Source: Prosopocoilus inquinatus (Eukaryota > Arthropoda > Insecta > Coleoptera > Lucanidae). Taken from it: a stretch of 64,000 bases of DNA. Positions within the stretch are counted from its first letter, which is position 1. Each line of letters starts with the position of its first letter. Below, one piece after another: positions 1-64,000 of the stretch. The stretch covers positions 65,286,212 to 65,350,211 of the forward strand of contig CM069870.1 in assembly GCA_036172665.1 (NCBI GenBank). The letters are read 5' to 3'. The notes beneath the pieces are model-generated. The model was not told where the DNA came from, searched no databases, and saw only the letters and a list, made by a program, of their open reading frames with translations. The position numbers were made by a program, and so were the translations under genes.

Positions 1-1490
1 GAGTCGTCACTACTTAATTAATACTACATAATTATTTTTTTTATCACTGATGTTAATGCGTTTAATTTAATTTCTGAGTACATAAATTGCAACCTTGATG
101 AATGCTTTCGCTGAATAGCGCTGCAAGTGAGTCATAATACGAGTTCTAGTTTAATAAAATATCCGAATCAAATAAAATGTACTGAATTATAAAAAATAAT
201 AATTCTAAGAATCTAGATTCTTACAGCTTTTTTAATTTGCGACACGCTTGGAGCACGCAGTCGTCTTGTGGTGACTCTAGGGTTGGTTGGTTGGCCGGCT
301 TTGCTTTAAATTATGGCGTCATATCCGCTTAAAGGACGGCGCACACTTTGGTTTGGCTGAGGAACCTAGTTGGAGGTTTCCTCTGTACAAGACTTTTGTC
401 GGTTTTTAACCTATTTTATTATATTTAACCAACGCAACGGCCACCGCTGGAAGACGATTTTCTTTTTGGGTAGCTAGTTTGTGTTAAAACTGAAAATGCT
501 TTCCCAGGGGTTTTCGCAAGAAGGCCAAAATAGTACCGTTCGTAGTCTTAAGATTGTCAAGTTCTTCTCCTTCGTTGATTCTCTTATGAGGTTTACTTCG
601 ATGAATTATTATTATTGGAGGTATTGAACAGTACTTAGAATTAATAAAATAAAAGGGAATAGAAATTTTAACAAGTATATATTGATTTAAAAAAATAACA
701 AAGCAGAATAACTCGTAGTTATTTTACAAAATATAATTCTATGATTGTGGAAACTCGAACATAAGAAAATAATAAAATAAATCGAGAATCAAGGATGAAT
801 TTCCTTCTTACTAATTACGCCTGGTTTTGGTCAGTTTTTCAAACTATCTTCGTTCGCTTACCAACAGTAGTGTAATTTAACACTTCTCGTACTCACTTCT
901 TATAAAAAAAAAGAATCGAATCGGTTTAGATAAACCATACAAAGCGTGAAAAAGCAATTGCTTTCCTTCGCGAGTATCAAACGAGAAAAAATTACTGAAT
1001 ATAATTAGAAGAAATTAAGTCTTGATTTCAAGAAAGAATGACACAAAACGAAATAAGGCTTTCCTAAGCTTTTAAAATTCACGAACAAACTCAAAATAAG
1101 TTCAAGATTTAAACGGATTCCGGAGATACATTGTTTTCCGCAATCTAATCGGCGTGTCTATTGATTAACACACTTTGAAATGACTAGAATACATTAAAAA
1201 GCTAATTAAAGAAGAATATATTTTCGAGGATGTGAAATTATTCTCGTCGGTTTTAATAAATCAAAGAAAACTGCAACCTGCTTATTAATGAACATTTAAA
1301 AAAATGTATTTTGTATATATTATGTGTGCAACTAATTTGTCATGTTCTTTTACTTTTCTTCGCTTTTTCAGAATTAACGACTTACTGAGATATTTCCTTG
1401 GATTGCTGCTGCGTTTTTAGTTCATCATCAAGCCAAAGCTTAAACCCATTATGTATGGCATCTTACCGGCAGATTAGTTTTAAGCTTAAT
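1..1490. other. AT-rich non-coding DNA, no gene recognised
   Basis: No open frame of useful length, no RNA gene and no bounded repeat was seen. About 45 bases near 231-278 resemble 10282-10325 (both contain CAGTCGTC after a TTAATTTG start), which may be an old dispersed repeat. Confidence 0.6.
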
Positions 1491-1499
1491 TACTTGGGA

Positions 1500-1560
1500 T
1501 AAAGTTGGACCGATATGTGACCCCTGCGGAACGCCGGACGCACCTAATATGATACTCAAA
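1500..1560 (-). pseudogene. Relic of a LINE reverse transcriptase (motif ASGVPQGSHIGP)
   Basis: Read on the minus strand, one frame gives ASGVPQGSHIGP. GVPQGS-x-x-GP is the signature of reverse-transcriptase motif 4 in Jockey-like non-LTR retrotransposons. In-frame sequence continues for about 20 codons and then stops. No YADD box or other RT motif could be joined to it, so this is a short decayed fragment. The identification rests on one 12-residue motif, which is highly characteristic but short. Confidence 0.5.
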
Positions 1561-4046
1561 AAATAAAATAATTGATTTGGTACGCCCTAGGTCACGTATT
1601 AAATGAAAACCCGGTGTAAAGAATTGAAATAATTTTTGTTTCAGTTGTTTCTTAAACACAAATATTAAAGAATGGTTAGTTTCATGCTTAAATACTAAGC
1701 ATAGCAGGACGCAACTAATACGATACTCGAAAAAATAAACTAATTGATTTATTTACCTGCAATTAAAATTTCAACCTTAATACAGGGTGTTCGTAAGATC
1801 TAAAAAAGACACAAATGAACATTTTTAACTTTCGATTAACCTATTACATAATTCAAGTTTACGTCAGCTTGAATCCGCCTAGTAACTGTTAGCCCTCTGC
1901 AACCGGTTTCACGTTTGCAAGGCGTTTACCTGTAACGCTGTGGCTTTGGGCGCCATTCTTTTCATAATTTCGGTACGATTTTGGCTATTGTTTAGAAAGG
2001 TCGTGTTCGTCTGCTTCACTTGATGACCTTCGTAGCAGTTGTTTAACCTCAAACATGTCTAAGGACACAGACCTGTTTGAAATATTTGTTTTGTTTATAT
2101 CGATGCACCACACGCTTTTATTTTGGCCTAATCGATCCGGCCTCCGGTTTTTTTTTTGGCTGCGTATTTTGTGAGGCAAGTTCCGTTTATCCCAAACGGT
2201 GCAGTCTCGTCGTTCGTTTACGGAACCAGTTGGCTGTTGACTCTCACTCAACATTATAAGGAGTCTTGAACCGTTCGTCACCTCGCCTTGTGGCGATCTC
2301 AATGTTTCATCTTTATGACACGTCTTAACACCGATTAATTTACTAATTCCAATTAATCTAACCACCTTTTGAAGATAACTTAAATTGGATTACGTGATAT
2401 AAAAATTAATTTATTACGTCAATGCGTTTCCTTCCTACTTATATCAAAACCAAATTTAATTTATGATTAAAAAAAAACAATTTTACATTACTGTGTGCTC
2501 GGGTTTATGTTTTTTGGAAAATAATTGAAATAAGCCAAGTCTTGCTACAATCTGTTATTGGTAAAAAATAACAGATACTCGACCGTGGTTTCTTCCTAGA
2601 AGGACATTTTCAAGTGTTTAACAAAAACTTTTGCGAGGCCAAATGTAGCGTGCCGTTAGGTCGAATAATGTTTATGTTTTTTAGTTTCCGAGTGTACCTT
2701 TAGCTTATTATTAAAGTCTTAGATTTGTGTTGTTCTTTATATAATGTTATTTTATTCTTTTTATAACTACCGATAACTAAAAATAAATGAACAATCTATT
2801 GTTATTGTTTTTTGTAACATGTCCTTTCAATGAAACTTATCTTTTACATGTAAAGCACTTATCTTAGTACGAGATCATATTTAACGGCAGTTAGTTATGT
2901 GTAGTAAAAGTTTCGGATGTGCTGGAAAATCGAAGCGAAAGTACAAAGGTACAAAAGCGTATTTGTTGAAAATTATTATCAGGAATGAAATAATACTAAA
3001 ATGATACAGAACTTATTTTCATACGTTTGTTTGCACACCATAGCTACCTACAATAATGGTTGAAATGGAATGCAAGAATCGATTTAAATAGACATACCTA
3101 CTGCAGATTATAGTAACACCATAAAGGAGTTAGCTCATTTGTTAAACAGGTCTAATTCGGAAATAAATGGAGGTTTCGACCTGATGGGGATTTATTTGTT
3201 GAGATTAAACCATTACTATTTTATAGCTAAAGAAACAAAAATAAAAATAATGCATTGGTGAATACGCTGCAGCAATTCAATATTATTGTTTTCACCAAAT
3301 CACGTACAATAGTGCAATGTTCCACTGGAAAATTTTTGTTGAGCGCATTGTAATGAACTGCGTACAAGAATTAATATATAAAGACCGGACTTTTAGGTCG
3401 TGAGAAAGTCGAAACAAGGTATCTAATTAGGTGTTTATTTTCTCGTGATAGGTACTTAAATAGGTCCAATAAAATTAAATAAAACATTAAAATTGTACAA
3501 CAGTTTAGGCACGACAACTTGTGGTAACTCAGCAGGTCCATTGCAATTGAAAGTGACTTGCAACTAATGTTTTGCATTCAAATTACAGTCATCATTCGGA
3601 ATTTTATACATACAAAATAAGGAAATCATTGGCCATGTTTATCATGCAATATTAAATCTTTGTGAACGCAAACTGGGAAAAGGTATTATTTAGACTTTAA
3701 ACAAGAATTGTAATACATATTTGGATCAGCTGATTTACTGATTTGTTGCAAGTTTTATGTGATCTATTTGTTTCAGCCACTGTGAACGTCTTTCTATCAC
3801 AAATTTCTAGCTTTTGGCAAATTTTTGTTAGCATATTATTATCCTGTTTTGATTTTCTTGAAAGGGCCGCGTTCAGAGAACCACATCAGCTAAATTGGTG
3901 ACTCACTTGAGCGGACACCTTTTTAACGTGCTAAGTTCCAGCAGCTCGCATTTTAAAGTTGCATCCTACATTATGCTTTCTGAATACGGTTTGTCAATAT
4001 AATCAACGTTGTAACGGCCACATAAAATATTTTGTATATATATATA
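1561..4046. other. AT-rich non-coding DNA, no gene recognised
   Basis: Open stretches on both strands around 1985-2365 match nothing I know and lack a convincing start. A ~45-base segment at 1527-1572 recurs in diverged form at 1706-1752 (GGACGCA-CTAATA-GATACTC-AAAAAATAAA). A TACAGGGTGTTCGT string at 1783 resembles a transposon end, but no partner was found. Confidence 0.5.
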
Positions 4047-4048
4047 TA

Positions 4049-4433
4049 CAGCGTGGAAACTAAGTAGCGGATAAAATCCATAACTCCGTTAATATTTGTA
4101 ATAAAGCAAAAATCTAAAAGGGGTATAGCGATTCAAATTACAGCGCATAAGAAGAAGTATATTCTGAGATATTTTCATGAATATTTTTTAAGTTATGACG
4201 TCATCAAGATTTTTTTTAAATAACAACCTATATTTTTTATTTTTTATTTCGGTGGGATTCTTTAACCTGCTTTCAACAGTATAAAATTTTGGATCGACTA
4301 CATAACAAAAAATTCAAGAAAAACGGCCATAAAAGTTTAATTGTAAAGTTGAAGAAATAAACAGAACATCTAGTTAGCTAGGTTTAACACGAAACAAAAT
4401 TAAGGTGTAAATAAACAAAATTTGATTTTGACA
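4049..4433 (+). repeat. Left long terminal inverted repeat of the mariner-type element
   Basis: Matches the reverse complement of the right arm over roughly 350 bp, with scattered substitutions. It contains runs such as TTTTATCCGCTACTTAGTTT (in the right-arm orientation) and a conserved GACGTCATAA block. A short extra segment near 4395-4420 is absent from the other arm. Confidence 0.9.
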
Positions 4434-4521
4434 GTCATTGAAATCACAATAAATGTTCAAACTGACGACCATGCACCAACTGACAATACCCAAGACGCTC
4501 ATAAAATTCATTTATTACATT

Positions 4522-5530
4522 TTAAATAGTTTGAGGTGTTATTAACCTACACTCCTGTCGAATTCTTTCTTTAAGATCGTCTAAGTTGTTAGGTCTATTT
4601 TTGTACACCTTGCTTTTTAAGTACCCCCATAGAAAAAAGTCTAATGGCGTTAGATCAAGGGATCTAGCTGGCCATTCCATTGGACCTCTTCCTCCTATCC
4701 ATCTACCTGGGAACATCTCGTCCAAATAACGTCGCACATCAACTGCGTAGTGTGGCGGAGCACCGTCGTGTTGCATCCAAATGTTATTGTTTGGTACGTC
4801 AGTCATTTTCATTAGGAAATAATATCGCCAATGCAGGTACTAATTCGAATTGTAAGAAGTGTAGATATTTCTCACCAGTTAAATTACCTTCGATAAAGAA
4901 TGGACCTAAAATTCTGTCACCGACAATTCCTGTCCATACGTTGAGCTTCTGGGGATGTTGAGTATGAGCTTCTTGCATCCAGTGGGGATTTTACCTAGAC
5001 CAATATCGACAATTATGTCTGTTAACAGTTCCATGTAAAGTAAAACTTGCCTCATCAGAAAAAATTATACGCTGCGAGAACATTGGATCACAATTGCAAA
5101 TTTCCAACATTTCTTCACAAAATTCTTGTCTATGATCATAGTCAGTTTCTGCTAACTCATGAACTAATTTTACTTTATACGGATGAAACTTTTGCATTTT
5201 TAAAAGTTTCAGTACCGAGGTATGGCTCAGGTTGTGCTCTAAAGCAATGTCTCGACTAGTCGAATGCGGATTATTTTCTATTTCTAGTAAAATATCAAGC
5301 TGCACATCGTCAATTAATTTTGTCTTAGGGTGGCCAGTTTCTGGAAGGTCTTTCACAATACCGTAATTTCAAAATTTATTTTCTATTCTGCTGACTGTGG
5401 ATTGACTTATTTGCTGATCAGGATATTTGTCTATAAAAAGTCGACACACCTCTTGATGAGTTCTAATTCGATCGCCATACCCAATCATCATTAGAACTTC
5501 AATTCTTTGTTTTTCAGTCAGCAACACCAT
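4522..5530 (-). pseudogene. mariner-type transposase, DD41D, broken by two stops and a frameshift
   Basis: The transposase would cut and paste the element through a DDE/D active site in the nucleus. The start is the ATG at 5530-5528; the first ~53 codons look like an N-terminal helix-turn-helix region. The first catalytic Asp lies in FSDEASF, the second in MQHDGAPPH and the third in LTPLDFFLWGY; 41 residues separate the second and third, hence DD41D. The reading frame is interrupted by TGA at 5371-5369 and TAA at 4993-4991, and shifts by one base near 4810. All three catalytic residues survive, so decay appears recent to moderate. The C-terminus ends at 4522. This copy cannot make a working protein. 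The relationship to the rosa-like DD41D group is inferred from the spacing only. Confidence 0.9.
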
Positions 5531-5639
5531 TTTGGTATAAAAGGTTTTTAATAATTAGTGTAACTCCTACTATCCACAGGGAATAAAAATACTCACTTTA
5601 TTGTGATAGGTATTTACAAGTTCTTGTCAATCAAACAAA

Positions 5640-5988
5640 TTTTGTTTGTTTTACACCTAGCTAACTAGATATTCTGTTAATTTCTTCAACTTTACAATTA
5701 AACTTTTATGGCCGTTTTTCTTGAATTTTTTGTTATGTAATCGATTCAAAATTTTATACTGTTGAAAGTAGGTTAAAAAAACCCACCGAAATCAAAAATA
5801 AAAAATATAGGTTGTCGTTTAAAAAAAATCTTGATGACGTCATAACTTAAAAAAATTCATGAAAATATCTCAAAATATACTTCTTCTTATGCGCTGTAAT
5901 TTGAATCGCTATACCCCTTTTAGATTTTTGCTTTATTACAAATATTAACGGAGTTATGGATTTTATCCGCTACTTAGTTTCCACGCTG
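5640..5988 (-). repeat. Right long terminal inverted repeat of the mariner-type element
   Basis: Reverse complement of the left arm, ending in TTTCCACGCTG before the flanking TA. The transposase start codon lies about 110 bp inside it, so the promoter probably lies in or next to this repeat. Confidence 0.9.
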
Positions 5989-5993
5989 TATAA

Positions 5994-6400
5994 TGTAGTT
6001 AGCATACCCGTTTTATTTATTTATTTTGTGTGAATTAAAGTTTATTTAGGGTGGGGTTGTTTTAGTTTAGTGTTTTAGTTTAGTGTCATTGTCGACTCTT
6101 TCCAGTGCTCAAGTGTCTTGAGTATACCCGACGACAAGCGTCATTGTCGACATTTTCCAGTGCTCAAGTGTCTTGAGTATACCCGTCGACTCTTTCCAGT
6201 GCTCAAGTGCCTTGAGTATACCCGACGGCAAGTGTCTTGTCGGTTCTGATTTGAGCATGAATGTAAGTAACTGTGTAAAGATATGTAAATAAATTTGTAT
6301 ATAAGTTAACCTACCTGTATTTTTATTTAAGCGAACCTGGACACCGGCGAGTTAAAATCCCGGAACGTAGTCCCTAGATACCCGAATATTATAGATACAA
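5994..6400. repeat. Possible LTR remnant containing a three-copy minisatellite
   Basis: Starts TGTAGTTAGC immediately beside the mariner end and carries an AATAAA-like signal near 6288. Three copies of a segment beginning GTCGAC and containing TTTCCAGTGCTCAAGTG lie at 6091, 6146 and 6185. The LTR idea rests on general look only: no second LTR, no target-site duplication and no coding region were found. The tandem copies are certain. Confidence 0.3.
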
Positions 6401-6427
6401 GACAAACAAACATACTATGACAAACTA

Positions 6428-7458
6428 ATGTCAAGTTATCTCAATAATCGATCTCAGCGTGTAGTATTGCAAGGTGACGTTTCAGATTTGTTGTACTTAT
6501 ACATGGGGGTCCCACAAGGCAGTATATGCGGTCCACTTTTATTCACGATTTATACGAGTCGATTTCCATACGAATTAACTGTATGTAATTATCATCAGTA
6601 CGCAGATGACACTCAGATGCATTATTCGTTTACTTGCAATGATTGGAAGGTAGCTGAAGTTGCTATTAATAGCGATTTGGCTCGATTGATACGTATATCT
6701 GAAATGCACGGACTAATTATCAATCCTGCTAAATCGTCGTTGATATTATATGGAGGTGGATGTCAAAGAGAATTTGTTGAAAATAATATTACTATTTGTG
6801 TGAAAAATATTCCAATTAAAATTAACGAAGCTAGTAAAAATTTGGGGATCATTTTTGACTCTAATTTTCGCTTTTTAAGGAGTATGTGTCTGTGCTCATC
6901 CGGCGCGCTTACGGTAAATTAAGGATGCCATACTCTAGCAGACATTTATTAGATTACAAGTTGCAAAAAATGCTATTTGAGACCCTGGTGTTATCAACAT
7001 TCAATTATTGCGACTACTTGTACGGTCCATGTCTGGATGGTGATGATAAGAGAAAAATTCAACTGCTTCAAAATTCTTGCATACGTTTCATGTCTGGTAT
7101 ACGTAAATTTCAACATATATCTCACGCTTTCATTCAATCGGGTTGGTTAAATATGGAACATAGACGTTACCTGCTTGCTGCATGCTTGTACTATAGAATT
7201 ATAAAATCCGAATCACCACCATACTTATTTAACAAGATTAAGCATCGAACGGATGTTCATAACATTAACATTCGTAAAAAGGACTTTCTGTCAATGCCAC
7301 GCCACAGAACAGCCTTGTTTCAGAGATCATTTTCATTTAATATCGTAAACTGTGTTAATCGTCATTTCCTTCTTTTTAGAGCGACTTCGTTATTAACATT
7401 TAAAAGTAGAATGCGCTCTCAGCTTGTGAGGGAACAATCATTAAGCGGCAGCAGATAG
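6428..7458 (+). pseudogene. LINE reverse transcriptase fragment with one frameshift
   Basis: The protein copies the element RNA into DNA at the target site. The first frame (6428-6922) contains GVPQGSICGP, then the catalytic YADD box (YADDTQMH), then the segment leading to the thumb (NLGIIFDSNF). The second frame (6886-7458) continues the thumb and C-terminal region typical of Jockey/CR1-like elements, with RRAYGKLR, LSTFNYCDYLYG and a hydrophobic tail. The two frames overlap and are joined by a single-base shift at the TTTTT run near 6875. Fingers and endonuclease are missing. No zinc knuckle is visible at the C-terminus. Non-functional. Confidence 0.85.
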
Positions 7459-7582
7459 CATAATCACATCTATACGAATACTGATTTTACCTTTTACAGT
7501 TTAGTACATTATTACGGCAGATAAAATAATCATGTCTATACGAATACCAATTTTACCTTTTACAGTTTAGTATATTATTAAC
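7451..7582 (+). repeat. 66-bp tandem duplication in the LINE 3' UTR
   Basis: Two copies with a period of 66 bases, starting GCAGATAG and GCAGATAA, each holding TTTTACCTTTTACAGTTTAG. Such short 3' UTR duplications are common in LINEs. They differ at several sites, so the duplication is not new. Confidence 0.85.
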
Positions 7583-7778
7583 TATGTGGCTTGCATTTGA
7601 CCAATCTTTAAAAATTTAAATCTCTTGGTTCGGAATGAAAACCAGACGTTAGGATACATACTAACATGTCTGATCCCGCACCAGTTGATTCTTCTTCATT
7701 TGTTATTTTTTTCCTTTGTATGTGTATCATGTGGGGAATCAATAAAGACATTTATTATTATTATTATTATTATTATAC

Positions 7779-8043
7779 CAGGAAAAGCGACCGGAATTTG
7801 GACAGAAACGTTACAACGTAATAAAAATTTACGTTCGAAGAAAAAAAAATACCGTTTAGATTAAAAAATTACTATTTTTGCAAGAAAAGGTATTATTAAA
7901 GTTTAAAATAGGCAAATTGGGTGGAGAATGTTGCAATAGGTGAAAAAATTTAAAAAAAAAGTAATTTAGGTAGAGACAAATTTGGTGAAATGATTCTATC
8001 TCTAAAAAAACGAAAAGATACGCAAAAAAATCTTTACAATCTT
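7779..8043. other. AT-rich spacer, no feature seen
   Basis: Poly-A-rich sequence between the LINE tail and the next insertion. Nothing recognisable. Confidence 0.5.
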
Positions 8044-8053
8044 AAAAATTTTA

Positions 8054-8461
8054 AACAGATAAAATAGCGACATCTTACTATCGCTTTTTGACCTGACATT
8101 GCAGTAGGATAGACAAATTGAAGCGGGATTTGCTCCTAATAAGTCCCCCATGCAAGGTGGCCATGCTTGCTGTCAAAGCATAATGAAAGTTTTCAGAAAA
8201 AATTTGTGCAAATCATTTTTGATTCAATTTGTCTATCCTACTGCAATGTCAGGTCAAAAAGCGATAGTAAGATGTCGCTATTTTATCTGTTCATCACTCT
8301 TACATCGTTATTGCGAATAAATTGGACAAGTCGCTTTTGTTTGCAGTGGGAATATCGAGCTACGTCTCTGCTGAAGAAGCCCCAAGCAGGGCTGAAACAG
8401 GTGTACAGAGGCTGCTCGAGGTTTTCACTGCAATTAGAAACGATTTGCACAAATTTTTTTA
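8054..8461 (+). mobile_element. Hammerhead-ribozyme retroelement, copy 1 (inverted composite)
   Basis: A 408-bp insertion of the repeat family also found at 26484, 34777, 39754 and 49611. The left ~170 bp are in antisense orientation and the right ~235 bp in sense orientation (sense means the ribozyme strand), giving a head-to-head palindrome whose switch point is near 8222. The left end corresponds to the monomer point CGCTATTTTATCTG and the right end to GATTTGCACAAA. Direct repeats AAAAATTTTA flank it at 8044-8053 and 8462-8471, but this is low-complexity sequence, so the duplication is less certain here than at the other loci. It contains no protein gene. Confidence 0.8.
8342..8433 (+). 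ncRNA. Type I hammerhead ribozyme (copy 1)
   Basis: Self-cleaving RNA motif. Core CTGAAGA at 8371-8377; stem II AGCCC/GGGCT with loop CAAGCA; GAAA at 8394-8397; stem III only A-U and C-G closing an AGGT loop; cleavage triplet GTA, with cutting expected after 8405. Stem I pairs the flanks: 7 bp next to the core, a small internal loop, 6 bp, one mismatch, then about 12 bp. The fifth stem-I pair is G-C here where the 49.6-kb copies have G-U, so the pairing is kept. All invariant core bases are present. Stem III is minimal, so it may cleave best as a dimer. Confidence 0.75.
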
Positions 8462-8471
8462 AAAAATTTTA

Positions 8472-9539
8472 TTTAAAATCCGGTCTCTTTTGATATATTA
8501 AAATCATTATCACAAAGAGTGTATGGCATGAAAAAGGGGTTATTTCTCCAGTATAAACAATGGCTTTCGTAACTCTCGACAGCCGAAACCATCTCAAAAT
8601 GGTGCTCTTCAAGAAGTTCGTAACTTTTCTCTATCTCGTTCTGGTGTACGTATCTTCAAATTCATTTTGGATTGTTTCAATAACTAATACTTTGTTTTAA
8701 AAAGAAATCAGGTCTCTCTTTCCCCTTTGAAAAGTATTTTGAATTTTTGCTAAACTATTTCTTGTGCTAAATGTTTTCGTAACTTTCTTTAGAGCACAAA
8801 TAATAAAACTGAGTTCCGACGACGAAATGCAGCGTTTTCTATAATTCATTAAGCATTAGAATTTTGGGAACATTTGAAGTTTCTGTGAGCTCAAATCCTT
8901 ACCGGTAAGAAAAGAATTTGAATTTCCTAACTGTAGATACACAAAGACAGAAAACTAATTTAATTTTATTTATTATCCCGATTTGACTTTATTAACTTTA
9001 TTTGAAAACCACTACGTCAGCTTTCACAAACACTGTCTCACCACAGCACAGTAACGTCTTTGTTGTGTTAGTTTGTAAAGGATCGGGTATTCAGTACGCA
9101 GCGATGCATTGTTTTTATAAAAATTTGTTGCGATTAAACATTATGATGTATCACAACGCGTACAAGATCAGAGCAAGTAGCGGAGGCGGAGAATTTCTTC
9201 GAATTTTGTTAGTACACGGTACGACGCGCGGCGCGCAGAAAAATGAAACCCAAGTTACGGAAGTGCAATTTATGCACTCAATTAAGAGTATTGTTTGCGT
9301 AGCAAATGCAACATCTGATGTCCCACTTTTGCAAGAATAAAAACGGGAGAAAATGCTTACAAATTCCGACAGGAGACACAATGCGATCATTCTGGTGCGG
9401 TGTCTCTTTCTGATAAAATTAAGTTACGTGTTAAGTTCCTAGTTGAAAAACCTTTTTCCACCTGAAACAAGGTTCTTATTTGAATTTATTACTTCGATTT
9501 TCAGTGAAAAAAAGGTTTTTAGAACTGCTGAATTTAATT
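8472..9539. other. Non-coding DNA, no gene recognised
   Basis: One open stretch (9002-9340, plus strand) runs for about 112 codons but has no ATG in its first third and resembles no known protein. A ~25-base string (TTTATTACTTCGATT) occurs twice about 51 bases apart near 9485 and 9536. Nothing else was seen. Confidence 0.5.
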
Positions 9540-10243
9540 TATTACTTCGATTCCCAATGGCCGATACCCCTTGAATATTATTTATTGATACCATCTTTTA
9601 CTCGGTTCACTTTGGTTTATGTTACGTCATTTTTGATTCGTTCAACCTCTTTCTTTCGCATTATGGGCGAAGCTATCGCAAGCGTCAAATTCTGTGGGAA
9701 TTAAATTGAATGCTTATTCTCAACGTCGAAACTGGTCATAAAACTCGGCGACATTCGAAGCGAAGCGAATGGCATGGCTCTCCAATAGTCATTTATTACG
9801 ATACGGATATCTAAACAGATTTAGGAATTCACAGGATATTGCGCACGCTGTCAAAAATATACAAACAAATGCACAACGCTCCTTGTATATTACTTATTGA
9901 TACCGTTTCTTGCTCAGTTGACTTTGGTTTATGTCAAGTCGGTTTTGATTTGTTCAAAACTTCTTCTTTCGCATTTTGGGGCGAAGCTTTCATAAGCGTC
10001 ATATTTCGTGGAAATTAAATAGAAAGTTTATTCTAAACGTCGAGACTATTCGTAAAACTCGGCGACGCCTTAGGTTTTTTATGTTAGCTGGTCCTACGAT
10101 TTTACAATTTTCCATTTGTTTTATTTCGACGGAATGATAAATTACTTTCACCGTTGACATTTGACGCCAATGGTTATTCCTGACATCATCTATGCACGGT
10201 TGGCTTTTGCTTATGTCATGATGATTTTGACTTGGTCAAACCC
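9540..10243 (+). repeat. Diverged, partly deleted copies of the ~720-bp satellite
   Basis: Two fragments of the satellite unit described at 11351. The first (about 9555-9750) contains the TTATTGATACC to ACTCGGCGAC part. The second starts at 9752 with GCGAAGCGAATGGCATGG and runs through to TCAAACCC. They differ from the main array far more than the main units differ from each other, so this is the old edge of the array. Confidence 0.85.
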
Positions 10244-11350
10244 TTCCTTTCTTAGTCAGGTGCCAGGCCAAGCTTGGCTTTATTAATTTGTGGCGTGCAT
10301 GTAGCATTCAGTCGTCGTTCTGAATCCCGGATGTGGCACGGTGGTGTGTTTGTCAGCGTGCGCGGGCTAAATAAATAATCCGCGGTCCACGAATAATGTA
10401 AGGATACTCTCATTGATGATATGAAAAGCGCTCGGAAATTAATCCGTAATCCTTATAATGTGGTAAAGTGGCTGCGCGTTCCCCATTCTTTGCTGCTTGT
10501 TTTTCTCATCGCCATCGATGAACAGGTACAGCGCGGCGAGGCAGATTAAAAAAATTATAATTTCTATTATTCAATTTCAATTATTACTTCGGCGTGTTCG
10601 AATTAATCAAGACGCGCGAATTTTCAAAAGACTTTTTTTTGTTTTATTGCGAAGCGAAACAAAGTCGCCCAGACTTTAACAATTTCATTCTTCCACCATC
10701 GTCCGCCCGTCTAGAAATAAGGAATAAGGAATTTAAACTCATTAACGAGCGAGTGAAATTCGCTTCCTGCAAAGAAGAAAAAGAAGAATAGGAAGTCACT
10801 TCGCCGATAGTTTTATTGCGCAGTCAGTCTAACTATGGAATTATTTTATTTAACTTCGCAATGAAACGGCCAATTAAAACTTTTCGATCGCAATTTGTCG
10901 AATCGAGCACGAGGATTAAGTACGTATTTTTTTTTGTTTTGTTTCGGTGCTTTGCTTCCCCGGGGCAGTCAAGTCTTATCTCGTCTCTTGTTTTTGTGTA
11001 CAGTGCAAAGCATCCCTTTCAAAACAAATGGGGGTGCGTTTTACGTAGGTTATAATACACGGCGAAGATTGATCCCTTGTAACCTTAGTAACATGTCCGG
11101 GCGGTTTTTTTTTATTTTTTAGTTTTGTGATAATCCCTCTTCTTGAACCGTAACTTGGCGTCCTGAATTCCAATGAGAAGGTCTCAGAAGGTTATCGTCG
11201 CTCGTCGAATTAAGCCCCAGCGTCGGCGGAGCAAATATTTTTTCCTTTTTTTTCTTGATAAATGATATTTCTCCGACAAGGAGGCCTTGTTGCGCCGCCG
11301 GTGTTGGCTTGCAGATAAAACAAATTGGTACCTAGCCGGCGAATGCACGG
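10244..11350. other. 1.1-kb segment interrupting a satellite unit
   Basis: The satellite unit stops after TCAAACCC and resumes at 11351 at the very next base of the consensus, so this 1,107-bp block sits inside one unit. It has GC-richer patches and small AT tracts. No transposase, no terminal repeats and no target-site duplication could be identified. It could be an unrecognised insertion, or the satellite could have been amplified in place around unique DNA. Confidence 0.5.
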
Positions 11351-14300
11351 AAAATTAATTTCTGTAAATGTGCTTTTCGCACGACATCGCCGGCTAATGC
11401 AATCGAATAATAATTACACGGGACGGACGTATCACGAGCGACGTTTTTAAGGAAATTAGATTAGATCTAAACAGGCGGAAGTTTTGCGTGATAAATTTAA
11501 GCGAGAGCGTCTGGGGCGCGCGATTTGGGGTTTATTGTGTTGCAGAGTGCACATTACAAGCTGGCCTTTCCTCAATTCGAAGGCAATAAACCAGCAATAA
11601 AGCGAAGCGAATGGCATGGCTCTCCAATAGTCATTTATTACGATGCGGATATCTAAACAGATTTAGGAATTCACAGGATATTGTGCACGCTGTCAAAAAT
11701 ATACAAACAAATGCAGAACGGTCGATACTCCTTGTACATTACTTATTGATACCGTCTCTTGCTCGGTTGACTTTGGCTTATGTCAAGTCGGTTTTGATTT
11801 ATTCAAACTTTCGCATTTTGGGGCGAAGCTTTCATAAGCGTCATATTTCGTGGAAATTAAACAGAACGTTTATTCTAAACATTGAGACTGTTCGTAAAAC
11901 TCGGCGACGCCTTAGTTTTTGGTGTTAGCTGGTCCCTGCGGTTTTACGTTTTTTTTGTCCACTTGTGTTATTTCGACGGAAAGATAAATTAAGTCCCCCC
12001 TTAACATTTGATCCCATTGGTTACTCCTGACATCATCTATGCACGGTTGGCCTTTCCTTATGTCATGATGATTTTAACTTGTCCAAACCCAAATTAATTT
12101 TTGTAAATTTGCTATTTATCAAGCTAGACATCGCAAGCTAAAGAAATCAAATAGTAATTACAGGGGATGGACGTATCACGAGCGACATTTCTAAGGAAAT
12201 TAGATTAGATCTAAACAGGTGGAAATTTTACGTGGTAAATTTAAGCGAGGGCGGGCGATTTGAGAGTTTATTGTGTTGCAGAGTGCGCATTACAAGATGG
12301 CCCTTCCTCAATTCGAAGGCAATAAAGCGAAGCGAATGGCATGGCTCTCCAATCGTAATTTATTACGATACGGATATCTAAACAGATTTAGGAATTCACA
12401 GGATATTGTGCACGCTGTCAAAAATATACAAACAAATGTACAACGGTCGATACTCCTTGTACATTACTTATTGATACCGTCTCTTGCTCGGTTGACTTTG
12501 GTTTATGTTAAGTCGGTTTTGATTTGTTCAAACTTTCGCATTTTGGGGCGAAGCTTTCATAAGCGTCATATTTCGTGGAAATTAAACAGAATGTTTATTC
12601 TAAACATCGAGACTGTTCGTAAAACTCGGCGACGCCTTAGTTGTTGGTGTTAGCTGGTTCCTGCGGTTTTACGTTTTTTTCTCCACTTCGACGGAAAGAT
12701 AAATTAGGTCCACTCTTGACATTTGACGCCATTGGTTACTCCTGACATCATCTATGCACGGTTGGCCTTTGCTTATGTCATGATGATTTTGACTTGTCCA
12801 AACCCGAATTAATTTTTGTAAATTTGCTTCTCGCACGACATCGCAGGCTAATGCAATCGAATAGTAATTACAGGGGATGGACGTATCACGAGCGACGTTT
12901 TTAAGGAAATTAGATCTAAATAGGTGGACATTTTGCGAGGTAAATTTAAGCGAGGGTGGGCGATTTGAGAGTTTATTGTGTTGCAGAGTGCACATTACAA
13001 GCTGGCCTTTCCTCAATTCGAAGACAATAAACCAGCAATAAAGCGAAGCGAATGGCATGGCTCTCCAATAGTCATTTATTACGATACGGATATCTAAACA
13101 GATTTAGGAATTCACAGGATATTGTGCACGCTGTCAAAAATATACAAACAAATGCACAACGGTCGATACTCCTTGTACATTACTTATTGATACCGTCTCT
13201 TGCTCGGTTGACTTTGGTTTATGTCAAGTCGGATTTGGTTTGTTCAAACTTTCGCATTTAGGGGCGAAGCTTTCATAAGCGTCATATTTCGTGGAAATTA
13301 AACAGAACGTTTATTCTAAACATTGAGACTGTTCGTAAAACTCGGCGACGCCTTAGTTTTTGGTGTTAGCTGGTCCCTGCGGTTTTACGTTTTTTTTGTC
13401 CACTTGTGTTATTTCGACGGAAAGATAAATTAAGTCCCCCCTTAACATTTGATGCCATTGGTTACTCCTGACATCATCTATGCACGGTTGGCCTTTGCTT
13501 ATGTCATGATGATTTTAACTTGTCCAAACCCAAATTAATTTTTGTAAATTTGCTATTCGCACGACATCGCAAGCTAATGAAATCAAATAGTAATTAATGG
13601 GGATGGACGTATCACGAGCGACATTTCTAAGGAAATTAGATTAGATCTAAACAGGTGGAAATTTTACGTGGTAAATTTAAGCGAGGGCGGGCGATTTGAG
13701 AGTTTATTGTGTTGCAGAGTGCGCATTACAAGATGGCCCTTCCTCAATTCGAAGGCAATAAAGCGAAGCGAATGGCATGGCTCTCCAATAGTCATTTATT
13801 ACGATACGGATATCTAAACAGATTTAGGAATTCACAGGATATTGTGCACGCTGTCAAAAATATACAGACAAATGCACAACGGTCGATACTCCCTGTACAT
13901 TACTTATTGATACCGTCTCTTGCTCGGTTGACTTTGGTTTATGTCAAGTCGGTTTTGATTTGTTCAAACTTTTGCATTTTGGGGCGAAGCTTTCATAAGC
14001 GTCATATTTCGTGGAAATTAAACAGAATGTTTATTCTAAACATCGAGACTGTTCGTAAAACTCGGCGACGCCTTAGTTGTTGGTGTTAGCTGGTTCCTGC
14101 GGTTTTACGTTTTTTTTTCCACTTCGACGGAAAGATAAATTAGGTCCACTCTTGACACTTGACGCCATTGGTTACTCCTGACATCATCTATGCACGGTTG
14201 GCCTTTGCTTATGTCATGATGATTTTGACTTGTCCAAACCCAAATTAATTTTTGTAAATTTGCTTTTCGCACGACATCGCAGGCTAATGCAATCGAATAG

Positions 14301-14580
14301 TAATTACAAGGGATGGACGTATCACGAGCGACGTTTTTAAGGAAATTAGATTAGATCTAAACAGGTGGAAATTTTGCGTGGTAAATTTAAGCGAGGGCAG
14401 GCGATTTGAGAGTTTATTGTGTTGCAGAGTGCACATTACAAGCTGGCCCTTCTCTCTCCTCATTTCGAAGGCAATAAAGCGAAGCGACTGGCATGGCTCT
14501 CCATTTATTACGATACGGATATCTAAACAGATTTAGGAATTTACAGGATATTGTACATTAATAACGCTGTCAAAAATATA
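11351..14580 (+). repeat. ~720-bp satellite in an A-B-A-B-A higher-order array
   Basis: Units start at 11351 (A1), 12091 (B1), 12806 (A2), 13532 (B2) and 14242 (A3, truncated). A units share CTGGCCTTTCC, ACCAGCAATAAAGCG and GTCCACTTGTGTTATTTCG; B units share GATGGCCCTTCC, lack ACCAGCAATAA, and have GTTGTTGGTG and a shorter CTCCACTTCGACGG or TTCCACTTCGACGG. A1-A2 and B1-B2 are much closer than A-B neighbours, so the amplified unit is a ~1.44-kb dimer. Each unit holds an open frame of 69-126 codons (for example 12273-12653 and 13709-14089). Differences between the two B copies in that frame mostly change amino acids, so I do not call it a gene. Confidence 0.93.
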
Positions 14581-16530
14581 CTATATTGCGTATTTCGATT
14601 GGATTCAGGCGCGGATCTGCTGGTATTTTTACCGGAACTACTCTACACTACACCTATTTTACAAAAAATCGAATAGGGCGTACATTGCGGACCATCGACA
14701 TTACGAACAGATCCATTAGTACAATCACAGACAGATGAAATTGTGACGTTTGCGTAAGTTGATTGCAAGTTTATCTTTGCTTGACTCGTTCAGCCTCCTT
14801 CTTTCGCATTTTGCGGCAAAGCTTTCGCAAGCGTCATACTTCGTGGGAATTAAATTGAATGTCTATTCTAAAAGTTCAGACTGGTCATAAAACTCGGAGA
14901 CGCTATAGTTTTTGTGTTAGCTTAAAGTGATCGTACGTCCCGATTTTGGCAAGACAGACCCGATTTCTAACAATTTGCCAAGGGTCCCGCGAAGTTTTAA
15001 AAGTGTCCCGCTTTTTGAAAAGAATGTCCTTTTTGCCGGTTTAAAGCAAAAAAATTCAAATTCGTTAACTGCTTAATTATTCGGTTACTAACATCGGATA
15101 AATTAAGATTTTTATTTATTTATTTATATGAGAAAAATAGAATGTTCAGTCAACCAAGAAGGCATTCAATTAACAAAATTTTTCTTTCATATTTAAATAT
15201 GTTTATTTTCAAATATTGTAACAAAAAAGTATAAACGGTTAAACCAATATCGGCCTTGAAAGTGTGGATATCACTCCGGGTGAGTCAATTTCATCTCCTG
15301 GACGATACAAGGAAATCCCTTGGACAAGTTTGACAATAACGTACAACAAAGCTCATTCATGAAAACTATTTCACTTTTTCTGATTCGTGGTGGACCAAGA
15401 AATTATACGAAATAAATTTGCACATGGCTGTTGCAAATCGAATATTTTCAGGAATTCAGTCGCGGTTGTTTTGAATATTAAAGATCAATAGTGATACAGA
15501 AACAATTGCAAAATGGAACTGTCACAGTTTCCTTGTTTTCACCCCCTGTACTCAAGAACCTACGGTTTACTTAATAACACCGTTTTTGCTTGGTTCGCTC
15601 TGCTAACCCGCGTGCTAAAAACGCGTAAATTAAGCGGAATGATTACATCACTGTGTGCAATCAAATATTTTATTAAAATAAGAAAGAAAAGCACAGATTT
15701 TCTCCATGAAAGTTTAACGGTGCGTACGACATATGTTCTCCCATATTAAATATTTTATTTGTTTACTGTTCAGTGCTTTTGTTTTTCAAAATTGTTCTTC
15801 CTTCGGATTTTCGCGGTAAATTTCAAGGACAATCAAGGCTATTTATAACAAGGAACAAAAAATATCTGCAAGTTAAAAAACACAATCCCAATAACTACTT
15901 GCTCTGCAAATTATTACTCCTATTAATTTAGTACTCCTATTACTTAACAGATAAAAAGTAAACAAGCGGTAATAATAAATAAATTCTGCCTTAGTCGAGA
16001 TTCGAAAAGATTTCTATGACCAAAGCGAGCAACAGCGCTTTATAATTATCTTGAAATTTTGTTTTTTTGACTTAACTAAATTTTAGGCAAAACATTTACG
16101 TCTTCCAGTCAAATGTAATAGATTAGCATTTTCTTTGTGTTATTAAGATGTTCAGTTGAAACAAAAAAAGCATTTTATTTGAGCCAACGCACAAAAAGTA
16201 TAAAACTATAAAATTTGTTTCCTTAAAAATTGCATTTTTCATTTAGTTTATTTTTGCGTCCTATTTTAGTAAGCGTTTTGTCATTTTATTTTTCAATGTT
16301 TTTATGTTCAATTACTTTGCTCTAATTTCTGTACAAAAATGTCGTCCCCCTCTCTCTCCGAAAAGTATTTTCAATTTGTGATCGATAAATTGCGATAATT
16401 ACAACATTTGTGAATCGCTACGGTGACCTTTTATTGGAATTTCATTGGTGAGTATTCTTTAAAAATAAAGTTATCTTTTTGGTTGGGTTGGGTGGGTTGT
16501 CCCGCCTTACCGAATTTGAAATCAGGTCAT
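14581..16530. other. Non-coding DNA with decayed satellite remnants
   Basis: About 14760-14925 is a degenerate satellite piece (GTTCAG-CTCCTTCTTTCGCATTTTG, then ACTCGGAGACGC). After that comes AT-rich sequence with no recognised gene. A GTACGTCCCGATTTTGGC-type string near 14935 could be a transposon end, but no partner was found. Confidence 0.5.
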
Positions 16531-16533
16531 CTT

Positions 16534-16602
16534 ATGTTAGCTGATCACTGCGATTTTATGTTTTTTTGTCCACTTGTGTTATTTCGACGGAAATATAAGT
16601 TT
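16534..16602 (+). repeat. Isolated fragment of the ~720-bp satellite
   Basis: About 70 bases match the satellite segment TGTTAGCTG-TC-CTGCG through GTCCACTTGTGTTATTTCG, which is the A-type version. It lies about 2 kb beyond the array, showing that the family once extended farther or has moved. Confidence 0.75.
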
Positions 16603-17517
16603 AGTAACTTGAGAATGAGATAATTAGCTTTTGTTTAAAAAAGAAACGGTGAAAACTTTTCAGCGTACCCGTTTTTAACAAAAAGTGCTGAAAGTTTACG
16701 ATTTTCCCGATTTGTCTTTCATATACAAATGAGAACTGTAAGTTGTATGAACTGTAAGTTGTGTGCCTTTTCCAGCATTATCGGAGAGCATGCACCTCTC
16801 CAGGCAAAAACTAAAATATAAGTTTTCTGTACGAAATCGTTTGACAAACGACCAGAACACATCGCACGTAAACTCGCCGTTTATTTATTTTGCGTCACGA
16901 ACGAGGACCGTCCCAGGAAACGGACACAAAATATCAATTTAAACTTCGACGACGCGAATCGACTTCGCAGGAATAAATTCGGGTTCGACGAGGAGGAGAA
17001 GGAGGAGGAGGCGGAGGAGAAAGAGGTGGAAGAGATCATAATAAAGTTCGATTCTCGCCGAGAGCATCCGCGAACATATCAAAACACCAGCAGGAACTTA
17101 ACGGCGCGCCCATTATAAGTTCTTGGCGATGAAGTTGCCTGGGCAATTTCTATTTTTTTTTTTATTAAGGCTGCCGCCTCAACTCATCTTTAAAGAGGGC
17201 TCGTTAAAAAGTAAAAAGCAAAGTGAGGAGGATTGTACATTTTTAAACTGTTAAGTGAAGCGAAAGCGCGAAGAAATAAATAAGGGGGTAATAATGTTGG
17301 CACCGAAAGAAACGGTGGCGGAACAGTTGCGCCCCCGCACATTTAAGTTCACTACAGAATGAGAATGGACAAAGTTGTGCAACTTCGTATTGTCACAATA
17401 CCAGGAGAATTGTTATGATATTAGAAGAATCGGGGAGACTATTTCACCAATATGATTTTTATGAAAAACGGTTTCCAAAAAGAAATAAATTGTTCTCCTT
17501 TAAATGTGCCTGTGTCG
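16603..17517. other. Non-coding DNA with a short purine-rich tract
   Basis: Contains a GGA-rich simple repeat at 16989-17036 within a mildly GC-rich block. No gene was recognised. Confidence 0.5.
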
Positions 17518-18117
17518 TGTTACAGGGTAAGAGAAATATAGTTAACGCAGTTATGTTATAAGGGGGGTCGCCACTTTGTTACATTTTCCCTTATATCAAG
17601 CACTTGCCTTCAGGGCAGGACATTGGCGAACGAAAAGTGGTAATTAATTTAAGGTCTACATTACCTCGCCTCTTTGCCCCACAGTCGACCAAACGCCGAC
17701 CCCAAAGATCGTTTCAGAAATCACAAATAAAATACACCAATACACTAAACTGATTATATTAATGAATGTGACAACTAATTCACAACTAATTTATCAACAG
17801 CCTAATGACTATTAACCGACTGAATGAATAATTCTTAATAATGATTGCGAAAACAATAATTCAATTATGAATTACTAACTGCCTCCATTGATTTACAAAG
17901 TTCCCCTTTTATACCGCCCGCGCAGGATGCCATAAAGTGCGTCTTCTAAAAGTTTGTTTTGTGTAAAGATCGAATATCAAAATAGTCAGCGTCTCGTCGG
18001 TGAAAATATAAAGAGCGATCACGTTAATTGCATTTAATGAAATACGATCCGCTGGTGCAGCACTCCAAGTAAGGTCAAATGACTCGGATTTAACCTAACC
18101 TGGAATTCTCCCTGTTA
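17518..18117. mobile_element. Possible solo LTR of about 600 bp
   Basis: Begins TGTTACAGGG and ends CCCTGTTACA, nearly inverted termini of the TG...CA kind. A TATA-like CTTTTATACCGCC lies near 17907. No matching second LTR and no 4-6-bp target duplication were found, so this remains a guess based on terminal symmetry. Confidence 0.25.
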
Positions 18118-20206
18118 CAACCGTTAATTTGCGTTCGTTCCTTGACCGAAGAGGCCCTGATCTGCAACGCAAGCAGACCCGTCGGTCGGTCATACACGCC
18201 GAAACCCGTGTCGATAACCGCACCTGTGAAACGCAACTAAACGACTTCATATTGATATGTAGTGGGCCTGGCTGATAGCTATTTCTGTTGTTATTTTTGC
18301 TGATCAGGGTTTTGGGCTCTGAAGGGATGGAAACCCTCCAACTCTTGTTGTAGATGACAAAAGACTTATTGGCTTTATCCGCGTGAGAACTCCGGAATTC
18401 ACGATAGTCAAATCATCATTCCAGGTTAGCTCCTCTTGTGTGAATTTAACTCTCATATTACGCACAAATTTCTAATGATGCTCTAGGTTTGCACCTGTTG
18501 CGCCAAATAAATACCTGCCTGCAATGAACTGGGGATTTCGTTTTTAAATTGCTTAAGTGCCGAAGGTATAATTTTCCATTTTAAAATAATAACAATGAGT
18601 GACGGCTTGCGCCAAGCCACCGCTTGTTATCATGATTACATTTTTTTTTATTTAATTTTGTTTCATCCAGTCTGTATGACGATGTCCTGACTCCAAATCC
18701 GGTTGTTGTTTACCACACAATAAAATTGACTTTCAACTTAATACATTTATTACTACTATACTAACATTTCGAATTAATTAATCTGTTGATATTTGAGAGT
18801 TCTTTATTTCTCTTCGGACTCTAATGGAAATCTGTCCAATTTTACTGCGTTCTCGTCTTTTAAAACGCCTATTGCACCACCAATTTAGTACCTAAGGCTC
18901 ATTCGAGAGTTTATGATAAGTGATCTTCAGGAATTGCAGTTCACCATACAGTTCACTATCACATTATCCGATTGGCAGGCCCAGGTATGTTGAGTCAAAA
19001 GTTTATTAAATAAATTAAATATAATATTGTTCTTTTTTTCAAGTAAACTAAAATTTATTCCAGGTTTCTTCTTGTTGAATTAAATATCACAGCAATATGT
19101 AATTAAGTTTTTTTTTTTCTTTAAAAGTAGTCGAAGGCTTAAAAATATAGAAGTAGGCATCACATTGAAAAAAAAAGTTAAGTTCAAATTTATCTATCCA
19201 CATTCACATAAAATATTTAAGCAAAACGATTTAAAACTTGTCACAAAACAATTTTTACAGTTAAGATTAAACGAATCGTCTTCCGATTACCCCCGACTCT
19301 ATTTATTGCTTCCATATTTTATTACAAACGTAAACCATAAATACATCTACTCTTCGAAGTATTAATAAACGGAAATAAACGGAATTAAAATAAAATAGTC
19401 GTAAAGGCAAAATACTCTCCGCGCCGTTCAATAAAAATGCACCTAAACACTAAATCATTCATCTATTCTCAACAACGAAAGGAAGCAGAAATAAAACGGC
19501 CACCACTTCATACCAATTGGATAAACTCTCCAATTTTATTAGCAGCATCAAAAATACACTGGAACCTATAAAAGCTGGTTTTCCGTCGATTACACTTTTT
19601 AAAGTTAAAAAATCGGCAACAAAGTCTTTTTGCTACGAGGAATAACCTCCAGCATCTGAAGCCGAATCCGGCCCCGTTTTATTCGCACTTCCGGAAACTA
19701 AACGATTAATAAACGGAATCCAGAGCGCGCCACCAACGAGCCGGAACTAAACGCAACATAAACGGAAGAAGCAAACAGGAAGATCACGGTGACTCGGCGA
19801 TCTAATCAAATCATGGAAAATCGGAGCGCCAACTTCGAACCGTTATCCCCTATCACTTTAGTAGTAAAAAAAAATTATACGAGTACATTATTGGAAAGCT
19901 CTATTATTGCAAGCGTATTAAACATGAAGGGTTTAAACAACTCCATTTTTATACAATGAGACTTTTATTAAAGATTGAAGATAGTTTGAAAACTTGGCGT
20001 CGCTGTTTTTTTTTTTATTGTAGCTACGACGAACACATATTACTTATTCAGTATTAAATTTCAGTTATTATTTCAGACAAATGTAATTATTGCTAACGTA
20101 ATAATAATTTAGTATGACTGCAAATTCAAATTGTTCTCGGTAATAAAATAAAATCACATTGTATGAACCCGGGGATTTAAATTAATTAATTAATTACGAA
20201 ACCATA
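18118..20206. other. Non-coding DNA, no gene recognised
   Basis: Some GC-richer patches (18120-18240, 19620-19850) but no recognised gene. The segment 19889-19942 resembles 23115-23172 (shared TTATTG-AAGCGT and GGGTTT-AACAACTC), which may be an old dispersed repeat. Confidence 0.5.
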
Positions 20207-20208
20207 TA

Positions 20209-21030
20209 CAGTACAAGCTCTTTAATCTGAACTAATAATTGCACTGGACGTTTCGAATTTTCGAAATGTTCGGATTATCGAACAAAAGACAGAAAATATA
20301 AGTGTCAATGCAAACTAAATTCACCATTAATAAAGCTTTGGCTTCCTAGGACAGCGGTACGGTAACGTAAGGGTCATCTTATATAACATTGAAAAAATGA
20401 CGTACATTGACGTAACTAACAAAGAAAAAGAAAACCAGTGATCTATATTTATTTTACATATTCTATAATAATCCGATTTGATTCGACATGATTTACATAA
20501 TTGTGAAAATGAAGATGCGCCATAAAAAGGATTCCAAACGTTTTCTTGATGTACACCGATTTTTTTTAATAAAACAGTAAACTCCAACAAAAAGCAGCAA
20601 ACTACTAAAAAATGTGTTCGTCTGGTGCTCTTCAAGCTGGACACATCTCTCTCTCTCTCTCCAACCCCCCCCCCCTCCTAATTTCGAAATTGATTAAGTT
20701 CATCTGTTATATATAATTACAAGAATTCCTTCGATGTTCTTATCTGAAGATTTAATTTTTTGTGACGTCATTCACTATCAATTTACGGCCGCTACTTTGT
20801 GCTACCGCTATCCTAGGAATTCGAGGGTAGCGATCAAAATTCTAATAAACAATAAACAGTGTAAATAAACAGGGCATATCTTAGAAAACTTAAAACTAAG
20901 GAATTTCCAGCAGGAATCACTTCGCTGTTCGGATTAAGGAGGCATTATTCGGATTATGGCTTCGAATCTCCGCTGTTCGGATTACTGGAGATTCGGATTA
21001 GGGCATGTTCGGATTATAGAGACCCTACTA
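20209..21030. mobile_element. pogo/Tigger-like MITE
   Basis: Terminal inverted repeats CAGTACAAGCTCTTTAATC and, on the other strand at the right end, TAGTAGGGTCTCTATAATCC, each followed by a GAAC box. TA lies on both sides. Several extra TTCGGATTA boxes inside both ends are typical of Tigger-like subterminal regions. No transposase is recognisable, so it would depend on a relative for movement. A (CT)n/(C)n simple repeat (20646-20676) sits inside. Confidence 0.65.
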
Positions 21031-21032
21031 TA

Positions 21033-21520
21033 ATCATATTTTTCCATTATTTACATATGTTTTTATTTCGTAACAACAGGATATGACCAGCCAGTGTTGT
21101 CAACTTAGGGAAACAGTCGTTAAATTTAACGATAACTTCAAACAAACGGGAAAAAAGGAAAAATTGCAAAAACTGATTAAAATCTAGAGAATTTTTCAAC
21201 TTCTTTTAATAAGACAGAAACAGGGTAAAAATCAGGAACAAAAACAAACATTTTTAATGTAAGGCGATCGAAGCGAAAAAATTAAAATTTCCAAAGAAAT
21301 TGTAATTGCGTATTTGATTTCTGAAAAATATTAACAAAAACATTTTTGACAACTACACTACAAATGAAAAAAAGATGACCATGCAAAGAAGAAGGAAAGC
21401 ATTCAAAACGTAGACTTAAAATTGAAAAACGATAATGATAACAAACATTCAAGACTAATAAATCGAAATTCACAAAAGCCAATAAAAAAAAACAAATCAC
21501 CATCATAAATCATAATAATA
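21033..21520. other. AT-rich spacer, no feature seen
   Basis: Nothing recognisable on either strand. Confidence 0.5.
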
Positions 21521-22060
21521 TTGACGAAATGAAAATTTCTGAAAATAGAAAGCAAGAGAAAATAAATGACGACTGTTATTATTTGCAAAGGAGAAAGAAT
21601 GCAAAATTTTTTTATCAGTTAATAAATTTTTTATTAATTAATTCCAGAACGAAAAGGAAACAAATGGCGATCGTAAATTTCACGACGGGAAACCACAGAG
21701 AACAGAAAATTACGAACGTAATATTTTCAAAAGGAAAAGAAATAATTCCAAGAGAAAAAGACAAAAACGGTTAATTTCCTAGGAAATCATGAAACAATGG
21801 TTTCCTAAGATATTAATTAATTTCATCCTCCGATTAATATCGTAATCACCGAACAGTGTTCGCGAAGGAGAAAGGAAAACACGAAGGAAAACAAACGACG
21901 ATCGTAATATTTGCGAAAAGGAGAGAAATTAATTTCAAGAGAAAGAAAAAATTAATTATTAATTCAAAACTACTGTGAGACGTTCAGTTACGGCAACAAT
22001 GAAAAAATCTGAAAGTGACAGAAATATTTGAAGATGGAAACAAATGACGATAGCAAGAAA
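21521..22060 (+). repeat. Degenerate A-rich minisatellite
   Basis: Several imperfect copies of a unit containing GGAAACAAATGRCGATCGTAA-like sequence (for example near 21655, 21885 and 22035), each followed by a TTTGCGAAAAGGAG-like block. Copies are diverged and spacing is irregular, so no exact period is given. The same kind of GATCG-rich degenerate repeat appears inside the element at 60613. Confidence 0.5.
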
Positions 22061-23414
22061 AAAATGCTTCCATTACGTAAATTTAACAATATTGAAAGAA
22101 TTAGCGCTGCTGGATGGTTAGCACTTTCAAATTTACGTCAAAAAATGTCCACTTTTTGGCCACGGCAGCACATACCATAAAAAGTCGGAAAATTCTTTTA
22201 CTTTTGCACGAAACAAAAACGTTTTAAATAAATAATACTTTCTTGTAATTGAAGAAATGTTAGTTTTTCGTGACCTACTCTTAACAGTTTTCTTTTCTTC
22301 TAAGAATTTTAAGCATCTAACTACAAAATCTTACTTTCTGTTTCTTTTGTATTATTAAAGTTTAGATAACGATTTTATTAAAATAAAAATCGACGAAAAA
22401 ACTTTTTTCGCCGTGAAATGCGTAGCTTATACAGGGTGAACAAAGTGTTTGTTAATTTTGGCACAATTTGAAAAGAAAAATTGCGAAATATTCATGAGAA
22501 ATCCAATTAACAATGGAGATCTTAAATGTAAAAAAAGGAGAGTGAGTGAAAACACGATCTATTTAAAGAAGATAAAAAAGATAAATAAATAAATAAATTT
22601 AAGGAAGAACAAATATAAAATGCGTAATTAATTTCTTCGGTCTAGTAACTAGTCCAGTTCAGTAATTAGGCATATGCAAATAGGCAAGCAGGCGAAGGGC
22701 TCATTGTCAAGAAATACTCTGACAAAAAAAATGTTAATTATGTACAATATTTTTGTATTTGTATAAACAACTGTTATTTACAAGAAAAAAAACACATTTT
22801 ATTTGTTTTAAATATATTTTTTTAAAAATCAATAAATAAACACATAAATAATTATTGTATTCTAAAGAAGAAAAGACAAAAAGAAGAAACGAATAAATGC
22901 TGGCTGTATTTGGAAGGAAGGTAGTCTCAAAAATATTTAAAATGTTTTTGTTTAGTTTAGTTACATTCTTTGTATTAGGAAAGAAAAAATTTATCTATCC
23001 GCCTGTAACATATAACATATATGTATAACTTGTTATACATCTGCTTGTTGAAATTGTCTGCTACTTTATAAAACGGCCCCAACAGAAAAAAAAAATTAGT
23101 TCGTCATTAATTCATGGAAGGCCCTGTTATTGTAAGCGTGAAGTGGACAGGTGGAGGGTTTTTAAACAACTCGATACACAATCAACGAGAGTTCGAAGGA
23201 CACTTAATTGCCTTGTGTATTTTTCATTGGCCCGATTCGGGGAAACAAAAACCCGAAAAAAGGGGGCCAATCAGCCGCCCCCGATGACGAATGCCTTTTT
23301 AATATTTCCCGACGACAACGCACGGCTTTTACGGGTGGGGCTTAGACCCCCTTTCGGAAACAAATGGATTTTTTCTGCTCATATTACGGCCCGAACATTA
23401 TCATTCAAGCGCTG
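22061..23414. other. Non-coding DNA, no gene recognised
   Basis: AT-rich, with a GC-richer patch at 23190-23400. A lone TACAGGGTGAACAAAGTG string at 22430 resembles a transposon end without a partner. Confidence 0.5.
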
Positions 23415-23835
23415 TTAACGTCATCACGCAGAGTCGAAAAAACAACTCCAACATTGCAGGACGATATTCATCCTCCCCCCATCCCCCCACCCCACCTACG
23501 CTAATCCGATTATATTTAAATTTCACAACATACATTTGCACGAATAAATAAAAACATTACAGCTTGTCGATTACGAGCGAACTCATTTAATAAAATACCA
23601 AATATATTGTAAACGATTGTAAGCGAACAGGAAATTATAGTTCAAAAAATAAAGTCGAATTGACGAATGCAAAAAATGAAGATGCAAAAATATGAAATCG
23701 TTGAATATTACAACGTATTGATTGAGAAATAATTAGAATATATTGTAAACAAATAAGAAATAATTGAAAAATAGAGTTACACTAATCTGATGAAGGGGGA
23801 ATATTTAATTTCGGAAATAAATAGTAGATCATGAA

Positions 23836-25898
23836 TAGAGACCGGATTTATAAGTTTTTACAAGTTTTTTACGCTAACATACCTAAACTTGGCGTTTTGT
23901 ATTTATATGTTTGTCGATTAGAGAAGCCCAAAAATGGTAGTTTTATTTCGCATATAACTTAATATTTTAGACTTTTAGCGCATATTTATTTATTTATCCA
24001 TATATTGATATAAATAACATTATAATTCCATATACGGTCAATATTCAAGTCTGCAGCTTTTCCAAGAAGTAATTTATTCTTCTCAACGTCTGGCCACTTT
24101 ATTTTACGATTTCCCGGAATGTGATTTTCTGGGAATCTGTAGCGACTTGCACTTGCATTTTGCACTTATGTTTTGCATTTCAGTTTGAGATAAGAACTCC
24201 GTGAATGTGTGTGGCTAGTGACTAGTGTATTTATCAACGCGAATTAGTTGTTATTTTCTTATTTAATTTAAAGACGAAATAAATTCAGTGATAGATACCT
24301 TACAAATTCTCTTAAAAATCACATTTTCATTTTGACAATATTTTAAGGTGTCGTCAGACCAAAAGTACCAGATTGATCAACATTTGGCTACAAACCTCCA
24401 TAAGGAGTCGGAGAAAAGATGTGTGTCTAACTTTAATCAGTCTTTTATTTCTTCAACAACCAGTAACTCACAGGGCAGTGACACAGGAAATGAATTCTTT
24501 TTAGACTTGTGCAGTGCTATGGCAGAGTCAAACATTCCTTGGCATAAACTTGAACAAGCAAGTTTTCGAACTTTTGGAAAATGGAAAAATATTGCAATCG
24601 TCATATTCCAAATGAATCGACTTTGCGGAAAAACTATCTAAGTATATGCTACCAGCAACGGATGAAGAAAATAAAAGAGAAGCTTAGCGACAACAATATT
24701 TATATAGTAGTTGATGAAACGACAGATGCCTGCGGTCGTTATGTAGCAAATATGTTAGCAGGAGTATTAAGCAACACAGTTGCACCAATATCTTATTTGG
24801 TAAATAGTGCAGTTTTGGAAAAAACAAATCATTCAACGATCGCACGTTTTATTAACGACAGCTTGACACTTGTATATGCACCTAATCAAGTTAAATCGGA
24901 AAATATATTACTAATGGTGTCTGATGCAGCAGCCTACATGATAAAAGCAGGACAGGCTTTACAGGTGTTTTACCCAAATCTGATGCACTTCACTTGTATG
25001 GCTCACGCAATGAATAGGCTCGCTGAATTGGTGCGACTAGAATACCCAACAGTAAATAAGTTGATCAATAACGGAAAAAAAGGTGTTTCTTAAAGCCCCA
25101 CTGCGTATACAACACTATAAAGAATTAGCTGCTGACCTGCCATTACCACCAGAACCAATAATTACGAGATGGGGTACGTGGCTTGAAGCAGCAAATTTTT
25201 ACGCAGATAACTTTAAACTATTAAAGGAAATTTTCTTAGAATTGGATGATTCCAATTCAGCGGCTTTAAGAATTTGTAAGGAATGCATGTCGAACACAAA
25301 CATCGGGAATCAATTAGCATTCATTAAAACTCATTTTTCGGTTTTAATATCCACCATTAAAAAGTTGGAATCATCCCAGACGGCTCTATTAGATTCTTTT
25401 GAAGTGGTCGATGATGCAATTGAAAGTGTAAAATCAATTCCAGGGGAGATAGGAGAGAAGTTAATGGCAAAATTAGGCAAGGTTCTATTACGTAATCCTG
25501 ACTACAATAAAATGAGGACAATCTGTTTAGTTTTAAAAGGTCAAAGTGAAGAGGATTTGGACATGAACCCCAAAGATGTAGCATCCATGAAATTTGCGCC
25601 CATTACTTCATGCGATGTCGAGCGTTCGTTTTCCTCTTATAAAAATATTTTGACAGACAGACGACAAAATTTTACTCCAAATAATTTAAATCAACTGTTG
25701 ATTATATTTTGTAATCCTACTATTTAAGTGTTAAGTGTTAAAATTACTTATATGAAACAATTTATGTTTTTATTATTCTAAAGTATGTATAAGTAAAATA
25801 AAATTTTTATCGCATATAATATCCATATTTTGATCCATTTTAATCGCATAAAAAAAACTTATTTTCCACTTTTTTAGCACATATAAATCCGGACTTTA
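23836..25898 (+). mobile_element. hAT transposon, inactive, with 8-bp target duplication
   Basis: A 2,063-bp element flanked by ATCATGAA at 23828-23835 and 25899-25906, a perfect 8-bp duplication as hAT elements make. The ends share TARAG-CCGGATTTATA as inverted repeats. Short GCATATAA-type motifs recur just inside both ends and may be transposase-binding sites. One transposase gene on the plus strand is broken by frameshifts. The right copy of the surrounding tandem duplication (near 28700) lacks the element and serves as an empty site. Confidence 0.95.
24348..25727 (+). pseudogene. hAT transposase with two frameshifts
   Basis: Encodes the enzyme that excises and inserts hAT elements. The first part carries the end of a BED-type zinc finger (HLATNLHKESEKR); its cysteine half is not in frame upstream, so an intron or loss is likely. 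The frame then shifts near 24578 into the segment with VVDETTD (first catalytic Asp), then MVSDAAAYM (second Asp) and CMAHAMNRLAE (C..H pair). A second shift lies in the A7 run near 25079. The last part ends with DVERSFSSYKNILTDRR, the hAT C-terminal dimerisation region that holds the catalytic Glu. Key residues are present, so only the frameshifts and the missing finger disable it. Confidence 0.9.
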
Positions 25899-26483
25899 AT
25901 CATGAAGGACAAAAATTGAAGAATTAAACAAGCTCTAATTTTTAAAAGTGGATAAAACGCAAGTAAATTTGCGAGCAAGTTCAAGAGGTAAGTGAAGAAA
26001 GTGATACGCAAAGTAGGTACGGTCATGCATTTTAGTAATGTCTCTCCATCAAAATTTTAAATTGCGGTCTAAGATTTAAACAAACACATGTATTTCATGT
26101 TTTTTTTTTTTTTTTAATTTTATGCTTGTTTATGTTTTTGTTTGCATGTCTGCCTCTCTCTTGCAGTGGTGAGAAAATATTAGGCTTCACTTTAAAAATT
26201 GTAGAGGAAACCTGATTGTACATCACTCAACGACTTATGAGAAGTGTACTTCAATTAATGTAATAAAAACATTTTCTAAAAATCGTTTGAAATACGCAAA
26301 GATGACGTAAGGAATGCCGAATACAAAATTGGTTTCGAATGCGTTCTAAGGTTCTCATTCTTTTCTTTTTTGTTTTGCTAGGTTATATAAGAGGAATATT
26401 GATAAAAAGTGTCAAGCAGAGTCGGAGAAATAATACCAACATTAAAGTAGGACATTCCCCCTCGAAGTGACGTTAAAGAATTT

Positions 26484-27015
26484 TAGAAAAATTTTGTGCA
26501 AATCGTTTTTGATTGCAGTGAGAACCTCGAGCAGCCTCTGGACAGCTGTTTCAGCCCTGCTTGGGGCTTCTTCAGCAGAAACGTAGCTCGACATTCCCAC
26601 TGTAGACCAAAAACGACTTGCCCAATTTATTCACAAATGCGATGTAAGAATGATGAACATATAAAATAGCGACATCTTACTATCGCTTTTTGACCTAACA
26701 TTGCAGTAGGATAGACAAATTGAAGCGGGATTTGCTCCTAATGAGTCCCCCATGCAAGGCGGCCATGCTTGCTGTCAAAGCATAATGAAAGATTTTAGAA
26801 AAATTTTGTGCAAATCGTTTTTGATTGCAGTGAGAACCTCGAGCAGCCTCTGGACATTTGCACAAAATTTTTCTAAAATCTTTCATTATGCTTTGACAGC
26901 AAGCATGGCCGCCTTGCATGGGGGACTCATTAGGAGCAAATCCCGCTTCAATTTGTCTATCCTACTGCAATGTTAGGTCAAAAAGCGATAGTAAGATGTC
27001 GCTATTTTATATGTT
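26484..27015 (-). mobile_element. Hammerhead-ribozyme retroelement, copy 2 (inverted composite)
   Basis: A 532-bp insertion between perfect 13-bp direct repeats CGTTAAAGAATTT (26471-26483 and 27016-27028). From the left it reads antisense through a complete ribozyme, then a second antisense monomer that stops at 26855, about 4 bases past the predicted cleavage site, and then switches to sense until TTATATGTTC. The arms around 26856 form a near-perfect palindrome of about 160 bp per side. Mirror-image open frames here (26695-26919 and 26752-26976) are by-products of that palindrome. Confidence 0.92.
26514..26604 (-). ncRNA. Type I hammerhead ribozyme (copy 2)
   Basis: Minus-strand ribozyme identical in its core to the copies at 49.6 kb: CTGAAGA, AGCCC/GGGCT stem II with CAAGCA loop, GAAA, palindromic ACAGCTGT as stem III, and GTC. 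Cleavage is expected between 26541 and 26540. The outer end of stem I has one C-to-T change (CAGTG preceded by TA rather than TG). A half ribozyme (only the 3' strand of stem I and the GTC) follows at 26824-26855. Confidence 0.8.
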
Positions 27016-27183
27016 CGTTAAAGAATTTATTTAAACTTCACTTAACAAAAGATCAAACTATAATTATATTAATAATTTTGGTCGCAAGTGCACAGTTATA
27101 ATAAAATGAAGGAAAGGTGAATGGACAAGTAACTTAAAATATAAAATACAAAAAATATAAATGTAAGTAACCTTACATTAGAC

Positions 27184-28398
27184 CAGCGTTTCCCAAACTT
27201 TTAGGTATCGCGACCCTCTTTTGAACTGTGTTACGATTCACGGCTCCCCCTCCCCCCTTTGAGCATTATAAATACTAAAATAAATTAATTAAAAAAAGAA
27301 ATGAACATCGCACTACCAAGAAATGCGACAATGTTAGATTTTTTAATGTAGCTAACAACGACATTTATGAGTTCCTGAGCGAATTCTAGTATGAATCGAT
27401 GGATTGCATCACGGGTCTAGTGCGAGCGGTTTCCGACTTTTTTCATTTGTTTTTTTTATGATGCAACTGCATCAATTCAGGCTAGAATTTACTGGAGAAC
27501 TAAAAAATCTAACAAAAAATGCAATTTTCGCATATTTTCCAAAATCGCTTGGCTTATTCTTTTTAATAATGCAAAATTCTTCAAAATGCGGAGTCTAATT
27601 TTTTTTTATTTGTCATAGAAAACACAAAAGCAAAAAATCCAAAATTTAATTTAAAAACCAATTTCAATTAAAAAAAAACCTTTCGAAAACAAAATTATTC
27701 GAGTTCAGAGATGCGCTAATATTTGATGATCAGGAAGACGGATACAATGACGTCACGCTAGCATTATTTTATTAATTTTTTTCGTTAGGCAGAATGCTCA
27801 GAATTTTTTTTTACATTTCAGCACACATTTCATTTTATTCTGTATGTAACATGTAAGTCGCAAAACTTAAATTTTAATGACGGTAAGAGACTATTCCTGT
27901 AGCGCGTTCCAACCTAAGTATGAAGGACGGTTATATGCGTCCCGTTCTGTCTTTCATGTTTTTTCAATAAAGCTATCCTTTTCTCTCCGAATTCGCCTTA
28001 AGGCTTGTACTACATTCTAAGAGTGGAACAAGCTACAGCATTCAAAAATTAAGACACGAATCTCCTTACGCCCAGTTTTACAATGACGGTTTAACTTTGA
28101 GCCGAAGCTTAAACCCTTCACAACAATCGTTGAAATAATTGTTGCTAAGGGTTTAAACCTCAGCTCAAAGTTGAGCCCCATTTGTAAAACTGGACCTAAG
28201 TGTTATAAAACATAAGTTCGATGCCAACCTTTTACAATTAATTACGACCAGAATTTATTACTCGCCATTGTATGTATAGGCAATCTTTTGTAAAAAAAAA
28301 TTGATAAATTAGCTGCAATTTGCGTTCGATTTTTTTTTAATTTATTTTGCTGCGGCCCCCTTTGAAGTCTTATGCGCCCCACAGTTTAAGAAACGCTG
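27184..28398. mobile_element. Non-autonomous hAT element
   Basis: A 1,215-bp element with ends CAGCGTTTCCCAAACTTTT and, on the other strand, CAGCGTTTCTTAAACTGTG. Eight-base flanks CATTAGAC (27176-27183) and CATTAGTC (28399-28406) differ by one base, consistent with an aged target duplication. CGACCCTC and GCCCCC tracts inside the ends are common in this hAT group. No transposase was recognised inside. A MITE is nested in its right third. Confidence 0.85.
28066..28199. mobile_element. Palindromic MITE nested in the non-autonomous hAT
   Basis: A ~134-bp foldback: CCAGTTTTACAAT at the left end, matching inverted sequence at the right end, with TTTGAGC and GTTTAAACCCTT or AAGCTTAAACCCTT further in. 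The whole insert can fold as one hairpin with a short loop near 28130. TTA begins both ends. A target duplication could not be separated from the TIR. Confidence 0.75.
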
Positions 28399-28990
28399 CA
28401 TTAGTCAATTAAAGCCTTACAATCACAATAAAATTAAAAAAAAACTATAGTTCATTACTATACGCAAACATAAAGTTATAATTAAAAGAAAAGAATCACA
28501 TTGAATTGCCGAATGTTGCAGAATGAATGGTTCAGAAGATTAAAAAAATATGAAACTGTTGAATATTACAACGTAGCAATTAGAAAAAAGAAGAAAACAA
28601 ATAAACTAATAACAAGCAAGAAATAATAATTACTGAAAAATAGAATCACACTAAACTGATGACGGCGGAATATTTAATTTCAAAAAAAAAAATGTGCATA
28701 AGGAAAAGCAAAAGTTGAAGAATTAAACAAGCTCTAATTTTTAAAAGTAGATCAAAGCGCATCAAATAGATTTAAAAACGAGTAAAGCGAAGCTCTCTCT
28801 GAACACCACGGAAGAGAAGAAAGAGAGACGCAAAATACATTCTTCTAGGAGATTTACTTCAATTAAAGTAGAGTGTAGGAAAAATTATTTTCTAAAAGTC
28901 GTTTGAACTAAGGCAAGATTTACGTAAAGTAATAATTCCGAATGCAATTTCGATTCGAAAGCTCGCTTTTTAATACGTTATGTGAGAGTG

Positions 28991-30149
28991 TGAATTTATT
29001 ATAAACACAATCTAATCTAATTTCGCCTCTTTTATTTCTAAACCCTCGCTCGTTTTTAATTGCCTTTATCGACGAGAGTCAAAAAAGCTCAAAAGCTCTC
29101 CCAGATTGTATTCTGAATCTGCGCGTTGTTTATCCGAACACTCTGCAGTTATTGTTTATATTTGAATGCGAAAGTTTTTGTTCCTTATTTTGTTTAATCA
29201 CGACGAGAAACCCCCGTCTAGGTTTTTTTATTCGAAAATTCATTAATTCATTCTTCTAAGCATAACGCTTTTTAACAACTGATTGTGAGCGAATGAGTCG
29301 CCGTTTAATTTATTATTGATTTCTTATGTTCGTGTTATTTTACTTCTTTTATATTTTCTTCTTTTGTACATTTGTTTAATATTAAAAGCAATTAAGTTGT
29401 TTTGAAGGTAAATTCTTTTGAGGCCGGGATTGTTTGTTTGCCGTTAAATAAATTTAATTTGTTTTGAATTGAAACAAAAAAGTTTTTTAAAATTTATGAA
29501 AGAAATAAAAACAGAGCTGGAACTATTTCTAAAAAAAGAAGCTTCCACTCCGTGAAACTGTTGAAATAAAACACAAAAATTAGAGACAGCACAGTTGGAC
29601 ACAGTTTGCGCTCGCGTTTTAAACCTAATTTATTCCCGGTTGTTTTTCTCAACAGGTTTTCTTTTTCTTTTTTCTTATCTGGAAAGCGCATGAAAGTTAT
29701 AATTTTCCCGCATAAATACAAAAACAGATCGGACACGGTGATTAATAACGTATGCAAATGGGGGGGCTTTTTGCGCGCGTCCAAACACCCAAGTTTTGCG
29801 GCGCGGTGTTCGCCGGCGGACATGCAATTTTCTTATAAATAAAAAAAATTTTCCGCGCGCCAAAGATTAGAGATCTCTCGGCGTTCGCACAATTATTAGA
29901 GAAAAGGAAAAAAAAAATCAATCGAGCTTTTCTACCTGTGTATGTGCCGGATACGAGTACAAATAGAAGAATCCAAACCGCCATGTCTAAGTATAATTTG
30001 TCACCAAGCAAAAACATCACATGTTTAGTGTCTTTTGGTAATCACACACTTAAAGCTCCATTGAAACAGCAACATTCAAAGCTAGTTGGAAACTTCTCAA
30101 AAAAAAGCACTGTGCGCGCGTGTGTACTCGTCAGTCCCAACCAAAAAAA
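28991..30149. other. Non-coding DNA, no gene recognised
   Basis: AT-rich, becoming GC-richer after 29560. Open stretches on both strands around 29500-30100 overlap each other and resemble nothing known. Confidence 0.5.
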
Positions 30150-30620
30150 TCAAAATTCACATTGTTTTCGGGCCATGTTCTTTAACCGGACCGACTTTGA
30201 TTGAGTTTTCCGGGCGAGAGCGAGCGCGCGGCTATTTTAAAAACATTTTATTCCGGGAGTATCACGTCGACAATGTTCGAAACGCAGTGGAACTTCTCGG
30301 ACTGCGTGCAACGCCACCCTGAGCTTCGCGGAGACCCTGCTAAACTGAGGGGAGGATGCGCACTCCATTCAATCTATACGCCGTTTCGCGGACCACGCCG
30401 GCTTCAGAGAAGAATTCGCCGAAAGTTGACCGAGTAATTTGTATTTTACCACTTTTTACGCGGCGTTCTTTACGCAAAGCTCGCGCTCCCAGCATTGCCT
30501 CCTCAAGTGCCCGGAGCTTTCGGAGGGCGCACCGCGCCGCTTACTCCAAAGCTCGCGCACGGTCGACGCGCATTTCGGAGTTTGTTGCTCGGATGACGAC
30601 GGCCTATAGTTTGTGAACTC
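30150..30620 (+). promoter_or_regulatory. CpG-rich block, possible promoter or first exon
   Basis: The most CpG-dense stretch in the window, with many CGCG and GCGC strings. A TATA-like CTATTTTAAAA lies at 30232, and an ATG at 30273 opens a 54-codon frame (MFETQWNFSDC...) ending at 30437, where GAGTAATT could alternatively act as a splice donor. The peptide is not recognised. CpG richness in an otherwise AT-rich region is the only real argument, so the call is tentative. Confidence 0.25.
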
Positions 30621-30839
30621 GAAACTCCATATTAGCGAGTTTCAAGTCAAAGCTCGCTTAACACCGCGTAAGAACGTATAATACTACGTCATACTTGAAA
30701 TTAATCGCTGATTTAATTGGATACCACAAACAATCGTGGTCAACATGAATCATGAAGTCCTAAAGACTTTAAACTCACAGCTCACAGCTATTCGTTTCAT
30801 CTTCTTCTGATTTTTTTCTTTCTCGTTTCGTCCTTTCTC

Positions 30840-32890
30840 ATCTTTATTTTTTGATGTTTTATGCATTTCGCTCCATTTCTTCTGCAGCCTCCCTTCTGTT
30901 ATCTTTTATTCTTTTCTTTCTTATTTTGTCCCAGTCGTCTTTCTTTTTCTGCATTTTAAATTGATTTTCTTGTTTCCTTGTCACTTTTTCTGCACCCCCT
31001 GTTCTCTTATCTTTTATTCTTTGTTTTTCTCAATTTGTTCTCATCGTCTTTCTTTCTATGCATATTTTTGTTTCCTTGTCACTTTTTCTGTACCCCTGTT
31101 CTCTTATCTTTTATTCTTTTTTTCCTCAACTTGTTCATATCGTCTTTCTTTCTTTGCATATTTTTGTTTCCTTGTCACTTTTTCTGTACCGCCTCTTCTC
31201 TTACCTTTTATTCTTTTCTTCCTTATTTTATCCCAGTCGTCTTTCTTTTTCTGCATTTTAAATTGATTTTTTTGTCTCCTTGTCACTTTTTCTGCACCCC
31301 TGTTCTCTTATCTTTTATTCTTTTTTTCCTCAACTTGTTCATATCGTCTTTCTTTCTTTGCATATTTTTGTTTCCTTGTCACTTTTTCTGTACCGCCTCT
31401 TCTCTTACCTTTTATTCTTTTCTTCCTGATTTTGTCCCAGTCGTCTTTCTTTTTCTGCATTTTAAATTGACTTTTTTGTTTCCTTGTAACTTTTTCTGCA
31501 CCCCCTCTTCTCTTATCTTCTATTCTTTTTTTCCTCAATTTGTTCTTATCGTCTTTCTTTCTTTGCATATTTTTGTTCCCTTGTCACTTTTTCTGCACCC
31601 CCCTGTTCTCTTATCTTTTATTCTTTTTTTCCTCAATTTATTTTCATCGTCTTTCTTTCTTTGCACATTTTTGTTTCCTTGTCACTTTTTCTGTACCGCC
31701 TCTTCTCTTACCTTTTATTCTTTTCTTCCTGATTTTGTCCCAGTCGTCTTTCTTTTTCTGCATTTTAAATTGATTTTTTTGTTTCCTTGTCACTTTTTAT
31801 GCACCCCCCTGTTCTCTTATCTTTTATTCTTTTTTTCCTCAATTTATTTTCATCGTCTTTCTTTCTTTGCAAATTTTTGTTTCCTTGTCACTTTTTCTGT
31901 ACCGCCTCTTCTCTTACCTTTTATTCTTTTCTTCCTGATTTTGTCCCAGTCGTCTTTCTTTTTCTGCATTTTAAATTGATTTTCTTGTTTCCTTGTCACT
32001 TTTTCTGCACCCCCTGTTCTCTTTTTTTTCTCAATTTGTTCTCATCGTCTTTCTTTCTATGCATATTTTTGTTTCCTTGTCACTTTTTCTGTACCGCGTC
32101 TTCTCTTACCTTTTATTCTTTTCTTCCTGATTTTGTCCCAGTCGTCTTTCTTTTTCTGCATTTGAAATTGATTTTCTGTTTCCTTGTCACTTTTTCTGCA
32201 CCCCCTCTTCTCTTATCTTTTATTCTTTTTTTCCTCAATTTGTTTTTCTTCTTTCTTTTTTTGCATATTTTTGTTTCCTTGTCACTTTCTCTGTACCGCC
32301 TCTTCTCTTACCTTTTATTCTTTTCTTCCTGATTTTGTCCCAGTCGTCTTTCTTTTTCTGCATTTTAAATTTACTTTTTTGTTTCCTTGTAACTTTTTCT
32401 GCACCCCCTCTTCTCTTATCTTCTATTCTTTTTTTCCTCAATTTGTTCTTATCGTCTTTCTTTCTTTGCATATTTTTGTTTCCTTGTCACTTTTTCTGCA
32501 CCCCCCTGTTCTCTTATCTTTTATTCTTTTTTTCCTCAATTTATTTTCATCGTCTTTCTTTCTTTGCAAATTTTTGTTTCCTTGTCACTTTTTCTGTACC
32601 GCCTCTTCTCTTACCTTTTATTCTTTTCTTCCTGATTTTATCCCAGTTGTCTTTCTTTTTCTGCATTTTAAATTGATTTTTTTGTTTCCTTGTCACTTTT
32701 TCTGCACCCCGCTGTTCTCTTATCTTTTATTCTTTTTTTTCCTCAATTTGTTCTCATCGTCTTTCTTTCTTTGCATATTTTTGTTTCCTTGTCTCTTTTT
32801 CTGTACCGCCTCTTCTCTTACCTTTTATTCTTTTCTTCCTCGTTTTGTTCTCATCTCTTTCTTTTTTGCATTTTAAATTGATTTTTTTTT
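30840..32890 (+). repeat. Pyrimidine-rich satellite of ~101-bp subunits, dimer/trimer pattern
   Basis: About 20 subunits, each with TTTCCTTGTCACTTTTTCTG followed by CACCCC or TACCGCC. Type-1 subunits end in CTGCATTTTAAATTGA, type-2 in TTTGCATATTTTTG. The type-1 landmark recurs at steps of about 302, 204, 303, 206, 192, 202, 303 and 205 bases, so units come as 1-2 dimers or 1-2-2 trimers. Roughly 80% of bases are C or T on the plus strand. Long stop-free frames (333, 230 and 181 codons) result from this composition and contain only repeated Phe/Leu/Ser/Cys, so they are not called as genes. Confidence 0.93.
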
Positions 32891-34776
32891 TGTTTTCTTG
32901 TCTTCTGTTGTTGATTTATTTATTTTTTTGTATTCCGATTATGCTGACTTGCCCATAATATCTTCTCCATTCTGAAGTATTAAAGATTATTTGATTTGAT
33001 TTGATTCTTTCCCCTGTTTTCTTACATTGGCTTGCCTTTTCTAATTTTTTTTGCAACTGCGTTCGTTTGCTTTTTTCTTAGTCTCCTTTCTCACTTTTCT
33101 TTTTCTATTTTCTTTCTTGCAATTATATCTATTTATTTTATCTCCGTCCACCGACCTCGCTTCTTCCTCGTTTTGCCCACGTCTGCCTTCCTTTTCCGCA
33201 TTTTTCTTCATTTATCGTTTTGTTTCCTTGCCTACTTTCTGGCTCAGATTTTCGCTTTTGCTTTCCTGAATTTTTAGCGATTATATTCATTTGCTTTCTT
33301 TCTTAGCTTGACTTCTCATTTGTCCTCGCTCATTTTCTTTCTTTTTTATTTGCATTTTATCATTCTTATCTCCTCTTTTTACTTCTGAGTCACTTTTCTG
33401 TCATTATCACGTTCTCCCTCAGATTCTTCTGCATTCTAGAACTTCTTTTCACTTTCAACTCGCCCTCTCTCATCGTCGTTCTTTTCTGCATTTTCTGCAA
33501 TTGATTGTTTCTGTTTTTTCCCTTTCTTTTCTGTTTTCTTTAATCTACTTGCGATTAAGTTCATTAGATTTCTTCTTAGTGTCCTTTTTCCTTTTCTATT
33601 TTTTTCTTGCTAATACATATAGCTCTAGTAATTGTTTTATCTCTCGCTCTCCCTTGGTTTCTTCCTTGTTTTATCCTTATCTTCTTTCCTTTTACGTATT
33701 CATTCATTTCTTGTTTCGTCTCCTTGCCTATTTTCTTGATTAGCTTTTCATCTTTGCTTCCGTGAATTTTGAACCATATTCATCTGCTAGCTGTATTGAC
33801 TTGACTTCTCGTTTGTCCTTTCTCTAATTCTTTCCTTTTTATTTTTATTTTTTCTTTCTTCTTACCCTTCTTTTTTTCTAGTTTCGCCAAATTTGGTCTG
33901 CTGTTGTCTCTCCTATTTACCTCGACGTCACTTTTCTATCGTTACCTCCTTTTTCCTCATCTTTTTGTCCTCTCTGGATCTTCTTTTCACTTTCGATTAG
34001 TTCTCCTCATCGATTTTATTTTTCTTCATTTATTTTCTTGTCTTCTTTTCTACGTTTTCTTTGATCTGCTTGCGTTTTCCGAATTTTTTGCAACTGATTT
34101 TTGTTTTTCTTTATCTCTTTTCTCATTTTCTCTTCCCTGACTTTTTTGTAATTATACTCAATTGTTTGTCTCTATCCATCTGCCTTGGTTTCTTCCTCGT
34201 TTTGTCCACGTCTTCCTTCCTTTTTCGTATTTTTATTAATTTTTTCTTCCCTCTTTCTTCTTTCTTTTTGCTTCCTCTTTCCTCGCCTCGCCAAATTTGA
34301 CCTCTTTTTCTGCAGTCTTCTTTTTTATCTCTGGGTCACTTTTCAATTGTTTTCTCGTTCTCTCTCTTATCGTTTTGTTGTTTCCGGAATTTTTTTTTCA
34401 TTCTCGATTGGTCCTCTTCCATCGCCTTTTTTCTGCACTTTTAATTGCTTTTATTTTGTATACCTTCTTTCCTCGTGTTTTCTTTGATCTGCTTGCCTTT
34501 TCTGGATTTTTTTCACCTGTTTTTTTTTTTCTTAATGTCATTTTCTTCCTCGTTCATCCTCTCCTTTCTTTGCTGTTTTGCTGTTTTTATCTTTCTCTTG
34601 TCCTGTTTGCGGTTTTGTCTTGTATTGTCTCCCTAGCTGTTTGCAATTGTAGCCGCATTACCATTTTCTTTTGTTTCGTTCTTATATATTTTTACCAATC
34701 CTGTTCTTGTAATCTTGGTTTCCTTGCAGTTGTATACATTTGCTTTATCCTTTGATTTACTTTATTTTTTTAATGA
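32891..34776 (+). repeat. Polypyrimidine region, decayed extension of the satellite
   Basis: Remains strongly C+T-rich on the plus strand, with words such as TTTCCTTGCCTA, CCTCGTTTTGTCC and TCTTCCTTCC, but no regular period. It probably represents older degenerate satellite or simple-sequence drift. No gene is seen. Confidence 0.7.
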
Positions 34777-34952
34777 AAAGCATAAGTAACGACATCTGTG
34801 ATCGCCTTTTGAAGTATCAGTTGCGAATATCCTTGGACAAGTCATTTTGGTTTGCAGTGGAACTCTCGAGCTGACGAAACCCCAAGTAGGGCTGAAACGG
34901 GTGTGCAGAGGATTCTCGAGGGATTCACTGCAATTAGAAACGATTTGCAGCA
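34777..34952 (+). mobile_element. Degenerate hammerhead element, copy 3
   Basis: Runs from a decayed AAAAGC-ATAGTAA block through the ribozyme region to AAACGATTTGCAG in sense orientation only. The ribozyme is broken: about 10 bases of inner stem I are deleted, stem II has one mismatch, and the cleavage triplet is GTG, which does not support cleavage. CTGACGA and GAAAC remain. Flanking duplications are not recognisable. This is an old, probably dead copy. Confidence 0.75.
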
Positions 34953-36600
34953 ACATTTAATAGTTAGCAGATTTATATCAGAATATTTTTTTCCTTTTTT
35001 TTTGTTTTAATTATCGGAACGGCTTGTTTATTTCCGCTCTCTATTTTAATCTTCTCTTCCCGCGATAATTAAATTTTTTTCTTAAAATGATCTCTACTTA
35101 TTCATTCAAAGTACAAAAACGACTTTCTTTCATGATTTTCTGAACTAATTCATCAATCATCGTATCGGGCATATCTAAACACGTCCGTTGAACTTTTTTT
35201 TTTAAATTGGCATGCGCTGCATCGCGTGCTGTGAATAAGGGAAACTTCTTGGAAAAGTCGTTACGTTCAGGAATGCCGGCGAAAAAATTGCGAAACCGCA
35301 AATTAAAACATCTGGTGTTTATTTTGGTCGTAAATCATTCCGGGCGCCCCCACGAAAAAAAAAACAAACTGGAAACATCCCACGCAGGTACACCCGGAAA
35401 ATCTGCTCCGGTTGGTTTTCTGGGAAATGCACTCGAACTCGAATCGTGCACAAAAAGTTTTGGGGCGGGAAAACTCCACGAATTTTTTATTGAAATCAAT
35501 TGTTTTAGCCCTTGTAATAATTGATCTTTTCACTTGTGTAATCTGCATCTCATCTCTTGTCTTTTCTTTAAAAGCTTCATCATCTTTTAATTATACTCTT
35601 TCAAAGTCATAATTAAAATATGTAGAAATGGAACGAGATTTTATATTGTAGATTTGAGGGATGCCCCCTGGTATTTTTTTTTGTTTTCTGTGGACCAAAC
35701 ATCGTAAATACTAACATAAAATCAAAACGCGAAAAATATTTTCTCGCCGCCGCGTCGCAACATAAAACAGACAGGGCGCGAGGAAAACCTCAAGCGGGCA
35801 AACATCCGGCGAATAATACACTTATATCGACACAATTAAATTTTTCATAAATAACAGAGAGCCATAAAGAGCAACGTTTACGTCGATGCACGTCCATAAA
35901 CCATCGATCCGCCAACGATATTTTCCCGCGCGCTTTCTCCCCGTGCATCCCGGAAGCGATCTAATGGGTTTTGTTTCCATTAAGCCGTCGGTATAAAACG
36001 AACGACGTCGACGGTTGAACTGCACTCGATAAATTATTAACACGGGACATTACTTAATACAACGGTCAACATTACTTTAAAGACCTCTTCAAGTCTCAAG
36101 ACTCTACTACCACCCTAATGAATTTATTTCATCTCCTGAATAATTAACAAAAAGAAGAAAAAAATGGGAGCACCAAGACAACAATTCAATGACAGAGAAA
36201 AAATAATTTATAGTAAATAGAAATAAATACAGGGCTAACGTTAAAGGTAGGTTGTATTTCATCAAATGATCATAAATTTTTCAAAATACAAAAAGGTTTG
36301 TACGGTTGGAAATTTCCTGTCGTCTCACAGTAACCCATGTAACAAAAAAAAAATTAATCTCTAGTACTTGAATCGACTCTATCGTTAACAAAAGCAGTGT
36401 AATTACGACTGAGAAATATTACCGAGGAAAAGTTAAGTATTGACTTTAATAAAAAAAAATTGTAATGATTGAATTAACTTGTCTGGTACAAGGTGAGGCA
36501 TAAACTAGGCAACCAAAGTTGCACGTCAGTTAAAAGAACTAAAAAGGTATCTTGTAAGACGAGTCCGTAGATAAGTAGCGATGATCAATCCGAGTGACGA
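34953..36600. other. Non-coding DNA, no gene recognised
   Basis: AT-rich with GC-richer patches (35200-35480, 35880-36020). Nothing recognised. The 35880-36050 block has the mixed composition often seen in conserved non-coding DNA, but this cannot be tested from one sequence. Confidence 0.5.
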
Positions 36601-36619
36601 AGGAAAAAATATATAAACC

Positions 36620-36911
36620 TTACCGTTACCTTACCGGCAGGACCTACGGTAGTAGTCGATGAATCGATCCCGAAGCTTCTTCGAAAATCGTCTTCGGCGT
36701 ACGACACCAGCCTTCTGAAGGAAACGCGAGGCTTGAACGGTGTTCGAAGTTTCACTTCGAGTAGACAGACTTCCTTACGACTGTTTGGCACCCAGAGGTT
36801 TATCAGAACGGGTAGCGTAAAAGTGCTGTCGTAATCGGAAGCGGGATACGACTTGTATACGAGGCCAACAAGAATTTTAAGTAAGATTTCAAAAAAAAAG
36901 AACTCACCAAG
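36620..36911 (-). other. Unrecognised open stretch of ~95 codons ending at a strong splice donor
   Basis: On the minus strand one frame stays open from a TGA near 36912 to about 36630, with balanced amino-acid use (for example RRLVSYAEDDFRRSFGIDSS). It runs into CCTGCCGGTAAGG, a good 5' splice-site match. GC content is higher than in the surroundings. No acceptor, start or homologous family was identified. It could be a lone exon, a retroelement piece or chance. Confidence 0.2.
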
Positions 36912-37501
36912 TCAGTTTCAAGAACAGTACAGAATGACAACTGACCTTGACCCCAAAGAAGTGTTTCTCAAGCGAAGAAAAACAATTCGCCGAGGGGGAA
37001 AGATGATTACGTCGATTAAAAATAAGTTAAATAAATGATAAAGGATTTGGCACGAGCAACGCATATCTCGGAGAGAGTTTAACACTAAAACGTAGGCGGA
37101 ATAAACGCGCAGAGTCGAGAGGTCAGGGCTACCATTCGTCTAACAGAAAGATTTACCACACATACAAGCTACTTCGACCGAAAATAGAGTTGAAAATTGG
37201 TAGCAACACTGAAGATAAAACATGGCCGCGCGTTAGATAAAAAACTTACGAAGACGTTTTGGTCGAAAACTCGATGACGCGGGCAAAATGAAGAGTGTAA
37301 CTCGCTCAATATAAGCAGTAGATCAGTTACAAGCCAATCTAGGTAAACACGGGGCGGTAGGTTTCAAAAAATCAAGAATTCTGGCTGACTGCAGCAGTAA
37401 AAAAACCAGGAGAGAAATGGACGGGTTTAGGACTGGGTCCTTAACATGATATTTCTGATGATATTACTGCGAATGTAACTGCCGAAGTTCCTGAAAATAA
37501 T
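36912..37501. other. Non-coding DNA, no gene recognised
   Basis: Mixed composition; no recognised coding or repeat feature. Confidence 0.5.
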
Positions 37502-37513
37502 ATGCAACTTAAT

Positions 37514-37935
37514 AATAAATGAAATTGGCGTCTTGTTTATTAAATTTTGAAAAACGTGGTAGTTGATCGGGTTTTTAGGACAAAAAGATGATTCTAAAAT
37601 ATTCAGCTGACCAGTTTCGGTTTTATTTTAGAACCTTCCTCAGAGCCTCTGATTAACATAAAACGATAAACTACAAACCATCGTACGATTTGGAGTAAAA
37701 TTTACGCATTAAAAGCCGGGTTCCATTAAAACATCTTTAAAACAAAGTTTATCAATATGGGATGTTTTTTTTTTAAGAATTAACAATAAATGATTGTGGA
37801 TAAAACAGAATTAAAAGTAATGTTAGGAAACGTACGCCAAATGACAACTGATAATATAAAACCGAAACTGGTAGCTGAATGATTTAGAATCATTTTTGTG
37901 TCCTAAAAACCCGATCAACTACCACGTTTTTCAAA
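37514..37935. mobile_element. Second foldback retroelement family, locus 1, with 12-bp TSD
   Basis: A 422-bp insertion between perfect repeats ATGCAACTTAAT (37502-37513 and 37936-37947). Both sides contain CGTGGTAGTTGATCGGG and CAGCTGACCAGTTTCGG in inverted orientation, with unique sequence between. It starts AATAAATGAAATTGGCG, as does locus 2 at 44754. On the minus strand 37643-37604 reads CTGAGGA, an imperfect hairpin, GAAAC, then GGTC, resembling a hammerhead core. However, an A-C clash at the base of stem II and unpaired bases beside the core in stem I make activity doubtful. No protein gene is visible. Confidence 0.8.
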
Positions 37936-37947
37936 ATGCAACTTAAT

Positions 37948-39579
37948 GAACAGTTAGATGGAAGTGTCACACAATGAGTTTAAACAGGTAGATCAGTCAA
38001 TAAAAACCCATCGTTACGTTTCTTATTAATAGTTGTTAGTTTCTTTATTTCTTTTAGTTATGATAACATAATGTTAACTAACAGTCATAAAGCTATAAGG
38101 GGAGATGTAACATAGTAGTTGTTAGGTTGGCGATACTGTTCAGTGGACTATGATATGTAACGTGTGCAATAAAGTGTTTTCTTTAAAACATCTTTTATCG
38201 TCTGCATTCCTAACTAATAATCATTATAATTATAATTACGAATTTTATCTTTACAAAGTAGAATTTGTTGAGCTTATACATTTTTTATTTTGGCATATAT
38301 CCACGTTAATCACATTGTGAAGAAGAAAGAAGGGTTGTGAATTGCCAAGAATTCCTATTGGACAAACAGACACCCTGTAAATAAATCACCGTCCAAGTAC
38401 AACCCACACCCCCAACCCCATCTGATCAGTACCTGAGCCAAGGAATCCCCGCATATAACTAACGCACAGTTCTTGGTACTCCCCGTTCTCGTGACGAATT
38501 ATACTGATATTGTCGTGTAAGTTAGGGAAGATGTGACATTTTCTTTCTCTTTAATAAACTATTACGACACAGGTAACTAAAAATACAGTAACAATAAGTT
38601 GCCTGCAAAATTAACGCCGGCGCCGGCGCATCCACTAAATGGATTTTTAATTTTTACTGAAATCATCTGTTAAACAATTTTTACGCGAAACCTACATTTT
38701 TTTTCTATACTGATGATGTTTCATGAAGAAAATTTGTAGAAAAATGAGAACGTTCATGAATGTGATAAAACTCGTTGCACTTAGGCGAGTGTTGTAGTTC
38801 CTGTGAACACGGCGGCGAGGTAATTTTAAATAACTTGTTCGCTAGCTGTCCTTGTATGTACTACGGCGTTTAATCTACTCGCCCTGACGAGTATATTCTC
38901 TCAAATAAGATTTCCGGAATGTTATAGCTGTTCTCTTTAGCGCTGCACTGGAAGTTATAGAATTTATCTCTTGTAAACGGGTACAGAGTGTTCGGGGGCA
39001 ATTTCGTAGAGCGGCACGCCGGAGATACCGGGAGAATAATTTTATGTTCGTACGCGAATTAAGTTAACGAGTTAGTTTTAGATAAGCGCAGTGTGCGTTT
39101 TGAGCTGTTTCGTTTCGTAGTTTTCGAAAGCTGAAATTAAATGCAAAAATTCACAAACGTAAAATGGAGCAGCGGCAGATGAGTAAGTGGCGAGTGAGTT
39201 TGCGGAAGCAAAATAGAGGAAAATGTTGTTATGAAATTGTACAAAGTTTGCACAGGACTTCTACATTTATAATTATTTTTGTGCGAAAAGTTGATTTGAA
39301 TGAATTTAACACAACGTTGTTATAAGCACCGGACGTTAATTGAAAGGCAATTTATTTGTTCGAGACCTTAAGCAAAAACTTTGTCATACACCGTTAGATT
39401 TTCTAATCTTTCCTTTAAATTTATTATATCAACAGATACGTGCGCATCTGACCCCCCATCTGAGTCATTCCACGTGAAATCGCACAAAATTTGACCTTCG
39501 TGTCTCCGATTTTAATAAAATTAAATTTATATATTTTAGAAACGAAAACATTAAACCCGTATTTTTTATTAATCTTCAT
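37948..39579. other. Non-coding DNA, no gene recognised
   Basis: Includes GC-richer stretches at 38780-39110. CTGAGTCATTCCACGTGAAA at 39459 has a related copy inside the palindrome at 40140. No gene recognised. Confidence 0.5.
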
Positions 39580-39753
39580 TTTAATTACTTTGGCAAATAC
39601 GGAGCAATCAAATTCATGAAACACTGCATGCATCATTGTAACTAAGACAGAATATTTCTGGTATTAGACACCGGAGAAATACGACCTTTAACTCATTTTG
39701 AAGGTTGTAATATGTATTTCAATTACACCTGAAATAAGAAATAATTTAATTTT

Positions 39754-39920
39754 CTTAGAAAAATTTTGTGCAAATCGTTTTTGATTGCAGTGAAAACCTC
39801 GAGCAGCCTCTGGACAGCTGTTTCAGCCCTGCTTGGGGCTTCTTCAGCAGAAACGTAGCTCGACATTTCCACTGCAATGTCAGGTCAAAAAGCGATAGTA
39901 AGATGTCGTTATTTTATCGG
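39754..39920 (-). mobile_element. Hammerhead-ribozyme retroelement, copy 4 (shortest)
   Basis: A 167-bp insertion flanked by TTAATTTT (39746-39753 and 39921-39928). It reads antisense through one complete ribozyme, then switches at the shared hexamer ACTGCA (39871-39876) to a short sense tail ending GTTATTTTATCGG. The other arm of the surrounding palindrome has the uninterrupted target, so the boundaries are confirmed within this window. Confidence 0.9.
39786..39876 (-). ncRNA. Type I hammerhead ribozyme (copy 4)
   Basis: Complete core on the minus strand: CTGAAGA, AGCCC-CAAGCA-GGGCT, GAAA, ACAGCTGT, GTC. Cleavage is expected between 39813 and 39812. In the outer helix this copy has GAAA opposite TTTT where the 49.6-kb copies have GGAA opposite TTCT, so pairing is preserved despite changes on both strands. 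Confidence 0.8.
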
Positions 39921-41599
39921 TTAATTTTTTTAATTTTAATAATTTTTATAAGGAACCAAAATGTAGAAATGAAAATTTTAATGCCAGCAACTTGATCAAA
40001 ATTTCTAAAAAAAATCTCAAATATACCTTTAAGATACTCAAGCAATCCTACAAAAGATCAGAATGGAATTTTTAAGAGTTATTGAGAAATTAAATAATTT
40101 AGAAGGTCATGCGTTATGAATCAATCGACTTGCCGTAGTACTGAGTCGCTCCACGTCGAATCGAACATCTTCGGAACATGACACCTTTGTATTTGCTCCA
40201 ATTTCCTTAATACGTTCCCCATATTAAAATAATTAACGCGTATTTTTTTGTTTTTGTTTTAGTGGAAGACAATTATTCGGTCATATATAAAATATTGCTT
40301 TATCCGTATATTCGCATGGAACCTAATAACAAAAGTGTTATTCCGCAGGTTTCATAAATCGCAAGTATTTTATGCTTACTATTTTTTAATGTTCAATTAA
40401 AATATAAAATGCACCCCTTTTAGGGGGTTTTACTTTAAAATACGAATTTATATATCAGAGACATACTTTACAAAATCTAAAAAAAGCATCATTATTTCTT
40501 TAAACTTATTTACATTTAAATATGTATACTGCGTTCACGAATTGGGTTCGCAAAAGGAAAAACTTCTTCATTTTTGAGTTTTCAAAAAAAAAAAAATCAT
40601 TCATTGCTTGTTCCAAAACCCTCAAAAACGTTATCGGAAACGATAATTTCCTTTCGACTTTCATAAAATATGGCAAAGCAAAAATTCCGAATAAAATCAA
40701 GTTAGTCGGTATTGTCAGTCAAAGTTACTAAGTTGAGTGAAATAGCTATTTAGGCAAGAATATCAATTCTAGATTCTAAAGAAGCACAGTTATTTCTTAT
40801 TCGAATTCCAATTTTGAAAACAATAAATTTAAATAAGTAAATAAGCTTAAAGAAACAATGACTTTTTCGATTTTGTAAAATAAGTCGCTGATATATAAAT
40901 TCGTATTTTAAAAATAAAACTCCCTAAAAGAGGTACATTTTAAACTTTAATTGAACATTAAAAATATTAAGCACGAGACGCTTGGGATTTATAAAACCTT
41001 CGGAATAACACACTTTTCTTAGTAGACTACTTACGAATAAAGCAATATTTTATAAATGACCAAATAATGGTCTCCCACTAAAACAAAAAAAAATGCGAGT
41101 TAATTATTTTAATATGGGGAACATATTAAAGAAATTGGAGCAAATGCAACGATGTTATGTTCCGCAGATGTTCGATTCGACGTGGAACGACTCAGTGCTA
41201 CGACAAGTCAACCGATTCACAGCACATGACCTTGTAAATTATTTAATTTCTCAATAACTCTTAAAAATTCCATTCTGATCTTTTGTAGGATTGCTTGAGT
41301 ATCTTAAAGGTATATTTGAGATTTTTTTGGAAATTTGGATCAAGTCGCTGGCATTGAAAATGTCATTTATACATTTTGGTGTCCTACAAAAATTATTAAA
41401 ATTTAAGAAATTATTTTTTATTTCAGGTGTAATTGAAGCACATATTACAACCTTCAAAATAAGCCAGAGTCTGTATTTCTCTGATTCCTAATACTAGAAA
41501 TATTCTGACTTAGTCACAATGATGCATGCAATGTTTCATAAATTTGATTGCTCCATATTTGCCAAAATAATTAAAATGGGTAGGTAGTTGAGTGAATTG

Positions 41600-42660
41600 A
41601 GGAGTAGGCGAGTTGGCGAGTGAAAAGTTTGCGAGTGGCAAGAACTAAAAAACAATGGAAAAATCAGATGAATTTAGAGAAGAAAACAAAAACTTTAAAT
41701 TCGCGAAAATTACCGAAAGTATTAAGAATTTGAGCAATAATAAATAATCCTATATTTTTTTAAAAAAATGTTCGAGGTCAACTCAACCTAATTTAAACAA
41801 CAGACCTACGCGAACCCACTCCAACGAAATATCTTAATAATTCGAGAAAAAGTTAAAAAAATTAAAATACTGTAGGAAAATTAAAAAAATGAAAGGATGG
41901 AAAATAGAAAAAACAAAAAAATTCAAAAATTCTAAACATTAGGAAACAAATATTAAACATTTTTAAACTTAAAACTTAAAATTCACGAAGATTGCGGAAA
42001 GGTATTGAAAACTGGAGCAATAATAAATATACTTTTTTGAAAAATTGCTCAAGATCAAGCCAACCCAACCGGAACAAACCTAAGCGAACCCATTCCAAGG
42101 AAAAAGCTTAAAAATTTTGGAAAAAATTAAAAAGATTAAAGTGTAAGAAAATAAAAAAACAAAAAATTGAAAAAACAAACAAAATTTAAAAAAAATCCAA
42201 ACAGATTAAAAAAGAATTTCAACTTATTTTACTTCACTTTTTTCAAATTCCGAGCTCCCGCGAGGCCCCAAGGCCAGCGGCCCAAGCGAAGCGCTTTCTT
42301 CATATCTTCTCTGCGTATGTGTGTGTGTGTGTGTATGTGACGGGGGGGGGGGTAATAAATAATGCAGCAAACGTTGCTGAAAAGTGTTGAAATTTGAGCA
42401 ACTATATATATATATATATATTTTTAAGTCGTCAAGGTCAACCCAACCTAACTGAAACTGACCTAAAGAAACCCATCTCTACGAAAAATCTTAAAAATTC
42501 GGGAAAAATTAAAATAATTTAAGAAAAATTTAAAAATTAAAAAACAAAAAATAGAAAGAAAAACAAAAGCAAAATTAAAATAAAATTCTAAATTAGGGAA
42601 CAAATTTAAAAAAATGTCAACTTATCTTAATTCACTTTTTTCAAGTTCCGAGCTGCCGCC
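41600..42660. repeat. Three diverged tandem copies of an A-rich unit
   Basis: Recurring landmarks: TTTGAGCAA or TGGAGCAATAATAAAT (near 41730, 42015 and 42387), GTCAACCCAACCTAA-type sequence (41777, 42057, 42437), CGAACCCA-TCCAA (41811, 42085), and CACTTTTTTCAA-TTCCGAGCT (42235, 42634). Copies differ in length by insertions such as a GT microsatellite and an AT microsatellite. No coding capacity. Confidence 0.7.
42313..42352 (+). repeat. (GT)n microsatellite followed by a G run
   Basis: GTATGTGTGTGTGTGTGTGT then a run of ten Gs within one of the A-rich tandem units. An (AT)n tract follows at about 42402-42421. Confidence 0.9.
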
Positions 42661-42821
42661 AGCCCTCAAAGCGAACGGCCCAAACAGCGCGAAGCGCCTT
42701 TTTCTTCTTTTCTCTGTGAGTTGGGGGCACCGAATGCAATGAGAGCAATCTCTGTCTAAAGAGACCTCTGTTGAGGCCCTCACTAATGTAAGTGTCTTTG
42801 TTGCTGTCCACAAGTAAATAA

Positions 42822-42857
42822 AAAAAATAGCAAACGATACTTTTCGTTTGCTATTTT
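42822..42857. other. Perfect short hairpin
   Basis: AAAAATAGCAAACGA and its exact reverse complement are separated by about five bases (TACTT). It ends in a T run on either strand, but no gene ends beside it, so a terminator role has no support. Confidence 0.6.
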
Positions 42858-42929
42858 TTACTTCTAGAATTAGGTTAGTTTGTGTCCTGTCATCGGAGTC
42901 AATTCGTAGCGAATAGAAGTCGTACTGCA

Positions 42930-43220
42930 TCTAGTGCGGGACTTCCTCAATAAGTCCAATTCATGTTAATGAGTAATAAACTCACGTGAATGACCAGCTG
43001 CATTAAATAAAACGATAAGCCCAATAAACATTACACGGGAAAATCCAAGAAAATCCAGAAAATCCGGGCAAAAAGAAAACTATTCTGAATGAGAGGGAGA
43101 GAGAGAGAAATAACGTCAAATAACAGAATCGTTTGATGGAAAAGTCATTCGAAACTTACAAGACACGGCGAGTTGATCAAATTCCGTTCAAACTATATAC
43201 AAAACTTGGAGTGAATTGTG
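42930..43220. other. Spacer with small AATCC repeats, no gene seen
   Basis: Short repeats of AAAATCCAAG/AAATCCAG near 43028-43070 and a GAGA tract near 43090. Nothing else. Confidence 0.5.
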
Positions 43221-43437
43221 TTACCGATTAAAGCCCAAGATTGATGGCGGCGACGTCCGTCGTTGATAGAGACGGCACGGCCCCTCCAGAATGAATCGAG
43301 TTAACAATTCCAGTCCAGGGGCGACGGCGATGTCGTCTTCGTGGGTGGAAGATGGTGACGCCTCTTGCGGCGAATCCTGTTCACCATTAAGTTTCCAAAT
43401 CCTTCTCGGATTAATTATATTTTATTATTTTATTTAT
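43221..43437 (-). other. Unrecognised open stretch of ~72 codons ending in a stop
   Basis: A GC-rich block in an AT-rich neighbourhood. On the minus strand one frame reads NPRRIWKLNGEQDSPQE and, further on, APGLELLTRFILEGP before TAA at 43223-43221. Amino-acid use looks protein-like. There is no ATG; a 3' splice site could lie at CCGAG near 43411, but the upstream sequence is A-rich rather than pyrimidine-rich. No family was recognised. Confidence 0.2.
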
Positions 43438-43493
43438 ATATTTATACAGTTTAATTTATAAAAGAACACAAGCTCCTATTATAGAGGGTGTTC

Positions 43494-44290
43494 TTTTACT
43501 GTATATAAATAAAAAAGACTCAGTGTAAGTACACGAAATAATGCTGCCTTCTGCGGGTATTTTTTGGCGACTAACTCTCATAGCCAAAAAATTTCGAATG
43601 GACCACTTGTTTGTGTTTATCACTGATATCGTCTATTATTTTATTTAAAATTTTAATTATTTTAATTCACTGTGTATCAATTATCGATGAAAATTTATGC
43701 ACCAATTAGGCAAGCGCGTTAAAAATGTTCTTCCTTCACCCTTTTACGTAAAGCAACTTTCACTGCAATCTCGCTGCTAGCTATGAAATTGTTACTACTT
43801 ACGATCCTTGGAAACAAAGTAAATGTAAAATTTTTGTAAGTCTTTTAAAAATAATATGGAATCAGAAATTACAATGTGTTTGTACGTCGCTTTCAATTTG
43901 TTTAAATTAAAATTTACAAACCGCAGTTTCTTGAATTGTACTAGATTTTAATTTAAATACTGAAACTTGTAATTACTTGCAGTGAAGTTAATTTAAATTG
44001 TAAACGTTTTAATGGAACCTGATCGGAGAGGCGCTGATTTACATCGTTCCTACTCAAGATCTAGTAAGACATTGACCCTGGCCTACCTCGGCTGCGGGTC
44101 CTCATTGAAGAGACGTCCGCGTTCCACTTTTAACTATGCCAGCAGTTCTCAAACGGTTTAGTGAAAATCTACCACTGCATTTTTCTCGAACACTATTACA
44201 TTTATGTTAAGAACATATGAGTTCAATCGTTTCCATTTATGATGATATATTGCAGGTTTAAATATTTGCACACAGTAAAAGAACACCCTG
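43494..44290. mobile_element. TA-flanked TIR element without transposase
   Basis: The left end GAGGGTGTTCTTTTACTGT and the right end, read on the minus strand, CAGGGTGTTCTTTTACTGT are 18/19 identical and lie next to TA on both sides. At 797 bp with no recognised gene, it looks like a non-autonomous Tc1/mariner-superfamily element. Confidence 0.75.
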
Positions 44291-44753
44291 TATACAATGC
44301 TCGTCCTTTTCAAATAAATGAAATCACTTCGTTAAACAACCTTAATATCTGAATTTAATTTAATGTCGTATTTCCGGTATATAAAAATTCGTGTAGTGTT
44401 GATTAGCTAGCCCAATTATAACGAGTATTGTTTTTTTTTTTCGTGAAAAAATTCAACGAAGGAGAAGCCTCGAGTCACTATAAAATAACATAATATTTTA
44501 TCTAGTCACTAATCATAGATAATCCTTTGAGACGAATATTGTATATGACGTGCATGTATTTTTCATGAATTGAAGCGTATTTGTTTGCAAACATACACAA
44601 AAATCTGCTTGCTTAACTAGGTCCTGTTAGAGTTTTGAAATAATAAAAGTGAATGTGCGGAATGATTGTAGTTCTCACCGGCGCGACGTTTCTGCCGAGT
44701 TTTGAAATTTCATAAATAGAATGTGTTTACGCAGTGATTCTATAATCTTTTTA

Positions 44754-44875
44754 TCTTTGAAACCGTGGTAGTTGATCGGGTTTTTAAGACATAAAGAATT
44801 CTAAATCATTCAGCTGACCAGTTTCGACTTTATTCAATGACCAGGACGCCAATTTCATTTATTACAATCTTTTTA
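44754..44875 (-). mobile_element. Second foldback retroelement family, locus 2
   Basis: A 122-bp copy between 10-bp repeats AATCTTTTTA (44744-44753 and 44876-44885). On the minus strand it starts GTAATAAATGAAATTGGCG, contains GAAACTGGTCAGCTGAA, and ends AACTACCACGG. It shares both ends with locus 1 at 37514 but is in one orientation only. The hammerhead-like core is degraded (CTGGTCA in place of CTGANGA). Confidence 0.75.
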
Positions 44876-44885
44876 ACGTTTATTT

Positions 44886-46283
44886 TGACTTCAAAAGAGA
44901 GAAATCTATTTGATTGTTTTTGGAATTGTTACGCATTTTTACTTTATTCATGTAAGTTCCACGGTGTTCACGAAAAATAGCTTTAGTGACTGCCATCTAT
45001 CGGTTTTTCTTTTGCTTCATATATTTTAAAGTACCTAAATAAGCTAGCTTTTAGATTAAAGCAAATAAGTATGAAAAGTTAGGTTTTCTTTTTTTTTTTC
45101 TTCGTTTTAACTAAAACTTGTCGGTCGTAATTTATAGCGGCGAAAGAAACTTCGAAAGGCTGAGTTTGCCAATGAAACTCAAACATGTCTTTCGCAGTTA
45201 GCATCAAGATTGGAAAACAAGTTCGACTTTTGCGTCACGCGATCACCACCGCGAGATTATTATTGTTTTAAAATTATACATTTCGTCGTGGATATATCAG
45301 CCGAAATTTGACAGCAAGAATTGCCTAATAATTACTGCTGCGCTATAAATAACGGCCGGAGTAGTAGATTATTGGCTGACAAAAGTTACTTAGTAAGTTA
45401 TTCGTGTTTCCACAAACTTTGTAATCATATGAATAATAATATTAGTAAATTTGTTTTCGTTTTGTTGATTTGTTTTTTTTTCTGGAATACACAGATGGCG
45501 TCACAAACAAAAAGTTTATTTATTCAATGAAGGATTTCAAACTTGTATTTTCCGAAATAGATACAAAGGTGTTATTAGCAGCTTTTTGCATATATACAAA
45601 ACCATCAACAGCTAACATAAAAAATGTAAAGATAAAATGCTAGTGAAATATGGAGGAGGACAAAACAGTGTAAATACGACTCTATAAATGTAACAAGAAA
45701 AACTCTCCTAACAACGTTGCACAACAATCAGAGCGTCCCTCTCCGCTGAATTAATCTCAACCCAGTTGTCATTCAGCTCAACCCAGTTGTCGGTTACTGG
45801 CAAAATGCACGCCCGTGGGATGGCGAAAATTCCGAAGGGCGAGAAGAAAAGTTCGAATAATCTTACTTAGAAGTTCTCCTCCATTGGAAGTTTTCACGAG
45901 GTTGGGCGGAAGGCAAACACGCTGCGCCGATTTGGCCGGTGAAAATCTTCCCCAGACTACTTGCTATAAAGAAGATAAAACGTGGAATTGATCATCTCCA
46001 AACAATAAACTCATGTGAAAAACAATCAAGTAATAAGATGGAAGAACAAACCATGCGCCCTGATCGAATAGCTGCCCAGCAATGACCAACAGCGTCCTTA
46101 ACCTGCGTGCACAAAGGGAAGCCTACCCAACCGTAACGATTACAGCGAAATATGACTGTAACAAGATCGGATTGGTGGAACCTGCAAAGTTCAACCCATT
46201 TTCATCCATACACATCCATCATTTTAGTATATGTCAACGGCATTCTGTCAAGTCCAAGAAGAGAGCAGAAAATATCGGAATCA
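44886..46283. other. Non-coding DNA, no gene recognised
   Basis: No recognised feature. A plus-strand open stretch begins at 46082 and runs into the piggyBac insertion; its first 69 codons lie in flanking DNA and resemble nothing known. Confidence 0.5.
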
Positions 46284-46287
46284 TTAA

Positions 46288-48569
46288 CCCTTCCGTGGCC
46301 ATGCTAAAGAAGTATACCTCACAGACCATGCGGGGTAACTCAGATACCCCACTTTTTTTCTTAGTTTTTGACATGTTACTCGTTTTATATTTATTTAAAC
46401 GATATCATGAGTCAAAATAAATACAATAAAACATCTTTCATAAGTACTAAATAACAATTTATTTAATTTCTAAATTATAAAGTCAAAAAAATCAAACTTG
46501 TTCTTCTTGGTAGTTAGGATAAAAATATTTTTTAATTTCTGTCCTGTGGATATTGCAAATTGTTTTTCCGCATGTGTGGCATGAAATTCTAGACTTTCGG
46601 TCACGTTTTCTAGGACAAAATAAGCAACCTTGAACTTGCAGAATTTTGAGGTATGTCTACGGGTGGGTGTTCTTGTGGTTGTTCTGGAACATTTACGGTC
46701 GGATGATCTTCTACTTGTCCGGGAACATTTACGAATGATTGTTCGCCATTTTGTTCCAAAAACAAGTCAATAGCATATTTTACAGCTTTATGAAAATTTT
46801 TACAATTACATTTTTTCTGCTGTAGATTTGGCAGTGCAATTTCTTGTGCTCATTTTTGAAGAAAATGTCTACGATAGCTTCTGTCTTTACATAAATCTGT
46901 GTTTTTCTGAGTAAAAATGATGTACGCATTTAGAGCAGCCATATCAATTATTTCCATGAAAATTCTAAGTGGCCACCTGTTTGTTGTACGAACACAAGTA
47001 TATTCCCTGGTCATATGATCGCCAGTGTCAACTGCACTTTTTGTTTTATTATAATGAATGTTTATCTCTGGTTTATTTTGCGCATCACCAGTTGTCTTAG
47101 CACCGTAAAACTGAGTCGAGAGTAAAAGAACAGCCTTTCTCTTTTTGGGAACATATGACACTAGTGTCAATTTATCCGAAAACCCAAATATGCTGGAATA
47201 TTCTGGACGTGATACATGAGGTAAAAATTCATTAGGAACTTCACTTTTATTTACTCTAAGTGTTCCAGTAATTGTAACTCCTCTCCATGAACCAAAGTAC
47301 GGCCTTACCATGTCCAAAACAACTCTTTGTCCTTGATTTACCTCTCTTTGATTATTTACCATTCCAGTGTAGACTTGGCTGTTTAGTATATAGGCTGCTT
47401 CAGAATTCGCACACACCCAAATTTTTATGATGTATCGTCCGGGTTTACTTTTTATATACATTCTAAACGGGCATTTCCCACGAAATGTTGGCAAACGTTC
47501 ATCGACCGTAACATTTGTGTTTGGGGAAAAGTTTGTTATGCAATTCTTGACGAAACTATCATACATTTGACGTATTGCTTCCAATTTGTCTTCACTTGCT
47601 TGAATTCTCTCAATTCTAGTTGATGGATCATCAAATCTGATGTGCCTGTAGATATCTTTGAACCTATTATCAAAAAAACGGCTGTAAAGTAAGGCTGCTT
47701 GAATAATTCATTTTCAGTCCACATTTCAGTAAGGTGCAGTTTTCTTCCACGATTTCTACCACCAGCAATAAGTATGCCAATAAAAGCTTGCATTTCCTCC
47801 ATTGTGACTTCTTTCCATCGCTTTTCCTGTTCAGGATGCTCTTCATTGCATTTGGAAATATACTTGTTTCCTTGTCTATTTGTGTGAACACATGTCTGTG
47901 AGCATGTCCTCCGTTATGAAGAGCTTGAAAGCTTCTAAAATTGAAGAAATCTGTAAACTAAAGCATATAGTTAAATAACATCAGCATTCTAACTATATTT
48001 TATACAATTCACAGTACATAACACATATCTTACCTAGAATTTTGTAAACCAACTCTTGCGTTCACAATATTGTGTGTTAGACGTCGTGTTCTTGCAGGCG
48101 TTGTAGATTTCCATTCAAATCCAGATTTTGATTTATAAATGATTTCATTGTCGAGCGGCTCTATACTTTCATCATCCTCTTCAGCTTCCGCTTCCACTAA
48201 ACTTGATTGACGATAAAATAAATGCATTTTATACAAGATTCATCCTATTCGAAACACGAAATTTGATGACGCTTAGCATCGGTTAGATAATAAAATAAAC
48301 GCATTTTATGCAAGACTCAAGTTGTTCAAGAAATGCAATTTGGTGTAGCGTGATAGTCCATGCGGGGTAATTTGATTACCCCAACAGGAAACAGTATAAA
48401 GAAATGTATTTCTAAAAATTTAACTTAAACAAATATGCTTCATTAACATATATTAACGTTTATTGAAGGCTTACATAAAATAACATTGCTGTAAATACAA
48501 AAATTACGAAAATATTATAAAATATTTACTCGTGGGGTAACTGACATACCCCGCACGGTCACGGAAGGG
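46288..48569 (-). mobile_element. piggyBac transposon, inactive, at a TTAA site
   Basis: A 2,282-bp element with TTAA on both sides (46284-46287 and 48570-48573), the fixed piggyBac target. The ends are CCCTTCCGTGGCCATGC and, on the other strand, CCCTTCCGTGACCGTGC; a second inner inverted match (GGGGTAACT, then ATACCCC) follows in both. One transposase gene lies on the minus strand. The TTAA, TIR and gene evidence agree. This copy is dead because of the gene damage described separately. Confidence 0.95.
46492..48227 (-). pseudogene. piggyBac transposase, catalytic segment deleted, several frameshifts
   Basis: Exon 1 (ATG at 48227) encodes an acidic N-terminus and ends at NSR with a good donor, TCTAG/GTAAGATATG, at about 48033. 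The intron is ~80-90 bp. The main part contains MEEMQAFIGILIAGG, then TVDERLPTFRGKCP with the first catalytic Asp and VDTGDHMTREYT with the third. Between them, GVTI joins directly to TGTLRVNK: the ~25 residues that normally hold the second catalytic Asp are missing in frame. Other damage: a small indel near 47880, a lost T in the run at 47672-47678, TGA at 46850-46852, and a frame change near 46640. The C-terminus keeps the Cys-rich zinc domain (ISCHTCGKTICNIHR). It cannot be active. Confidence 0.92.
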
Positions 48570-48573
48570 TTAA

Positions 48574-49295
48574 GGGTAAAATATCTCGTCGGTAATGCAA
48601 AATTCTGCTTAGGTATTGAGATCAAGTGAAAGGAGGAGAGCTTGAATCTTTCTGAAATCAGCTACATCATAAACATCTTCGCAAATCAAAGACTTTACCC
48701 GTTGTTACAGTTCGTTTTCCTATCCATTTTGAAGCACTCTATATCGTGGAAAATTATTATATTTTATTACCCACCGATGCATTTCTCTGCGGTCTTGCCT
48801 TTTAATTCTCTCGCCATTGGCTAAAATTGTTTTTGCGGGACATTATAAAATCTACTTATAGGCCAATTTGTCGTTGTTATGTTCAAAACTTCGTCGGGCA
48901 TTTCGGAGCTTTTTTACACTTTAATTATCTTTTTAGCAAATGATCAAACAGGGCCCGGAGATATTCTCATGGACTACCCTTTGATCTGATTGGGTTCTCC
49001 TTATGTCACCTTTCGGGCCATTGGTGTTATTTGTATTTGTTTCCGTTTGGTACAGCGAGCGGGGGGCGGGGGGTTTCTTCCACTTCCGCGTTAAACAACG
49101 ATTATTCTGCTAGCCAAGTGAACTCGATTTGTCGCGTTTGTTACCTTCAGCCTTTGAAATTTATTTGCTTTACTAAGCCGCCTTTTCAAGCGACTTTTCC
49201 CAGCCTGCATACCATAAAATCCAGATAAGAATTTTCAACGCTGATTGACCTGTTACACCCTATTGGTCCATCACTTATGAGCTTTTACCTTTGGG
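48574..49295. other. Non-coding DNA, no gene recognised
   Basis: Nothing recognisable on either strand. Confidence 0.5.
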
Positions 49296-49437
49296 TGAGC
49301 CCTAAAACAGGCTCAACAGAAGCACTACGGTGGCCTTAAACGATGGCGTAGCGAGTAGCATAAGAATGGCCAAAAGGATTATAACCTGCTACTCGCTACT
49401 CACCGCAGTGCCTCTGTTGAGCCAGTTTTAGGGCTCA
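49296..49437. mobile_element. Small palindromic MITE
   Basis: A 142-bp foldback with ends TGAGCCCTAAAAC followed by GGCTCAACAGA, inverted at the right end, and inner arms containing GTAGCGAGTAGCA. The unpaired centre is about 40 bases. No gene, and no clear target duplication. Confidence 0.75.
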
Positions 49438-49783
49438 TTTCTGCCGTCCATGAGACAATCCTTTTATCTTCGCTTGCTTCTGCTGTGTCGAACCTGTTTG
49501 ACGAAGACTCAACGACGAGCTGACAACGTGACTAAAGGTGGGATCTTACCTATATATTTGTTTTATCACATGCGTGCCCCTTTAGGAGCAAATTATAATA
49601 ATATACTTTAGTGAACATATAAAATAGCGACATCTTACTATCGCTTTTTGACCTAACATTGCAGTAGGATAGACAAATTGAAGCGGGATTTGCTCCTAAT
49701 GAGTCCCCCATGCAAGGCGGCCATGCTTGCTGTCAAAGCATAATGAAAGATTTTAGAAAAATTTTGTGCAAATCGTTTTTGAT

Positions 49784-49874
49784 TGCAGTGAGAACCTCGA
49801 GCAGCCTCTGGACAGCTGTTTCAGCCCTGCTTGGGGCTTCTTCAGCAGAAACGTAGATCGACATTCCCACTGCA
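49784..49874 (-). ncRNA. Type I hammerhead ribozyme (copy 5, unit 1)
   Basis: Minus-strand ribozyme with a complete core; cleavage is expected between 49811 and 49810. One change (A at 49857, where the other copies have C) weakens one pair in the middle helix of stem I. Confidence 0.8.
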
Positions 49875-50098
49875 GACCAAAAACGACTTGCCCAATTTAT
49901 TCACAAATGCGATGTAAGAATGATGAACATATAAAATAGCGATATCTTACTATCGCTTTTTGACCTAACATTGCAGTAGGATAGACAAATTGAAGCGGGA
50001 TTTGCTCCTAATGAGTCCCCCATGCAAGGCGGCCATGCTTGCTGTCAAAGCATAATGAAAGATTTTAGAAAAATTTTGTGCAAATCGTTTTTTTGGTC

Positions 50099-50189
50099 TG
50101 CAGTGGGAATGTCGAGCTACGTTTCTGCTGAAGAAGCCCCAAGCAGGGCTGAAACAGCTGTCCAGAGGCTGCTCGAGGTTCTCACTGCA
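50099..50189 (+). ncRNA. Type I hammerhead ribozyme (copy 5, unit 2; reference copy)
   Basis: CTGAAGA at 50128-50134 matches the invariant CUGANGA. Stem II pairs 50135-50139 with 50146-50150 around the loop CAAGCA. GAAA lies at 50151-50154. ACAGCTGT (50154-50161) is self-complementary: in one molecule only two pairs and an AGCU loop are possible, in a dimer eight pairs. GTC at 50160-50162 is the cleavage triplet. Stem I: 7 bp beside the core, an internal loop (about three bases opposite one), 6 bp (TCGAGC/GCTCGA), one mismatch, then 12 bp. The internal loop seven pairs from the core is where natural hammerheads contact loop II. Confidence 0.85.
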
Positions 50190-50410
50190 ATCAAAAACGA
50201 TTTGCACAAAATTTTTCTAAAATCTTTCATTATGCTTTGACAGCAAGCATGGCCGCCTTGCATGGGGGACTCATTAGGAGCAAATCCCGCTTCAATTTGT
50301 CTGTCCTACTGCAATGTTAGGTCAAAAAGCGATAGTAAGATGTCGCTATTTTATATGTTCATCATTCTTACATCGCATTTGCGAATAAATTGGGCAAGTC
50401 GTTTTTGGTC

Positions 50411-50501
50411 TGCAGTGGGAATGTCGAGCTACGTTTCTGCTGAAGAAGCCCCAAGCAGGGCTGAAACAGCTGTCCAGAGGCTGCTCGAGGTTCTCAATGC
50501 A
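50411..50501 (+). ncRNA. Type I hammerhead ribozyme (copy 5, unit 3)
   Basis: Same core as unit 2, exactly 312 bases downstream; cleavage is expected after 50474. Together the two sites would release a 312-nt RNA with 5'-hydroxyl and cyclic-phosphate ends. One mismatch (CTCAATGCA) lies in the outer helix of stem I. Confidence 0.82.
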
Positions 50502-50584
50502 ATCAACAACGATTTGCACAAAATTTTTCTAATATACTTTAGGTTAAAATTTTTTTTGGGGTAATTAGATCAATTAACTTTAAA

Positions 50585-50830
50585 GGAGGGTTGGATCCGA
50601 TTGCGCCATACCGAGAAACGTGTTGTCGGTTGTTTCGTTACGCAGGCGCTTACAGGACATGGAGTGTTTGGAAAGTGCCTAAAGGAAATTAAAAAAGAAA
50701 AGAAAACTGAAACGGCTCAGTGATGGTATTGCGACGATTCGAAGGATACGTCGGAGCACACCATTTCTGAGTGCACAAAGTGAAAGGGTTCAGGCAGAAT
50801 TTAGGGCAGGAGCCAAGACAGCCAAAGTCC
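50585..50830 (+). pseudogene. Relic of a LINE ORF2 C-terminus
   Basis: One frame reads CFVTQALTGHGVFGKCL, then after an in-frame stop WYCDDSKDTSEHTISEC. This pattern (TGHG-FG, then C-x-DT-EHT--EC) is the C-terminal zinc-knuckle region of R1/Jockey-type non-LTR elements. Two stops interrupt it. The rest of the element was not found. It begins about 55 bp after copy 5 of the hammerhead element. Confidence 0.6.
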
Positions 50831-50924
50831 TGTACAAGGTGAAGAAAAATGGAACATAGTGGCAAGTATGCTTACGGCCTATTACGGTACCCAAAGCCAA
50901 AAAATAAAAGCTAATGGAAGAACT

Positions 50925-51240
50925 CTACAGAAATAACTGGAGTCCGGAAGAGGACGGATGGAAAGAGGATAGATGACAAAAATGATAAAGGCGGAGAAGA
51001 GAATAGGAAAGGAGAGTGGCAAAAAGGAATGAAAAGAGGATAGGATAGGGGAGAGGGGCGAAGAGGAGTGACAAGAGGATAGGAAAGGAGAGAGGGGCGA
51101 AGAGGAATGAGAAGAGGAAGGAGGGGAATGAAGAGGAAAGAAGAGGAAGGAAAGGAATGGAGAGGAAAGAATAGGTAGGAGAAGAATGAAGAGGAAAGAA
51201 GAGGAAGGCGAAGGGGGAAAGAAGACAGCAGACACAGAGA
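50925..51240 (+). repeat. Purine-rich minisatellite
   Basis: Nearly pure A/G on the plus strand with imperfect repeats of GAGGATAGGAAAGGAGAG, AGGGGCGAAGAGGA and GAATGAAGAGGAAAGAAGAG. Minus-strand open frames made of Ser/Pro/Leu/Phe repeats are composition artefacts. Confidence 0.85.
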
Positions 51241-51249
51241 AGGAAATGT

Positions 51250-51949
51250 CGGAAGGCGGTGCTCTCTGAGTCGAGTGAAGACTGGAGGAAGGGGGTTTAG
51301 TTGAAAGATGTCTGGCATGTATCAGGCGAATCCAATACATCCGGCGCGTATTTTTGGTGCCGGATGTCTTTTGAAGATTCCCCGATCTTTTAAAAGAAAA
51401 GGGAAGCATGTTGTTAAAGCTTCTTTCAGCTAGTTTGTCGTTGCATTACATTTACGAACCTTCAGCCGTGAATCAACCGCTCAGCCTCCCGGTAGTTTTT
51501 TTTAAATTTTATTACGTAATAAATGCAGTTTAGCGTTAACTTCTCAGTTTGGATCGGTTTGTTTTGTGACCATTGGGGTCAACCCTGGCTTTTTCGGTTG
51601 ATTTATTTTTGTTGTTACTTGCTGCACGACGATTTGTGTGTATACCGCCAATAAATATTATTGTGTATAGGCTGGAACGCTGCGTTTTCTTAATTTTCCC
51701 GGTTAATCAAAAAAAATTGAGTGGTGCCCTTTGGTTAACTTTCGCTTTGGTTCGAGATTTACCCAGCCCGTCCCACTGATAAGCCGGCGATGCCGAAGCC
51801 ATACATGATCGGCACTAAGCCTTAGAATTGCATAAGGGGTAGCCTTATTCCTCCACAATAAAAAAATAAGGACCACGAATACGAATTGAAGGTAATACAG
51901 AGAACCAGAGACTTTTGGCGCTCAAACAGAAAAACACTGACAAGTAATG
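51250..51949. other. Non-coding DNA, no gene recognised
   Basis: Nothing recognisable on either strand. Confidence 0.5.
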
Positions 51950-53900
51950 ATGATTCTTAAAGATAACGAAAATATAATAATAACTAACATTTTTTATTCG
52001 AGAAAAACCTTCGCCTTCGCTTTTAGAAAATAAGCATATTTTAGGAAGAGAAGATCAAAAATGTTTCTTCCAATTGGTGATAATAATTGAGGAAGAAATA
52101 ATTTTTGCTAAAAAAGAAACGTAAGACGTCTTACATCGAAAGTAATTGAATTCAAAACCTACTTCACAAGGTTACGAAAAAACCAAATGTAAACTATTCA
52201 GTTCGACACTATTTTAAAAACTGTTATGGATTTAAAGAATGAAGAACAAATAATGAGCGAAAGTCTTGGGGGACTTGACTTTAGAAATGTACCTTTTCTT
52301 TCTTCTTCTCACCATTCGTTCTTGCAAGTACAGGACGAAGAAGGAAGAACTGTATTTGTAGACGATTTAATCAAGAAGAAATACGCAGAAGCTGTTCCAT
52401 TAAAAGACAAAACGAATTTTTCCTTACTGACAATTTTATGATGACTGGATGGTCCTCCTCAAATTGGGGAAGACATTCGAACTGACTCTAAATCACTTCT
52501 ACTTTTTTTTTTGGTTTGCTTCTACTTGTGAAGATAGGTTTTCTCAAACATCGCATCCTTGACAGCGTTAAATTGAAACAAATTATTTGAGTGTAACCAA
52601 TCAAATCCCAGGGTAAACCCAGTAATGACCTTTTTGGCTCCTCGCTTTCGTAACGCAACTGAAAGTGCTTATTTTCTTTGTCCTTTCCAGATTTCGAGCC
52701 AAGAAAAGAGAAACCACGTTTGTTGACGATTTCAACAAAAAGAAAGACAGAAGACGTTCTATCAAAAGACATTCTTTTTCGCAATTTTCATTTGTATCAG
52801 CGAGGAGCACTTAAGGTGCTTGTTTCTAAGCCATATCATCAAATCCAAATGATTATTTCGTCTTCAGGTTGTTGTTTTTACTACTCTTGGTGACAAAAGA
52901 TCAAACGCAAAACAGACAATTGATTTCATTAGAATGCCATCGAAGGTGTGACGAAATATTTTGTTTACTCCAATTCTGAAAACTGAGGATTTTTATTTTT
53001 ATGGCAACACCCGTTTGGGCCTTCCTTGAACTGAATTTGTATGATGTATCTCAGGTTTGGACCATGAAAAAAAAACCCTCGAATAACGGGATTTGGAATA
53101 ATTTGGAATACAAAATTAGTTTCACTTGGAATTGTCCACTTTCTCTTTTTTGTTTTAGGGAAGAACAAAAACCACAGAAACTTTCTGTTTTTTTCGGGTT
53201 GTTTTCTATTTCTAAAGATTTTTCGAAAGTTCCCGTGCAAGATTGAAACTAAAACCCTTTTGCGAATTAATACAAAATAAGAACGAAAATGGTTTCAATT
53301 TGTTTGTAAATTATTTCTTGACGCCAAAAAATAGAGGCTCACTGTTATTTGGAAACCAAACGGAATGCTTTTCTTGAAAGCATCCATTCTAGAAATTTAT
53401 TTTTCCAGAAAAGAACTTAAAGAGGCTGAGGAAATAACTTTTCTTCGTCTCTTTATTTTTATGCAATTCCCACCTTCAAGAAGGTTTTTGATAGCTTAGG
53501 TAATTAGTTTTGCATTGATTAAAATCTTCTATAAAATTGACAAAATAGTGAGTTTTTTTGTTTTTCAGCAAAATGTGTTCTTAAGTTAAGTCAGATCATG
53601 CACTTTTGTTATTTGGAATTCAAAAAAATGTTTTTTCCTTAAAACCGTCCATCCTTTCTTTAAGAAGAACTAGGAAGTTATTTTTCGGTCTCATATTTTG
53701 ATGAAATTTTCCATATCCATCTCCAACACGTTCAGAAATAATCTTTTGATTCGAGTCTGGGGAAACGTTTTCTCAATTTGATTCTAAATTGCTTTCGGCC
53801 CAACAAATAACGAAATCTTCAGAAAAGTCAAAGAACAAAAAGAAATCAGAAAAACTGAGAAAATTAGTACAAAAAAGGGACGTAAGATATAAGATTAGAA
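51950..53900. repeat. Old, diverged duplications
   Basis: Several blocks recur in weakly similar form: 52465-52515 with 53750-53800 (TTC-AA-TGA-TCTAAAT), and 53340-53400 with 53600-53660 (GTTATTTGGAA, then TTTTC--AAA-C-TCCATC). The order suggests an ancient tandem repeat rather than scattered insertions. Similarity is low enough that an alignment is needed to confirm it. Confidence 0.4.
52226..52441 (+). CDS. Small unrecognised ORF (71 codons) with a diverged partial copy nearby
   Basis: Starts at an ATG (MDLKNEEQIMSESLGG...) and ends at TGA. Composition is balanced and not repeat-like. The segment GRTVFVDDLIKKK has a weaker echo downstream at about 52697-52760 (ETTFVDDFNKKK), in the same orientation, which argues for a duplicated sequence that may once have been coding. 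There is no recognised domain, and splice context and promoter are unknown. It may be a real small gene, an exon, or a transposon fragment. Confidence 0.25.
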   Translation: MDLKNEEQIMSESLGGLDFRNVPFLSSSHHSFLQVQDEEGRTVFVDDLIKKKYAEAVPLKDKTNFSLLTIL

Positions 53901-55096
53901 GACCTGGCGAGTCGATTTAGATAAATTTGTTTTTTTCTTCTTCTTCTTTTGTTGGTTATGTGTCTAATTATGTGGGTCGAGAATTAAAGGAAGGAAGAAG
54001 GTTGTTTGCGTAAAGTTTTCATAGATACCGAGCCTTTACGAAACATAAATTTCCTCCGCCTTTACGTGAAAGCAGCAAGCAACAAACAACAATGATGAAT
54101 TTGTTTCGTCGTCCTTTGCCTCGGTGTGGGCCCCCTTTCCCCCAAAACATATTATTCCGTTTACTTCGTCCCAGCCAATTTCGACCGAAATTAGATTTAC
54201 TGCACAAAGATCAAGCTATCTGGGACATCAATTTCGCAAGCTTGTAAAGGCGCAAATATTAGATTTGCGACTGTAAACCTATAACAAATTTCGGGGAAGT
54301 TTTATTTTTGCGGGCGAATCGATATCGCGCCGAATATGGACGGGGAAAAATAACCGGCGATAATTTATAAAATCGAGGGGGGAAAACTTTAGTCTTTCGC
54401 ACTTTTTTTTATTATTCCCTGTCAGGGAAAGTTTCGCGGCGGTCGTTTGCGTATGCTATCTCCGGTGAAACCCTCGGGAGCACAACGGTCAGCGCCAGAT
54501 CTCCTTTGATCAATGGAAACCCCGCAGAGAAAAACCCACCCAGGCTGTCTTAAGTCGCGTTTTTGGAAATTGCTCCGGTATCAGGCGGCATCAAATGGCC
54601 TGCTAAGCATACGTGACACTTTTTGTGATGTATGTTTTCAGATTGCGAGTTTTGGAAGACGAGGCAGAAGCTATTCGGAGGCGGAAAGTCGGCGAACGAA
54701 GTAAACCAATAACGAAAGATTGGGGGCTAATGTAGTAAAAGCTACTCCGGTACGTTCAGAAATATAATACGTTCTCAATTTATTATCTAATATACGTTTT
54801 TTTTTGTTATCTATACGATGACATTTGAGTTTTATCGGCGATTAAACACGTCGGTTCTCATTGATTTCTTTGGGGAGATTTAACAACGGAAAAAATAACA
54901 TTAAAACGAATGAGTTTCATTGATTATAAAAAAGCGACGGTTCGGTTTGCAAAGGAAAACATCAGCGTTATCAACTTTTTATCATCACAATTAAATAAAC
55001 GGGAGCAGCTACAAAAATCGCTTCCATAATAATTATTTTTCTCGGAAGTGTTACAGTTTATTTTCCTGGTACTTTTTAACAATCATACAGTGGTTC
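53901..55096. other. Non-coding DNA, no gene recognised
   Basis: 54000-54720 is GC-richer than average with mixed composition, as in conserved non-coding sequence, but no gene could be supported. Confidence 0.5.
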
Positions 55097-55575
55097 TCAG
55101 TTGGCAACACTGCTGTTTCCCTTTGGTCGCTTTGCTACCACAGCTTCTATTGGGTTCTGGAGGTCATATGACCCATTTCCGTATTCTAATTGGTTAGCCA
55201 TCTTGACTCGCTCACAAGTCCTTAAAGTGTCCACTGCACGTTTTACTTTGCATTTCGTCGTTACAAAGTGCAGACGTTTTGACGTGTATCGGGAATCGTT
55301 GCAAATTTTATGCAAGATTCTAATTAACTAACTACAGTGTTTACTGGAATTCCTTGTGCCTTATGAACCTGTTGCTTTAAACGACTTTTACCAGTCAGAT
55401 GAACCGTTCTTTTCCCGTTAAATCGAAAGGTAATTTGAGACTTCATTTTAGCTACCCATGTTTTATACGATTTCTTTGTTTCAACAGAGAAATTCGCTTT
55501 TCGTTTCCGCTTTCTCGTTTTGGGCTTTTCTTCTGGCTCTCTTATATTTCGCGGATACTTCTCCAAAGCTTATCG
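55097..55575 (-). other. Two unrecognised short open frames
   Basis: On the minus strand an 82-codon stop-free stretch (about 55569-55324) is strongly basic (KPKTRKRKRKANFSVETKK) but has no early ATG. Downstream, an ATG at 55201 in a good context (CAAGATGG) opens a 34-codon frame (MANQLEYGNGSYDLQ...) ending at 55097. Neither matches a family I know. They may be exons, a decayed element or chance. Confidence 0.2.
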
Positions 55576-55669
55576 TATCCCGGGGGCGAATCAAGTGCAA
55601 CGAAGGTCGATTACGTGAGGTCAATGCTAAGGTCACGGACGTCCGGCAGTTGACAACCACCGACACACA

Positions 55670-55999
55670 CTAAACATGACGTGCCGACGTGAGGTGGCGA
55701 CACTGCGTGATAGATGATTAACATTTAGCATCTACGTGCCAGCAACCCTTATGACCTCAACCAAACGTAACGTATTATTTTAATTATGTTACATATTTAA
55801 TGCATGTTTAATTTTGTCTCCAATAAATTAAGCTACGTTATATTTAAGTCTGATAGATTGAAGATTAAAGAGCGAAACGTTTTATATTTTTATTGAATAA
55901 CCTCCTCTATAACTTCGAAGTTATTTGAAACAACTACCTGCGATAACCTAATTGATAACTACCCCCACTGACGCGTTAAAATTTCGCGAGAAAGAGATA
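55670..55999. other. Spacer, no feature seen
   Basis: Nothing recognisable on either strand. Confidence 0.4.
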
Positions 56000-56300
56000 T
56001 ATAGTTATCAGTTTTCCGGACGTAATTGCGTTTCTTTCGTCGACGTCGGCGGGCGGCGTCGAGATACACTCGGATTAATCTCTAGATAAATCCAGATAAC
56101 TATAATTATTAATTTACCTGACGCGATAAAATCTCCCCGCCTCCCACCGTCGGGTCGGTTGGATGGGGGGGTTGAAGGGCGAAACGTTGTGCGCGGAATT
56201 GTTTCCTTTGTCGGAGTAATTTCCACCACCAATTATCAGATCTGCACGCATCCAATTTTAGCGCAAGACGTGTATTTATTTGTTCTTAACCTCGTTACGC
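56000..56300. promoter_or_regulatory. Possible regulatory block with K50-homeodomain and GATA-type words
   Basis: GGATTAATC near 56072 (a Bicoid/Otx-type word) followed within 25 bases by TAGATAAATC and CAGATAAC (GATA-type words), with another GATA-type word (TTATCAGATC) near 56232. Sites this short also occur by chance; clustering in a GC-richer block is the only argument. Confidence 0.15.
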
Positions 56301-59015
56301 TCGAGACGGGGCACAATGCGAACGGACGTTATAAATAGCACCGCGGCCGTTCAATTTGCGTATTTATAGGATAATAGTTGTTCGTCTTGCCCTTGATAGG
56401 ATCAATTATTTATTAGGTCGAACTATTTTAAATCAGTTGCCGAGTAGCAAATTTCTCTTCGCTTAATAGTCAACGTTAAATGAAATTCTTGCGCTATTGT
56501 AACTACTGCATAGTTATTCTTAACCAATTTCATGTCGAATTTTTATCATTTAGGTATACGAAATAAAAATTCTGTAGGTAAATTAGAGCTAAAGCAAAGA
56601 TTTCAGGTTGTGAGTTGTCAGTACACTTTATTTACGCGTGTGTTGTCGCATCATTCCCCCTCGCAAAATATGCGAAATGGCGTCTATATTTATGTTTACG
56701 AAAAAAACTTTGTATTTATTTTTAATAAGGAACGTACTCAGACAAAGCAATATACGTATTTATTAAAATAATAAGTCAACTCAGCTACCTATCAGTGCCG
56801 TGTAAATTAACTTCGGTACAATGCCAGCAGATCTATCATGACGGACGTGAGATTTTATGTACGGGAAAAATTTGAAGCCACTTAATTTTTACCAGAAATG
56901 AAGAAAATTCCTCATTTATACACAAAGCTTTGTTCGTTCGGAAACATAACATAATAATAAGTCACAAAAGCAGTAATCGGGATGTATTTAAATTTAAAAC
57001 GGCAAAAAATGACGTAAACGGATCAGCTTCCGCTTACAAGTCGCTAGAGATTAATTCAACGGATCAATAATTAGATAATTAAATCGCCGTCACAAGCTCA
57101 ACAAAGCATCACCAAGCTTGACCAGTTACCGTGTCGTGTAATAAATATTTGAACTTTCCACCTATTATCCGGCATTGTGCGCTACATGTTCGCTGAAAGC
57201 TCGTTCAAGTCGGAATGCGTCTGACACGGCGTTGACCATGAAGGCTAGAAAGTTCTGCCAAGACTTATGGCCCACTCAGTCTGTCAAGTCTATCAGTCTG
57301 TCAAGGTATCGGCCAGTTGCTGCCGCTTATTTTCAAAGTCGTTGGTTCTAAGCCTCGAACTAGAACGTGGACTAAAATCCAAAAGTCGAACTGGTACGGA
57401 AACTAGAAGTACAGGAGACTAGAGGCACCATGGACTCTAATTAGCAGAACTCATTATTGGCCGGACCTCCTTTGAAATTTGCCGATAAAGGAAGCCGACG
57501 CAGGTGTTTTCTATTAAAACGCAACCATAAATTCTGTCACCCACTGACCCTATCATACCTGGACCGGCATGCAGGATGCCAGACTGGATCAGCATCGTAC
57601 TGCCGCCGGCACAACGCGTTGCATACCCATTTTGCCGCTTGCACAACGCGGTTAACAGTGTTTACACGATTAGCACGAGGCCGTTTCCTGCATAGACTGA
57701 TTTGATAACATCGCGTGTCATGCACGCCGGTCGGTTCGCGCCCAGTACGGTCCAAGACGGACCGCTCACGAAACGGTGCAGTGGGCGTTATCTCATATAA
57801 ATATAAGGAATATTTTTTGCATGTGCCGGGACGGAGACGCTCCTAGTACGATACGGTGTAATGGGCGGCGACCTTAAAACTCCAAAAACGGGAAATTCTT
57901 AACATTCGCAGACATCGGGCGGCGGTTTCTTTTGATAATAGACGGTGTTCAAAATTGCATTCATCGTAGCGCTAGATATTATTCGCTTACTGCAACGAAA
58001 AGTACGTTAAAATACCTGGTCCTACCGATAAACGCGTCGCCTTGCAGCCTATCAAAATCCATGCCATTACAACAATACGTAGTAAATTCGATCTTAAAGC
58101 TACAGACTGATTGAAGAACTTCTTAAAGAAGCGCGCGCGATGTAATTGGCGCTAAAATAATCCATTGTTTTCCAGAATGTTAGTCACGTTCAGAACTCAA
58201 TAAGCAACATTTTGAACAGTAACAACTTACATGATTTTGGACAGCTCGCACTGATACTGTAGGAAAAAAGGGAGCTTTGCGTCATTCGATGCAGTTGCAG
58301 CAACGATGGGAATCAAGGTCACTTATACTGCAATGTATAAATAGTAAAAACGTTTGAAGTGGATATGAAGGTGCTACATCCATCTTGCAACTCAACTTCA
58401 TAACTTAAGTGAATAATTTCTTTAAACTTTTTCTGGTCACATCTATACTGTCACGCTAGGGTTGGTACCTCCACCTTGTCGCGGTAAGGGGGTAGCGTAG
58501 GGTAAAGCTTGAAACACAGTTATTTTATAAAAGCGTTTATTAGAGAGTTTGGACATTATGAACAGAAAGAACATCACGAGCAAAATCAAAATAACGCAAA
58601 TGCTAAAAAAATCCTTGCGATGCGTTATTAATGTCATGACCACGTTAGCTTCACCACAAACAGATGTTCCATTCATCATTCGTTCTTATTTGAATTAAGT
58701 TTTAAAATTGTTGATTAGAAAAATTTCCTTTTGCGTAAGTAATGTCATCATCATGTTGGTTTTGCCACGCCCGGATGTTCCATTTATCACTCATTGCGTA
58801 CAAAACCGAACAGAAACGCCGCGCTCACGCCGCCGACAATATTTTATGCGTAAAATATCAAAACGCGATTTAAAAACTGCAGCGGGACGTTTAATTGAGA
58901 ATAAAAGAATTTAGCAAGGCGGTGTTTGTGTTAAAAAAATCTCAAGGCGCAAGCTCGTTTAATTCGTGAAAAGTGCGCTTTGCGCCGCTGTGTTTGCGTC
59001 CGTTTGGCAATTTAG
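56301..59015. other. Non-coding DNA with one small tandem duplication
   Basis: 57430-57760 is stop-poor on both strands and GC-richer, but no family was recognised. 58604-58685 and 58716-58798 are diverged tandem copies about 113 bases apart (shared TAATGTCAT and GATGTTCCATT-ATCA). Nothing else. Confidence 0.5.
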
Positions 59016-59556
59016 AGTTACACAGAACTATACGAATAGAAAAGAATAGTAGTGGCGAGTGGAATCACCAAAATAATTCGTTTTTGAATTCGTTTTGAAC
59101 ATTTATTAATATAAAATTCAACATGATGGGTTTTGTTGTTAATTCACGACGGGTGGCTGCTAATCGCGTCGTCTGTACGTGGCGGGCTTGGTCTGGTGGC
59201 GACGGCGGTGGTTTTACTTTCAGGAACGGATGACCACGGTTTTCTGGCCCTGGACGCTGGTGAAGGAGTGCGGCGATGGCTTCAGCTGGCAGGCTGGCGC
59301 GGCTCCCCGGAACTGGAGTTGACCGGGATGAGATTGGCAGCTTCTGGCTGGCCGTGAACGGTGATGGCAGAGGGCGTCCTCCGATCGGCGTCAGGATGCT
59401 GATGATCTTGGGATCAGCGTTCCGGGTGGCTCCTCTTCTTCGAGATGGCAGATATTGCCAATTCGGAGTCGTCCCTAGGCCGGCTGCCTAACTAAATTTT
59501 ACGCGCGCTTTTTATACGAATTTTTTGTTGATTCGCATATTGCGTTATTCGTAACA
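59016..59556 (-). mobile_element. Probable solo LTR of a Gypsy-type retrotransposon
   Basis: Read on the minus strand: starts TGTTACGAATAACG, has a TATA box (CGTATAAAAAGCGCG) about 45 bases in, a GC-rich untranslated-type body, a polyadenylation signal (AATAAATGTTC) near 59105, and ends GTGTAACT. The order of promoter, R-like region and poly-A signal fits a Gypsy LTR well. No second LTR, no internal genes and no clear target duplication were seen. Open frames on the plus strand are incidental. Confidence 0.5.
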
Positions 59557-59879
59557 TGCCCGGCGTTCAATTGTATTGCCTACTTGCTGAAATCATTTGC
59601 CCTATTTGTCGCTATTCTGCCGATGTTTGTTTTGAAACAAGAACCGTGTTATATCGGGTTACCTCACGCATTGTTATGACACTGTTGCCCTCGATTTCAC
59701 AAGCCAGTGCTTTAATAATTTCTTTATATTATTTTTTTTATGAAAACTCGAAAACTCCTATCCTGAAATTCCCATGGGAAAAAATAGGAATGATGAACTC
59801 TCTTATTTACAGATCAATTTCGACATGAACTTGAAGAGATCTTCAGGCGTAGATTCTTAGAGGTAAGAAATATACAATA

Positions 59880-60145
59880 GGGCTGCGCAATAGGCAACGG
59901 ATGGTCGCAGGGCTGCGCAGTTGATTTTTGAAAGTGGGAGCGCCACCCGGATAAAAGTTCCTCTTTCGAATGGCACCATCAAATTGCGACTCAATTAAAA
60001 AAAAAATATTTAAATTGAAAACAAGTACGCGGAAGGGCTGCGCAGTAGATAACGGAAGCTCGTGGGGCTGCGCAGTTGATTTTTGACGGTGAGCAACGCC
60101 GCGAGTAGAAATATTCCTCTTTCGAAAGGCACCAACAAATCGTCC
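59880..60145 (+). repeat. 155-bp tandem duplication
   Basis: Two copies with starts 155 bases apart (59881 and 60036). Each contains GGGCTGCGCA twice, GTTGATTTTTGA, and CCTCTTTCGAA-GGCACCA. No gene. Confidence 0.85.
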
Positions 60146-60604
60146 CTAAGGTCTCAAATAAATTAAAAATTGGAGTTTTAGGATTCGCAAAAAACTCGTT
60201 ATTTGGTTCGAACGTCCGGTTTTTCAATTCATGGTAAAACGCGATAGAATTATTGAAACGTCTTTAAAAACGACCATAAGATCCTAAGTTGCGTTTGAGT
60301 TTTCCAGGCGGCGGGACGTGACGTCATTTCTCCTATTCGCAACAAAATTTATCTGATCCTCTGTTTTTTGGTTTTAATGCAAATACAAGTAATATAGAAC
60401 ACGTGTAAGATTCAATGTATTTTATTTTACACGATTATTTTACTTATACGAAGAGGAGTTGCACATCAAAAGTGTGTCGATTCCGAATAATAATCGCAAC
60501 AGAAAATAATAAACACAAAGCCTCATTGTTGATTCTTTTTACACACATTGTTTCTCGGCCTTGTTTTGCGGTTTTAATAAAATTTCACTTCTTGTTCATG
60601 AACC
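60146..60604. other. Spacer, no gene recognised
   Basis: Nothing recognisable on either strand. Confidence 0.5.
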
Positions 60605-60716
60605 GTCTAAATCAGGTGTTCCCAAAGGAATCGATATCGACCCCTTGGGGTCGCTGTAGATTTGAACGGGATCGATAAACTTGTAGGGGTAGGCTGGGGT
60701 ATCGATGAACCTCTAA

Positions 60717-60850
60717 GGGTCTTTTAGGAGGATGGAGTTAGTTATGAATTCTTGTCAAATGTACAGTTATCTGAATGGTCTAGGGGTCTTTTAGGAGGAT
60801 GGAGTTAGTTATGAATTCTTGTCAAATGTACAACGTTATCTGAATGGTTT
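60717..60850 (+). repeat. 67-bp tandem duplication inside the hAT element
   Basis: Two nearly identical copies starting GGGTCTTTTAGGAGGATGG. The high identity shows the duplication is recent relative to the ends of the element. Confidence 0.95.
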
Positions 60851-60855
60851 ATTAA

Positions 60856-60963
60856 AGCGATGTGCAAACCAAAACAGAGTGGCGGGCGCGGAGGCGGTAC
60901 GACTATAAGGAGAACATATAAATCCGCCACCGCACACGTTTCCGCTTTGGTTTGTGCCTCGCC
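60856..60963. other. GC-rich inverted repeat with a TATA-like centre
   Basis: GCAAACCAAA...GTGGCGG on the left pairs with CCGCCAC...TTTGGTTTGTGC on the right; between them lies ACATATAAATCCG. The structure may be a promoter or simply a relic hairpin. Confidence 0.4.
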
Positions 60964-60964
60964 T

Positions 60965-61990
60965 AAAAGAAAAGTAGAAAATTTATAAACAATATTAAAT
61001 AAATTTGAATTTAACTTTGTACAGTGTCAACTCGAATAAAAGAAAAAGAAGATCGATTGATTGTCAAAATAAAATACAGTCAAATCGAACGGAAGCAAAA
61101 ACAAAAGACGATCGTCGACGTGGTGAGGGCGAAAGCAAAAATTGATCAAAACAGTAAGTCAAATAGTTGAAAAAAGACGGAAGCAATCAAAAATTTAAAA
61201 AGACGTACAGCAAATAATAAAAATTAAATAAATAAGATAAAGCCATATCTAATAAGAGAGAAAGGAAACAAAAACGGCGACCAATCGACGGAATTAAAAT
61301 ATAAAACAAAATTAACTCGGATCGAATAAAAGAAAAAGCAAACAAAAGGCGATCGATTAAATAAAATCGTGTTAAATAAATTGAAACGAAAGAAAAAACG
61401 CGACAAAACAAAAAGTGATAAATTGATAGTTAAAAATCAAATAACAAATCAAATAAAAAAAACAAAGGCCGATCAATTGATTAAATTAAAAATTGAATTA
61501 AATGACGGCGCATAAGGAATATAAAAAAACCAAAAAGGCGTTCAGTGATGATGATAAGAGAAGAATAAAAATTTTGCAGACACATTGAATCAAAATGGAC
61601 TTTAGTCGAATAATTAAAAGAACAAACAAAAGACGAAGGATTGATGATTAAAAAACGAAATAAATTCGTGTTAACTAAAATTAAACAAAAAAAAAACGAG
61701 GCAAAATAAAATTGATAGTTAAAAACCAAACCACAAATCAAATGAAAAAATAAAGGCCAATGAATTGATTATTAAGAAAACAAAAAAAGGCGATCGGTGA
61801 TGAAGTTAAGACGAAATTGAAAATTTTGCAGACTGAATGTATCAAGAGAGAAAGTTTGAAGAAAAGAAAACAATTTAGAAGAGAATCAAACTCATAATGC
61901 GAATATCAGATAAAATCAAATCAAGAAAAGACATCGGTTCGAAAGGGATCGGTTTAGAATTTAACAAAATTTTGATTTAATGCCTCAAAA
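60965..61990 (+). repeat. Degenerate A-rich repeat with GATCGATT words
   Basis: Imperfect repeats of AAACAAAAGRCGATCGATT-like words followed by AAATAAAATCGTGTTAAA-like words. Similar in style to 21521-22060. Spacing is irregular and no gene is present. Confidence 0.5.
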
Positions 61991-62086
61991 ATATTAAATA
62001 ACGAAATTTGACAGGGGGTCGATGGAAATTTTTATTTTTTGGCAAGGGGTCGATGCTTAAAAAAGGTTAAGAACCCTGGTCTAAAT

Positions 62087-64000
62087 AATACTCTAATGCT
62101 TTTTGAAAACAGACATCTTTTTTTTTAAATTTATTAATTTGACATTTCGCAGTTCATGTTGGCTTTGGCAACTTTATTAATTTTTTTTATTTTATTTATT
62201 AACAGGAAAAATTAAGCGACGTATTCAGGAAATATTTAGGAATATTACATATTCAGAAATCCAATAATTATAATCCAAGCAAGAAGTCGTTAACTATGAA
62301 TAGAAGTGATCTTTGAAGATTTTTTCAGGCTCGCTAGTTCTTGCATCTGTTGACAATGACGTAATTTTACCGGCTGTTAAGGAACTTTTTTAAAAACATA
62401 ATAATAAATAATAATAAAAATAAATAACTACTACTTTTTACAAGTGGGATGTGGTCGTTCTGTGATGCACTTTTAAATCTATAATATTTATTTTTTATTG
62501 CCGAATGTTTTTTTTTATAATGTCTTATATAGAGCGCTGTGCGTGTTATTGTGGGTTATAAAGTCATTCCAGCCGATTGGATGAAAAATGAAAAGAAAAA
62601 TTACTTCATGCACTCATACATCTTAAAGGAAACTTTCTGGCAGATATACTGAAACAAATAAAAAGTTTGAAACAGATAATTACTTTTTATTTCTAATTGG
62701 CTTCGCAATTTTCGAACTGAAGTGTTTATAACACTGAAGCGTAGAACCTTTTCTTTATTTTGGTCAAGCTTAACTGTTTTCATGATCAACAAGCAAAAAT
62801 ACGCGTGTGGCATATTTCCTGGAGCATCGAAAGTCCCCAAAAATTTACCGCCCTAATACATCTCACTTCCGGACAATAAGATTTCATTAACCACCCTGTT
62901 TTTATTTGACTGGCGGGCGCGATATTTACAGGGTTTTCACTGGGCGTGAGGAAATGGAAGGCTTCTTTGGGAATGATTAAGAGCGAGCGCCGAGCCCTTT
63001 CTCGCATCGGGCGTCCGCTTTATGGTCTTGGGCCGGTCAGCATTGTCCGCGGGGCCCCCGAAGGCTAAATGGTTGGTGTTTTATGCTTCGCGTTTGCCGC
63101 CCTGCGCTATTAATATACATTTAGATTTGGCCTGGATAATTACGTAAACCGCAAAACAGCACACGAGTTACTTCTTGTGTTTGTGTACGAATTTCTGAAC
63201 TTCACAGTAAATCATCTTGACGTTTTTGGGCTTTAGGTGGATAACGAGAGAAAGTTCAATGATAGAATGCGTTTAAATTTGCGTTTGTTTTCTCTATTTC
63301 ATTTATACCGAATATACGTGGCCACATGAAGCATACCTCTGTTCCCTGGGGATATCACAACGACGATTGAATGGTACATGCTCGCAGTAAATTAATAAAG
63401 CCAAACTTGACTTCGCCCCGAATACGAAAGGAAGAATTCTGAAGAATCAAATCCATCGTGTGACATAAACAAAAGCCAACCAAGTATAACATGATATCAG
63501 TAAGATACAACAGCGTCAAATGTCAAAAGTGCCGAAGCAATTTATAATTCCGTTGAAATAACAAGCGGATAAAAAACTTATTGCGCAGGAACAACACGAT
63601 ATAAAAATCTGAGTTTTACAACCAGCCCCGCGAATGTGTCAGCATTGGCCGGCTTGTGCGTTATAGCTTACTAGGTAGCAGTACAGTTGCCATTTGCTAC
63701 AAATTGTCGCGCAGTATAAGGTCAAACCCCTTAACCCCCTTAAGTTGCAAACATTCAATTTAATTCCCAAGAAAAGCTGCTTAAGACACGCAACTGCAGA
63801 TGATCACAAATAATTGTGAAACTAATACAAAAAATACAGATGCCGGGTCGATATAAGATTAACATAAGGCAATTATAATGCCGAAACAGCTCTAATCGAA
63901 AAAGGGATTTATTGCCGGAATGTTCAAAGATAAACATAAAGTTTGTTATGATTTATCTTTGGTTCTCCTTGTTGGAAAATATAAAATAAAATAATTCATG
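62087..64000. other. Non-coding DNA, no gene recognised
   Basis: AT-rich with a GC-richer patch at 62980-63130. No coding, RNA or repeat feature could be supported up to the end of the window. Confidence 0.5.

Follow-up and report, generated by a model that had tools for sequence, protein, structure and literature searches.

The element at 49612-50529 of the window, a stretch of 64,000 nucleotides from the beetle Prosopocoilus inquinatus (Coleoptera, Lucanidae), is very probably a non-autonomous metazoan retrozyme that owes its mobility to a Penelope-like element. Its structure is more than a tandem repeat: two inverted arms of 312-nt units lie inside a 13-nt target duplication. The same anatomy is observed directly in most of the scored copies of the host genome and in a Penelope-like element of that genome. 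Here we present the structure of the element, its putative hammerhead ribozymes and the properties of its relatives, together with a proposed mechanism of insertion and the alternatives to it.

Structure of the element and features of the window

The element and the other copies found in the window have the following parts, where phases refer to the 312-nt unit and A and B are the two sites at which the outer ends fall.

49599..49611, no strand: left target site duplication TAATATACTTTAG, a 13-nt perfect copy of 50530-50542
49612..50092, minus strand: left arm, antisense, 481 nt (1.54 units), RNA phase 272 down to 103, outer end at start site B
49802..49855, minus strand: predicted type I hammerhead ribozyme, antisense copy, matched by model R1 (built partly from this element's own sequences)
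50090..50092, no strand: head-to-head arm junction with a 3-nt overlap, from the arm ends of the inverted repeat
50090..50529, plus strand: right arm, sense, 440 nt (1.41 units), from phase 1 through a full unit to about phase 127-128, outer end at start site A
50118..50171, plus strand: predicted type I hammerhead ribozyme 1, predicted cut after 50162 (motif, alignment of relatives, covariation, model R1)
50430..50483, plus strand: predicted type I hammerhead ribozyme 2, predicted cut after 50474, 312 nt from ribozyme 1 (motif, model R1)
50530..50542, no strand: right target site duplication TAATATACTTTAG, paired with 49599..49611
about 26484..27015, no strand: second copy, antisense then sense arm, ends A/B, 13-nt duplication 26471-26483 / 27016-27028
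about 8054..8461, no strand: third copy, 91-93% identity, ends B/A, 10-nt duplication
39755..39925, no strand: fourth copy, short, ends A/B, only a weak 9-nt candidate duplication
34818..34958, plus strand: old relative, 76% identity, single orientation, decayed hammerhead (cut-site base G), model R1 match

The two arms (inverted repeat I1/I2) are 98-99% complementary. The unit of 312 nt has a GC content of 0.436, and its longest stop-free stretch is 96 aa. No long ORF, such as one with the reverse transcriptase (RT) and GIY-YIG domains of a coding Penelope, was found in the element; it is no Penelope-like coding element itself. One A end and one B end are present in each of three further window copies (second, third and fourth).

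The original prediction had placed two sense hammerheads 312 nt apart and one antisense hammerhead in this region, with cuts after 50162 and 50474, and the same three motifs and the same predicted cuts were found. Its reading of the locus as retrozyme-like, with 312-nt units that each carry a complete type I hammerhead, is supported by homology to relatives that pass the Rfam threshold, by covariation and by conservation of the core, and further by the unit length, the GC content of 0.44, the lack of a long ORF, the target duplication and the high copy number. The target duplication and four further window copies had been missed in it, as had the inverted two-arm structure, which is the more informative feature.

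A read-through RNA of 49612-50529 would give a nearly perfect hairpin of ~340 bp, a possible source of small RNAs. A separate fold-back with 37-nt arms lies at 49296-49437, immediately upstream of the element. Look-alikes of microRNAs (Rfam, E<=10) fell on the inverted arms or on a nearby fold-back and were rejected as such; they are explained by the hairpin that the inverted arms would form. Elsewhere in the window, ORFs that by eye resemble those of piggyBac (46850-47707, minus strand), hAT (24554-25727, plus strand) and LINE RT (6395-7458, plus strand) were noted, as well as a T/C-rich minisatellite at 30893-32871 with a period of about 97/206/303 bp.

Hammerhead motif

The core of the motif reads CUGAAGA ... 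GAAA ... GUC/C, with the slash at the predicted cut. As had been predicted, the invariant hammerhead bases stand in order, and the motif is complete in all three copies; the long stem I with an internal loop was also recovered: it has 7 bp, a 3x1 internal loop and, on its outer side, a long extension. Stem II has 5 bp, and stem III is minimal (A-U, C-G, loop AGCU).

The covariance-model search of the window that the original prediction had named as its check returned no Rfam family at gathering score. The best hammerhead match was HH9, with 14.5 bits versus a cut-off of 52 (loose settings), and the low score is likely due to the A at N7 together with the A-U pair at 10.1-11.1. The usual hammerhead pair at 10.1-11.1 is G-C. 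In the host genome of 650 Mb, the Hammerhead_1 model gave at least eight matches, at least seven of them over the cut-off (74 of 83220 candidates scored). All eight coincide with stretches that align to the 312-nt unit over phases 37-76 or more at 60-86% identity, although two of the eight (L051 and L052) look like one duplicated locus.

None of the 13 aligned relatives departs from CUGA.G and GAAA in the catalytic columns, and the A9 column is blurred by alignment gaps (five of the 13 rows). The cut-site base is the non-permissive G in two relatives (L049 and window 34861), and the A-U pair at 10.1-11.1 is replaced by G-C in four. Covariation was assessed by five measures on the same relatives: both-sided pair changes were found in 19 cells versus a shuffled mean of 9.2 (none of 500 shuffles reached 19) and the covariation score lay above all 500 shuffles, whereas pairs with double change (6, reached by 147 of 500 shuffles) and further pair types (13, reached by 414 of 500) were not above chance, so that two of the five measures did not exceed the shuffles. 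Homology, the conserved core and the covarying stems together place the motif, as far as comparison of sequences can tell, among the type I hammerheads. Three of the 13 sequences from which model R1 was built come from the window, and the seven matches of R1 there are for this reason partly circular.

Within 59 two-armed insertions, 10 of 2037 sites vary at the 11 core positions versus 1023 of 54029 elsewhere (Fisher p 1e-7, with units non-independent). The cut base in the 195 units profiled is C (183), A (10) or T (2) and never G, i.e., permissive in all. From the low core variation and the permissive cut base, cleavage looks selected. The isolated hammerhead is predicted to prefer a competing fold, which pairs GCUG with CAGC, by 4.9 kcal/mol, and this fold counts against the mechanism proposed below. 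The two-pair stem III and the palindromic ACAGCUGU make action as a dimer plausible.

Insertion anatomy in the genome

A first search of the genome with the element gave at least 103 matches (40 of 313 first-look candidates scored) and a second query at least 182 (40 of 799 first-look candidates scored). The DNA sample comprised 38 + 9 + 12 + 16 genomic stretches. Regarding the 83 matched stretches, nine were cut by the stretch edge, ten had an identity below 90% or a length below 130 nt, and 64 were scored, with the window locus counted among them and the four extra window copies not. L033, L044, L046 and L052 appear to be segmental duplicates of L032, L043, L045 and L051, with which they share arms, phases and identities, and were excluded; L001-L008, L013, L015-L017 and L047-L050 were left out because they had been sampled twice or were used elsewhere. 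The copies are the best matches to two queries, and the sample leans to young copies; of 38 further places from the second query 28 were included, and the omitted ten include several of the longest arrays.

Among the 64 copies, 54 run antisense-then-sense, none runs sense-then-antisense, nine have a single orientation and one is complex (L080). With wide outer-end windows (A, phases 119-143; B, phases 261-284), one A end and one B end were found in 47 of the 54 two-armed copies (for 47 of 49, p is about 4e-12 if A and B are drawn independently). The other seven are A+A (L055), B+B (L029, composite), B+other (three), A+other (one) and neither (one). A target duplication of at least 10 nt is present in 46 of the 54, all of them A+B, and was found in none of the seven; its length is 12 nt (20 copies), 13 nt (19), 10 nt (4) or 14 nt (3). 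In copies with a duplication, A ends fall at phases 119-141 (median 131, n=46) and B ends at phases 264-283 (median 270, n=48), a spread that is partly ambiguity with target bases. L080, the complex copy, carries a duplication of 12 nt and ends in B on both outer sides, and the single-orientation copy L011 has a 13-nt duplication and an end that, judged by eye, is B.

The inner junctions are scattered over the unit, with an overlap of 1-5 nt in 29 of the 54 (BLAST ends). At least one arm exceeds one unit in 49 of the 54 insertions, as do 73 of the 108 arms, and the longest arm measures 2397 nt (7.7 units). The family consists of dispersed retroinsertions with target duplications. Its units lie within the ~170-400 nt of metazoan non-LTR retrozymes and carry a hammerhead each, with a GC content under 45% and no ORF. 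The copies also have the form of a Penelope-type insertion product, namely opposed arms, a short duplication and two alternative fixed ends (tail or no tail).

Head-to-head arms could also arise from self-primed fold-back cDNA, an earlier proposal for Penelope that, as printed, rests on junction palindromes (PMC3846280). Self-priming predicts matching inner phases, whereas the inner phases lie within 15 nt of each other in 4 of 54 insertions versus 5.4 expected by chance; it also predicts the same outer end twice, where A plus B was found instead in the great majority (47/54). Both counts disfavour fold-back self-priming, which is highly improbable for this family. Fixed ends and target duplications would also be expected of an inverted-repeat DNA transposon or a satellite in which the hammerhead is mere decoration, but the scattered inner junction, the arms of unequal length and unit number, the difference between sites A and B and the covarying ribozyme make this origin scarcely credible.

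Template of the two arms

A235C and C311T each occur in 9/9 units of L058, and C197T in 5/5 units of L014; these alleles are rare in the family (235 C in 2/101, 311 T in 4/92 and 197 T in 5/99 arm calls). In a comparison set of 59 insertions (identity >=90%, some cut by the stretch edge), the arms share 113 variants (1000 permutations: mean 33, maximum 64) and differ in 154 (mean 376, minimum 291). In the 26 youngest insertions 30 variants are shared and 30 differ (means 12 and 68, extremes 19 and 55), and much of the sharing, in this young set especially, is due to a pair of common markers, one at phase 276 and one at phase 289. When the comparison is restricted to alleles that occur in at most two insertions, nine are shared, in eight insertions (permuted mean 0.20, maximum 3), and 103 differences between the arms are counted. 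Both arms thus derive from a single template, or from templates that share a source, and many changes arose during copying or afterwards. Such sharing is expected of one circle, and a linear multimer from a homogeneous array would also give it. Mosaic variants in L055 and L057 speak for some mixing of templates; together with the 103 rare-allele differences they are unlike the prediction of one faithful circle and count against it.

In 5 and 2 of 54 insertions the inner end lies no more than 10 nt from the ribozyme cut, versus 3.6 expected. With no clustering of ends there, linear monomers with a fixed 5' end do not usually serve as template. The long arms and the variants shared between arms would fit self-cleavage and circularisation, without proving either. 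It has to be weighed against this that the Penelope mechanism might act on a linear multimeric transcript of a tandem array, with ribozyme cleavage dispensable. This would agree with the insertion of ribozyme-dead RNA in vitro by the Anolis Penelope (PMC11167929), with the variant sharing that homogeneous source arrays could also yield and with the mosaics of L055 and L057; it would leave unexplained why the ribozyme core is about four times less variable than the rest, why the cut base is never G in 195 units and why an arm exceeds one unit in 49 of 54 insertions. We consider a linear multimer unlikely as the template and prefer the self-cleaved, circular RNA.

Two apparent patterns were rejected. 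T276C, present in all L056 units, is a common state of the family and not a private variant. A rule of one G214 unit per insertion reflects sampling at least in part, since G was present in the first query; 76 of 98 arm calls are A, and the query with A brought up the 799 first-look candidates. Arrays with A214 (L011, L055-L058) often contain one or a few G214 units. The recurrence of G214, in a first sample that was G-biased, may reflect misreading of a modified base by the RT, or editing.

Putative start sites in predicted RNA folds

In the circular fold of the window unit, the two most open stretches are predicted at about phases 126-145 and 258-274, where A and B fall. Eight units were tried, of which L022, L027 and L058 gave no full unit. 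In the other five (window, L056, L014, L069, L075) both sites rank among the most open 4-8% of positions, with values for L069 identical to those of the window unit. Pairs of positions 140 apart that are as open as A/B number 10 of 312 in L014 and 1 to 3 in the other units. Several hairpins are predicted between A and B, so that the two sites appear in these models as single-stranded stretches that flank a structured domain.

Penelope-like element as candidate helper

A Penelope protein is reported to cut both strands of the target and to extend each of them, and its RT to start at two adjacent internal sites, the stretch between which is the genomic 'tail' (Frangieh et al. 2024, PMC11167929). 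The host genome contains at least 150 GIY-YIG matches (150 of 2232 candidates scored), of which 95 lie less than 10 kb from a neighbour and 55 are alone among the matches scored. Among the matches scored, neighbouring pairs are '-' then '+' in 47 of 48 cases and '-' '-' in one, and none is '+' then '-'. At C2:41411689-41418268, two same-strand GIY-YIG matches exactly 2604 bp apart are followed by one on the other strand; this Penelope insertion apparently contains more than one lap in one arm.

L098 contains a full copy, with a 788-aa ORF that has RVT_1 (5.2e-15) and GIY-YIG (9.5e-7) domains. This copy has a direct repeat of 187 nt and an oppositely directed second arm, and its duplication measures 12 nt. 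Each of its repeats carries a hammerhead-like CTGAAGA...GAAA (found by pattern search, not by covariance model). The Penelope ends are at u~145 and u~187 (unit coordinates), 41 nt apart, and both are predicted to adjoin the foot of a hairpin (local fold). One of each end is present in all three insertions with both ends visible (L088, L097 and L098, with duplications of 13, 13 and 12 nt), and the single visible ends of L091, L094, L095 and L096 are u~145 or u~187. L099 and L100 have u148 as their left end, and their right arms continue beyond that site to the stretch edge. In short, this young Penelope-like element has the same layout as the retrozyme, with outward arms, 12-13-nt duplications and two fixed ends. 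Its ends fit the two-start-site behaviour described in PMC11167929, which gives a 41-nt tail; the retrozyme ends fit likewise, with ~140 nt.

At least 1069 relatives of the Penelope protein were found (among 7991 candidates), and the five named relatives among the matches listed are all from arthropods, including the beetles Tribolium (51%) and Molorchus (49%). No clear sequence similarity was found between the retrozyme and the sampled Penelope loci, which counts against the proposed mechanism; a match of L090/L092 to retrozyme phase 260-291 was rejected as weak (78% over 32 columns, E 0.085). L090, L092 and L093 belong to a further GIY-YIG repeat family with a hammerhead motif, the fuller form CTGATGAAGCAATAAATACATTGCGAAATATTGAC being present in L090 and L093 and a variant in L092, with inverted arms in L093. 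With at least one such family present besides, the particular helper is not fixed.

Twin priming of the LINE type on a long transcript, with Penelope uninvolved, also gives an inverted 5' part and junction microhomology, and the LINE-RT-like ORF of the window would suit it. It is nevertheless very unlikely here: both outer ends are fixed, internal and without a poly-A tail, the duplications are mostly of 12-13 nt, and the same layout is found in Penelope of the same genome.

Proposed mechanism

In the proposed mobilisation by Penelope, transcripts of the unit would undergo type I hammerhead cleavage at phase 73/74, and the 312-nt RNA would then be closed to a circle and bound by a Penelope RT/GIY-YIG protein. 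We infer both the circular template and the identity of the enzyme. Both target strands would be cut, about 12-13 nt apart to judge from the duplications, and each target 3' end would prime cDNA inside the RNA, one at A (~131) and the other at B (~270). Both primers would use one RNA; both cDNAs would copy it, usually with at least one of them running more than one lap. The point at which they are joined head to head would vary, and they would often overlap there by a few bases.

By analogy, the layout, the duplications and the A/B ends match the behaviour of Penelope in vitro (PMC11167929), which would argue for this mechanism. Against it, the start sites are ~140 nt apart in the retrozyme versus 41 nt in Penelope, 9/64 copies have a single orientation, 7/54 two-armed copies are not A/B, and L080 is B/B with a duplication. 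Insertion by the Anolis Penelope in vitro proceeds without ribozyme cleavage (PMC11167929), which also counts against it.

A wider reading, which as a whole is quite possible and is advanced here tentatively, is that Penelope enzymes are natural two-ended rolling-circle reverse transcribers on one hammerhead-closed RNA. Both cut target strands would prime at the two loops flanking a hairpin domain, each cDNA would circle until the two are joined, and the rule of one A and one B would follow from two RTs, one per side of one RNA.

Comparison with known elements

Newts, schistosomes and cave crickets have satellites whose tandem units, a few hundred bp long, carry a type I hammerhead. The present family differs from these in forming dispersed insertions with target duplications, not long blocks.

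Metazoan non-LTR retrozymes (PMC7229834) are tandem units of 170-400 nt with a type I hammerhead each, low in GC, non-coding and present in many copies, as here; most of the insertions scored here, in contrast, have two opposed arms and fixed outer ends. The words 'inverted' and 'target site' are absent from the main text of that paper. Target duplications are among the features drawn in Figure 2 of a 2020 review, according to its legend (PMC7761336). A literature search, made without supplements and thin on subscription journals, found no report of opposed arms or fixed ends in animal retrozymes. Plant LTR retrozymes are likewise non-autonomous and hammerhead-bearing, with circular RNA, but have type III hammerheads in LTRs and are thought to use Gypsy-type machinery, whereas here the hammerhead is of type I and no such layout is present (PMC7229834 and work cited there).

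Regarding Penelope-like elements, inverted arms, a target duplication and an optional tail at one end are described for Poseidon of Anolis (PMC11167929) and for rotifer Penelope (PMC3846280), as found here, and the Anolis Penelope has a hammerhead in its repeats, as has the window element (PMC11167929). The window element differs from them in the lack of an ORF, the 312-nt unit and start sites ~140 nt apart versus 30-41. It belongs to the metazoan retrozyme kind, and its anatomy, a variant that we did not find described, ties it to Penelope.

Earlier work had only suspected Penelope in the re-entry of animal retrozymes into DNA. It is a strong candidate helper in the Discussion of Cervera and de la Pena 2020 (PMC7229834) and merely a possible one in a guide (PMC8969392), and the 2020 review reports no conserved motif in retrozyme repeats from which the helper could be deduced (PMC7761336). 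The insertion signature described here names a candidate helper and two start sites, and other animal genomes can be tested for its three components, the two arms, the two fixed ends and the target duplication. If the rolling-circle reading is true, the pseudo-LTRs of Penelope (187 nt on a 2604-nt unit) would be the overlap from more than one lap, and retrozymes would be minimal RNAs reduced to the ribozyme and the start-site domain.
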